Shown here piece after piece: positions 1 to 64,000 of a stretch of DNA of 64,000 nucleotides. Location: assembly GCF_032062135.1 (NCBI RefSeq), contig NC_092859.1, positions 106,225,117-106,289,116 of the forward strand, given 5' to 3'. Within the stretch, counting starts at the first letter, position 1; each line of letters begins with the position of its first letter. The stretch comes from Pyxicephalus adspersus. Taxonomy: Eukaryota > Chordata > Amphibia > Anura > Pyxicephalidae. The notes under the pieces are model-generated. The model did no database searches. It was not told the DNA's origin and saw only the letters and a program-made list of their open reading frames with translations. The position numbers were made by a program, and so were the translations under genes.

Positions 1-440
1 TAGTTAGGAGGAATATGGTGAAAAGGTGAAAGGCATGATGATGCTTTAAGACAGTTCAGGATTTATTAAAAATTAAAGTGGGGATAACAAGATGATCTTC
101 CTTAGATAATCTCTGTGTATGCTGGAGGAGTTACATTACTAATAATTCTGTTTATCTTCCTTTTAATTCTATTAACTTCTGCTTGACATCAAGCCCAGAA
201 AAGAAAATATGTTAAATGAACTTTAATCCACTTCCAACTCAGTGTCTGAGTTTATAATTAATGGTTACTTGGCAATCCTATTCCTTTGCACCATAGATAT
301 TCATTCATATCTGTGAAGTATAAACTACTAAAGTCTACATAATGTAAGTGCACATTGTATTAAGTGTTTTCAGACAGACATGGCACCATTTTTGGTTTCA
401 ATGTACCATTGTTTGAATGCTTGCACCTCAAATGATGATG
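1..440. other. intergenic, no recognisable gene
   Basis: AT-rich sequence downstream of SEMA3A. I see no conserved exon, splice-flanked open frame or known repeat in it. Confidence 0.5.
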
Positions 441-474
441 AACTGCTTGCTTGCTGCCAGTAATTGGATTGGAA

Positions 475-620
475 TGGCTTTTGGACAGGGTCCTCTCCAC
501 CTCCTGTGTCATTGTTTCTATTTTGTCGGTCATTTGCAAGCCGTATTTTTTATACAAGAATGTGTAAATTGTTGGTGCTTTATAAATGCAGTTCAATAAA
601 TATAATAATAATAAAATCCC
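475..620 (+). repeat. short interspersed repeat, 3' part (copy 1)
   Basis: This stretch carries the core seen in other copies in this window: a 'gggtcctctcc.cctcctgtgtca' block, then 'gtcatttgcaa', then 'ttggtgctttataaat', and an AT-rich tail of ATA/AAT triplets. Related copies lie at 4975-5140 (minus), 19436-19593 and 60267-60415. The pattern is typical of an abundant frog short interspersed repeat. The 5' part is diverged or missing. Confidence 0.7.
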
Positions 621-695
621 TTGTATTCAGGAACATCCTCCAACCTATACTTATAAATATACAAAGGATTTTATTGTTATTAATATTATTTATTA

Positions 696-962
696 NNNNN
701 NNNNNNNNNNNNNNNNNNNNNNNNNNNNNNNNNNNNNNNNNNNNNNNNNNNNNNNNNNNNNNNNNNNNNNNNNNNNNNNNNNNNNNNNNNNNNNNNNNNN
801 NNNNNNNNNNNNNNNNNNNNNNNNNNNNNNNNNNNNNNNNNNNNNNNNNNNNNNNNNNNNNNNNNNNNNNNNNNNNNNNNNNNNNNNNNNNNNNNNNNNN
901 NNNNNNNNNNNNNNNNNNNNNNNNNNNNNNNNNNNNNNNNNNNNNNNNNNNNNNNNNNNNNN
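696..962. other. assembly gap (267 N)
   Basis: Run of N. It follows a TTATTATT-type tail of a short interspersed repeat, so the gap probably sits in or beside a low-complexity tract. Confidence 0.99.
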
Positions 963-1388
963 ATACCACACTGGCCCTATTACCACTCCCAATATCCTAG
1001 AACATATATACCTGTATCATTTTAACCCATTACTATTCTTAACAGCTGCAAACCGTTCCCTACCATTTCCTGAGGTCTGCCACACCTCTGGCACCTCCCT
1101 TCAAACAGTCAGAACATTTTGTTGTTTTTCTGGACTTTCTTTGCTGCAAAGGTTCTTTAAAGTAATCATTTGGCCTGTCCTGTTTTAATACTTCAAAAGG
1201 ATTAAGGCAGCTTCACAACAGCAAAAACAAATGGTATGAAATGAGTTTTAGAGACCAACTGAGATCTACAGATTAACCAAGAGTATAATCGTAATACAGT
1301 ACTGAATCACCTAAAGAGGATGGCCTTTGTTCGTGGCAATAGAAAGAAGAATAGGGCAGCTGATATTGACATTGCAGAACATTGCCTG
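963..1388. other. intergenic, no recognisable gene
   Basis: AT-rich sequence between the gap and the L1 target site. No conserved exon or known repeat was recognised. Confidence 0.5.
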
Positions 1389-1403
1389 CCTGACAGGATT
1401 TTG
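1389..1403 (+). repeat. L1 target-site duplication, copy 1
   Basis: The 15-mer cctgacaggattttg occurs here and again exactly at 2267-2281, on either side of the L1 fragment. Confidence 0.85.
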
Positions 1404-2266
1404 GTTCCAATAGTTTTTTATTAAAGATTTTTAAACAAATTTTTACATAACAAAAATAGAGATACAGTACAATGTGGATAATAATAGTTATAGCACAATA
1501 CAAAACATACAAAAGCAAAATTTCCCTTCAAACAAAAAAAGGAAACAATACCAATACAAATAAATTAAAAGAAGACAGGAGGGGAAATAGGATGAGATTC
1601 CCATTTGTTCATCAACTGCTTTAAATGGAGAAATAAAGGAGGGAAATTAGTGGGTAATAATGTATATTTGTTGGTCAAAAAAATACCTAGGTACTCCAGA
1701 TGGGATGGGGCCCACCTAGAAGGGAATTCCTCTTTAAGGGTAGTACACAGCTGTTTAGATAAAGTCACATTTAAAGCCACCGACTTCTGTTCATTTACCA
1801 CTAAATAGGAAACTCTGGCAAACATCTTAAGCACACGGGTCAAATTGGGTAGTGAAATTCTCAACTGAGTAATAGAAGATCGTTTGCAAATAGATTTAGT
1901 TTGTAAGATGAATCTACTATTGGGATGCCCCGAATATCGGGGGTTTTCTCTAAGTAGACATGCTAAGTAGACATGCTCCATGGCCAAGATAAATAAAATG
2001 GGAGACAATGGATACCCTTGTCTTGTTCCTCGGAATATAAAAAAAGGCTCAGAGAAATAGGACAGGTAGCGGACTTGCGCAAAGTTAATAGCATGATGGA
2101 AACTTTTTCACGGTGTGCTTATTCAATGAGACTATCAAAAGCTTGTCTAAAAGGGACAAAACCTACTTGATCTATATGGATCTTTGAGTCTGTTCGCCAA
2201 TATGTTTGTCAATATTGTTTAATCAATATTTAGCAGGGATATCGGTTCTAAAGTTATGTGGGTCCA
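1404..2266 (-). mobile_element. 5'-truncated L1 (Tx1-like) non-LTR retrotransposon
   Basis: Read on the minus strand, the region around 2030-1980 encodes an FRGTRQGYPLSP-type block, the conserved reverse-transcriptase segment just before the YADD box. It is followed by RVSYLVVNEQKS and HLEYLGIFLT, both typical of vertebrate L1 reverse transcriptases. The longest open stretch is 1565-2008. Upstream (2050-2260) the frame is shifted but an IDQVGFVP-like segment can still be read. A run ending in AATAAAAAA near 1413-1425 would be the element's 3' end. A perfect 15-bp duplication brackets the fragment, which marks one 5'-truncated insertion. The YADD box appears deleted or disrupted and the copy is dead. 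Confidence 0.85.
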
Positions 2267-2281
2267 CCTGACAGGATTTTG
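2267..2281 (+). repeat. L1 target-site duplication, copy 2
   Basis: Perfect second copy of cctgacaggattttg. Removing 1404-2281 would restore an uninterrupted host site. Confidence 0.85.
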
Positions 2282-3257
2282 AAACTTGTTCTGCGTATAC
2301 TTTGCCATCGAGTCAGTAAATCTCAGCCAGTTGTACTTTATTCATTGTCAGAAGGTCATATATAACTACATAACTAGTTATATAAAGGTTGATTTACTAT
2401 AGAAGTCCAGAATCAATATACACTAAATTGTGTGACTATTTATGGCTATTCATCATGTGCAGATAAAGTGAATATCTGCAGTAAGTTTCACACATTTTAT
2501 TGTATGAATATTCTTACATCTTCAGTAAATCATCATGTCTACTTAACTGCTTTACATAAATTTATAATGTTAGAAGTCTGGCCTTCAATACCCATTAAAC
2601 ATAAGAATTTGCAGATTAGAATCAAATTACTAAACTGCAGCAAAGGAGGTGTTTGTGTGCAGTCAGTTCGATTTACCAGCAGGAAAATTACCAAGGAAAA
2701 ACATTTTTAGGAAAATGTTTTTTTTTCAAAACCTGGAAATGTCCTTGGAAATCAGTGGAGCTTGAAAGTCTGAAAACATTTCTTATATTATGTTTTATCC
2801 ATACCTCTATAACATAAGTGTTCTCTCATGAATCACTGGTAAATCTTTTTGGTAACATTTATGTTTTGAATAGATTTATTGTACTTAGCATACCATTTAA
2901 ATTCAGTGCTGTGGTTATGACAAAAAATGACTTCTGAGTGTAATCTGGATATTTGTCCCTAAAGGGCACTGTAATTTACCAAAGTGAAAATATATATTAA
3001 ATTACCAGATTAAAAGGAAACACATATGGTGCTTAGTGAACTTTTGACACATTTCTGGCTAGAGGTGAACGTGGTTGAGATGCTTTCAAAGCCATAAATC
3101 CCTAAAGCTGACAAACTTCACAATATATTTCATTTTACTCCTTCTCATATGTTTGGTTAGAGTTTCTATATGGTATACAATTCCTTTCAGTTTATGTTAG
3201 CTTGTGAAATGAAAGCTTATACTTTTGGAAAGTAAAATATGCATTATACAGTAGATC

Positions 3258-3302
<45 letters not shown>

Positions 3303-3539
3303 TGTCCAAGGGTTGGACTCCCTTTGACCTTCAGAATTGTCATAGTTTGTATTGGCATAGATAAAATGTGGCGCTGGAAACATGACTGTGGTATAACAGA
3401 CTAGCAGACCCCCTCTCAGCCATTCCCCACAACAACCCCAATGAAACAGGCACCAGTTCATGGTTAATAACAAGGTAACCCTTTAACTAATAAATAACAG
3501 AGGATACCCACACTGACATAAAGGTAAAACCTCCCAGTT
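2282..3539. other. intergenic, contains an (AT)n tract
   Basis: AT-rich sequence with a dinucleotide (AT)n array at about 3260-3295 followed by a short (CA)n. The small open frames have no recognisable similarity. Confidence 0.5.
3260..3302. repeat. (AT)n(AC)n microsatellite
   Basis: About 18 AT repeats running into a short ACACAC tract. Confidence 0.95.
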
Positions 3540-4267
3540 TGCAGATCCATGAAGGCATCCACCACACCTGTGCCATCATGACATTACTATCCTTCCTCAA
3601 GGATTTGGGCCAAATTTACATCCATGATGCATATCTAACATTTCACCATATTCTTAAGGTGCTCTATTGGGATGAGATCTGGTAATTTGAGCACATTAAA
3701 CTTATTGGAGATGAAACCAACTGGAAAAGCCATCAGAAGATTAGTACATTGAGATCATAGTGATGGACATGGTCAACCGGCTGCTGTAGCCCATCTGCTT
3801 GAAGATTGGCATGTTATAAATTTAAAGATGCTCTTCTGCATACTTTGGTTGTAACAAGTGTTTGTTTGAGTTACTGTTAGCTTTTGGCTGGAACCATGCT
3901 GGCCATTCTTCCATGATCTCTGACTTCCACCAGCCATTTTTTGCAAGAGTACTGTTGCTCACTGGATTTTACCTTCTTTGGACCATTAGTGGAAAACCCT
4001 AGAGATGTTTGTGCATGAAGGTCCCAGCAGATGCGCATTTCTGAAATAGGCAGACCTGCCTGCCTGGCAATACCAACGGCCACAAGTTATGATCAAAGTC
4101 ACCTAAATCACATTTCTTTACCGTTCTGATGCTCGGTTTGAACTTCGTTGTAACATTGTTTACATGCCTTAATGCATTGAGTTGCTGTCATTGGATTGAA
4201 TGATTAGACATTTTTGTTAACAAGCAGTCGAACAGGTGTACCTAATAAAACAACCAGTAAGTGTAAG
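3540..4267 (-). mobile_element. decayed Tc1-type DNA transposon (transposase N-terminal half)
   Basis: The right end reads aggtgtacctaataaaacaa..cagtaagtgta. It closely resembles the terminal inverted repeat of an abundant fish and frog Tc1 family (gtacctaataaagtggcc...). On the minus strand the segment below 4083 reads like the transposase N-terminal helix-turn-helix region (an AGLPISE motif, then NGPKK and VRDHGRMA), with stops and frame changes. The part at 3720-3790 also matches that family as I remember it. I cannot find the opposite terminal repeat, so the catalytic half is deleted or beyond recognition. It is an old, immobile copy. Confidence 0.75.
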
Positions 4268-4974
4268 TAATATGTACTGTGGAAACAATCAAACAGTTTA
4301 ATATCACTTAAAATAGATTATTAGCTAATTATGAAAATTTTCATTGTGACTACCTACAATTCTAATGCAAAAGGTAATATGTTAGCGCTTTAAAAATGCT
4401 TTTTTAACAATAACAATACCTAGGTACTTTTGTCAAACAGGTTAATAAATAATACAAAACAGTGCTAATTATAAATTTGCTAGTTCCTTTAATTGACATA
4501 GTTTTTTCAAAGATATGCAGTCTCACGTGGACGATTTCAGATTCTCCACACCCTAAATGTGCACAGACCTCACATGATGGAAAATAGCCTTTTCTTTGCC
4601 TCATTGCAAAGCTTTTTGCTAAATAAAGGACATCTCTTTATGGTCACTTTATGGTCTGTAAAAACAAACATATACAGGACCACCATTAATCTTGCCCCTG
4701 CTATACACTAATGTGTAAAGCAGAAATGAAGAGGATGTTTTTCCGGATGAGCACCTTACTGACCCTAACAATAACAAATGCTAAAACAGGTTGTGTCCTA
4801 CAGATGACTAGCAAGACTAAAGCTGGGCAGCCTACCCCTGGGCCAATATTTTGTGCTGTACTTAGTGCCATATACACAGAACAGTAATCTGTTTTAAGTT
4901 CTGCAAGGTGATGGCCTCTCAATTAGCATTTACAAAGATAAGGTCTCAAATATGCAGCGAGCATCAATGCAGTA
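4268..4974. other. intergenic, no recognisable gene
   Basis: AT-rich sequence with only short uninformative open frames. Confidence 0.5.
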
Positions 4975-5140
4975 AAAATAATAATATTAATAATAAAAGT
5001 ATTAGTAAAAGTATTTAAATAGTGCTAACATATTATCCAGCACTGTACATTAAAAAGGGGTTTAAAATGACAGACAGATACAGACAGTGACACAGGAAGA
5101 TCCTGCCCATAAAAGCTTACAATCTAAGCGGTGGGGTCTA
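4975..5140 (-). repeat. short interspersed repeat (copy 2, reversed)
   Basis: This is the reverse complement of the repeat at 60267-60415. It has an AAT-rich tail, then 'gtgctaacatattatccagcactgtac', then 'gacagtgacacaggaagatcctgccc' and 'gcttacaatctaag'. The order of blocks shows it is inserted on the minus strand. Confidence 0.8.
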
Positions 5141-7969
5141 TGTAGAAAAAGCCCCCTGTGTACATTTTTAGATTTTTTTAGGTAGATAGGAGATAAAATC
5201 ACAATACTCACAAATGCCAGCATGGATCGGAGGGGCACTTTTTCGCAGTTTCCAGCAGCTCTGCTGGAGTTTGAGGTAACATTAAACACATATTAACTGA
5301 TGTTGACTGGTATTTTAAATGCAAATGGAAACCAACAACTAAAACAAACATCTTCCAAATGAAACCAGTTAGATTGTCATGAATAAAGAACATCCAAGCC
5401 CCGTGTAATGTGTTGGAACTGTTACTGCAATAGCATTCAGTGATCTCTCAGGTATAAATGAAATCCACGATCCAGGGTTATAATCACATCATTCTTCCAT
5501 GGTTTGTTCTATGAATACTTGATGCCAAGGTAAGTTTGTTTAAACTGGCAGCACAATACACTACAGTTTAGAAACAGGATATCTGTTTCCATTTAGAAGA
5601 ATATTCTTCTTCATAGTTAAATACCTTTATTCTAGGATTTGGAGGAAGTCTGCTAAGGATGGCTTATGTGAGTATTTATTTCATGAAAGATGCATGGAGT
5701 GTAGTAATATACTCTGACAAGCATGAAGGGGCCCATTTGAAGTAATGTTGAATTAGCTTAAATCTTCCAAGAAGTTTATCAGATTTAGCACTTTTTACTG
5801 ATTATTAGGGTTCATATTACCGATCACAATTTAAATTAGATTATGACCTTGTTAATACATTTCATACTTAATAATTTAAAGCAGCAAAATATTTATTAGA
5901 TCAAGTAAGTTTTTTTAAATGCCCTGATCAATATCAGTAAATACAGGTATAAAAAGGTATATGTTATAGCATTTGAAGATGGAAACTGGAAATCATAGAA
6001 AAATTAACATTACCGAATGGCAGGCATGGTGAGGTTTAGTTAATATCCTTTGACATTTGCCAAACCCCCACCACCCTCCAATGGTATTATTAGCCTTCTG
6101 TTCACCAATACCTGACTTCCAGCCGATAGCAATTGGTAAGGTAAACATCAGCTGGTTGTTACTTTGTTACGACTATTTTGAAGTGTGTCTGCTTGAAGTT
6201 AAAAGAAAGGAGCCGCACCGGAGCCCTTGTTAAAGTTTGATTGAATAGGTTTGACTGTTCATATTAAACAAATTTAAATAAATTATATAGTAAGCCAAAC
6301 CTAGACATGTTCCCCAAACAATACTCTGGGACCAGAAGTGGAGGAAAATTTTCCCAGTGGTACGTAGACAGCAGAAAATAACATGGCTGGAGTTTTAAAA
6401 TAAATAAATAAAAGTTTACACCTTAATACAATGTGGGTATACTTATTTCAAAATGATAAAAAAGTGCTTAAATAAGTTCTGTTTTTTTCTGTTTGCATTC
6501 TTAGTTACAGTCAGAATATGGTAATGGAATATTTGTCATTATGGACTTCATTAAAATCTCACAAATACATTCCTAAGTAATACAGTATATTCTGTGTTTT
6601 ACATAACAGAATCCAGAAGTAAGCAGATACCTTATATTTCTGTTTAAAACAAATGCAGTTCATGTATTATGGTCATTTTATTACACTCTGATTGGAAATA
6701 CAGCTAAGGATTTCTTATCCCATAATGTATAACTCCTGTCAACACATTTTATTTAGATTTATATAAAGTGGAGAAGAGTTAGAATATATTTCAGATTGTA
6801 ATACTTAATGTCTGTGTCTTTGTCCAGGATGATTCACCTTCCCTGACTTTCAATATTCACTTTGTATGACTATTCAGACCAAAGCTGACTGATATTAGAA
6901 CAAAAAAACTATATATTTGTCCCATTAATAAATTTGTGGATTTTTTGGAAAAAATCAAATTCCCTCTCTGCAGTAGTGTACCAAGGGCAGAGCAATAGCG
7001 GCTTGTAACAACTTGTCCTAGGAGCAGGCGATAATGGAACACATCATGCAGACCATGTGGGTGGATTGATCTCTTGTCCAATGGTGCATACAATGTTCAG
7101 TGATGGAAGCACTCAGCAGTGTCAGACACAGGACCAGTGAAGAGCATCCATTTGTCTTTAACCTGATACTTACATCCATTAATGTAGGAGGCATTCTCAC
7201 TGACAAAATGTGAGGAATGTTCTTTCTATTGACCACTATTCTTCCTACTGTATTCTTCTCTTGAATGACAATGTGGCAGGCCATTATTTCCACTGCCACA
7301 GAAACACACAGATATTTTTTTCTGTAAAGGGGCAAATTCCAAAATGATGATTATAGGGGGCTCTCATTATAAAACAGGGAATGTGTCTGATTACGCTAGG
7401 AAAATTCAGTTTAATCTTTCTCAGTTTAATGTTCTCCATAGCATTTGACCCTAGCAGCAGCATCACAGTATAGCAGCCAATAACTGAAAAAAAAAACATC
7501 CAGCCACTTAGAATAAAAAGGGGCTAAAATTGAGCAGCTATAAAAACCTATTAACTAAAGGAGCTGAGAAATGAGTTATGCTGGATTTTTTAGTTTGTGG
7601 TTTATTTAAGGGAGACTGCCAATTTTTGCTGTTAACTCGTCCATATTGAATCTGCTTCTTTTATTTGGCAGCAAGACTGTCCATTAAAAAAACAAGAACA
7701 TTTAAGTGGACTGTTGTTCTGGCCACTGGTGTTTTATTGGCTTTCTTTGTTAGGAATGTATGTGTGATGTTGACACTGCCATGAAGCATTTTTGCCACAA
7801 ACCAGTTTTTACCCACTCATATATATTTATTTTATATGTAAAGGAAAAATGCCAGTTATAACCAGAAGTCTGCAATGCTTGAGCCTCTGATCATACCAGA
7901 AAAAGAACTGCTTCTGGCAAGTCTAAAAATTTCATCTAAAAAACTATATTAAATTGAAAATATTTAAAT
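5141..7969. other. intergenic, no recognisable gene
   Basis: AT-rich DNA. The open frames (for example 7018-7335 minus, about 105 codons) have composition expected by chance and no recognisable motif. No repeat boundary was identified. Confidence 0.45.
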
Positions 7970-8190
7970 GAGAGAAAAAGTGGAGATAGCGGATCTTTAT
8001 GGCAAAAAACAAATCTAACATGACATTAAACCTTTATTTCATTTACTAAAACATATACTTATTAGAAACATTATTTGTAAAAAAGGCCATGGAAATGTTA
8101 TTCATGACTTTATAAAAAACTCCCACATCTATAGAATCCAAAGTGTAGGTCAATACTGTACTTAAAGTCTCACCCGACGCGTTTCGCCCT
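7970..8190 (+). repeat. long inverted repeat, left arm
   Basis: It pairs with 8753-8975. The inner end reads cacccgacgcgtttcgccct, a CpG-rich motif that also occurs degraded at the inner end of the right arm and, reversed, near 43440. Confidence 0.9.
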
Positions 8191-8227
8191 AAACCTGCTT
8201 CCTTAGATGCACTCTGTCTGCTGTTAG

Positions 8228-8773
8228 ATGCACTCTGTCAGGCCTGTTGTAGCATATAGCTGCGCTAACCTGTGCTGGAGTGTGTTTTCGTCTGATTTAT
8301 TGTTGCTGATCCTGCCTGTTTCTGATCTTATATTAGATGTGATTGATGATCTTCAAGCACATATGGTTTCAAAGGAGCCTAAACTAATGAGAGCACTAAT
8401 ACCAGCACACAGAGTGCATCTAACAATCTTAGTAGCACATCTGAAAGGCGATGAAGAAGTTGAAAGGGCGTTCTTAGCATTACAACAAAGCAAGGAAAAA
8501 GAGAAACTACTGCAAGGTGAAACACTGAGACTAACACTTCATGGTATTGGACAGTTTAATAACCAAGTACTGTATATAAAGATTACAGAAAATGTACAAG
8601 AACTGCTCGTTCGAATTGCAGAAGAAGTGGCAGAATGTTTCATACGTAATGGTGTGGATCTTACTGGAACCAAAGATTTTAATCCGCACTTAACTTTCCT
8701 GAAGCTTACAAAGGCTCCATTTCTACGAAGAAAGGGTCTCAGAAATTCCCCGAGGGCAAAATGCGTCAGGTGA
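8228..8773 (+). CDS. AKAP7-like 2H phosphoesterase domain fragment
   Basis: This is an uninterrupted frame of 181 codons. From about codon 38 it resembles the central domain of AKAP7 gamma (and, less closely, LENG9). It has two HxT motifs, HLTIL at residues 64-68 and HLTFL at residues 154-158, 90 residues apart as expected for the 2H (LigT-like) fold that binds or cleaves nucleotides. A GIGQFNNQV segment between them matches the AKAP7 GIG.F.NQV strand. The first 37 or so codons look non-homologous. A ttatattag|atgtgat acceptor-like site at about 8336 suggests the real segment starts there. The frame ends in the right inverted repeat, so the domain's C-terminal third is missing. It could be a captured exon set or partial retrocopy. 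Expression is unknown. Confidence 0.72.
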   Translation: MHSVRPVVAYSCANLCWSVFSSDLLLLILPVSDLILDVIDDLQAHMVSKEPKLMRALIPAHRVHLTILVAHLKGDEEVERAFLALQQSKEKEKLLQGETLRLTLHGIGQFNNQVLYIKITENVQELLVRIAEEVAECFIRNGVDLTGTKDFNPHLTFLKLTKAPFLRRKGLRNSPRAKCVR

Positions 8774-8975
8774 GACTTTAGGTACAGTATTGACCTACAC
8801 TTTGGATTCTAAAGATGTGAGAGTATTTTATAAAGCCATGGATAACATTGCCATGTCCTTTTTTACAAATAATGTTTCTAATAAGTATATGTTTTAGTAA
8901 ATAAATAAAAGGTTTTATGTCATGTTAGATTTGTTTTCTGCCATAAAGAGCTGCTATCTCTCCACTTTTTCTCTC
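8753..8975 (-). repeat. long inverted repeat, right arm
   Basis: Reverse complement of 7970-8190. It contains cag|gtgaga at about 8767, a donor-like sequence that lies inside the repeat. Confidence 0.9.
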
Positions 8976-10676
8976 GTGTACTATTGGCTCGGCAACCACT
9001 TTAGTGGTATTTTGTAATCTTATCACTGCAGGACTGGCTTTCTGTCTTTCTGAAAACATTTAAAAACACACTATAGATATCTATATATAAAAACACTGGA
9101 ACGCCTTGTGGACAACGCACATCATTCAATGTGTGATCTTCTTGCTAATATCACTGTTAAATTTGCAGCTGGCAAGGTGTATACTGGTTGTCTAGAATGA
9201 CATAGCTGCATATCAATAGGAATCAAAACTCCAAAATCCAACCAATAGTCATTCCCACAAACTGTATTTTTTTATGTCCTTTTTTGAAATTCAGTAAATC
9301 CAATAAAAAAACAAAAAGGTAATAAAATCCTTAAGAACCTAATAGTTCAAAAACTCTACCAGTCAGTGGTATCCATTGATTTTCAGTTTTTATGAGTAGA
9401 ACCTCATGCACATAAAAGGTACAGATAAAATAAGCAGTATGCATCATGTGCTTGAATGTGTTTCCACAGCAGGCCTTTTCTCTATGTATTTCATCCACCC
9501 ATATGGAAGGGCTTTAGGTCTGCTTTTTTAGGAAGACAGTTGTAACTTTCTGCTGTGTAGGTGGATGTTATTTTTTTTTGATTTACCAGGGTATATGTAA
9601 ATGAAATGTGAACTAGCATATACTGTATGTATGAACTGGACTTGTAAATTGCCTGTAAGTTCCTACTTTATTTGGAGTTATACTAATATATCCCTGCCAA
9701 TCATGGACTGTTATTTGGCTGATAAGTAGGGATGAGGTTCAAAAATCAATTATCAGAGGGTCAAATACAAACATTAAATGTATACTGTTGGTTATTTTTG
9801 AGAACATATGAGGATGTTCATTGCAGGTGAAATTAAAAGAGGTTTGTAATTTAACAAACAGTCATGGATTATGGGGAGGGGGGAAGGTTCACCAGAATGA
9901 ACACATAAGGATAAGGACAAGGGACTAGGCCTTCAACGGCTAGGGAGAAGGAAACGGTCACACCCTACGGACACCCTAACGTAGCCCTGCCTTCTATCAG
10001 TATGAATATCCCCTGATGTTGGAAATACCATACACTGGAACCTAGGCCCTAGTTGCCCTGAATTACCCTAGGAATAGTGACTGGGCTTGAGACTACTGGT
10101 TCTTTCCCTGATGAAAGAACCAGCGTCTCCCCAGCGTCTCTCCACAAAACACCAAAAGCAGTTCAACTTATCCCAAATAGCAAATGGAGGAGCAGGAACC
10201 CTGAACAGGACAACACACCAGCTCTTCACATCCCAGAAGTGAATATCAACCACATAGCATGAAGTGTGAGGCCAGACTAAATGGAGGAGCAGTAATGACC
10301 ACCAGCTGCAGCTGATACAAGGGGTGTGGTCATTACAAACAACAACACAGAAACAAGTAAAAACAAAGAGACTGACAGATAACCTCACGTGTAGCTAGTC
10401 TCACAGATCTTCTAACCTCAGTCACGGAAGGGACCGTGACACAAACAGCTCCCAAATGTTTATCAGACAACTACCAGCCAATGGAAACTCTACCCGCTGT
10501 GTATATTTACACCTGCTTCAAGGCTTCTTGCTAACGTACAAGTTGTACCTGAAAACTCTGTTATTCTGTAACACCACATTATGCATTAAAACATACAACA
10601 TGAAATTTATTGCATTTCTACTTTTCTGTTTTATCAATGAGAAAATATTTAAAACAATAATTAGATTAAAATAAAT
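8976..10676. other. intergenic; probable unclassified repeat at 9870-10442
   Basis: From 9870 to 10442 the sequence is less AT-rich and ends in a small hairpin (gtcacgg..ccgtgac at 10421-10440), a kind of terminus I associate with interspersed frog repeats. Its class could not be determined. No conserved coding motif was seen in the open frames at 10068-10388. The rest is featureless. Confidence 0.4.
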
Positions 10677-11275
10677 ACAGGAAGTCCCCGGGTTATATGA
10701 GATACATGTGACACGAGATAGGGACTGTAGGTTTGTTCTTAGGTTGAATTTTTATGTATGTCGGAACAGGTACATCATTTTAATAAATGCAATTAGGACT
10801 GATGTTTGTTTTAACATATTATTAGGCAGCGGGGTGTCAGTTACTGTATAAAATCCTCACTGTGAGTTAATCCCAAACAAAGCAAAAAAAAAAAGAAATA
10901 AAAAGATCACCCACAACCTTAGCTGTGTAAAGCAAAAGATTTCCTCTGCGAGTCATGCAAACATCCCCCCCCCCCCCCCCCCCCCCTGCACACAAGGCAG
11001 CAGGGAAGCCCCGTTAGTATCCAGGAGTCGTTCATATGTCAGATGTCCTTACCCGGGGACTACCTTGTATTGTTTTTTTAAAAAGAAATAAAAAGATCAC
11101 CCACAACCTTAGCTGTGTATAGCAAAAGATTTCCTCTCCAAGTCATGCAACCCCCCCCCCCCCCCCTCAAGCCTCCATCCTGCACACAAGGCAGCAGGGA
11201 AGCCCCGTTAGTATCCAGGAGTCGTTCATATGTCAGATGTCCTTACCCGGGGACTACCTTGTATTGTTTTTTTTT
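10677..11275 (+). mobile_element. mariner/Tigger-like MITE with internal tandem duplication
   Basis: The left end (tacaggaagtccccgggtta) and right end (tacccggggactaccttgta) are inverted repeats ending in TA, as in Tc1/mariner-type elements. The 3' half is present twice with a 190-bp period: aaaagaaataaaaagatcac starts at 10891 and 11081, and the right terminus occurs at about 11049-11069 and 11243-11263. Each unit carries a C homopolymer (22 and 16 bases). There is no transposase frame, so the element is non-autonomous. Confidence 0.75.
10965..10986. repeat. C homopolymer (22 nt)
   Basis: Uninterrupted run of C inside the first copy of the 190-bp duplicated unit. The second unit has 16 C at 11151-11166. 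Confidence 0.95.
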
Positions 11276-13593
11276 ACTTTTTTTTACATTTTGGAAAAAA
11301 TTTTCTATATTAGGTCCTTGGATTACAAGGTTTAGTAGTTCCATGCTAATGAACAATATAAAGGGATACTACACTGACTAATATTATTAGTGGCACTCTG
11401 GTGACCAAAATTATTAGAAACTACTTTTACACTGACCAGGTAAAGAAGCCCTGATTTAATGATCACTAATGTGCTGTAATCGGCCATTGTTTCAGTAATC
11501 ACCAGAATGAAAGACATATATCCATTTACCAGAGGACATTATATTTTTTCCTGTCTGCTTTTTTTCTAGCATTTTTTTTTTAAATAATTTTACCTTAATA
11601 TTAAGCAACACAGAGAATTGTGCTAAAACAATTATCCAGATATCACTCTCTGTTTTAACATTAAACTTCTTCCTTTAAAAACCTTTCTGTAAGCACACTG
11701 TTTATACAATAGCCCCACAGCAATTTGCTTGTTTTGTAGACTGAATAGGTATAGAACACTAAACTGTCTTAAATGTTTATACAGAAACACATTGCAGGAT
11801 GCTGTTAGAGAGTATGTTTTATAAAATCATATACTACAGGGATATATTGCTGATACATTTGGAACCTCTTGGGAATGTCTCTACTTGTCAAATGTATAGA
11901 TGCTGATAATGTATTAGGTTTTCCTGAAATATCATGCAAACCCAGCATGAACATCTGCAAGCAAATAGAGCAATTAAACGCTGGACGTTTGATAATCTAC
12001 TAGTGAACATATTACTGAGTCACATAAGGATAACAGAAAATGTGAATTCTTTCCATATTAAACAGGCAGTGACACAAAATGAGACTTCCCAGTGCTTGAA
12101 AGATTTTTTTGCTACATAAATAATGTGCTTGTCTGCTGAAGCCTAAGCCTGAATTGCAATTAAATAACACATTTAGCTCATGTTTAACTTGGGGGGAACC
12201 AGGATAAGTGAGTCAGAAAAGTTATAGCTGGAAAATCTTACATTTTCATTTCTGCATATCATGTAGCAATTAGTGATGCAAAACAATTATTGTGCAAGTG
12301 TTATGGCAAACTAGTATAAGACTATCTGAAACAACTCTGACTACACCCAACAGTTACACCCTCATCAGATTGCCATTTCAGATTCAAGCCCAGTGGTAAG
12401 GGCTAAGGAAGCCATTCCAATAGGAAACTATATTTGCTTAGTATGAAACAGTGTATGCTGCATGAGGTCCTTTCGAATATTCTACAAAAGTACTGTATTT
12501 ATTCAAATAGCTGTTATAGTTTTCATGAGAACAAAAACAGGCATATTGCTCACTTTAAAAATACAAAAAAATACTAAAGTTTAAAGTTCTAATGTAGCTA
12601 TATGTAAGAAAAAGTTATAGACACATTTTTTAAACATTTTTTTATTTATATTTTATGATAGACGTTGCAGTAATGTATGTATTATTTTTACATCCATATT
12701 CTATATGGATGTAAAAATGAAAAAAATTAGGGGATTTATATATAAATGTTTTCAGAATGTTTTCAGAATCTAGGGACATTATTGGAAATTGTGAAATGGC
12801 CAATATTTAAGTAATGAGCACCAAGTTCTATGCTTTAGAGTTTTGCTCAACCATGCAGACACATTATAAAAACTATTTTTTTATAAGTTTACTAGAGTTA
12901 TGCTCTTTTACTGTTTAAATATTTGTTTTGCACTTAGTAAATCTTTCCAATTCATTATTATGTAGCAAAATACACTTTTCTACCATGAATTTATAACCAA
13001 AAACTCCCACCAGAAATAAGTCACAAGAAGCAATCATTTCAAGGGATCCTAGCCTTTATTTTAAGGGTGAGCTCACAGCAGCCATATTGCAGTTGTGTAA
13101 TTCTATCTCTTGCCATGCCCAATATATAATCTAATAAATGTTTGGTTCAATTATATCCTGGTGTACAAACTTTTGCCTGTCAGTCCCCTCCAGGAAAAAA
13201 TCTGCTTGTTTTAGAAATGTCATGAAAGTGAGCATAGACCGACTCCAATGAACACTGCTTGTGCACTAGAATTTGGATGGTTTGAAAGAAGAGGATTGTT
13301 CACAGCTTCAGTCAAAGCTGGAAATCCACCAAAGAAGTTCATCTTATGGCACTGGAAATCAACAGGTAAAATATGCATTTGTAAAACTTCATTTATAGGC
13401 ACAATTCAAATGTTTCATCTATTTCTGGAAGAGTTCTATCAGATTTTTTCTGGTATCAAAATTCTAAGCCTTACATTCTTATATCTTCCCTTAAAGCCAA
13501 AGCACTAGACATCTGGTATGTGGGTGAATATCTTCCAAATAACAGGTTACAGTTACAGAACTGGGAGTAGAAGGATTATCCTGCAAAACTGTA

Positions 13594-13624
<31 letters not shown>

Positions 13625-15195
13625 CATATACACACATTATTTTATTAATTTGTAATTTTAACCCCCTACTGAAGATATTTCTTTCTTGTACTTGTGTTTA
13701 CTTTCTGTTTTCTTAGAGGGTGCGTTTATAAAAGTAAGGTATGTTCAGGTTCACCCCGTTTACTGGTTACACTTCCACATACATGTATGTGCATGTCTTT
13801 TACATAATTCAATAAACAGGTTTCCCCTACAAAATATGTTTTTAGGAAAAATAATCATTGCCTAACTTGTAATAATTCTACTGTCATTATTATTAGCTTC
13901 ACATGTTATTATGATTATGACATGTTTAACTTTAAAGTTCTTGTAATATACTCTGCAAGGAGTGGTGGAGTGAAAAACTCCTAGAGGAGCATGCAGGAAG
14001 ACCTTGTGGCCTAGACAAACAGTACTCAATGGTGTAGTGGCCATATCCCATGTCTACAATGCAGAGAATTCTAAGGTCCTCCATGGACATTTACACTACA
14101 CTGCATGAGAATGTTATCGGAACATGTTTAAGGAGCAAAATTCACTAGGGTAGCCAGGTGTAGTTTGCAAAAGCATTGCTGGTAAGGTAGCCAAATGATG
14201 GCCAAATATCTTTCATAAATAGCCTAAGGGTTATAAAAAAATGCTTGAACTTGTATAAACTAAATACTGGAATTTACCAATAATGCAGATCAAGACCTTT
14301 GAGTGTAATTAAAGTGCTTTTTTTACGGGTTGTCTTCTGTTCACTAGAAAATTGGGGCTACGAAATACATTTACAAAATGTTTAAAATACAAATATTTTA
14401 TCTTTTTTAAAGGGTCATTCACTGTTAGTTCTATGTTTGGTGAATAATAGTTATAATACTAAACCTTTTTTAATATTTGTCCCAGTTCCCTAAACCTCTA
14501 GTGAACATTACCTGGGTGTACTATTTTTTTACCATTGGGTTGTTTATTTATTTTATATTATATATACAATTGTATATATACAATTGTATATATACAATAT
14601 GGGAGACATTGAATTCCCAATAGTAGGTGGTAACACCGTCAACTGGTGTATGACAATAAAGCCATGAGTAGGGATAAGTAAATCTGCCTGGATTCAGTCC
14701 ATGAACAGTTTTGTTAATTATACTCAAAGCTCAAAGTTCAGAAACATTCATGGCAAACCTCATTTAGGTCTAGGGGGGAAAGGGGGGAGGAGTGATCTTG
14801 TTATTTAATCCTGCCTATTTGAAAAGTTAATAAGCAAACTACTGTCAATCAAAAGCATGAAGGAAATGTATCTCTCCCTTATGGAGAATAGTCAACTAGA
14901 CTTAAAATCTTTAACACATACTGACCTAAATCCTAACAACCCAAAATTTAACAAAGTATATCTAAATAGCAATCAGGTTGCTAAGAGCATACAATGTTTA
15001 GGAGCAACTTATTGGACAAAATACCTGTTTTATGGACCAAAATATTCAGCTCAGCTGTAGCACTCAACAATGGGTCTTGTTAAATGTCCTATCACCAACT
15101 ATCTAACAGAGTTTTGTCAAATACTGGCAATAATATATCTTTTTACTCTATACTGCCCTAAAAGATTACTCTTACCCAGCTACTGTGCCAATTCC
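11276..15195. other. intergenic, candidate conserved non-coding blocks only
   Basis: AT-rich DNA without a supportable gene. It contains a (TA)n tract at 13593-13636, a perfect short palindrome at about 12686-12718, an alternating tatacaattgta repeat at about 14566-14600, and a homeodomain-motif-rich stretch around 12120-12300. Confidence 0.45.
13593..13636. repeat. (TA)n microsatellite
   Basis: About 14 TA units followed by catacatatacacaca. Confidence 0.95.
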
Positions 15196-15628
15196 TCTAA
15201 AACAGTGGAACCCAACCTTTTGGAGCTTGCAGACCACTAAATCGCATGCACGGGGAGTTGTGTGTCACTTAAAGGGAAAGAAACTTCCCCCAGAGTGACG
15301 TCATGATACCAGAACTGCCCACTCTCCCATCGCAGGTCTGAGCCTGAGACACAACCCGGCCACTGCCCTGAGCCTGCGATGTATACGGGAGACATGGTCC
15401 AAGGCTCTGGCTGGTGCACCCCGCCCCCTGCCAGGTGGTGCCCAACAGGTGGATAGCAGTCTACCAGTAGATCACAAAGACAATTGCGGAACCCTTCTTT
15501 CAAAATAAACTCTACCAATCACAGCAGTTATTAGGTCCAGGTTTTTTTGTTGGTAGATAATTTTAACTTGGTAATTTTTTTTTTAAAAGTAGCTTGCAAG
15601 CCAAAAAAGTGTGGGCACCCCTGTTTTA
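15196..15628 (-). mobile_element. hAT-like non-autonomous element
   Basis: The ends read ctaaaacagtggaacccaac and gggcacccctgttttag, which are imperfect inverted termini of the CAG(T/G)GG type found in hAT elements. The last 130 bp are the reverse complement of the element at 52240-52430 (shared 'gcttgc(a/g)agc' and 'tttcaaaataaactctacc'). The interior includes a CpG-rich stretch at 15290-15430. It has no transposase frame. Confidence 0.7.
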
Positions 15629-17343
15629 GGGGACCATTTTTTATCCACTTCAACATAAAGCAATAATCTCAGTGTTCTCTGTGATCCACCTACTACGAAC
15701 TTACCAGAATTTTTAGACCCCATGATATTATTACAGAAAAGTCTTAACCCCTTATTATAGGCAAGTGAAAACTCTTGTATTCTTAGTTAACTTCAAATCA
15801 ACTCCACCATTGTCACTCAAGGAAAAAGATAAATGCTTTCATGGTGTAAAAGAAAAAGAAAAACTTTATTTTCTAAAACATATAAAGCTTGTCTCCTATA
15901 GACTTCAGAAGAGCTCCAGTACTAAGTTTGAATTGGAAGTAGTAGACCCACCAAAATCTGCTTTATCTCTTCTGATTTCTTCATTTTTTTATGGAGTTAA
16001 AAATGAATCCAGAGTATTCTAGGTACCAATTAAAAAAATGTGAGTTGACTAAATCTCTGGCTAAGAGCCTTTTTTATTTTTGGCAATGAATCTTCAGCAT
16101 TCATAGGCTTGTTTCCAAAAGATTTTTCCTCATAGTTTTAACTGATACTTTTCCAAGACCACCCAAAAGTAATGAAAGTGAAACTCATTGGAAGCAGGTA
16201 TGTTATTTGCCAGATGACAAAATGATGTGCCACAGATTAGGAGGTTTGTAATAAAAAAACAAACATTTTTTTTGATCCAGCATAAAAATCCAATTTTCTC
16301 TCTGTCAATAAGCCTGCTGAGCACAGTGTTTAACTAGCCAGTTGCATGAATAATTAAAAATCATGTTCCTCTAAAATGTCAATATTTTATATTGTTCAGT
16401 ATCATATGAACCAGTGACTATCGGAAAACTAAAAGTGTTTGGTAAATCCAGTTACCATGTTGGATGATGTGCACTGGTGGATCGTGGCATTGCTTTAAAT
16501 ACTCAAAGTGCCGTTTTATGAATAGCTAAAACTTTGTTTTATGACTTATATAATGGAGGAAAGGGTTAAAACCCTTGAGAAAGTTTGAAAATGTGGGAAA
16601 CCTCTCCAAAGAGGAGAATTGCTCTAACATTCTAGAAATATACAGTACATTTTGTTTCATTTCTATGATAATGTCACTTCCCAAAATAACATAAAGGACT
16701 TAAATAAATTGGCAAGGGTTAACCCTACTCTATAAAAAATGAAAAGAATAAAAATATGCTGGGTGTGTAAAAGTATATATGAAAGAACACAAACAGAAAA
16801 TATTATCCATGGTTCACAGTGGATCAGTATCAGCACAAAATTAGTGTAGCCTTTTGGCTCTCTTTGATACACTCCCTCCATAGCTCCACCTGACCTACAA
16901 TTTTTTTTGAAGACCTCCTTGGCTCTCCCTGCATACAGGATTTCCTCCTGAGCCACCTGGCCTCAGGCTCCAACTGGACCAAGGCTCAACACATTCCCTT
17001 TTATTATCATCAGCCAGGTGCTTCCAAGCCACCTTCAACTTCTGTCCTAGGCGAGGGAAGTCCTGCTCACTCCTTCTTTCCAAGACACTCAGTGCCTAAA
17101 TCCTGGATACCTTAAGTTCTTATTACTGCCAACTATTAAATAAAACAAATATACTTCCAAAAGTTTCCAGAAGAAAATCCAATTATTATTCGAAAAATTA
17201 CTGCAGCAGCAAAGTGAATGCGGACTTGAAATAAAAGGTTCCCAATAAAGGGAATATAGAAGCAATAAAAAAATTGCACAAAAAATTAGCAATCAAAATG
17301 AAAGTACAGTTTCCTAACTGTACTGTCACTAATCAGCCCCTAT
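15629..17343. other. intergenic, no recognisable gene
   Basis: AT-rich DNA with small open frames only. No similarity was recognised. Confidence 0.45.
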
Positions 17344-18102
17344 NNNNNNNNNNNNNNNNNNNNNNNNNNNNNNNNNNNNNNNNNNNNNNNNNNNNNNNNN
17401 NNNNNNNNNNNNNNNNNNNNNNNNNNNNNNNNNNNNNNNNNNNNNNNNNNNNNNNNNNNNNNNNNNNNNNNNNNNNNNNNNNNNNNNNNNNNNNNNNNNN
17501 NNNNNNNNNNNNNNNNNNNNNNNNNNNNNNNNNNNNNNNNNNNNNNNNNNNNNNNNNNNNNNNNNNNNNNNNNNNNNNNNNNNNNNNNNNNNNNNNNNNN
17601 NNNNNNNNNNNNNNNNNNNNNNNNNNNNNNNNNNNNNNNNNNNNNNNNNNNNNNNNNNNNNNNNNNNNNNNNNNNNNNNNNNNNNNNNNNNNNNNNNNNN
17701 NNNNNNNNNNNNNNNNNNNNNNNNNNNNNNNNNNNNNNNNNNNNNNNNNNNNNNNNNNNNNNNNNNNNNNNNNNNNNNNNNNNNNNNNNNNNNNNNNNNN
17801 NNNNNNNNNNNNNNNNNNNNNNNNNNNNNNNNNNNNNNNNNNNNNNNNNNNNNNNNNNNNNNNNNNNNNNNNNNNNNNNNNNNNNNNNNNNNNNNNNNNN
17901 NNNNNNNNNNNNNNNNNNNNNNNNNNNNNNNNNNNNNNNNNNNNNNNNNNNNNNNNNNNNNNNNNNNNNNNNNNNNNNNNNNNNNNNNNNNNNNNNNNNN
18001 NNNNNNNNNNNNNNNNNNNNNNNNNNNNNNNNNNNNNNNNNNNNNNNNNNNNNNNNNNNNNNNNNNNNNNNNNNNNNNNNNNNNNNNNNNNNNNNNNNNN
18101 NN
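17344..18102. other. assembly gap (759 N)
   Basis: Run of N. Nothing can be said about its content. Confidence 0.99.
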
Positions 18103-19435
18103 TGGCTATCGTATTGAAAATTCTCCACATTAGCTCCTCTCTAAGCCTGCTAGTCATTGTTCAGAGAAGGTAGTGAACTAAATTATAAAACAATTACAGA
18201 AATTTGCCAAAAATCTCACACCAGCATAAACCCATAGTGGGAATAAATCCAAACTTCATCGCTAATAGGAATCAGCACATTTTGAATTCAGTTCAGCCAA
18301 TAAGATGCTCTTATATCTACTTGTCAGAAAATAAAAAGAGGTGAATCTGTGGACATTTAGGAGAATTGATTGCAGATTATTCAGCTGCTTTTAATGTGCT
18401 TTTGTTTCTCTCTGATTATTTTTGGAAGTGACGCTCTGATTTTAATGTAAAATAAAATGATGCAATCTTAGAAAACAATGCTGGATAAATGAAGTTATTC
18501 TTCCAAGCACAACTAAGTTTAATAACAGGAAATTTTCTGGAATAAAAGATTGTTTTGTTCTTCTCCTACTGTGATATTTATTTATACAAAACACTTGATC
18601 CTCATCAGTGGCTAACCACCTAGAAGAAGGCTACATTCCATGGCCAGAGGTGACTGCGACTCAGAGCCATTTAGCGGACAAACACCAGGAGAATTACTCA
18701 GTGGAGAACCAAATGACAACATGATCACACACTGGGTGCCATTAACCAAACTCTGACATTTAGCAAGGGTGAGGAACCCAGCTGGAGACAGCCTGTGATC
18801 ACTGAGGATGCTGTGAAATAAATGTGTATTTTATCAATGGCCTCCTGTGGCTTGCATCTGATCTCGCCTACAAATGAACATCTCCTATGTCCAGTAACCT
18901 CACTGAATTCCGTGACTTGTTATACGATCACAAAAGCGAGTTTGTCAAGGGAAAAAAAAAGAGAGAAAGTGCTCAAAAGGTTTTGTTTTCTAAGAAAATT
19001 CCATGTGGTAGAAAAGCTGTGATAACAACAACTTCCATGGTGGATGTCAACACACTGAAGAACGGTTTATAAATAACACATGATATATAGATTTGCAGTG
19101 CGAGAAAAGGTCTATGCATTGTACTTTGTTGTATGGCACTGGCTTCTAGATATGAAGAGTGCACTCAGAAACATATTTATTTATATTCATATTTCTTTTT
19201 TTTCATCTGTACACAGAGATATATTTTGTTTGAAGAAAGCTAGCTGCACTGTGTTTGAACCCTCACATGGCTAGGTAAAATTGTTATTTACTATGTCATG
19301 TTCATTGGAAATATCAATTTCTGCTGCCTACCTGAAATCCAAAGCAACTTCAAAATCTCTTAATAATCATGACATTGATGGGGATTAATTTACTGCTCCC
19401 TTCCAGTTGGTCGCATTTAACTGCACGTTATTAGA
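18103..19435. other. intergenic, possible conserved non-coding sequence
   Basis: No gene is supportable. The stretch 18340-18480 is dense in ATTGATT/TGATTAT/TTTTAAT-type homeodomain words and lacks repeat features, so it is a candidate enhancer. The stretch 18600-19080 has ordinary composition and a few overlapping short frames without recognisable motifs. Confidence 0.35.
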
Positions 19436-19560
19436 TCCTAAGTTCTTCTGGGCAGGGTCCTCTCTTCCTCCTGTGTTAATATTTGTATCTGTCTGTCATT
19501 TGCAAAACCGCGTAATAAATTGGTGCTATATAAATACTGATTATTATTATTATTATTATT

Positions 19561-19593
<33 letters not shown>
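19436..19593 (+). repeat. short interspersed repeat (copy 3) with (ATT)n/(AAT)n tail
   Basis: Blocks in order: 'ctaagttcttctgggcagggtcctctcttcctcctgtgt', 'gtctgtcatttgcaa', 'cgtaataaattggtgctatataaata', then a TTATTATT array turning into AATAATAAT. It is the same family as 475-620 and 60267-60415. Confidence 0.85.
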
Positions 19594-19594
<1 letters not shown>

Positions 19595-22500
19595 TCATCC
19601 CTTTCTTATGAATAAAATCTGAATTTAAAAATACTGGAAGAAATTTGTCCATTGTCTGACCATCAAATCCACCACCCTGTATCCCATTTGTATTTCTGCA
19701 GTTAATAATTAGGAAGTAGGTTTCAAATAATGAAGCCTTACCTTTAATCTCAAGCAGCTGTACAGACTACTTACCTGTACTAGGTACAGCCTGCTCTGAT
19801 TTCACTACACACAGTGAGCTTTTCCTAAGTGCGTTAGAAGGTAGAGTCTGATTACACCCACCTCATTTTCTGGCTGGAAGACATCCAACAACATCTAGGC
19901 TGATTCTCATTACACTTTTTTAATAACTGGATTTCAGTTCTTGCAGTCAGGGAAGTGCAGCATTACATTGCCCGGGGTGGTCTGCATCCGGACTAAGGGG
20001 TGTCCATTTTTCCAGACTGGCATCCACCTATCAAGGTATTGTGATTCTTGCATAACATTGCCCAAGAACCAGTCCACTGCTTGAAGACTGAGTAGTCCTA
20101 AGACATATAGAGGCAAGGTGCTGTGCTGTTTTCAGGAACCTACGTACAGCACTCTGCAGACTTCTTCCAACCTTTATTGAAAAAAAAAGAACAATGACCC
20201 AGTGATGACAATACTGAAAATAAAATAAGAAAATTAAAATAGATTTTATTTAAATGTTTAATCAGCAGCTTGATAAAGGGTGAGGGAGAAATTGAGAAGG
20301 CAAAATATAGGCAAATAAACTTCAGCTTTAGGTTTTCCTCCTCCAATCCATGTTACTGTGGTTAGGCGGGCAGCCTTTTGGGTTGAGGGACTGGAGTGGT
20401 GCCGATGGACTGGAGTGGTGCTTAGAGGATCTGACTTCAATCACACCAAGAACAAGAAGTTATGCATTTTAATTGTAGCTGTTCTGGATGTGAGGAAGGA
20501 AACACCCGCTAGTTAGATCACACCACACCATATTTTAATGTAGTGGCATATAGTGGAATGAAAATAAGGGGTTAGAAAAAATGTTCCCTCAGCTTATGGT
20601 TTCTGGAACAAAATTGATTAGCAACATCATAAATAGGCTTGTAAATACACAATAAACATTGCTCTGACTCTGTATATGGTATAAAAGAAGGTGATTTTCA
20701 CAATAGGTGTCCAGGGCACCTACATATATCACAGCAAGACATTATATGGTATTTTCTCCAAGCTAACTATAAAAGTGATCAATCAGGGCTTTGATTTTGT
20801 TATTTAGGTTTACCTGTACTCTAATCTGAACCCAATAGCCTGCCAGTAAGGCAGCCCATGAAAAATGGTGGCTATTATCTAATGTGTGCATTGCAATCTA
20901 AAATACATCTACATTCCTAATCGTACTACCAGCTCTTGAAACTACCAAAAACCAAGGCTGTGACCTGGCTTGAAGGCATTTTAGCTTGTATGGCCAACAA
21001 GTAATAACACTTGTCAGAGGTATGACACCATGTTCAATAAGATATTGAAGGAGAATAGTTATTATGTGTTTTGGGTTACATAATAATTTCCACATAAATG
21101 AAAGATGATAGCAAATGATATAATTCCGTTCCACATGACCTAAAGCACAAGTCCAGTTTATAAGTAGCCTCTACATTACTGAATTGTCATAACACCAAAT
21201 CTATGCACATTTATTCCATGCTGCTATGAAGGGATAACACATGATATTTTAGTAAAGCTAACCAAGAAAGGGAGTTGTTTAAAATACTGTTATTGTGCTT
21301 GGAAGATTCCTTGGTTAGTCTGTATTGTTGGTATTTACTTGATGGTGCTTCTTAAATGCTAGAAGACATTTAAAATGAAGGAATTTCTTTTCACTAAGAC
21401 TCTGGGAAGTATTTTAGGATTTATTTAAAAGTTGTGTTAGGTAATGGATGGTTTTATCTTTAGATTTTTTATTGAAGCAGGTACAGGTGCAATGTGAACA
21501 GTAAATAAAGGAACCCTTTCAGGAAAAAAACCTTTCATAAGAGAGCATTTTATGTACTAGGGTAATCCTTATCCTTTTTTTTATTAACTAGAGCATGCCT
21601 CATGGGCTCCATGCTCTCTATTATCCTCTTCTTCATTGTTTGAGGCTTGCTTTTTCTGACTGTCTTGTTCACTTCCTGCCAGCAATAAACTGCTGCAATT
21701 CCCACATCAAAAAGCAGGTGACAGGTCCAGCAAACTGAGAGAATTTGGCTTAATTACTATGGGAGTAATATTTACCCTTCAGCCTGCCATGCCTGCAAAA
21801 TGCTTCAGCTCTCTGGCAAGTAACCATTGTACTGAGCCTTATTGCTTGCCGTATACAACTATGTGCCCTGATCACTTCACTTTGCATAGTGACAAATCAA
21901 GAAAGTTTGATCTGACGCTGCATGCACTACTAGGTCAGAAGGAACCAAGTCACTGCAGTGCTGGATGCATTACTACAATCAAACCTTAATATGTATGCAT
22001 ATTGTTTACATAGTGGCTGTAATTATATTTTTCAAAATGACCTATGTAATAAAATTAACTGGTTACTTTCAGATGTTTTTCATTAAAATTATGCCATCTG
22101 TATATTTAATTGGCAGTTGGGTGTTGTGCTTTTTTCTGTTTGTTTTCCTGCATGATTTCTGTTGTCATTTCCCTGACATTGATAATTTTTTTGAGATACC
22201 CAAGTCTGGATTAAAATAAACATATTTAAATACAGTATGGTGTATTGTGTGTAACTTTATAGGATTAGCTTGAAGCATTGGTGGGCAGCAGAAATGTTCA
22301 ATGTGGCGGTGAATGCACAAATTAGAAAATGTCAGAAGTCTGAGCAAAACTTTGTGGAATAAATAGTAAACCCATTGATTAGCTTTGTTAATTCTTTCTA
22401 ATATACTTGTGTTTAAAAGTGTTGTTGGCTCTGCTATAGATGGCCTCAGACCCAACATTATGAAGTTACTGACGCCAACTAGTGTATTATATTAAATATG

Positions 22501-23388
22501 TTCCTTCCTAATGATAAAACAAGTTAGGAATAAATAAGGTAATACTCAATAACACATTCCAGAACACAATTTTCAGATTATTCTATCACCGCTATTAGCC
22601 TCAATTTACATCCCTAGTTAAAAATTATCATGTGTGATTGATGGGTATTTCCTTTTCAGTGCCCATGAAACAATTTGTTCTACCAAGGATAACAAGATTA
22701 GAGATCACTTTTAGGCCAAACTAAAATTTAGTTAAAAAGTTTATTTAAAAGTACATGGCACAATCCCAACCTGCATTTACTCGTACCAGGTTACACTTAT
22801 TGATAAAGGTATCAGAAATTATATTATAACCATATCATTTGAGTCTAATCTGCTTATTACGCCTCAAAGATTTTTTTTACATATATTATACAAATAAATG
22901 TCATTTGTCTATTATTTGCAACTACATTTCAATATTACATCTGGGTACAAAACAACATTTATATAGGTAATAAGCCTGTTTTTATTTTTTTCTACTTTTG
23001 TATTTAATAAATACACTTGAATTAGAAAAAAAAGCAGTGCGTGTTTTTAGGTAATTACATACAGCTTCCTCCATAATGAAGGAATTATTATGAAATCCTA
23101 GCATTAGGCAATACTGTTATTATCATACTGCAGTTATTTTAGTAGTAGTTTTAAACATATCTTGTTGTCTGGAAATTCTCATCTTGCAATACATGGAATG
23201 CACTTGCCATGTGTTTTAATACAAACCTATTGATGTTGTACAGTAAGTATAGACCTAGATGTACGTTATAAAAAATCAGGTCCTCATCATACGTAAAATC
23301 ATACAAAAACAGACAAGTTGGAACCCTAAATCTGCTACTTTGGGTCTGTTGTTACTGTACTTCAAAAAAATAATATACACTTAACCAC
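19594..23388. other. intergenic, no recognisable gene
   Basis: AT-rich DNA. None of the short open frames carries a recognisable motif. Confidence 0.45.
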
Positions 23389-23815
23389 GGCTGCATTCAT
23401 TGATCAGCTCAGTGTGTGATCCCCGGCACTAGAGGTTTGATGGGGACAAGTCTCCCCAATCAAAACCTCTAGTGCTCTCTGAATGGCTGAGGAAAGAAAA
23501 ATCCTGATGACGCTTGAGCATCCTTTCCTCAGCCAATCAGAGAGCACTGGAGGTTTTTAATGGGGTGACTTGTCCCCATTTAACCTCCAGTGCCGGGGAT
23601 CGCACACTGAGCCGTGGCTGCATTCATTGATCAGCTCAGCCTGCAGGCCTTTTTTTTTTAGAAAAATTTTTTGTTTATTTTAAGAAAAAATTTATCTCGA
23701 TTGGCGAATTTACACTGGCCGTTTTCGCTTACAATTTTAGTAAGCAAGAATGGCCAAATTCGGCACGAGATCGAGTTTAAAATTCTCGCTCCCTCATCCC
23801 TAGACTTTACTGTGT
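23389..23815 (+). mobile_element. foldback element: long hairpin plus terminal module
   Basis: Two arms of about 90 bp (23407-23496 and 23523-23612) are inverted copies at nearly 90% identity around a 26-bp loop. A 24-bp direct repeat, ggctgcattcattgatcagctcag (23389-23412 and 23616-23639), flanks the hairpin. Inside the left arm a smaller palindrome (gaggtttga..tcaaaacctc) nests. To the right (23640-23815) lies an AT-rich tract and a module 'ttatctcg...gcttaca..gtaagcaagaatggcc' that recurs near 40945-41000. It has no open frame. The structure fits a foldback or MITE-type element. Confidence 0.7.
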
Positions 23816-26220
23816 ATATCAAAGGATGAATGTATCCAATGTATAGACCTATAGTATTTTAAAATCATTTTTTACATTTGGAGACTAATATATCTTACGG
23901 GCTTCTGTTTGTCTGTGACCCTATTAGGGAGATTTTCTATCACTTTTTGCCCCTATGATACCAATACAGGAAATGTATGGAAAACATCAGAATGGACAGA
24001 CAGAAAACAATATTTGTCAAAAGTTTTAGCTCTCCCTTACTTCATTAAAAAAAAGTCCCCTTTGGTAATATTTCCTATTCCTTCCTGCCATAAATGAAAA
24101 TATAGAAAGTAGGTCCTGGCTGATCCAGACACATGAGAGGCATTTGCTATGGTGGTGGTTGGGGGTTTAAGTGGAAGAAGGAGATTCTGCTAGTTCTGCT
24201 TTACTCCACTCATCCCCTTCACATTTCAGGGTGCTGCTGCTTAAAGCTAAAGTTTATTCTGCTAACATTTTAAGTTCCCAAACTCCTGCCCAAAAAAAAA
24301 AACTCCACCCCCCCCAAAAAAAAAATTCTTATGCAATTATAAAATAAAATCTTTCCATTAGAAATCATTAGATTTAGTGGCACTACCAAGTCTTGACAAT
24401 GCAAGCATCCGAATGATGAGGCCTAGGATAGAAGGATTATCTACATAGGGACCGTTATGGAAGCTCTGATAAAGCCTACATGTGATGCTGAACCTCTGAA
24501 GAAATTAAAGTCGAACAAATAAAAGGGGCAGCCAGGGACCGTTTATTTTGGGAAAAAGAGGTCTAAACGAAGCTGGTTCTCTATCAGCCAGGAACTAATA
24601 AAGGTTCTATCAGCTGCAGTTTTTAATGTACATTGTAGTAACCTGACTCGCAGTACATATTGGCTTTCCCAATGTAAACCCAGGAGCTCTGCTGTTCATG
24701 AAACAACTATTACATTTCTACCATTTCTACCAATAACTTATGTGCTGCTTATTCTACTGGGTGTAATATGCAATTGTAATACTGTCAGTGTGATAGCTTG
24801 GTCCTGCTCTTTATTAATTTATAAATAAAAGCTACAATTGTTGTCTTCATTCATAAATTAGTTTTCCCTGAGAATCATAATCACATTTTAAAATCAAAAT
24901 TATTACAACAACACCTTATTAATCCTAAGTGCTTTACAATAAATTGTTTTTCACCTTCTTTCCTTGCACGGATTTGTTTTGTAGCTCCACATAAAATAAA
25001 TCCTTTCACAAAAAATGATCATTTTAGATATTTTTTATAGGGAACAAGAAGAAAAGGTCCCCAACAAGAACATGGACAGCAAAAAAACAAAAAACTAATA
25101 AAGGTTTTCATTACCTGTCTTATCTAAAGCAAAATTACAAATTTTGGTTGGAGTTTAGTTTTAATGTAAGGTTGAGATCTTTTAAATATTATCCTATACA
25201 TAGTTATTTTGTGTGTTATTTTTTTGTTATTGTAGATTACACATTTATGCAATTTATATAAAAAAATAATTTTTCAATGTTAAAAAATGCAAAATGTAAT
25301 TTGTAGCATTTGTAAATGTTCAGTTGCTTGAGTAATACCAGAACATAGTTTTTACATACCAGTGAATAAATGGTGAAAAAAACTGCAGTCGTTGGCCTAA
25401 TTCAGTCTTTCTAATGCCAAACCGTCTTGCCAATTTCATATACTGGCTCATTTTAAAAGAAGGTTTTCCTTGGCTGTCACCTATCCTTCATCAGAGGATT
25501 TTGTAGTGTGCATAGCTTTGTGCATTAGCTCACTATGTGTTAGAATTGCCAAAAGAATTCCTTAGTCTGTTCTCAATAATTCAATATAGCGCTGCAAAAC
25601 TAATCTTTTCACGTTTAAGGTCTCTTCTGCATTCCTCCCTCAAGACAACTTTAACATGTGGACTTTTTGTTAGTACTGTCCCGCTTATGTGATGACTGAA
25701 TAGTCTAGCAAAAAATTATTTATGGAATTCCATTCACTGACTGCATCTTTCCACATTCATAATGTTAAAATGTAATGTACTGTACATTGTGAATTGTACA
25801 TACCAATGTGTTCCAATTCCAAGTGTTCAAATCGATCACTTAGGGAGACTAATAAAATAATATTCCCTTTTCATAGGAGAAACACTTCATAATTTAGTTA
25901 TAATATAACAGGAGAGAGTTTTTATATTGCCTTTTCTCATATTGTATCTCCTCGCTTTTCAAAATAAAGTGGACCTCTGAAGTCCAAATCTACCATGTTT
26001 CCATCTTGTAACAGACCATATGGTATTTAGACAGCTCTATTCTCATTCTCTATCAATTCCCCACCCTTGGATACATAGGATGTTCCCCAAAGTGCAGCTA
26101 TATAAAAATCCATTATACTAAAATAGTGCCTAGTATGCAATAAACTTTCACTCTAAGTTTGCTGCACTTCTTTTAGACCAGCATTCATAAGTACTGTAAT
26201 GTATATTGTCCTTGAAGGGG

Positions 26221-26245
26221 AATTATTATTATTATTATTATTATT
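26221..26245. repeat. (TTA)n microsatellite
   Basis: Eight TTA units. Confidence 0.95.
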
Positions 26246-26884
26246 GAACTAACTCTTTCCATCCAATTCTCTAAATAGTTAGATGATCCTCGACAAGTGA
26301 CAGCTGAGAACTACCCGTATTAGTGCATATTCTTTTTGGGGAGGTGTGAAGACTTGCACATCCCATAGGCACTGTGTACCATTTCAAGCCCAATGAAATT
26401 TCCTGTCCGTGGTAGTCTGGTTACTTTACAGGCCAATGGCCATTGTGTACCTCCGGTATCTTGCATTATATGTTCCCAACTTACTAAATATTTTGCAAAT
26501 GTGCTGAAATAGCCCCTTGGCTCAATGATGCTCAGGAACTGTGGATGAGCAAATCTGCCCCATAGTTTATTGTGGGGAATAAGGGTACTGTAGTAAATGT
26601 TAGTCATAAAATTGGAGGTGGCTAATGTCTACATTGTTCTTTTTGATGATGCAGCGATATTATAAATCAAAGGCAACTCAAAAAAGAAATGCGGATACAT
26701 GCTTATCCAATAGACCATTTGGGCCTTCTAAGCTTGGTGGTAATTGTTTAATGATCAGGCATTATGAATGACAAAATTCTCCCGGGTAAAGCAAGATAAA
26801 CATTTGCAAGTTCCATCAATCTAGAACCCACAGGATTCACTAAAACCCAAGCTGGCAGTGAACCATTATTACCCTATTTTCGTG

Positions 26885-26886
<2 letters not shown>

Positions 26887-26920
<34 letters not shown>
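26887..26920. repeat. (AT)n microsatellite
   Basis: About 17 AT units. Confidence 0.95.
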
Positions 26921-26923
<3 letters not shown>

Positions 26924-27115
26924 ATATGGCACCATGTATTTGACACACTCACTGTGGCACTCTTACAGGCAGTCCTACTATGTATCTTCAAAAGGTGGAA
27001 ACCAATATAAAATTTATAAAACATCTGCTTCTAATAACGGTAAGGGTTGGAAAACTTGCTTCTGATCAAAAAAAAAAGTTCCATAGTGCACAAGGTAAAA
27101 ACATTATTTCCACCA

Positions 27116-27528
27116 TTAACCCCCTTGGTGGTATTCCTGAGTATTCCTGAGTATGGGGTGACATTTCTTTACATAAAGTGGTAACCCTGAGCCACACTTG
27201 AGGGCTTACCCGGTCCTCACGAGTCCGCAGCATCCTCCAGTGATGCCGGTCCGGCATCTGTGTCTACAAGGTGATGCCCAGCCGGCATCGGCAACCCATT
27301 AGCGATGCCCGGCATCTACATCCTCTGGCCCCGGATCCCGGCGTGTGCACGTTGGAGAAGCGAGGCTAGGTGGATGTGGATGCTGGCCAGGCATACGACG
27401 TGTGTGCAGGTGGCTTGAGTGCATCGGCGGCGGGACCAGCAGAAAATGTAAAATTAGAAGTATTTTTAAATGTCAAATGTACAGATTTGACATTTAAAAA
27501 AACAAAATAATACCGCCAGGGAGGTTGG
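27116..27528. mobile_element. TTAA-type (piggyBac-like) non-autonomous element
   Basis: The left end, ttaacccccttggtggtattcc, and the right end, ataccgccagggaggttgg, are imperfect inverted repeats. The left end begins with TTAA; the right has TTGG, consistent with a decayed TTAA target duplication. The interior is CpG-rich with repeated gatgcc(c/g)g..ccggcatc words. The terminal wording (ccgagtgtgactcggggt..taccgccagggaggtt type) also occurs in the element at 45334-45847. Confidence 0.65.
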
Positions 27529-28370
27529 ACTAGGTAATATCTGCACTCACCATGTTTTCTGAACCTAATTTGTTTTCAAGTCATTTGTAGTCAACAAACA
27601 TTTTAACACATGGTTATATCCCTTTGTATGAGGCATTAAAATGTAATTTCTTTGTAATGTGAGCATTTGCTACCAATCTGTTTGTAGCTTGGGCAATCTT
27701 TTTTGTAAGTCAAAAGTATTAAATATGCATTTACTGTATCACACACCTTCGGTCAATAATGCTTACCAAGAGCTAAATTACAACATGCTTAAGAGAAGCC
27801 ACAGCAGCATTAGGCATTATGTGTTTGCTTTGACTATCTATTTTCATTTCTCTTGAATGCTGCTTTATCCCTGGCAAATGAGTGTCGGTACTGTTGGTAC
27901 TGTGGTAAGAGCTTAGGATCTCTTCTACATTTTGGCAAAAGATAAGACCCTTCTGGGAAGTGGACTATTGGGTGGGCCAAAAATTTACTTTAAAATGTAT
28001 CCAAATTCCATTCAGCTCCAGTTTCTTCCTCCTGCATCTTGATACTATCTAGAGTGAATCATATGCCTACTTGGTTGACTACTGAACAAGCTGAAGGCAT
28101 GATCATGGTGATGTGATTTTCATGTATTAATGGTCAACACTTTCTTGCCAAACAGATGAAAGTTATTTTAGGTTATGTTTGATGCACAGATTCCAAATAT
28201 GGTATTGGTTTTGCTAGATTGGCTCTATTTTTTGAAATAATGATCTCAATATTAACCTCATAGAAATCTAATGAAATATGAAAATTAAGCAAAATTAAAA
28301 TAGATATTCTTATGTATACAAAATTTTATTTTTGAAATACTAACGTCAATATATTCTATATTCCGTACAT
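27529..28370. other. intergenic, no recognisable gene
   Basis: AT-rich DNA between two mobile elements. Nothing recognised. Confidence 0.5.
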
Positions 28371-29928
28371 TTATAGAACTAAAGAACAAGAAGTCATTGA
28401 AAAACTCTGTTTGTATGATTTCCTTTTATGCTGATGATTAGGACAATCACATTGAAGGCTCCAGCAGTAGTCTGCCATCATGTGTCTATCGAATCTGCCC
28501 TGATACCTTTCTTCCATCACCTTTATATCTTGATGGAATCTCTCCCCTTGTTCCTCACTGAAATCGTCAAGGTTTTTTGGACATTTTTGCAATGGCTATG
28601 GAGATAGTGTACCTTTATGCTCATAGTAGCACCCAAATTTTTAAATTTTAAGAGCAAGTTTTATACCAGTTTGTCATAATTTTGTGCTTAATGATTACCC
28701 AAAAAGTTCTTGACAACCATGACATAGTTGTGCCAGGCAGAAGCTTCAGTATCAGTCATGTAACTTGTGAAATTATATTCATTTATCAGTTTCCGAATCT
28801 GGGATCTGGGAACGATTTCTGCTTTTGAATTTTCAGTACTCAATCCAGGGAAGAATCTGCAAATGTATTTGAAGCAATCACCGTCCTTGTTCAGAGTTCT
28901 AACAAATTGTTTTATTAATCCCAACTTTATGTGTAGTGGAGGGAGAATGATTTTTTCTTTGTCAACCATTGGCTAGTTAATGATGTTTTCCAGTGATCCT
29001 GCTTTGCTGTACTATCCCACAAGTAGATGAAACATGGGTACTTTGTGTATCCACTTTGTTGTCCAAGTAGGAAATTCACCATTTTTACTCACCATTCACC
29101 ACATATGGACCATTGGTGTTCATGATAGCAAAGATTTTGTAGGACCATTCTGATATTTTCATATTCTTCTTTAAGTTTTGTTGAGTGACCAATTGGAATT
29201 GATGCATAGCAGTTGCCAATATGCAGCAAAACAGATTTCAAACTTCAAGTGGAACTGTCTATGAAAAGCTGCCAGTCTTCTGCTCAGTATTCTGGTATGC
29301 CCATATGGGCTAGTAGTCCAGGGATGTTACAACAGTACACAAAGTCTCCATCTTCAGTGTGTCACCTCTCGTGTCCTATAAACCATTATTTTAACTTCCC
29401 GTCTCAGTTCTTTTCTTTTAGCCTGGATGCTAAAAGTTCAGATGCTTGTTTTGACAGACTTAGGTCACGTATTAAATCTGTGAGCTCTTCTTGGGAGAAC
29501 TGCTGGTTTGATGAAACACTTCCTTCATATTAACTACCACTGCTAACTCCTGGATTACACTCCAAACCCTGTATATCATCAGCACCATGCGGCACAGGTC
29601 ATCTTGCTGATTCCAAATCAGGGTACTCCCACTTGTTTTTCTTGTAACGATTGAAACCTTTTAAATTCACAGCACAAAAATAACAATCATTATGATGATT
29701 TTTGGGCTCTCACCATACCATAGGCACACCAAGTTTCAAACTGTTCAGTTTTCCATTTTTCCACTGACGTAGACACTCTACACAAGTTTTACATACCATA
29801 TGGGGAGCCCAATACTTATCTTGGTACCCCAGTTTAATACCAAAATATGCAAGATATGCAAGATATGTTTCTTCTCTGTTTTTGCTGAGAATATTCACCA
29901 CAACTGTAGCTAAATACCTTAGGGTCAT
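28371..29928 (-). pseudogene. decayed protein of an unclassified recurrent mobile element
   Basis: On the minus strand one discontinuous reading of about 500 codons runs from a methionine at 29928 to 28371. Recognisable segments in order are CKTCVECLRQW, a DCYFCAVNLKG Cys-containing motif (near 29690-29660), a SQEELTDLIRDLSL segment, YCCNIPGLLAHMG, LPPLHIKLGL (about 28950) and SEEQGERFHQD (about 28550). I recall this set from uncharacterised multi-copy proteins in arthropods and other metazoans; I do not know an accepted family name or activity. The first 680 bases carry eight in-frame stops (29710, 29599, 29530, 29404, 29386, 29362, 29284, 29245). Six are TGA, as expected from CpG decay of CGA. 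At least two frameshifts follow, so this copy is dead. Confidence 0.7.
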
Positions 29929-30797
29929 TTAAACAACTTTTTCTTGAACTCATATTTCTGTAAAAAAATAAAATGTATTATTAATAAAAAAGGCAAATTA
30001 AAGTTTCATGAAAATATTGCTACATTTATTATATAAAATGCAAAAGATTTATAAAAATATGCTGTGTTTACATTTGTTGTTGGCAAAATTGTCTCTTCCG
30101 ATTTCTCTATCACAAGAACTAGAGCCAATTCAGTGAAACTGATGTAATTTCTGGATTCAGCAGACCTGAAATACACTAAATTTACTGAAAAATCTTTGGC
30201 AAGTGCATTTTTTTTGTTGAGCTGTGTAATATTACAGCTGTCATATCAGTAAAAATCCCACCCCTAGTGACTTTGTGAAAAATATGGCTCCCTTTGCAAA
30301 ACTTCTCATACTTTCAGGTTGTAGAATAGCTGGTAGCAGTTAGTAGCAATCAAATGGACTATAGTATTCTGCAAACTACTTAAAAGGATGTTCATTACAC
30401 AGACAATAGAAGTGATTTAATGATATAAACAAGTTTTCTTTCTATTTGCTCATATTTATGAACCAGTTTTAGGGTATGCAAAATGATTGTCTGCATGTCT
30501 GTGAAGGCTTTCCTTTACCTAGCTCATAGTATAGTTGGTAGGAGTTCTAACAGTTGGTATATAATATATATAACTATATATATAGTTGGTAAATAATTCC
30601 AATTTAACCAGACCTAAATCGGAGCTTTTGGTAGTCTCAGTCACACACCTGAAAAAAGGATGCAGATACCTGTGTGACAAGCTGCGTGACAATTAGCTGA
30701 TCACCATAATCATTTTGTTTCAGCACTGACAGCTTCCAAAATCTGTCGCTGAAAGGTCAGCTTTAAATGTGACAAACTACTACCATCTATGCAACTT
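29929..30797. other. intergenic, no recognisable gene
   Basis: AT-rich flank. It may include untranslated parts of the element at 28371-29928, whose termini I could not find. Confidence 0.4.
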
Positions 30798-31068
30798 TTT
30801 CTCAACTAGGGTTCCTCCAGAAGTTGCTAGGAGTTCCTTCAGCAATTGACAATTTGTACATTTCAGATCTATTACCTTTGACACCAGTTATCTTTTTGGC
30901 TCACCTTTAGAGTAGTATTCTTCCCATTGGCCATGTAAAAGGTATTCATCTCACTGATCACCACACTAAAGTACCATGAACTGGGCACTTCATAAATATT
31001 AGGAGATTTTTGCGAATTGCTGTTAAAGTTATTTCTCTCATAATAAAAAGTGTGAAAAATGCTGATCT
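30798..31068 (+). repeat. hAT-like short repeat, family B (copy 1)
   Basis: Begins 'ttctcaactagggttcctccag' and ends 'agtgtgaaaaatgctga'. The same wording is seen, reversed, at 59627-59880 and, forward, at 59925-60240. The internal sequence has no open frame. Confidence 0.6.
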
Positions 31069-31974
31069 ATGTCCTTAGAGTAGAAGAATAAAACAAGTTG
31101 TTATACTATAATTTCACCACTAGATGGCAGGAAGGTGCTTTCTTTTGAAGAAGGTTCACTCATATTCGCCTATTGTTTCCTTTTCATGTGAATAATGCAC
31201 AGGGCTCTAAATGAATCTATTCTCATGAATAATGCAGGTGCAGCTAATCATTTCAAGATGTATATAAATCCAGATACAGTAAAGCAGCATTCTATTTCAC
31301 AAAACGTAATATATTTTATACATGGTCTGCACGGTCTGTCTATTAAAAGCAATTTGGTCTTTGTTTGGAGGGCAGAATAACCAGAAGAAATATGAATTTG
31401 GTGTGTTTAAACAATAAAGGGATTGCTGGACTTTCAGCACAAAGCCAGCCAGTGTGCAATTTCCTTTTTCCTGTTCTGAAAATGATCAAATGAGAATGCA
31501 CTCAGGTAAAACACACCACCAGACTGAGAAAAAAAGTGTAGACATAGCGTCTACCTAGAAACATTAATGGATTGCTTTCACTTTCTTTTAAACTTTCCAT
31601 TTGTAGCATAATTATGTGTCAGTAACATGTCTGTTCCCTTTTGTCTGAGGGACGTCCGTTTATTATGTGTGCAAGCAAAGTTTGTAGTGGTATGATTTAT
31701 TAATCATGGGAATATAGTATTTCTTACTGTATAAATGAGGATATTAGAAGATACTGACAAGTTACTCCAACAAGGAGGCCTCAAGGCACAGACATATAAT
31801 AAGCTCTTATGACTTATAACATTCCTTTTCTAAGCTCCTTATGAATGACACTCTGAAGGTATAACGTTTTTAATTTGTTGCTATTTACATATACACAATT
31901 TAGGTGTCAGGTAAAAGAGAACTTTAGCCAAATACACAACAAAACAAATACAATAGTCCAATAAAAGTTCAAAA
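31069..31974. other. intergenic; candidate conserved regulatory block 31185-31265
   Basis: No gene is supportable. The stretch 31185-31265 contains atgaataatgcaggtgcagctaatca-type clustered homeodomain and E-box words and no repeat signature. The remainder is unremarkable. Confidence 0.35.
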
Positions 31975-32115
31975 CCTGTTTACATGGGTTTCCTCTGGGC
32001 ACTCCAGTTTTCTCCTACAACCAAAAAGCATGCATTTAGATGACTGTGTCAATGACTATGGTATGGACATTAGATTGTGAGCCCCTTTGATGTACAGCTA
32101 GGGCAGGATCACATC
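31975..32115 (+). repeat. short interspersed repeat (other part or related family)
   Basis: Reads 'gggtttcctctgggcactccagttttctcctacaacc', then 'catgcatttag', then 'ttagattgtgagcccctttgatg'. These blocks, in this order, are familiar from abundant vertebrate and frog interspersed repeats. The 3' half with the 'ggcgctatataaata' end is absent here. Confidence 0.65.
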
Positions 32116-35100
32116 TGCCTCTAAATTGTGTGATCCCGCACAGCTCCCAGTGGCTGGCACCTTGCCAAGCCACTTAAATACTCCAACAGCAGTGCTGGTT
32201 CTTAAAGCGTCTGCAGATTTGACAGCTGGCAGCAATGATCAGTACCTATACAGCTCATTGGTTCCTCCTATTTATTCTCCATGGGCCTGCAGCAGAGAGA
32301 TGCTACATTTGAGAGGCAACACTATAATAATATTCAATTATTATCCACTGTTAATCCAGGGCTGTCTCCTGCAGTACTCGTTTTTCATCACAAGATGTCA
32401 CCAGTCCTCTATATTAATGACAGCCAACAGTATTTACCCACTTCCTTTGAGCCCATTCTGTAATGCGCCTTTCCCCAGCTTGTGAATGAACAAGAACAAC
32501 AAAACTGTGCCCAAGTCACGTTATTGCAGGGGGTTATTGTACACAATCCCGAACCATATCTTGTATAGATGAGCCCCTAGCCCACTTTTACAGTTTCACA
32601 AATAGTATGACAGCTCCCTTTTGCAAAAAGAACATTGAAAAAGATCTAAAATTTCCCCTACTACCAACAAAAGTGATATTATTTTTGTGGCTCCACATTT
32701 AGGGCTGACTTTAAAGTTACCAAGCACACCACCATTACTTTTGCCAAGTCGTGGAGTACTGGTAGATAAAAGCCTGACACCTTTAATCTATTCAGCTGTT
32801 CCTTTATTGGCATTATGCTAATGAACGGTGCTGACCCAGTAAATAGGAGTAGAGCTCTCTATCTATTGGTGCTCTGTATATTATAAAAAATTGATTTTTG
32901 CTTACACATGATTGAAGGCTGTAGTAAATAACTTCATTAGGAATCCAAGGCAGGCTCCCACTGTGTATTACAGAGCATTCAATGATACAAAATTGTGAAG
33001 AATGAGATTGGAAGCTCCTGGCAGCCCTGTCTGGAAAAAGAAGGGTGGGTCCTGATGGCACTGGCATTGAAGGTGAGGATTCCCAGGCAAGAACAGAAAC
33101 AAATATAGAGCAGAAACAGACTTTGGTGCCTGCCAAAAATAGTTATGCAAATTAATAGGATTTGGTTTAAATTAAAGTGTATGTATAGTCTAATGAGAAA
33201 CATCTCCTTTTTTAACATTGAAAATGTTTTACTATATCTGTTTTAAGTTCAAAAAAATACATGTTGATCCTGTCAAATCTTTTTAGATGATAACTTGTTC
33301 TGCTAACTGTTATCTATTACATTTTTCATAGTTGTCTCTGTGAATTATAGAACTGTGGCATTATATAATTATTGTCATACGGGATATTTCCATAATCATA
33401 TCTTGTTTCTGTTATCCAAATTCAGAAGGGTGAGCAAGCATTGTCAACCTAGAACTAGAAGTTTGTTACTGGCAGAATCACCAGGTAAGAAAAAGAATAA
33501 AAGTAAGGTCTAGTAACTAATAGCCATGCCCCTAAACATTTGTGCAAACCATAAAAAGCTCAATAAACTACATTTTTGTTTTCACGCTCCATTGATGTAA
33601 TCCACACATGGGGTCAACATTTATCCACAATGATTGGTACTGTGTTTTATCATGCGTGATGTGTTTTTTGTCATGAGTTTAAAGATTTTCTAGCAATCTC
33701 GTTTTGTGCCATTAACCAACAAAAATTCTATAAATCCTATGGTATTTCAGAAATTACAGAATTTACTTTCCTATTGTCCAAGCTGTAGCTTTTTAGCTTT
33801 CAGCTGCGCTAATTTAAAGTATAATATACAGTATATATATTAAATTTGTTTAAAAGTCTAAACCCCCTGAATATAAAATTGTATTTTTTATGCTGTTATT
33901 TAGAGGTTAATTTTAACATTAAATCAGAACTGGTCCATAATGACTGATCAGATATCACATTAGCCAATTACATGACAAGGGTAGCTCAGAGATTCCCAGC
34001 TTATATATCTTGCCCAGCCCCATAACCCCACCACACCCTTTCCCCCAATAACACACCACAGGCAGCCGTTTATAACAAAACATAAAAATAATATTCACGC
34101 CAGTGTTAGACGTGATCATATTACCATTTAAATAACAAAACAGAACCATAACTATCCTAAATTTTCCCAGCACTATCCCAAATTTTCCCAGCACTATCCC
34201 AAATTTTATAAACTTTTCTCTTAATTTCTTCCTAACAGTATACAAACAGGTTGCAAAATTTGGTAGCTGGGAGGCGATCAGGCAGGTAAGAATAGGGCAA
34301 TAATCACCTGCCCAAATTGCCCATGTTAAAGGACATGTGGCATTAGTTTTATTTTACCAGTAGCTTGGCCACAGGTTAACTTTAAGCGATTGGTGGGAGC
34401 ACTGCAGTTCTGGGTTAGTTTTTGGGAGGCCCTTCGGCAGGGCTCATATATTTATCGTTTATATATTAAAATATAATCTATAAATTAAAAATGGAAAACT
34501 CAATGTTACTTTTACAATTACTTCCAAATATTGTTACTATCAGGGTAAAATACAAAGAGTTCATAAACTAATATAAAAGCAAGTAGTGGGTGTCAGAAAA
34601 CTGTAAGACGTTTGGAGAATCCAGTATAAAATAGTTAATTATATTACACCATGTTAATAATGGTGAAACAGTGCTGTTCTATGTCACATAAAGCAGAGAA
34701 TGTTGATGACATCTCCTGGCTGGCCTCAGCTTCTACATTTGCCTTATTAGCTAGGTGACAAAACAGAACTATAATTACTGCTATGTTTTTAAATGTCTTG
34801 AATGTGTGAAAATTAAATAGACCTTTTAGTAGTTATTTGATTCTAAAGGCATACATTTTAGATATTTTCACACCATAAACCTGTTCCCTATTTGGAAATT
34901 AAATTGACCTTTCACCTCCACTCCCCTTCTTCACAAAAAACTAATGTCAAAGAACTTAAACATGCAGGAAAAAAGGTAACTGTGCCAGTTTAACTTTTTT
35001 TTTTCCATTTTGTAACAAAGAAGTTTATATGATCTGTAGCTACTATGTGTTCAACGATCTGTAATAAAGATGTCAAACTTTGCATACTCCTGTGCCAACA

Positions 35101-36322
35101 GTATGACCAAATTCCATCCAACACGTAAACACTACTAGACGTTTATAACAGGCCCTGCAGGAGATCAGCCTATGCAAACTGAAACGCCATTATTTAGCTA
35201 AGGGCATGGTCAATGGTAAAGTGAAATACAAACACACTATATCGAAAAAGAGACTTTATTTTAAGGGTGAGAGCAAGAAGAAGTAGTTATAAAACTGAGG
35301 AGTTCAAGTCATGTCTACTTAATACAGCAACTTAATTTAAAAGCAATGGTGGTGTGTGAAGTACAACCAACCACAACTTAGGTAATGGTACTCCAGTAAA
35401 ATTGATTTAATTTTCAAATGAAAGGTTTAGGTCACCATTATTCTAATTTTCTGATATAGCACTTTAAAGTTAAACTATATATATATATATATTCTATATA
35501 CACCACACACACAAGTATATGTATACCTAGAGATTTTCGTGACCTGAAAATTACAGTAAGAAAAAACTCCCAGTAGATGTTGCTGTGTCCTTATGTAAAG
35601 TGTGTAACAAACTCTTTCCCTGCAGTTTAATACTAAATAATTTCTTACACAATTTACATGAAGACACAATAATGCACAAATGATTTGATTGGAGCGAGTG
35701 ACCCATACTAACCAACTCAATTTTTTCCCTTTTAAATAATAGGGTAAAAAAAAACATAATGCAGATTTAATTCACATCGATTTTATGGCCACAAACTGTC
35801 TAGGAGTTCACTGATGCACTGGTTCTGATGTCTAGGGAACCATTTGCCATCTCATCAGGAGCACACCAAGACATAACCAGAAGTGCATACAGGACATCCC
35901 TTCTACAATTAGCATTCATACCAGTTGGATTGCCATCCCAGATGCCAACATTCACTTTGGACAAGGGATACGCTTCTATTCTTTAGGTTTGGTGGACATG
36001 TATAAAACACAGAAATGGCAGGACAGATTTCCAAATCTTCTGATAGATAAGATAGTTAACCTATATGTATGGTATTTGTGTAATTATCAGTCTGTCTGGA
36101 GATCAGTCTATTTCTTGAAGTCTATAGGTGCATATGTCCAAAATAGGTCTCTAAGGTATAAATAGAAACAAAAAGGGCAAATCTACAGTTACAGAGTTGA
36201 TTTGTATCAACTTTTTCATCATAAGACCTTAATGTTTAAAAACCTTAATGTTTAGTGACTAACCACCACTTGGAAGAATGGATTTTGGGTATTGGCCTAA
36301 AATACAACATCAGGCAATATAT
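32116..36322. other. intergenic, no recognisable gene
   Basis: AT-rich DNA. It contains a small threefold direct repeat (about 20 bp unit, cactatcccaaattttccca) at about 34150-34207 and an (AT)n tract at 35476-35492. Open frames at 32126-32485 and 32813-33136 have no recognisable motif. Confidence 0.45.
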
Positions 36323-36756
36323 AAAGTCAGGAAAAAAAGAAAGTGCACCCTCTTTCAATTATAAGGTTTTGTGTACCAGGACATAAAAAAGCATTGTCAT
36401 TAACAGGTCTTAAAATTAGATAAATACAACCTCAGATGAACAATACATGACATATTACACTGTGTCAATATTTACTTAACAAATACTAAATCAAAATGTA
36501 GAAGCAGTGTGTAAAAAAACAAAAGAGAAAGACATCATCAGCAGTCAGAGTCAAGTCAATCAGAAGTCAGGCAAAAGCAATTGTGCTGCACATCAATCTG
36601 AAGAGACGTAAAACAGTCAAAACAATTGCCAATTTTCCCAGGAAAGGTCCCAGCAAGGCAGACAAAGGCAGACAGATATTGCAAAAACCCAAGTGCACCT
36701 CAGACTTAACAGGCTCCGGTTTGCATGCTAAATGTTATCACAGTTAAGGACAAGTG
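36323..36756 (+). mobile_element. Tc1-type transposon, left half (split by Ngaro)
   Basis: The terminus 'aaagtgcaccctctttcaatt' and the following text ('aggtcttaaaattagataaatacaacctcagatgaacaa', 'gacatattacactgtgtcaatattta') match a Tc1-type family I recognise from frogs. At 36690-36735, 'gacttaacaggctccggtttgcatgctaaatgtta' is part of its transposase region. The coding frame is broken. The matching right half lies at 41595-42205. Boundaries with the inserted Ngaro are approximate. Confidence 0.7.
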
Positions 36757-37274
36757 TAAAGGGGGATAATAAAGCCATCTTACCTCTGCCAGCCGAGCCC
36801 CCAGAACGTCTCGTTACCCATCGACCCTTTGAAAAATACAGAGACCTGTCTTGGATATACCTGGCCATAGCAGCCTATTATTGACAAAATATAAAATATT
36901 AATAAAACTTTTTCTCTATTAAATCCACAACAGTAAACACAATATAACAAATAACAAATACATTTAAAATATCAAGTTTTTTGACAGTCCATGACAGTAC
37001 CACTGCATCCCTAACTGTCACCTGGATATTCCTGCACACTACAATTAGGCCCCCAGCGGCTAGCACACCGGCTTAGGGACAACACATAAGTATCCCACTA
37101 ATCCCACCGGGTCTCACTACAACCCAGTGTTCAATAACCCCACTATCATGCACCTCCAAAAACCACCACCCCGCCGCAAGCATGACACCTGTTAAAGTGT
37201 GGGGTGCACCTCCACACCTTAACACCACGCTGTAAACCTTGCTGCAAACTCAAAACCCAAAGGTTTGTCCCCAC

Positions 37275-37743
37275 TTCATTTAAATGCCCCCGCCCGACAG
37301 ATAGGGTCCCCCTTCCAAATCACTATGACACACTGCCAACTCACCAATCTGCACCACAAATTTACTCATTGTCCTAATAATGCTCTGTTCAAACAGTCCA
37401 CAGACCATGCACGCCTCCACGTCAACCGTGCCACCATCTCAGACCATAGCAGGACAGTGTCAGGAAATCCGGACCTTAATCTCAGAAAATCTAGTTTAAT
37501 ATCCTTAAGTAATTCACGCAAGGACCTAGATCCCACATCATTACCCCCAGCATGGATTAATAGAATGTCAGGCAGAGGATCTAAACGGGCGTACCTGTTG
37601 ATTTCTGGAATCACACGGCTCCACTGCATTCCAGGTATTCCTGGCTTCACCAGGCCGAAAGCCCAACTGCTGCCCACTTTGTCGCACCTCCGCCCGCCGG
37701 AGGCATTCCTTTGAATCTGTAATCTAAATAAAGGAAAAAACAT
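37275..37743 (-). pseudogene. SGNH/GDSL-type hydrolase domain of Ngaro
   Basis: An open frame of 125 codons (37366-37743) contains HAGGND at residues 64-69, the block III Gly-x-Asn-Asp of SGNH hydrolases (lipase/acetylesterase-like). Ngaro elements are known to carry such a domain of unclear function after the recombinase. A G-S-S segment near residue 24 occupies the place of the block I nucleophile motif. A downstream H-L-N-E at 37275-37286, in a shifted frame after a stop, would be the block V histidine. The shift and stop make this copy a pseudogene. Confidence 0.75.
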
Positions 37744-37846
37744 ACAACCTCAAACACAAAAAATCCCCCAATCCCCAACAGTTACCACAACAACACATAC
37801 CGGAACCCCCCAGAAAACACACCTCCCTACATCACCATATACTCAC

Positions 37847-38739
37847 CTACAGCAACTGCGGCCGAATGTACAACCGGTAACGGTTGGACGACCAATACGC
37901 TTGATTGCCTCCTTGTCCAACCCCCACGAGCCGCCTCAGTAGCTGCCCTAATTTGAAAAGAATGTAAGGATAACTCCTCAGCCCTCCTACCTGTAGTCCG
38001 CACACAATTTTTTTTAACACTGCCCCGAACTGAAAACGCGCCAGCGGAGACCCATCACGATGCATGAAGAAAGGGCCATCACCAGGCCCCCCCCCTCCAA
38101 GTATTGACGAACCGCCCGCACTGGGAAGGCCGCAGACCCTGGCAAGCAACCCAATATCAGACAAGCACCCCTAACCCCCTGATCAGTTTTAGACCTCAGT
38201 ATCTTAATCCTCAACCTATGATCCTGCACACCCACGTCCTTCCGAAACAAGCCGACAAGCCTGGCTCCGCTCGGACTCTAGGACTACTTCCTCCACCCAC
38301 AAGGATGCAAAAAAGGTGACCGTAAAAACTTCCTGAAACAAGACCACCTCAAAGGAATCCACACAGACCTCTCCCAAAGAAGTCAGTAAATCAAACAGCA
38401 TGTCAAAGGAAACAGGCCTCTGAGTATCCTTCCCCACACTGCCCCTCTTATACCCCTTTAAGGCCTGTCGAACCAGAACATGTTTAGTATGATCAACAGC
38501 CCCCCTCCCCCCAACTGACACAAAAATGTCAACGCAGAATTCTTTTTAGATATCACATGACCTGAAACCCCTCTACAAAATAACTGCTAAAAACAACAAC
38601 AACATAAGCAGACCCTGCACATCCAGCCCTGCTCCCTTCTGCCGCACAAAATTAAACCATTCCTGCCACGTGTGTACATACGCCTTCCACATTTCTTCCG
38701 CCACGGACCGCTGAATCACGCCTACCAAATACCCTAGAC
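37847..38739 (-). pseudogene. tyrosine recombinase of Ngaro
   Basis: Minus-strand segments read, in order, an N-terminal SAM-like piece (EEMWKAYVHTWQEW near 38690-38640), a middle piece with KILRSKTDQ (the beta-strand with the conserved lysine, about 38190), and a C-terminal WSSNRYRLYIRP, where the tyrosine of LYIRP is the expected nucleophile (about 37860). This enzyme would insert the circular DNA intermediate. The frame changes at least twice (38573-38521, 38250-38014 against 38164-37847). The hAT-type insertion cuts it from the upstream RNase H frame. Confidence 0.75.
38732..38739 (+). repeat. hAT 8-bp target duplication, copy 1
   Basis: ccctagac, repeated exactly at 39236-39243. Confidence 0.9.
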
Positions 38740-39235
38740 CAGGGGTGTCAAACTCAAATACACAGAGGGACAAAAGTTAAAATTTAGACCAAGTCGGGGG
38801 CCAAACTTGAAATTTATTGAAAAAGTTGAGGAAGTTTACTACTTCATCCATAACTAACAAAAAAAAACCCCTCTACACACACGTTAGGGTTGAAAAGACT
38901 ACTTTTTATCTATCTATGCAGGCTGTGTGTTGTTCATCCTCTCACATCACAAGTTTGTCTGACACTAAATATTACACTATGCAGTCTCTAATGGATTGAA
39001 ACAAACACAATGCCCCTGGTAGTCAGGCACCATGTGATCATTGCCTAGGCTTTGTGTCACATGATGGGTGTACAGGAATAATGTCTTATTGTATTGCATG
39101 TATTAAAAATGATGATGTGAGGTGGTAACGCGGGCAGGCAGCCAGATGTAGTTCATTTTCGGAATTCTTTAGGGGGCCATAAAAAAGGACCACGAGGGCC
39201 AGATTTCGCCCGCGGGCTAGAGTTTGACACCCCTG
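38740..39235. mobile_element. hAT-type non-autonomous element (496 bp)
   Basis: Perfect 16-bp inverted termini: caggggtgtcaaactc on the left and gagtttgacacccctg on the right. A perfect 8-bp target duplication (ccctagac) flanks the element, the hallmark of hAT insertion. The terminal region continues as an imperfect repeat (gggccaaa / ttcgcccgcggg). There is no transposase frame. It was inserted into the Ngaro element and is therefore younger than it. Confidence 0.9.
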
Positions 39236-39243
39236 CCCTAGAC
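39236..39243 (+). repeat. hAT 8-bp target duplication, copy 2
   Basis: Second exact copy of ccctagac. Confidence 0.9.
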
Positions 39244-39588
39244 AATTGTCCACAGACCTGGCAGGCAAGGAGTGCTGTGACGATCCGCCTCTGGAACCAG
39301 CTCCCGGAACCTTGCCCACTGGGAACAAGAAAGAAAATCAGCCACATTATTATCCAGACAAGGCACATGCACCGCCCTCACATAAATGTTATGGCGCAAA
39401 CACAGCAACACCCCATGACGAAGTAATCGAACCACCGGAGGCAAATTAGCCATATTGCTATTAAATGCCCCTACAACCCCCAAATTATCACAATGTAAAC
39501 AAACCCTGCGATTACCCAGCTCACTCCCCCAGATCGCCAAAGCCACCACCAACGGGAACAACTCAAGCAACAACAAATTTTTGCACAC
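39244..39588 (-). pseudogene. RNase H domain of Ngaro
   Basis: An open stretch of 116 codons includes LLLELFPLVVAL, VCLHCDNLGVVGAFN and VPCLDNNVADFLS, which are the conserved E, D-N and D-N-xxAD-x-LS motifs of DIRS/Ngaro RNase H. It would degrade the RNA strand during reverse transcription. The domain's first part, with the TDAS-type motif, lies in another frame upstream. The 3' end is cut by the hAT-type element. Confidence 0.75.
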
Positions 39589-39682
39589 CTAAGCTTCCAC
39601 CCAAGAGTCAGGCAACCTCTCCGCACTCCAGTGACCAGCCCAATAAGCGCCATAAACCTGTACCCCCTACCGCATCCGTGAA

Positions 39683-40693
39683 CTAGTCCAAGGCCACATT
39701 AGACCATTCCAAAAGCTGTAGGCAAACTCCCAAGTTCTCCCCTAACTCTCTGGTCAACTGAATGAAATGCCCCAGAGACCACACTCCCGCTGTAGCTGCC
39801 GCCAGAGGCCTACTAAACACTCTCCTCATTAGCATATTATTGCATGCGAAATTCAACTTCCCTAAGAGGGATTGCAATTCACACAACCGAATTTTGCACA
39901 AACCGTGGGCTCTGCACACTACCAAACGCAAACTGTCAACCTTATCATCTGGTAACCGACTCCATGGCAGAGGAATCCAAAACAATCCCTAGAAAACACC
40001 AAACAGTCCGAGGTGATTCAGTCCTTTCAGCCGCCAACTGAACTCCATAAGACTCCACCTGTTGCAAAGTACCCAGTAAGGTAGCACAAACCCAGGAACC
40101 AGGAGGACCAACACAAAAAAATCATCCAAGCAATGTATAACCAAAATCAACCCAGACACACCCCGCACCAACCATTCCAAAAAGAGCTCAAAACTTCAAA
40201 AATTGCACATGAAATAGCACAATCCATCAGAAGACATTTGTCAACAAAAAAGGCCCCGTGCCATTCACAAACAAACAACCGAAAACTATCCAGATGTACA
40301 GGCAACAAACAAAACGCCGCCTCCACATCCTCTTTGGCCAATAAACAACCCCTACCAGCATTACGCACCAATGCCATATCAAACGAAGTATTATGCACCT
40401 TACACAATTCCGGATCAATACCGTCATTCACTGACCCCTCTGGGGTACAGCAAATGATGAATCATCAGGTACTTGTTGGACTCCTTCTTGGGCACCACTC
40501 CCAATGGTGACACAACCAAGCCAGGAAGCGGAGGCACAACAAAAGGCACTGCCATGCGGCTCAACTCTACCTCCTTCCTCAGCTTGGCCATGACCACATC
40601 ACGGTGCGCCAAAGCCGAGCGCAAAATTCCTGGATAGCCAGAATGGAAAATGCCTGCAACCAGTTTTGAAACGTGCGAACAATCGAGCACCAA
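39683..40693 (-). pseudogene. reverse transcriptase of Ngaro
   Basis: Consecutive overlapping minus-strand frames (40693-40424, 40431-40147, 40180-39989, 39985-39683) read a DIRS-type reverse transcriptase. The motifs are GLVVSPLGVVPKKE, NDGIDPELC, LLAKEDVEAAF, HCLDDFFV (the catalytic box, usually HYLDDF in this group; the Tyr is replaced by Cys here) and LQSLLGKLNFAC (connection). Each frame change marks a frameshift, so the copy cannot make enzyme. Confidence 0.8.
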
Positions 40694-40930
40694 GCACTCT
40701 TTTCCTCACTCGCTCTCTTCCCCTCACTTACCTTGAAATTCCGGGCTCCACTGGCAAACGCTCCGCTGGCAAAAGTGAAAAAATCTCTACATACTCACCC
40801 CTCCAAACTATTACCCGCACCTCCGATGTTAAATGCGCTCCCAAAGGCCCCTCAAAACAGACAAAAACCTCACCTTTGGTCACATCACCAACAGACGAAC
40901 CCTTGCTTAACCCCACTAGGGTTAAGGGAG

Positions 40931-41594
40931 CGAAATTTTTATTTCCATCTCGCGTTGAATCGGGCCTTACTAGCTTACAGAACATGTAAGCAAGAACGGC
41001 CTTGTGATTCGCCACAAGGTCGTGTTCTCGCCGATCTCAGATGATCTCTCAATGGAGAAGCTCCATTGCGAGTTCATCTGGAGTTCGCCTGCAGTCACAG
41101 CTGATTGGAAGCACTCGCAGGTTCCCATAGTCACTGGGCTGTACTTATCAATGATAAGTACAGCCCGGTGACCACAGGAACTGAACTCAAGATGAACCCT
41201 CAATGGTAAAACTCCATTCAGAGTTTATCTGAAGTTCGCCTGCAGTCACAGCTGATTGGAAGCACTCACGTGCCTCCAATCAGCTGTGATGCAGGTTCCC
41301 ACGCTCCCCGGGCTGTACTTATCAATGATAAATACAGTCCGGTGACCGTGGGAACTGAACTCAGATAAACTCTCAAAGGAGCAACTCCATTGAGAGTTCA
41401 TCTGGAGTTTGCCTGCAGTCATAGCTGATTGGAAGCACTCGCATGCCTCCAATCAGCTGTGAATGCGGTTACCATGGTCACTGGGCTATACTTATCAATG
41501 ATAAGTACAGCCCGGAGACTGTGGAAACTGAACTCAGATGTGGATCTGGAGTTCACCTGCAGTCACAGCTGATTGGAAGCACTTGCATGCCTGG
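40931..41594 (+). mobile_element. foldback/tandem-palindrome block
   Basis: A terminal module at 40931-41030 (atctcg..gaatcg, 'agcttaca..gtaagcaagaacggcc', and a small hairpin ggccttgtg..cacaaggtc) resembles 23690-23765. It is followed by four imperfect tandem units marked by 'cctgcagtcacagctgattggaagcact' at about 41088, 41239, 41412 and 41556 (spacing about 145-175). Each of three units carries the palindrome gggctgtacttatca/tgataagtacagccc; the copy at 41136-41166 is perfect (15 + 1 + 15). A second inverted pair, agctgattgga..tccaatcagct, also recurs. No protein is encoded. It sits between the Ngaro and the right half of the Tc1. Confidence 0.7.
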
Positions 41595-42205
41595 ACCTGG
41601 GTACCTTGCAGTCCATTGAGTCAACCATAAAGTCTTCTGTATAGCAAACTATTCTTGAGTCAAATGTGAAACCATCCTTACAATAGCTAAAGATTTGTAA
41701 AATTGGGTCATGCAACAAGACAATGATTCCAAGCACACCAGCAAATCTACAACATATATTATAAATAAAATGAATCAAGGTGTTGCAACGTTCCAGTCAA
41801 GTCTAGACCTCAACATGACACAAATGCTGTGGTGGGGCCTTAAGAGAGCTGTATAGACAAATGCCCACAAACCCAACTGAACTAAAGCAATGTTTTAAAG
41901 AAGAGTGGGCCATGTTCCCTCACAATAATATGAAAGACTGATAAAGTAATAGAGAAAATTATTATCTCAAGGTATTGCTGCTAAAGGTGTTTCTACATGT
42001 TAATGAAGCATGGGGTGTACTTATTTCTTCACACATGGCTTCATCATTTTGGTTTCATTTATGTTAAACAATCACATGAGAAATATGTTGGGTGCTGGTT
42101 TAGATTAGATTTTAATAATTTTAGAAGTCGATAAGGACCAGATGAATTTTTTTATGTACTAATAAACAGAATTGGAAGGGTGCTTTCATTTTCTCATTAT
42201 TGCAG
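41595..42205 (+). mobile_element. Tc1-type transposon, right half
   Basis: At 41713-41750 the plus strand reads QQDNDSKHTSK, the signature around the second catalytic Asp of Tc1 (DD34E) transposases. Next comes a degraded FQSSLDLN at about 41790-41815, corresponding to WPSQSPDLNPIE before the third catalytic residue. The 3' flank 'ggggtgtacttatttcttcacacatgg' and a terminus about 42175-42200 (ttggaagggtgctttcatttt) pair in inverted sense with 36335-36365. Stops interrupt the frame. Confidence 0.75.
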
Positions 42206-43407
42206 CTTCTGTTCTTAGGCATGGCTTTAGCTTCTAGATATTTAAATAGTCCAACAGATTCACTTTAAACTTGAAGATTTTAGCATTAAAAGAAGTACTA
42301 TGGCATAGATTAAGCAGAAAAAGTGTTAATAGGTCTGGGTATGTACTAAACGAAACACTCAAACTTTTAAGAAATACAACATATGTAGCATGTTTCCTTT
42401 AAGTATGTTAAATGGGAAAATATCTATAAAAAGAATCATTTTGACAATAAAGTCATTGTGTCTTTGTTCTATCAAGTTATAATGCCACATTGTTTAAGAG
42501 TTTGTTAAAAGGATTTTTACTTAAGAAAGTTGCACAGATTATAATTAACTATGCCAACATCTTCATTGCTTGGATAGGACTGGTGGCTGGCATTAAACTT
42601 GTGTGTTTAAAAACACCATTGTTCTTTCTCTAATGGCAATGCTAGGAACACCAGGCCACATGGCAATAACTACAGTTTGGAAGCAATCTGTGCGATATTT
42701 AGCCCTAAGGTCTGGCATTTCTAATTATTCTTTCTGAAGACTATTTTTTTTAAACAACATAAGCACTGTTTCAGAATATGTTTAAGAATTCTAAAACACC
42801 AAAGATGTCCTACTCATGTTTAATGGACTATTCTGTATCTATTCTGTATATAATGGACTATTCTGTATCTATTCTGTATATATTTCTGTACTATATGTTT
42901 GCTTAGATATCCATATTTTAGTTACAGAATTATTCAAATCACAGGAAAGAAAGGCATGTTCAGATATGTTCATTGAGAGAATTAGTCATAATCAAAAAGG
43001 AAAAAAAAATCTGCAGAATAACCTGCTTCGACAGCCAAATTCTCGGCCTTTCCAATAGGCAAAGCTTTGGAACGTCCTAATAAGCTCAAGCTTGCCTGCC
43101 ATCTAGCCACATTATTGGCCAGTGAGGATGCCATCATGATCATGAACCAGTAGGAACATGTGGGGACAAATGGTGGCACAAAGCTCGGATAGTCCCTGAA
43201 TGTGTGAAATCTTTGCCTGAGAAAATTCATTGAGATTTACTTATAAGCAGGTTTCTGCTTTGTAAAGTGATGTTTTAGTAATTGTAGCATTTTTCTATAT
43301 TACAGTTTTGTTTAATTTTGAATTGGTTTATGTCTATGATATACATTTGTTCTTTATTTGAATGTTTCTCCAATATTTGTTATCCTAATATCTATACAGA
43401 CTGTACA
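42206..43407. other. intergenic, no recognisable gene
   Basis: AT-rich DNA with a twofold 28-30 bp direct repeat (aatggactattctgtatctattctgtata) at about 42822-42880. Nothing else recognised. Confidence 0.45.
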
Positions 43408-43620
43408 GTCATAAACAAAATATACCCCTGAGGAAGCCAACCTTGGTGAAACGTGTCAGGGTTAATCAGACTGAACAGTTGAATTCTCTTTATGTGATAG
43501 TAGGAGTTTGTATAGCACTAATATTCCAGCCCCGTGAAGTGTAACAAGACTGGGGATATTGTATACATTCTTGATGTAATTATGTATGAATCAACAAACC
43601 TGTATCAATACATAATTAAT
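43408..43620 (+). repeat. interspersed repeat with gaggaagcc..gaaacgtgtc motif
   Basis: Contains 'cctgaggaagccaaccttggtgaaacgtgtcagggtt', a CpG-decayed relative of the motif at the inner ends of the 7970-8975 inverted repeats (aaggaagcaggtttagggcgaaacgcgtcgggt on the minus strand). The wording is familiar as a recurrent frog repeat end. The class is unknown. Confidence 0.5.
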
Positions 43621-45333
43621 AATTTAAAAAGAAAGTAAATGCAAAACTACCCAAAACAACCAAAAAGACACTTACCTTCATACCTGCAGAATAGTCGATC
43701 CGCCCGGAGGTTTCTTTCATCGGGTCCCGTGTCATTCCAGTATCCATCTTCTCCTCTTCTTCCGGGTTCTTCTTCCTACATCACCCGGCGAAGGCGCAAG
43801 ATTGGGTGACGTAGTTTGGGAAAAAAATTTGCCCATCTCACTGCGCATTCGTGAGATCGGCAATTTTTTTCCTTTTTGAAGAAAGGGCTCCTTCTGCTCA
43901 TGCCTGAGATGCCCTAAACCTTTTTTGTTAGTTTTGTTTTGTTTAAAGCAAACATTCTGTATATTTTGCACATATCAGACAGAACTGGAAACTATTAGTT
44001 CTTCCAATTGAACCAAAAGCAGCAATAGAAATGTATTTCCTAACAAATTTAGGAAAGTTCTGACCTGCAAAAATTTTATTGCAGTTTGTATCCTCATTAG
44101 TAAGGTTTTGCCTTACTTTCTGTCCAAGTGAAATGTCTCAATACAAGATAAGATATCTCTTTAGATACACAGAATGCTTTCAAAATCTGATAATTTCTCT
44201 TTCCCACTCCCATGTTCTTGGAGTTGGGCTTCACATTTTTTTGTGGTTATCAAATAGCAAGATCAAAATCTATTAGGATTGTGAATGTCATGTCAATCGT
44301 TGTACCATTTTGATCCTTTTTATGCCCCTATTTACCCCTGCTGAAAAACTGTGTTGCACAACGAGGAATCACATTCAACTAGGCAAACTGTTTTTCCTAT
44401 TAAGTTTTATATACAACATAAGAACTACAAAGGATCAGAGGAATCACTGCTATGCTGTACCCCATCAAGTTTTACTAAAAAAATGAATATTGACTGCCCA
44501 GGGAAGGGGTAGCAATGGAGATTACTTTTGCGACTTATAATTCCACTGTCCTATGAAGGAATTCTACATACATACAAAGCACTCCTTTTTTCTATGACTG
44601 TATACAGATCACTGTCAGTGAAGTTGCTCAAACAAGCCTCTGCAAATCTATTGTTTGGGAGGATTTTACAGGTGGCCTGAACCATCATCACTTCTCATTA
44701 GTATGGGCAGCCTAAACAGTCCATTAGTCAGGTAACGAGTACAAATAGTTAATATGAAACTAGGTAGAACTAACAGAGGAAGTGTACCATGCAGAACAGT
44801 GAGAACTGATACAGTACTGGTTAGGTTTTAACATCTAGTAGCTGCTGTTATGGATCCTGGGAGTTTAAACATGACTACTGGCACAGAGATGACGAATGTT
44901 AGTTATATGTTATTTTACTATTCAGTAGTTTTAATTCCATCATGCAAGCTGTGGAGGCAAATGCAGAGAAAACTACCAGAAATGGCCTTTTATTAAAAAC
45001 CAAAAGTCATGAAATGTCGTAATGTTCAAATATAAGGCAAAGGGAGTAATACACAAGAGTTTTATCAGTAGCTTAGATAGTCTTAAAAACATTTAATACA
45101 GCAGGCCTGCAGTGAATTTTAATTTATTAAAGTGTGTGGAAAGCCTAGTTTGATGACAGTTTGATAAAGTACTGTGTTATACCCTTTTACATCACTTCGT
45201 ACCATCTTATTATAAACAGATGCCCCTGATGCCTCCTGCTATTTTGGTGACAATATTATATTCAGTGGTTTTTCTGATTATTGCAAAACTTAGGGTGCCA
45301 TAAACTTCAGTCCAAAGAAATATTTGTCAAACA
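43621..45333. other. intergenic, no recognisable gene
   Basis: AT-rich except for a CpG-containing patch at 43690-43880 that looks repeat-derived. No gene recognised. Confidence 0.4.
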
Positions 45334-45847
45334 TTAACCCCCCTAACTCTTGTCAGTTTTTTGATGCAAAAGGTGATCCTAATTTTGTTTGCACAGAAAT
45401 TTTTGTTTTTTATTGCGGGTCTGTAATTCTTAGGATTAACTCCCAGGTATGATAATTATATTTATTATACTATAACCGTAAATTATAATACATAGTTATA
45501 AATAATAATTAAAAAAATTAATGAAATAATAGACAACAATGTAATTTAAAAAAAATATAAAATTAAAAATCTATTTTTATTTTTATTATATGTTGTGTGG
45601 TGTTTTTTACTGTAAAACCCATTTAAAAGCACCCGGGGACCTGGGTGGTATTTAAAAGCAGATTACTCGGTAATCTGCTTTTAAATTTCCCGCCCAGCTA
45701 CGCCCCTTGACGGACTGGCGCCCCGGCATCACAGCAGGACCATAAGATCGCCGCTGGAGCGCGGGGCAAAGGTAAGGAGGCTTTTAAAGCTTTTTGCTAG
45801 TGAAATCCACCCCGAGTCACACTCGGGATTACCGCTAGGGGGGTTAA
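45334..45847. mobile_element. TTAA-type (piggyBac-like) non-autonomous element
   Basis: The ends ttaacccccctaa and ctaggggggttaa are perfect inverted repeats over 12 bases and include the TTAA expected as target duplication. A subterminal hairpin lies at 45652-45690 (taaaagcagattac..gtaatctgctttta). The right part (gagtcacactcgggattaccgctaggggggtt) shares wording with the element at 27116-27528. It has no transposase frame. Confidence 0.75.
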
Positions 45848-45959
45848 GATGACAATCTTGGGTGGAATCAAAGTTGGACACTCATCCCTCGTCACCAATA
45901 CATTGAATTGCACAGGTTACTTAAAATGCAACATTTTCAGCATAAAAACTAAAGTCAGC
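45848..45959. other. probable SEMA3A downstream flank
   Basis: Short stretch between the inferred SEMA3A cleavage site and the TTAA element. It contains TG-rich words on the minus strand that could serve as a downstream cleavage element. Confidence 0.35.
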
Positions 45960-48900
45960 ATTCCAGTATTTTGAAGAAATGTTTATTTAACAACTGAATA
46001 CATGCCAAAATGAATAATTTACAGCAGCAAGTCTTAATACATTTCCTCTCCAGTTTTCAATTCCCCCATACAATGTATTGATAAATATAGCAATGAAACA
46101 TACACACTTTGTTCTTAGGCCTGTTTAGAAAAAGAAAACACCTATAACAGCAAAAATGACCACTTTGAGGCCATGGTATGCAGCTGACATTTGGGCTTTT
46201 GTACTGTATGGTTTTACTGTACGTGAGCACATTGAAATGGAGTACCTATGGATATCAGTACATTACACTGTACCTCCCCTAAATAGATAAAAATATTTAC
46301 ATCTCTTTTGGCTAATGTTTAGGTAGCAAAACCAAACTATTTAAACACATACCATTGATATCACTAAATACTGCATAAATGGGATCAGAAACTGCTTGTT
46401 TCACATGCAATTAGCTTCTTTGAGGTCTTTTTACATACAGTAGTTGCTCTAAGTGGGCAATGGATCTGTACAATAAATGCTAAGCCACATTTTGCACAAT
46501 CTCATTTTTGCAATATCTGCAGTTATTGGTTGATCAATACAGAATAGTTATGTTTTATGATGTATGAATATGACAGTGGAAGACCGTTTAAAAAGATGTG
46601 CAGTACTATGTACATATAAGTGTGTGCTTTCCAGATTGACGTTTCTTTAGAGCAAATGTATTTAACTACTGCACGTTGCCCAGCTGTGCTATTTGTCATA
46701 GGTTATGATGATAGTAAAACAAAGCTGGCATATGAAAGACTGTTGTACCAAGACACAGGTGTCACCTTCATGATTGGAAACCACACTGTGCTACTGCATC
46801 CATTTCAGGAGGCATAATTGGAAAGTAACAGCCAAATATTCTGAATAGAAATAATGTTTTGGACCCATAGTTATGCTTTACGGTTGGTAAAAATATCCAC
46901 ATTTTACAGTCTCAAAACCAAAACAGAATACTGAAAGCTTGAAATACTTTTAGCAATCCTTGCTGGTGCTATTGAATAATTAAAATTGCATGAAACAAAT
47001 AGGTGGGTGAGACAAAGGCCTTTTCTGATATTGATAGGAATGCTGAATCATGTCACTGGGTTATAAACCCCTTTCCTCCCGACTATAAAAGCAACTGTCC
47101 TATTTACGGAGAGAGCAACATTGGCAACCAACAAACAATTATTTTATAGCTGAACACCAGCCAAACAGTAAGGTAAAGTAAAAATACATTTATAGGAGCC
47201 ATTTTACATAAAATGATTGATTTTTCTGCCAATCCAATTCCTGGGCCTTGTCCAGGTATGCAGTCTAAAACCATGTGATTAGCCAGTCCTGGGGACATGG
47301 GCCCAGACCTGGTTTTTAGACTCAACTGCAGCATTTGATGAATGTTTTGTCATGCAGTTGAGTGCAGTTGTGGTGGTTGGCCCTTCAAGGGAAGACCTGA
47401 AGCTACAAGTTGCTTCCAGAAACCATGCCGCAATCCAACTTGCGGCAAATGCATAAATAAAAAGTTTCCCAACCATTTCCATGTGGTTGAGCATGCAGTA
47501 AACCCCTTTCTGAATTAGCATTAAATTTACACAGCTCTATCAGACAGCAGGGCCAGGTTGGTGTCCTTAGTTTGCTTTGTTGCAAATAAAACAGAACAAC
47601 CTGGTCACCTCTCTGCCCTTCCAAGTTCTGCAATATAATGAAATGCATGAGTCTGAAGCCTTGTCGAATTTAGGTAAACTAGCTATATTTAAAATAAATA
47701 TATTTTTTAACATTTTTCAAAATACATAACTGCATTAAAATGCGTATTTTAAAAAATATTTTTTGTCTGGTGTTCAAATTTAAGCCTACATAATATGAAC
47801 CTGGTAATAAAACTATAAATAAAAACAATCATATGCAGGAAAAAATATTTTTACAGACTTTTTTTTTTCAAACCTAAACTTACATTTTAAAACCTAGCAT
47901 TAGTGGCATCCTCAGTCTCCTACATGCCTCTAGCGCCATGTCAGATTGGGTAAAATCATGAATAGCTCAATCAATAGCTCACTGTTCATTTTAGACAGCC
48001 TGAATTTTATTCTCAGAACAGATGTTCACATGTGATGTAACTTCTAGCTTGCCCAGGAGTCAGCATATTAATCTGCAAGGGAGGATTTCATTTTCTAATA
48101 ATCACCCTGTTTAAAGCAAAGAAAAACTCCTGCAGCTTATTTGGTCATGGTGTATTTTCATCTTCATTCAAAGCAGATGGTACCCTTCAAGTTCTTTTAG
48201 GAGAACAACAATTTCACTAAATGATACAAAATGGGATATGGGGAGGGTTAAGAGGACATTTTATTTGTTACACTTTGCTGCCAGCTTTATCCTATCCACT
48301 TATCAGAACATTTAGGCTTATGATTCTTCAGCATGAACTGCACAGTCCAAAAAAACGCGTCAAAACCATCCAATTTGACTATGCATGAACACACAAACAT
48401 GAACTGTTGTAAACTAAGCAGTCCTGTAACCGCTATAACATTATCGAATGAGCCAGAGTTAGAACTAAAAAAAAGTAGCTAAAGAATCCTTAGCTTGTTC
48501 TAATGCAAAACTTTCTATACAGGTGTTGGAGCTGTGAGGGCTAAGACTGTAGACGAGTAATGTGAAAATACATACTAAAAAATGGACCGGTTGCAGGCTT
48601 CAGTAACCATATTGCTTTATTTTACTGAACACAATAAGGCCAGTAAGTGTACTGTGATGACACAGACTCCTAATAGCAAAAAGAGCATCCCAAAGTACCT
48701 ATTAGATTTCTATTTATTTATTACCTTTTTACATGTAGTTACAAATACCATACTGAATATTACAGATCTTTGGACTAATCTATTAAAAGCACACAATGCT
48801 TTTATCATATCAACCTAAGAAAGAAAACATCAGGGCAGCACTGGCAATTCATGGTGAATTAACTGGATAGACTAATCATCATCCTTCTTAATTATACTTA

Positions 48901-51391
48901 TTTTCATTCACATTTTGACAAACTCACACTACACATCATTGGGTAAAAATAAAAAAAAAATCCTTTTAACTTTAGCCTATGCAATGGAATCCCAACTGAG
49001 GGGTGAAAAATGTATTGTAGATATATACACATAAAAAACAGTGTACTTAAAGCATCTATAGAGATATTACCTAAGGACCAACCTGTGCTTGTAGTATTAT
49101 TCCTGTTTCTAAAAAACTACATTCTGTTTTGAACATATAGCCCCCTAAAAATATAATGCTTCATTTAATAAATGCTTAGTAATTTAGGAATAGTGGCTAT
49201 GCCAACCCCACCTTCAATGTAAATAAAATGTAGCACCAGAGCTCTCCTACTTACAGAATATTTGGATTAAAACTGAGCAGTGTGGTTCTGATGTTCCACC
49301 CAGTCTGAATTCATCGATCACCACTCACAAACTACATGTATATAATGAAATGCATATAGGGAGCTGTAAAGACCAGACTCACTTTAAGGTTTACTTAATT
49401 ACAGTGACATTAAAATTATCATTACATAGAAAAATAAAATATTGTAGAACAATACTGACAAAAAAAATGTTAATGAAACGCAGTGTAATGTTGATATTTA
49501 ATAAATATGGATTATAAATTCATATAAAACATCTCTCTGTATTTCCTTAGAGGAAACTAAAAATCAAACCAGGTTATTAAATGTGCCATTGAAACACGTC
49601 TGATATATATATCCCCCCTGCAAACTGTACATGTTAAATAAACTGTAGACCAGTGTCCAAATGTAGTTTATGTACACTCATAGCTCATAGGACAAAGTTC
49701 CATTGGAATAAACACAGTAGAGCAGTGTAATGATGCTCGTCTATTGATCAAATCGATAAGAAGTAGGCAGAAGGTAACATGTAACTCTGTAAAACGAAAC
49801 TACAAGATAGGAACATTATCTACCTTGCTAGGAAAGGTGCAAGACCTAAAAGATTAACTAAACAGAAAGAAAAATTTATGTTTTTTTAATAAACTTATTA
49901 AAGGTTGTGTTTATTTCCTAATTAGATGCATCTCTAGTGTGTTTATTGTAAATTAATTTGTACACAACCTCTCTGGCCAGCTAATGCTGTTCTTGTATTC
50001 GTACATATAGAAAAAATCCCAATAGTTGGCAATTTATAACCATTGACCTATTGAAGCCATTTATTTATCACATACTCTAATTCTGTAGTAACCACTAAAT
50101 ATCGATATAATAAACTAGATTGGGACAAAGATGTTTATTGAGAAACCATTCTCTATAACTCCACACAGGTCTGTTTAACCAAAAAATGCAAAAGAGTTTT
50201 GCAAATTTTGACATCTGTCCGCTATGTACAATTACAGTTCACAGAGCAGTTTACAACAGACATGTAGGCCCAATGTATTAAATTGGAAGAACAGTACAAG
50301 TGAAGTTAGGCCTCCATTAATTTCTAAATTAAAAATAAAAAAGCACTGGGATTCAGTACACGGGTTCTTGTTTTCTACAGTCTTTATGCATTCGTACCTG
50401 CGTTTTCTGAACCCTAAATATATATGTCAGTATAAAACATACATCTGGCACAGTTATAAACCAAAATAAATGCAGTTTGCACAAGACCCCAGGAGATTCG
50501 GAAATCACTTTTGCACTCCACGTTTTTAGTTATTTTGTGGATCCAAAACATCTTTCTTTCAGAATATTTGTATTCTGATTAGTCATTTTTACATTTTACC
50601 TTAAAATCTGTTAAATATTATTCCCATTTCTGTGATTACCCATCACTAATCCATTGTGTTTTTTTAAACCTAACATGTTAAACCAAAAAAAAATAAAAAA
50701 TATATTTTTTGTGAAATAATACGTGCAAGAAAATGAAAAATCTGTGCTACAACTATTAAGGACAAAAAAAAGTTTTAAATTTACTGCATATTTGTCATTT
50801 AAATTAAAGTACATTGCAACTTCAGGTCAAAGCTGGTTGAAATTATCAGTAGTAGATAGGTAAGCCCAACTTCTTTGCTGTTTAGTGGACTCTTTCTTCA
50901 TGCAGCTGTTCATTTGCTTTTTTGTTTGATCCCAGGCACCATCCCATCTTCCCATGTTAGGAAAAATATATATGTATCCAATAGACTTCTCAGTTATATG
51001 CAATGGTTGCAAGGATAACAACCTAATTCATATTTGTGGGACGGTGTTGATGACTGATGCTAGGCAAATCTCATTTCAATGGCAGGATGGTAAACCGTTT
51101 TTCTTTAGGAAAAGAAGGAAGTACAAAAAAATAACAACCGGATGCGAATTGTTCAGAAATGGAAAAACCAAGCTGAGACACTTTGTCTTTAAAACCTTAC
51201 ATTTTGACTATGTAGTCTAAGTCTATTTGGAAAGTTACTAATGTATTTTATTTAAACAGTGGAAAATCTGTGGAACTTTCCACCCTGTAAACATCCAAAT
51301 AATGCCATGAAAATATTCATGAATATTGCATTTTTCCAGTTTAATGTCTATACAAATCCTACTCCGATGAGGTTTGAAGAGGTAATTCAGA
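45960..51391 (-). other. SEMA3A: inferred SEMA3A 3' UTR
   Basis: From the stop codon at 51392 down to a canonical AATAAA (minus strand, 45982-45987) there is no mobile element I can identify, unlike the repeat-dense DNA further down. SEMA3A mRNAs in other vertebrates have a 3' UTR of several kilobases, so a length of about 5.4 kb is plausible. Other minus-strand AATAAA words exist (for example 51247-51252, about 140 bases after the stop), so shorter isoforms are possible. The extent is inference; no transcript evidence is available. Confidence 0.55.
45982..45987 (-). terminator. SEMA3A: candidate distal polyadenylation signal AATAAA
   Basis: Minus-strand context is gttgttaaataaacatttctt, a canonical hexamer with room for cleavage at about 45960-45970. 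Confidence 0.5.
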
Positions 51392-51847
51392 TCAGACACT
51401 CCTTGGCGCTCTTTCAAATTCATGGGTCCTCCTGTTTCTGCCTTTCTTATTTTCTTGTAGGTGCTTCCATTTGTTGGAACTAACTTGAGTGTTGATATTC
51501 TTTTGCCGACGTTGTTTGCGGTCTCGTTTCCACACTTGTTCACAGAATTCATCCATTGTGTTGAGATTTGGGTGACTGATTAGTTGCATGAAGTCTCTGT
51601 ACCATATCTTCTGTGTTGGAGACATGCTGTTTGATGGTTCTTTGTGCTTATGGTTTTCTCCATCCTCATCTTTGTGTAGAAGCTCATCTAAATGTTCTGT
51701 GTCAATGATTTCCAGGGTTACTTTGAGAAGGGCTTGCATAAATCCATGTTCTACTGCATTACAGTAATATACACCAGAATCCTTCTTTTTCAGAGTACGA
51801 AGTAGTAAGCCATGGTCTGTTTTTATTATACGATCATCCATCCTTAT
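51392..51847 (-). CDS. SEMA3A: semaphorin-3A, last coding exon (Ig end and basic tail)
   Basis: SEMA3A is a secreted axon-guidance ligand that signals through neuropilin-1/plexin-A. This exon gives the last 151 codons in phase 0 after an ttctttattatag acceptor and ends at a TGA. It encodes the second half of the Ig-like domain, with the disulphide cysteine in SGVYYCNAVEH. A linker follows, then the conserved MSPTQKIWYRDFMQLI and MDEFCEQVW, whose cysteine forms the interchain disulphide that makes the dimer. The basic tail follows, with furin-type sites RKQRR and GRNRR, and ends THEFERAPRSV. Cleavage after arginine exposes a C-terminal Arg for neuropilin binding. The frame is intact and very close to human SEMA3A, with changes mainly in the Ig half and the linker. 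Confidence 0.97.
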   Translation of the reverse strand: MRMDDRIIKTDHGLLLRTLKKKDSGVYYCNAVEHGFMQALLKVTLEIIDTEHLDELLHKDEDGENHKHKEPSNSMSPTQKIWYRDFMQLISHPNLNTMDEFCEQVWKRDRKQRRQKNINTQVSSNKWKHLQENKKGRNRRTHEFERAPRSV

Positions 51848-54800
51848 CTATAATAAAGAAAACAAGACTACGGTTATCCAAGTTTTATATTGTACTGCAG
51901 TTTGCAAAAAAAGCAAATGGCTTCTTTACAAAGTTACAGTATACCTTTGTCTCATAGGAATTCTCTGTGATTTTGACTATTGTTAAAGGCTGTGCAGTAT
52001 GGAAGTTTTTTTTTTTAATACCTAAATCTAAGCTTACCCAAAATGGATATTTCCGTTTTTAGAAAATGACAGAGATGTGCACAGGCAGAGCACAGAAGTA
52101 TAGGTAATGGAGATTTTCAACTATATTGAGAAGATTTGTTTATAAGTTTCACTGTGGTTGTTAAAACTTGGGACTTCTGGATTTCACTAGAGGGAGCAAC
52201 ACTTTTATTGAATGGTCTATCAGTCACATGGCTTGCAGCAGGGGTGCCCACAATTTTTTGGCTTGCGAGCTTTAAAATGAGCAAGTTAAAAGGATCTTCC
52301 GACAATAAAAACTTGAACTTAATACCTTCTGTGCATGGTAGAGTTTATTTTGAAAGGCAGGGCTCCGCGGTCTACTCGCTTTGCCTTTGCGATCTACAGG
52401 TAGATCGCGATCCACCTGTTGGACACTCCTGGATTGCACTATTGTTCTTGTTATTGGAGCATATGGTTTGAGTAAGGTGTAGTGGTTGATTTAGTTGGGA
52501 CCTTTTGATTTTAATAATAAACCCGTTATTCCTCTAAAAGATACATGTTTTGTATATCATATTCAATATATAGATCTCATAATAGAAATGTATTAAATTG
52601 TTAATAACTCATAAGACCTTCATTTCAATGTTAAAAACCCAAACTGACTTAATACAGCTTTCCTGGTCAAACATTATTGTTCTAAAAAGTACAAATCTGA
52701 TCTAATGTTTAGCATTTCTAGACTAGATCATTGTAATGAATTGGAATTAAATTAAATGAAATTTGCTCAGTTTGTAAAAAGTGCAAGAAACTGCTCTTTT
52801 TTAACTGTCATTAGTAAAAAAAAATGACTGAAAAATAACCATAACTTCAATACCAGCACTGCACTGCAAAACAAGAACATTTTAAGTTACCAAAAGCAGA
52901 TCTATTTTGCAAGCTACTCTACGCTCCTAGCCCAGAAAACTCTTGTAATGTTTTATAAACACTTTACAGATAGGGTGGGCATGGTATCGTTTTTCTAAAA
53001 ATGTCACAAAAGTCATGTGTAAACTGGTGTAGAAAAATGTTGCATGTTTTGTGTTGTGCTTTTGTACCTAGGGGAATTGTCAAGTATGTTTATGTTTTAA
53101 GGAGATCTTTAGCTTAAAAAGCAATTAGTAAAATTCCACTGTCAGTAATTTAAGACAATGACATGGTATTATTTAGGGCAAATATAATCAATTCCCTCTA
53201 GTGCTACAAAAAAATAATGTATATGAGAATCTATTACTCTAATTATACTACAAACAGGGGAATAGTAATGGTATTATGATGTAAAGTTGAACTATGAGGC
53301 AAATAGGGTAATGCAAAGTTGAAATAGAAATGGTGAATAGTATTGGCTGCTAAATGATGTGAAATTCTGTTCAAGCAGACCTGTGAGTCAAATCACCTTA
53401 CCATTGTGCCGATACTGCTGACCCTCCTGCCCCAGTGCGTGCAACCAGTTTAAATGCAGCTCTAGCTCTGTCCACTTTTTCTTTGTTTAATTAACACATA
53501 TTTATTTCTTTACATTACTTTTTTTGCTTGGAATTTAGCTTTAACAGAAACATTTTCCAGGAAGTATTTATTTTTAAGGTAAACCATATACAATGAGCAA
53601 TTAGCTAATAACAACAGCTTTGATCCTTGTAAATCTAGATGGGTTTTGATACTAGCTGCTCTACATATATCTTGCTCATTTAAAAGTAATATTGCTGTGT
53701 AGTAATAGACTTCTGACTGGCAACATCCATCATCATGGGTACATACACTAACATATCTAGCGTAGTGCCATGTTTTCATGGCATTATACAAATCATTAGG
53801 ACAGGCAATGATGGGTAATCTCCACTAGGACACTGAAGGCAATAAAGTCTGGTAGAGTAAAGGAAAGATTGAATCCTAGTAAGCAGTTGCAGAGCCCTGC
53901 AAAGACTTTCTCACATATAGTTGAGTAAAAACAACCTTTTTTTACTGCTTTTGCAAGCATTTTAAGCAGTTTCAGGCATTCTGAAGGCCTGATAAATAAA
54001 AAAAAAATTGGTTTCAGTAACACCTGAAACCACTTAGTAGAAAAAAAAGAGCTTGCAAATGCCTAAATTTGCTTGAAAAGTGGTAGAAGTGGTCTATAAA
54101 GGCAGTTAGAACAGGAAACCTCCATTGGACGCAATGCTACCACAAAGAACCGCCTGAAGAAAAAAAAAAAGAAGAACAGGCAAGCCTATCCTTTCCAATA
54201 ACAATCTTTTTTTTTTCCTAGTGGTACAGTTTGGCTAAAGTGTAAACTTAACTCAATTGTTGGAAATACCACAGCACACAATGGAGGACATGCAATAAAA
54301 GACACTAAAAGTACCCACCTGCAGAATTGATAAATATAAACCTTATTCCTCAACAGAGTGGCCATTATTTGATTTTTTTGACATTTTTTATTTTATAGAG
54401 GCATATTTAAATCCTTTCCCCTTTTTTATCCCTGTTCTGATATTCTTACCACCTTCAGGTATAAGTAGTAAAGGAAAATATATAGAAATACATTTCATTT
54501 ATTCTTGGGTGTATATATCTGAGCTGACCACTAATGGAGGAAGTCTGTCACAAGAACTATGCAATTTAGACTTTATGCATGATGTGCCCATAAAATAGGG
54601 GTGAGAGCTGAGCCCAGTCATTTGCTGCTCCTGCCTATACTATATGTCTCAGACCTCACCTCAAGAGACCACTGGAAAGCCAGACTGGAAATTTTGGTTC
54701 ATTTCCTTTCCTTTTGTGGTGTTGTGCTTCATTACCAGTGGGAAGTCTGCCAAACTTGTAATGAAGGCTGAATATGTCTTTGTCGTTAACAGATACTCCA

Positions 54801-55074
54801 AAGGTCTGATTGCTTACAGAGGAATAAATGGCTTATTAACCATAGAAAGGTATTTGAAATACAGCATTTGAAGAATATAAAAAAAATATGATATAAACAC
54901 TTAGTGATTGAATACTACTACATAAAGACCTCTGCATGAAACATACCATTGGCTTCAATCTGAGTACATATTTTGCTACAAAGTTTCAAAACAAAGGAAC
55001 CTGTTGTGAAAGGCAAATTATGTACAAGCCAAACATTATTGTAGGCAGCTTGACAGCAGTAAAAGTCCCATTAC
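51848..55074 (-). other. SEMA3A: SEMA3A last intron
   Basis: About 3.2 kb with gtaatg donor at 55074 and ttattatag acceptor at 51848 (minus strand). It contains the hAT-like element at 52240-52432. The open frames at 53510-54023 and 54644-54871 have no recognisable motif. Confidence 0.9.
52240..52432 (+). mobile_element. hAT-like non-autonomous element in SEMA3A intron
   Basis: Ends caggggtgcccac and cctgttggacactcctg. The interior shares 'ggcttgcgagctttaaaatgagcaagtt' and 'gtagagtttattttgaaag' with the reverse of 15196-15628. Flanks gcttgcag and gattgcac match at 6 of 8 positions, a possible decayed target duplication. Confidence 0.7.
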
Positions 55075-55217
55075 CTCCTCCTTTTTGTCTTCATGCTGTT
55101 TCTGGAACTGCCAGAAAACCATGGCTCTCTGTGATTTAGGGCTACATTCCAGGAATGTGCTACTGTTCTCTACGCCATAGATTATCTTCTCTTCCAGGTT
55201 CTGTCTGTGTGGATCAT
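55075..55217 (-). CDS. SEMA3A: semaphorin-3A, penultimate coding exon (start of Ig domain)
   Basis: This 143-bp exon is flanked on the minus strand by tgcctgcag and gtaatg. Two bases complete a codon split with the previous exon (out of window), followed by 47 codons that end in ..HEDKKEE in phase 0, matching the start of the next exon (IRMDD..). The core IIYGVENSSTFLECSPKSQR is nearly identical to human SEMA3A and holds the first Ig-domain cysteine (FLEC). The first residues (DPHRQNLEEK) and last (QKQHEDKK) differ from mammals, as expected of the less constrained edges. Confidence 0.96.
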
Positions 55218-58200
55218 CTGCAGGCAGGAAGCATACAATGTCAGACAGATATTTTCACAAAAGGAAATTTCATCTTTGTGCATTTCTCTATTTTTCTCCA
55301 TTGACCAAAATGAAAACAAATTACACGATTAAACAACGTTTTCTCTGTTAAAACCGTAACACCCCATTTTTCCCTAGCAATGCAAACCACAACAATAAAT
55401 ATATTTTTTATATATATTTTGAATTTTTGTTTGTTGTTTTCAGTTTTGGATAGGGTTTTAATAAGTCCCCTGTCAGTATATTTGCTATGATCCAGTAAGA
55501 CTCCTTAATTTTTTTTCTAGAAATATAACAAAGTTAGAAGAAAAACCTACAAAATAACAAATGAACAAAGTAACAAAATGCATAGACGACAATATGACTC
55601 AATGATATAATCATAGTTTACCTGGGGGTATGTGTTATTTGAACATTTGAAACATCACATCCATGGTACGGTATTTTAGTGGGGATTTTTTTATCACATG
55701 TGGGATATAATTCTAAATATGTTTTTGTCCAATTTGTGATACATCTAATAATATATAGGATAATGATGTTTCACATTTAAGAATCTAATTTAAAGAAATG
55801 AGTACAATAGACCTAAATAATGGTCATGACTTCATCAAATGATACTTTGTAGACCTCATATGGGAAAAGTACAGACCTATTAACTGGAGAATCAGTTATA
55901 ACAGAGCTTTCATAAAGCAGTCACATTGGAATTCAGCTTCCTCTTTACAAGAAAGTTGGGAGGTATAGTTTACAATATCTATATTGAAGCCTTAAGATTG
56001 ATTTCATTTAAACTGAATTATTCTTTGCATGGTTACAAACATATTTTGTGTATTAAACTGCAGTAGGCTATTGTTGTGTTCAAATTTATAGGGGAAGATT
56101 TACAATCAGTGGCAATGTTATTGAGGAAGCAATCTTCAATCAATTATTTCCATAATATATTATATATCCGTGAATTGGGAGAACAAACACTTGTTTAAAT
56201 TGTCCTGCTAATTATTTCCTTTCACTGGAGTTGAGTTTCCTGAGTATTAATCATGTTGTAAAAAATCAGTTTGCAATTACAGGCTATTATCCCATTGGCC
56301 TACTTTACAGAAAATGGTGTTTATACTTCCAATTCTACTAAACACGCCACACAGTCGAGAAAATTAACATTTACACCAGATGACTGACATAAAACATGAA
56401 CATCACACCTCAGATGATAAAAACACCGTAGCATAACAAAACTATTTACAATGCTCAATAAAGACGGACCACCAGAACATGGAGTGACAAGGTCACATTT
56501 CAGAAGTAACCTGCTAGAGGTAATTAAAGTGCAGGAACTGCACAAACACTCCACAAGTGAAGGTGTTCTGCTTCTGTGCCACACAAGCAGAAATGTACTT
56601 TGTTTTGTTTCACACAATAAAGCAGTTCTGGTTGGAAAACATCATGATATTGTATTTATTAACTCATGATATTTTCGTCAGCCCACAAAAAACAAGCAAT
56701 TTTTTAACAAGATTATATATATATATATAAAGTTTTGCTTTATATTACACCTTAGAGAGCCTGTCATTACAAGAATATCAGTAGCATCACTAAGAGGGTC
56801 TGCAAATGTACCCTCCTGGAAACAGTAAACACTTAGTGAAGCCTTTATTGGTCTGATCCATTGGGGGGTGGAGGGGTTCTTCCTCATAGTCCCAAGAATA
56901 AAAAAAATGGAAACCTCATGGAATGGGCACAGAATACAATTAAAACTTGACAGAGGTTTAAATCCGAGTCCCAAAGTCAAATAATACAAAGTACAATCCA
57001 ATGGTAATCATCTATAATATATAGAACATTGCTTTCAAACAAAGATAGTTATTATATAATCCCGCACCCCACACATCCACAGACAAAGTTGTCCCATATA
57101 CATGTATGATCCCACCACATAATATAATCTTCGTTGGTTTATTGCCCAAGCTTGTTTAAAAGGCTATAACTAGATGCAGATCCCACAAATGCATTTGGAT
57201 TTCTGCAGAATCAAATTTTATCCTGGTAGATCCAAGTGTGACAAGATTAATCTGGAAATACACACAAGGTTTTTTTTTCGGCAGCTAACTTATCAGAGCC
57301 TTTTAACCTGAACCTATTACCAAGTTAATAAAAGGGTATGGGTAACCTGCCGTTTAGACAGACTATGGCTAAGCGCCATATAGGACACATGGAAACTATA
57401 GATAATCAAGTTACTCTAAAAAAAAATGTAAATGGTCTTTTCAATTACCATGAAATATTTTTGATGGTATGTAACAGCTACAATAAAATTTAAAATAACG
57501 TTACAGTTTGTTAAATGTACAGTACATGAAATATGTTCTAAGAATATGCAATTATGTATAACAAACAATAATGAAATGCAATGTATATATACTGTTTTCT
57601 ACACCAATATATTTTTCTTCTACACCTACGTTACTTTACTGAAAGCTTTAAAGAAATACAAATCATCCAGATGAACATATTTGAAGAGCATATCATAAAT
57701 TAACACAAACAACTGTAATAAGGGAATTTCAAGCTGTTTATCTTTCTCTGAAAGTTTAATGTACAGAATTTCAAACAATACCCAACGATCATAAAGCTTT
57801 GATCAGTGATTGTATATGACTGAAATTTTTATTCCATGAAAACTGTTTAAATAACAGCCTTTGTTGAAAAAATAAACTTTTGTAAAATGACCTTTTGTTT
57901 TTGCTTTCATCATTTTTATACTGGATACAAACATCTGATCTTCATATACATAAAAATATAACTACAAGCATGTATCATATGGTTTATAATGGTTTTATAT
58001 GTCTCAGATGTTTTCTGAATCATTATGGATAAAAAAAAAATACTGACATGGAAACGATAATCTGAAGATGAAATCCATGCAAAGGGGAATTAAAATATGT
58101 AAATGAGAATTGGGTCATACTAACTGTTTATATGCATTTAACACACAGAATAGACTTGCCTTCGAGCTTTACATTGCCCAGTCTCCTGGCACAATGATTT

Positions 58201-59626
58201 GTCCCTCTATATACTGTCAACCCATGTGGACAGCAGCATATTCAAACTGGCTGGAAATGGTGGTTGTTCTTCCAGTTCCAATAACGGGGATTATAGGAGG
58301 CTGTTCTAATGCAGGCACCTTTTACTTTGTCACACTTTACCAACAGACAAGTCCAGGCTTCACATACCTTCAGAAGCTTTTATTGCCTCCATTTTGCTCA
58401 AATTCCAGGCCACGCAAAGCAATGACATTTCTTGGTGTGCACCTCCTAATTCCGATTTATTCCTATTAATCAATGAAACAGCCAATCATGGTCATAGGCC
58501 AATTACAAATGTGTGGGGTAGGGCGGGAGGAAGCAGGGAGCCTTCAATAGTACAGAAGCAAATATCAAAGGTCATGATGTTCGGGCAATAAGGCAGAACA
58601 AAGATATGTAAAGGCACCTCATACCGGTCTAGTTAAATCTGGCTATAAATCTAAACATATTTTAATGTATCTGTACTAGTCTACATGTGATGGCCACCTA
58701 GCTCCTATAATATAAACTCCTAAAATATAAAACTAAATGAATATTCACAAACCTCATAAAAAATATAAAGAAATATAGATTTTAAAGAGTAATCCCCAGC
58801 TGCAGTGTTATTACAAACCTAGCATTTTTTTCATCAACCTGTACACACTTGTTGGCAAGCTATGAGATGTAGTTTTACAAGAGCTGGAGGTCTACAATGG
58901 TTCGGAAAGTCTGATAATTCTGGGTTAATAATGTAACAGTATATACATCTAAGGTACTAATGAGTAAACAGGGGAAAGTGACAAGGTTTAATGGAGCAGA
59001 TGAGAGAAATATGATGCAGTATATAACTCAGGACCTAAGTACTGTGGTTATTACTGCGGTCACCTGATACCATCTGCATTCCTGGTGTAACATAAGAACA
59101 CATGAAGTAGCATTTACAGAAATAAGCGTGAATGCGTTGAGGTGCAACAAGTCAGCCAGTTCCTGAGGGGCTATGTCTGAAGTCTTGTTAGTGCTGGAAT
59201 ACTTAAACCAGGAAATTCCCCATTAGTTATAGAGGAGTGTAAAGACATCAGGGGAATTTTAGACAAACTTCTACAAAGTTACACAAACTAGCAGGTAAGC
59301 TTTTCAAAGAATGTTAAAGGAAACCTTTGCTGAGAGAGACATATAGGGGCTGCAACTGCAGATTTCCTTTTAATAATGCTAGCTAACTGGTTCGCTGTAG
59401 ATAAAGTACTTTCTAAAATGTAGAACCAAAACAAGATATCAGATTATGAAAGTAAAAGTTGGGTCAGAGCTACTAACATGTATACAGGTCAGTAAAAAAT
59501 AATGATGCTATTGGATCAGCCAGGTATCTGCTGGCCTTTGAAGCTTTTTCCTTAAAGGGGACATTAAAAATAGGCAAATTATTGTTTGTATAAACCTGGC
59601 TATGGGGCAATGACTGTACAATCTGG

Positions 59627-59880
59627 ACCAGAGTTTCTCAAATAACTTTTAGTTCTTCAGGGAACCCTACTATAATTACTATATCCACAACTCACAATGT
59701 ATTAGTGTGATGGTCAGTACCACCTACCATACTGGCCATAGGGAAAAATGTCACCTTTATTAATAGCCAAAAAGTGCCAGCTAAACTGACCTGGGAGCCA
59801 CAAATTGCCTATTGCCTAAGGAACCCATGGCAATCTCTGGAGGAGCCCTGGGGTTCCACAGAACCCTGGTTGAGAAATAC
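59627..59880 (-). repeat. hAT-like short repeat, family B (copy 2, reversed)
   Basis: Starts 'agagtttctcaaataactttta' and ends 'ggaggagccctggggttccacagaaccctggttgagaaat', the reverse orientation of 30798-31068. Confidence 0.6.
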
Positions 59881-59924
59881 TATCTAGACAATAGCTGGCC
59901 ATGGGCAATGACTGTACAATCTAG

Positions 59925-60240
59925 GCAAGCCATTCTCAATCAGTGTTCAATGGAAATCTAGGATTCCTCTACAGGTTGTGATGAGTTCCCTGTATGTGAC
60001 TGACTGACCTGCAGGTTTCCAGGGCTTACACCACTTTTCAGAACCAGTTGCATGAATCAAAGGACTTTTTGGCTGTTAAGGAGACATCTTGGCGACTAAT
60101 GTATGTATGAGGACAATCCTTACCACTGGCAACTAATGCATATAGCAAAATCTTACCCTATTCATAAATATATTAGGAGTTTCCTGACACCTGAAAATTA
60201 TTTAGGGTGGGTTCCCCAGGGTAGGTTGAGAAAAGGTTGA
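59925..60240 (+). repeat. hAT-like short repeat, family B (copy 3)
   Basis: Starts 'ccattctcaatcagtgttcaatggaaatctaggattcctctacagg' and ends 'gggttccccagggtaggttgagaaaagg', in forward orientation and tail to tail with the previous copy. Confidence 0.6.
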
Positions 60241-60266
60241 GAAGGCAATAACTTTAAAATATAGAC

Positions 60267-60415
60267 TCTTAGATTGTAAGCTCCTCAGGGTAGGGTCCTC
60301 TCCTCTTCCTGTGTCACTGTCTGTCATTTGCAACCCCTATTTAATGTACAGCGCTGTGTAATATGTTGGCGCTATATATATATATACTGTTCTTTATTAT
60401 TTTATAATAATAAAA
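60267..60415 (+). repeat. short interspersed repeat (copy 4, best preserved)
   Basis: Blocks in order: 'ttagattgtaagctcctcagggtagggtcctctcctcttcctgtgtcactgtctgtcatttgcaa', 'cccctatttaatgtacagcgctgtgtaatatgttggcgctatata', then a TA/ATT/AAT tail. It serves as reference for the copies at 475, 4975 and 19436. Confidence 0.85.
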
Positions 60416-63400
60416 AAAGAAAATACCTGGCCTTGGCAAACACTGTACAATTTAAGTGTCAACATTTCAATCAGAATGATCAGCCATGAGATACAAAGTA
60501 ACTAGTATTGCATATAAAGTGTATGTTACCCTCAGTTTATCCCAATCAGCCCTAGTTAACTCCTATTGTTAACTCTGATGTATTAGTAAGGTGGCCGTTC
60601 ATGAAATCTGATCATGCTGGAGATAAAGGTAAGTGACAGCTTGCAGCATTTTACTAGTAGAAACACTCAGCACCCGAGATAAGCCTAGCTAACAGCATTG
60701 TCATGTCCAGTTTTTGTATAATCCAAGAACACTCCAATTTTAAAATGTATACATGCAATATTATACATGGTTTCTTCAGAAGCACATATTCTAAAAATAT
60801 TATTTGAAATACATTTAGGCTACAAAATATGTTTCATATTGCACAGGTGGTCAGGATTTAAGAAGTACATTTCCAGAGGAAACATCAAACAGTGAAAAAG
60901 GTCCCTGATGATCTGTGAGAAGTTAAATGTAGCGAGTGAGAGATGCCATCACAACGCCAGCTATATTTCGAGTAAAATAAACATTGAAAATGTCATCTTT
61001 TGGATTATACATTTATGCACCTCTTTTATACTTTAGCATAGACTCTAGATCAGATCTGGGGAACTATAATAGGTAGCATCAGAGCAGAATCCAATGGAAT
61101 ATAGCATGTTTATGTTTTTAAATTTGACAAAATCCAGAAATTCCTTAAAAGTTCCACAAGGTGGCGATAGTCACTCACATCTCTTTCAGTCCTTTAAATT
61201 AGCAGATCTGCTGCTGATTAACACATGGCATGGCAATCATTCGCTGCTTTACTTAGTTCTTTATTTTTATTCTGTGCATTTCTGTATTTTACACAAACTG
61301 TACAAGAATCTATTATTTCACTGAATGCAGGTATATGGCAGAACCCCTACATGAAACACATTTTTTTCTGAGTATCATAATCATAGGTGACAATGAAACA
61401 ATTGGTCTCTTTGTCCAGACTTGGCTGATTTTGGGCTCTGTTCTTTCATGTTGACAGGCAGATCCTGATTTATAAAAACGAGTGCAAAGAAAAGACACAT
61501 TCCGATCCTTGTTTTATTTCTCAGTGCAGCCTAGTAAACAGAAGTGTAAACCTGACTGATATACCTTGAGCAACAATCTTTTCTTCCATTTCAGAAAATC
61601 ATTTACATTTCAGCTGCTGTATATGAATACCTGAAAAAGGATTGTTTATGGGCTGACTGAGCAGTACATGAGTTCATGTATTTATTCTACTAGGATTTTA
61701 TTTTTTTTATAAACTCATTATCGCAAATCAACAGCTTGCATCCCTACATGAAAACAATCCTATGCGTACAGCAGATGCTTACATTTTACTGTGTGTTGAT
61801 GCACCTTTCAGACTTATCTTGACCCACAGTGTAAAACACTCAAAAGGTCCAAGAACTAAAATTTAGCACTTTCAACTCAAATAAGACCAAAACATGAAAA
61901 TTAATTCAATGACAGAAAAATTCTGGTGCCTAATCCTTAATAAACCCTACCAAATCACAAAAAAGTTGTAATACAACAGTGCATTATTATCAGCCTGCCC
62001 TTTTTCTGCTGACTCTAGACAAAGCTATCAACTGCACATGATGTAAGACAATCCAACAAAAAGAAACTTCCTAGATTTTACAAACTTTTTTGCAAATCCT
62101 AAGAAAACTCCTGGGAACTGAGTTTTAACCTTGGATACAAAAGCTCATTAAAAAAAATAAATACCAAATGGTCATCCTGTTACATGTTTTACATTCTAAG
62201 CAGAGATTTCCTTTAAAGAAAAGTCAAAATTCCTCTGTAATTCTAAAACTCCCTAACATTTACCTATTACTTACGTTCTATCATGCACAAATGTCTTTGC
62301 AAAGCAAAAATTTGCACATTTGATCAAACACGAACTTTTGTGCTAGATAAGCATTTTAAAAAGTCAGAGAATTGATGTATTTTGCGATAACTGGTGTGTG
62401 AATGATCTTTTTACGGTTTGACGTTATGGTTTAGCGTAGAACATATGTTGTGTGCTATTTTACATTTACCCAATGAGCAAATGCATATTTCTACAATGCT
62501 GCAGTCTAGCAAGTACAGAATGTTAACTGATTGCTCATAAAATCCAACTAACAACATAGAAACACACAAATTATGCATTGTGAAAGTTTTAAATGAATCG
62601 GGTTGCAGATTACATCTAGGAACATCATTTATAAATTAGTTTAATGGCACTGATGTTCTACAGCTTGATCACTTTTTCTTGTATCTGCAGTAAGTTGAGA
62701 GAATTCATTAGACCATTGACTGATGTACTATGTTCACGATGTGAGAGGTTTCCAGCGTATTTCATAAACTTTTGCTTGTCCCTTAGGCTATGGCTACACT
62801 GGTGACACCCATTTAATTAACAATTTAACCACTTAGTGACAATCATCTCATTAGCAGCACGTTGATTTCCATGTTCTAACAATGACTTGGCTGCTATCAA
62901 GTGGTAAAACCTTTAAAATGAAAAAGATTAAAATCAGCTGTGCAGCTTTAGATAAAAATCTACAGTTGGAGCGGGATCACTTTTCGAATTTTACATTGTT
63001 AGGGGACAGACATTTTACCTGTTCCTTGTACTTCATGTATGCACATCACAAATAATGGCAGGCCTGCCGTATGACTGCATTCTATACTATAATTTTGGGA
63101 CTGCACAATACAGATGTACCTTTATAAAGCATATATTTTCAAGTATGTAGCCAAGACTTTACAAATGGGATGGCTAATGTTCGCCTGTAGGGGTATTCTA
63201 TTTTGTGTCACCAATCATCTGATCAAGCAGTTCTGCATAATGTTATATGCAGGCAGCCAGTATTTATGGGCCCATGTACGACTAATTTACTGGTATATGT
63301 ACATGCCCACTGAAACAAAGTTTCATGTGTGTAACTAAATGTAGTAACTTGTCGCAACCAATTGGGATTTACTATATTATGGTCAGGCAAGTACAACATG

Positions 63401-64000
63401 AATTATAATTTGTTGCTATAGGTTAATGATTAATGATTAAAAATCTTAATATGACCTTACCTACCAATCATTGTATAATTGTAGCAATTGTATGGAGAAA
63501 AACAAGTTTAGAGCCAGTGATCAGTCCTGAACAATTTTAGGTATAGGTGGTTTGCAAACAATAACTGATATAACTATTGACATTGCTAAACAAAATCAGA
63601 TTTTCAATATACTGGATGCTAAGGGTCAGTACAAAGTTTACCAAATATCATCCAATCAACACAGTGGTTGTAAATGGAATAACTTTGACTATGCTCCCAA
63701 TGGACAGGCATTCCATGGATATTAGATGTAATCCAGGCATCAACATATTTAAAGTTGTCATTACAAATCATTAATGATTAGTCTCCAAACAGCCATTGGA
63801 ATCCAGTGCAAAAGCCCTAATATTGTTTTCATGTTGGAGATTGTTTGCTATTTGATAAAGCAGTTAAATGTAAAGATCAATAATTAAAAATCTGTTTTTG
63901 GATATGATGCCATTTCATGGATAATATCTGTTAGGTCCGAGTTTTTCAATCCACTGTATTTAACGCAAAAGATTTTTCTGTTTTTCATCTTCTTTCTTCT

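Follow-up and report, generated by a model that had tools for sequence, protein, structure and literature searches.

A unit in which two long inverted arms enclose a fragment of a host gene lies at 7970-8975 of the stretch of Pyxicephalus adspersus DNA analysed here (64 kb, hereafter the window). This unit is probably a decaying, mRNA-derived gene fragment that was patched into a transposon with long terminal inverted repeats (TIRs) by break repair, which would make it an RNA-derived Pack-TIR. Its features, with their positions in the window, are the following.

7965-7966, no strand: candidate TA target-site dinucleotide on the left, a weak call whose partner would be 8979-8980
7970-8190, plus strand: left arm (long terminal inverted repeat), 91% complementary to 8753-8975
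8203-8226, minus strand: filler copy 1, inverted, the reverse complement of 8400-8423 (22/24), reading ADRVHL on the minus strand
8222-8238, minus strand: filler copy 2, inverted and in tandem to copy 1, the reverse complement of 8409-8425 (17/17), reading DRVHLT
8228-8773, plus strand: open reading frame of 181 aa, ATG to TGA, with its start codon inside filler copy 2
8239-8329, no strand: stretch of 46% GC between the filler and the captured fragment, the last 34 nt being a possible upstream-exon remnant
8330-8743, plus strand: putative captured fragment of a frog AKAP7-like mRNA, intron-free, 138 codons from ILD to GLR, 87% identical to the Pyxicephalus protein P0072
8744-8752, no strand: junction on the right, where the captured fragment passes into the arm, by direct reading
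8753-8975, minus strand: right arm (inverted copy of the left arm), with 15 substitutions and three indel events relative to it

The two arms match each other in inverted orientation at 91% over 223 columns (90% when ungapped), with an E value of 4e-86 that rules out a chance origin, and the inverted arms of about 220 bp and 85-90% identity described in the original prediction are thus borne out. Beyond the arms, the inverted match runs imperfectly out to a TA on either side, and to judge from these bases a TA target site is possible at the outer ends. No 9-bp target duplication, the hallmark of Mutator elements, was seen there by eye. The arms and the frame occur together once within the 64-kb window, in which no third copy of an arm was found, the sole other match at E <=0.01 being one of 20 bases (15865-15884). 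The inter-arm interval of 562 nt holds most of the 181-aa frame. Host-gene sequence lies between the two inverted arms, whose form suggests that they belong to a repeated transposon family.

Both arms share an open frame that reads outward (8049-8237 on the minus strand and 8703-8894 on the plus strand, about 45 aa being shared). When the arm peptides were used in a protein search, 17 candidates came up, none at E <=1, and among the papers listed for the arm motif ACGCGTTTCG (titles and starts of abstracts) none was on transposons. When viral contigs were searched with the frame and two arm patterns, eight stretches fitted a pattern, none of them a relative, and nothing else was returned; a plasmid search gave no match, and Rfam gave none at the gathering score.

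Several other features were observed elsewhere in the window. A 206-bp stretch (23407-23612) matches itself in inverted orientation at 83% and is probably another hairpin-type MITE. The region 36001-42000 is richer in GC and strongly skewed in both GC and AT; two minus-strand ORFs (37366-37749 and 39238-39588) have no Pfam match but resemble DIRS-type retrotransposon products on reading, and a 173-bp tandem repeat is found at 41117-41539. The minus-strand segment 51392-51847 matches neither Pfam nor any PDB sequence; on reading, it resembles the final exon of a class 3 semaphorin gene. A reverse transcriptase remnant is present at 1565-2107 on the minus strand (RVT_1, E = 2.1e-5, below the family cut-off).

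The captured piece derives from a frog AKAP7-like paralogue. A search of 5.8 billion proteins with the frame returned 13 relatives, all named as AKAP7-type (11 from birds, one from a lizard and one from a frog), and an alignment-based search returned 218, the best 120 of which were used for comparisons among homologues. Within these best 120 of 218, the closest relative is an uncharacterized AKAP7-like protein of P. adspersus itself (P0072, 87% over 146 columns), followed by the proteins of Rana and Mantella, each at 75%, and of Hyperolius, at 73%. A tree was built from 16 sequences, namely the window frame and 15 picked from the best 120 of 218 homologues; in it, the frame is sister to P0072 (support 99) and falls with a vertebrate AKAP7-like paralogue distinct from AKAP7 itself. 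Given this strongly supported pairing, capture would have taken place later than the split from Rana and Mantella. P0072 is itself a full-length relative. The long AKAP7-like paralogue of frogs (P0071, P0072, P0077-P0079 and P0082) is about 500 aa in most frogs examined and has an extended N-terminus, and four of these six records are named just "uncharacterized protein".

Eight frog proteins were aligned to the window; their alignments start at 8312 (four, with a one-residue gap), 8321 (three) or 8330 (one) and end at 8743 (seven) or 8734 (one), and the secure left end of homology was taken as 8330, at the codons of ILD. When the whole 64-kb window was searched with the same eight proteins (tblastn), nothing else better than E 0.25 was found, that is, no neighbouring exons.

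Exon ends were deduced from the points at which partial or misjoined orthologous proteins break (best 120 of 218), which place junctions near 8329/8330, 8620/8621 and 8734/8735. At the first of these, Q|ILD, homology begins in 10 of the 120 homologues, and five more begin 6-11 residues before it, with tails (LLFTA or LPFTALQ) that resemble read-through from the end of an intron. At the second, RIA|E, which is drawn from birds only, homology stops in three of the best 120 of 218, and a fourth protein (P0104) diverges there by eye. At the place of the third, RRK|G, homology ends in five of the same 120: a frog (Ranitomeya P0103), two birds and two snakes. The Ranitomeya protein goes on with V (a GT codon) after RRK, as expected for read-through into a phase-0 donor. 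Other break points were not counted as junctions; single proteins begin at positions 214, 231, 246 and 259 of P0072, nine begin at 207 (the domain start) and two end at 367.

The window sequence is continuous across RIA|E and reads GLR after RRK, where its bases are GG and not a GT donor. Over the three codons past RRK|G, the best of seven frog proteins is that of Hyperolius (score 15, against 8 for Pyxicephalus), and 4 of 500 shuffles reach 15. Without introns at the predicted RIA|E and RRK|G junctions, the captured piece most likely came from spliced RNA, the introns of the parent gene in this species being predicted from orthologous proteins. A point against an RNA origin is that homology starts almost exactly at Q|ILD, which would be a coincidence for a piece of mRNA unless a 34-nt extension to the left is real. 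This extension (8296-8329) may derive, with a shift of frame, from the exon upstream (YFVAIPVTNDQ); it is suggestive only and we do not count it as support, since the match past Q|I needs one frameshift and was reached by 2 of 500 shuffles and, in a larger comparison, by 15 of 3000 shuffles as well as by 28 of 3000 pieces of real T-rich sequence.

These results bear on how the element had been described from its sequence. The splice acceptor suggested at about 8336 (tattag) is part of the ILD codons, to which all eight frog proteins align, and the supposed gtgaga donor (8770-8775) sits, on direct reading, within the right arm, so that neither can be retained. The proposal that a transposon captured a host exon, as an analogue of Pack-MULEs, stands for a TIR unit holding host-gene sequence but not for the exon, as at least two predicted junctions are crossed without introns. 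The possibility that two unrelated insertions happen to flank an ordinary AKAP7-like gene was rejected, there being no introns at the predicted junctions and no neighbouring exons. With introns judged from orthologues, the captured piece is intron-free as a processed pseudogene would be, and it would have failed the filter of the animal Pack-TIR survey (Tan et al. 2021, PMC8277862), the available text of which describes captured intronless copies of multi-exon genes as having been dropped as retroduplicates. RNA-derived captures would therefore be missing from that survey.

The left side of the fragment carries a second trace of its history. Close to the left arm is filler consisting of two inverted copies (17-24 nt) of a part of the captured sequence, which together read DRVHLT-ADRVHL on the minus strand, the D codon of copy 2 running to 8239. 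The filler match score of 18 was reached by none of 5000 first-order random sequences (maximum 15) and none of 5000 window pieces (maximum 12). Both copies encode D (Asp) where the frame now has H (His). The same residue is D in Hyperolius and Mantella and E in Pyxicephalus and Rana, and H occurs in none of the 95 homologues (among the best 120 of 218) whose motif could be located. Most likely, then, the captured sequence served as template for the filler before the frame changed at this residue. No further templated pieces were detected in 8239-8329 (the score being equalled by 33 of 300 and 106 of 300 shuffles), and part of 8191-8329 may be ordinary transposon sequence. On the right, the fragment joins straight to the arm, with no poly(A) and no mRNA 3' end seen by eye at 8744-8752.

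The 181-aa frame (8228-8773) is made up of 34 residues before ILD, 138 captured residues and nine from the junction and the arm. As originally predicted, it is open and contains two HxT motifs spaced 90 residues apart (HLT at 8417-8425 and at 8687-8695) together with a GIG.F.NQV segment, here GIGQFNNQV. It thus has both HxT motifs of an AKAP7-like 2H phosphoesterase but not the complete domain: the Pfam family AKAP7_NLS matches it above the cut-off (E = 3.8e-22) over profile positions 14-152 of 208 only, as compared to positions 1-206 of 208 in Pyxicephalus P0072 and Rana P0071, and it has neither the first strand (NYFVAIP) nor the C-terminal quarter. The AKAP7 structures 5jj2 (E = 2.1e-21) and 2vfk match the frame in sequence. 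A structure model of the frame was too poor for use (mean pLDDT 38.3), as was a full-length bird control modelled with the same nine sequences (mean pLDDT 43.7). The "intact" AKAP7-like domain first described, and with it an intact 2H enzyme, was rejected on this truncation at both ends; on profile coverage, the frame is a domain fragment, a putative decaying pseudogene piece.

The rate of change in the frame is consistent with such decay. In the 16-sequence tree, the branch of the window frame is about three times as long as that of Pyxicephalus (0.080 vs 0.026), and 7-10 changes are found in the window only, against 2-4 in Pyxicephalus only, the numbers varying with the choice among six outgroup frogs. 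The divergence of the arms gives a neutral expectation of 10.1 amino-acid changes (95% range 5-17), which the change in the frame matches, giving no indication of constraint on it. Assuming that 18% of indels are harmless, the probability that the frame stays open is 0.056 under full neutrality, with all arm differences arising after insertion, a low value that speaks against neutral decay; should half of the arm differences predate insertion, it rises to 0.24. Selection as the sole cause of the open frame was rejected on these estimates. The frame has no substitution at columns that are invariant in the other 15 sequences, and one residue is deleted, at a position where all 15 have V or I. 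Six of seven window-only residues lie in its first half (tail 0.06), a post hoc observation that is not used as evidence. Decay without selection would seem to suffice, no clear sign of selection on the frame being apparent from these comparisons.

How the fragment could have come to lie between the arms may be outlined as follows. The starting point would have been a long-TIR DNA transposon, hairpin-prone and MITE-like, residing in the frog genome. A double-strand break would have occurred in its middle (the long TIRs could form a hairpin), and the gap would have been patched with a reverse-transcribed, spliced mRNA fragment of the host AKAP7-like paralogue. During joining on the left side, the repair polymerase would have folded back or switched template, leaving two short inverted copies of the patch, and the two arms would then enclose a piece of pseudogene that is truncated and decaying. 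The break, the reverse transcription and the foldback are inferred, and capture probably happened in place rather than during transposition. Such a course of events would account for the main features of the unit. RNA-derived patches at double-strand breaks have been reported in human cells, where they are described as dropping more than threefold with reverse-transcriptase inhibitors and as using transfected mouse RNA (PMC5110952). At yeast double-strand breaks, foldback is reported to yield templated inverted duplications, mostly of 5-34 bp (PMC11724301). Animal Pack-TIRs, frogs included, have already been published, and in the available text of that survey the single-copy ones are mostly ascribed to gap filling within an existing transposon (PMC8277862). 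Among the matches listed in the literature searched, judged by titles and starts of abstracts, neither an AKAP7-like capture nor an mRNA-derived Pack-TIR was described.

Other routes to such a unit were weighed. The fragment could have been captured and then transposed, several copies with arms and frame existing (the FoSTeST model of PMC8277862). This seems unlikely: the outer ends are both preserved in register, with possible TA flanks, and three of the four multicopy cases reported in that survey are from the western clawed frog, but those four are just 1.4% of its Pack-TIRs, and none of the 13 protein relatives is an evident second copy (a weak argument, transposon copies often being unannotated). 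A LINE-made processed pseudogene, inserted in the transposon and trimmed by later deletions, would explain the lack of introns in the captured fragment. We nonetheless consider it distinctly unlikely, as no poly(A), mRNA 3' end or target-site duplication is seen by eye at the inner junctions and the inverted bits duplicate an internal stretch rather than inverting the 5' part.

It is improbable, too, that the parent gene is without introns in this lineage and that an ordinary gap-filling event copied a genomic exon. The coincidence of the secure left end with an exon start (Q|ILD) fits this route, as does gap filling being the usual origin given for single-copy Pack-TIRs (PMC8277862). However, intron loss would be needed at two junctions, one of which (RRK|G) is a break point in the five homologues named above, that of the frog Ranitomeya among them, and the window has GG and not a GT donor after RRK. 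Finally, the 181-aa frame might have been domesticated as a small functional 2H protein or a 2-5A decoy, since it is open with both HxT motifs, unsubstituted at the otherwise invariant columns, and had a probability of only 0.056 of staying open if all arm differences arose after insertion. A domain truncated at both ends, a start codon in filler, the residue deleted in the V/I column, a roughly neutral rate and the value of 0.24 obtained when half of the arm differences are taken to predate insertion make this extremely improbable. The reading we prefer thus continues to be a patch of spliced mRNA added during break repair.

Read in this way, the unit has partial counterparts among known systems. 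With animal Pack-TIRs (PMC8277862) it shares host sequence between putative TIR ends, a small capture, a proposed gap filling by template switching and occurrence in frogs; it differs from those reported there in appearing RNA-derived and in its templated inverted filler, intronless captures having been discarded from the survey. Plant Pack-MULEs (known here via PMC8277862) likewise hold a gene fragment within a DNA transposon, whereas the frog unit has no 9-bp target duplication by eye and no evidence of amplification. Like class 2 of the templated sequence insertions described at breaks (PMC5110952), the frog patch is without LINE hallmarks and is possibly RNA-derived, but it sits in a transposon and would be mobilisable in principle. 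MER6, a Mariner-derived MITE with a SINE V domain (PMC6887750), is also reported as a vertebrate DNA transposon carrying retroelement-derived sequence; it holds a SINE domain and has multiplied, whereas the frog unit holds a protein-coding mRNA piece. Compared with the central 2H domain of AKAP7 / AKAP18 (PDB 5jj2, 2vfk), the frame keeps both HxT motifs and the GIG segment but lacks about a third of the domain, at both ends.

This single locus probably has no biological effect. It is very improbable that frog TIR transposons take up spliced mRNA via break repair and spread intron-free frames, with the truncated 2H frame being expressed here as a decoy or RNA regulator of its parent. The filler copies retain a codon that predates the one in the frame, so that the order in which capture and decay took place would be readable within one copy. 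If our interpretation is right, RNA can serve to fill DNA transposons, and this would join retroposition and Pack-TIR formation, two processes usually counted apart. An RNA-to-DNA-transposon route for exon shuffling, if true, would be one that the main animal survey (PMC8277862), as described in its available text, removed by design.
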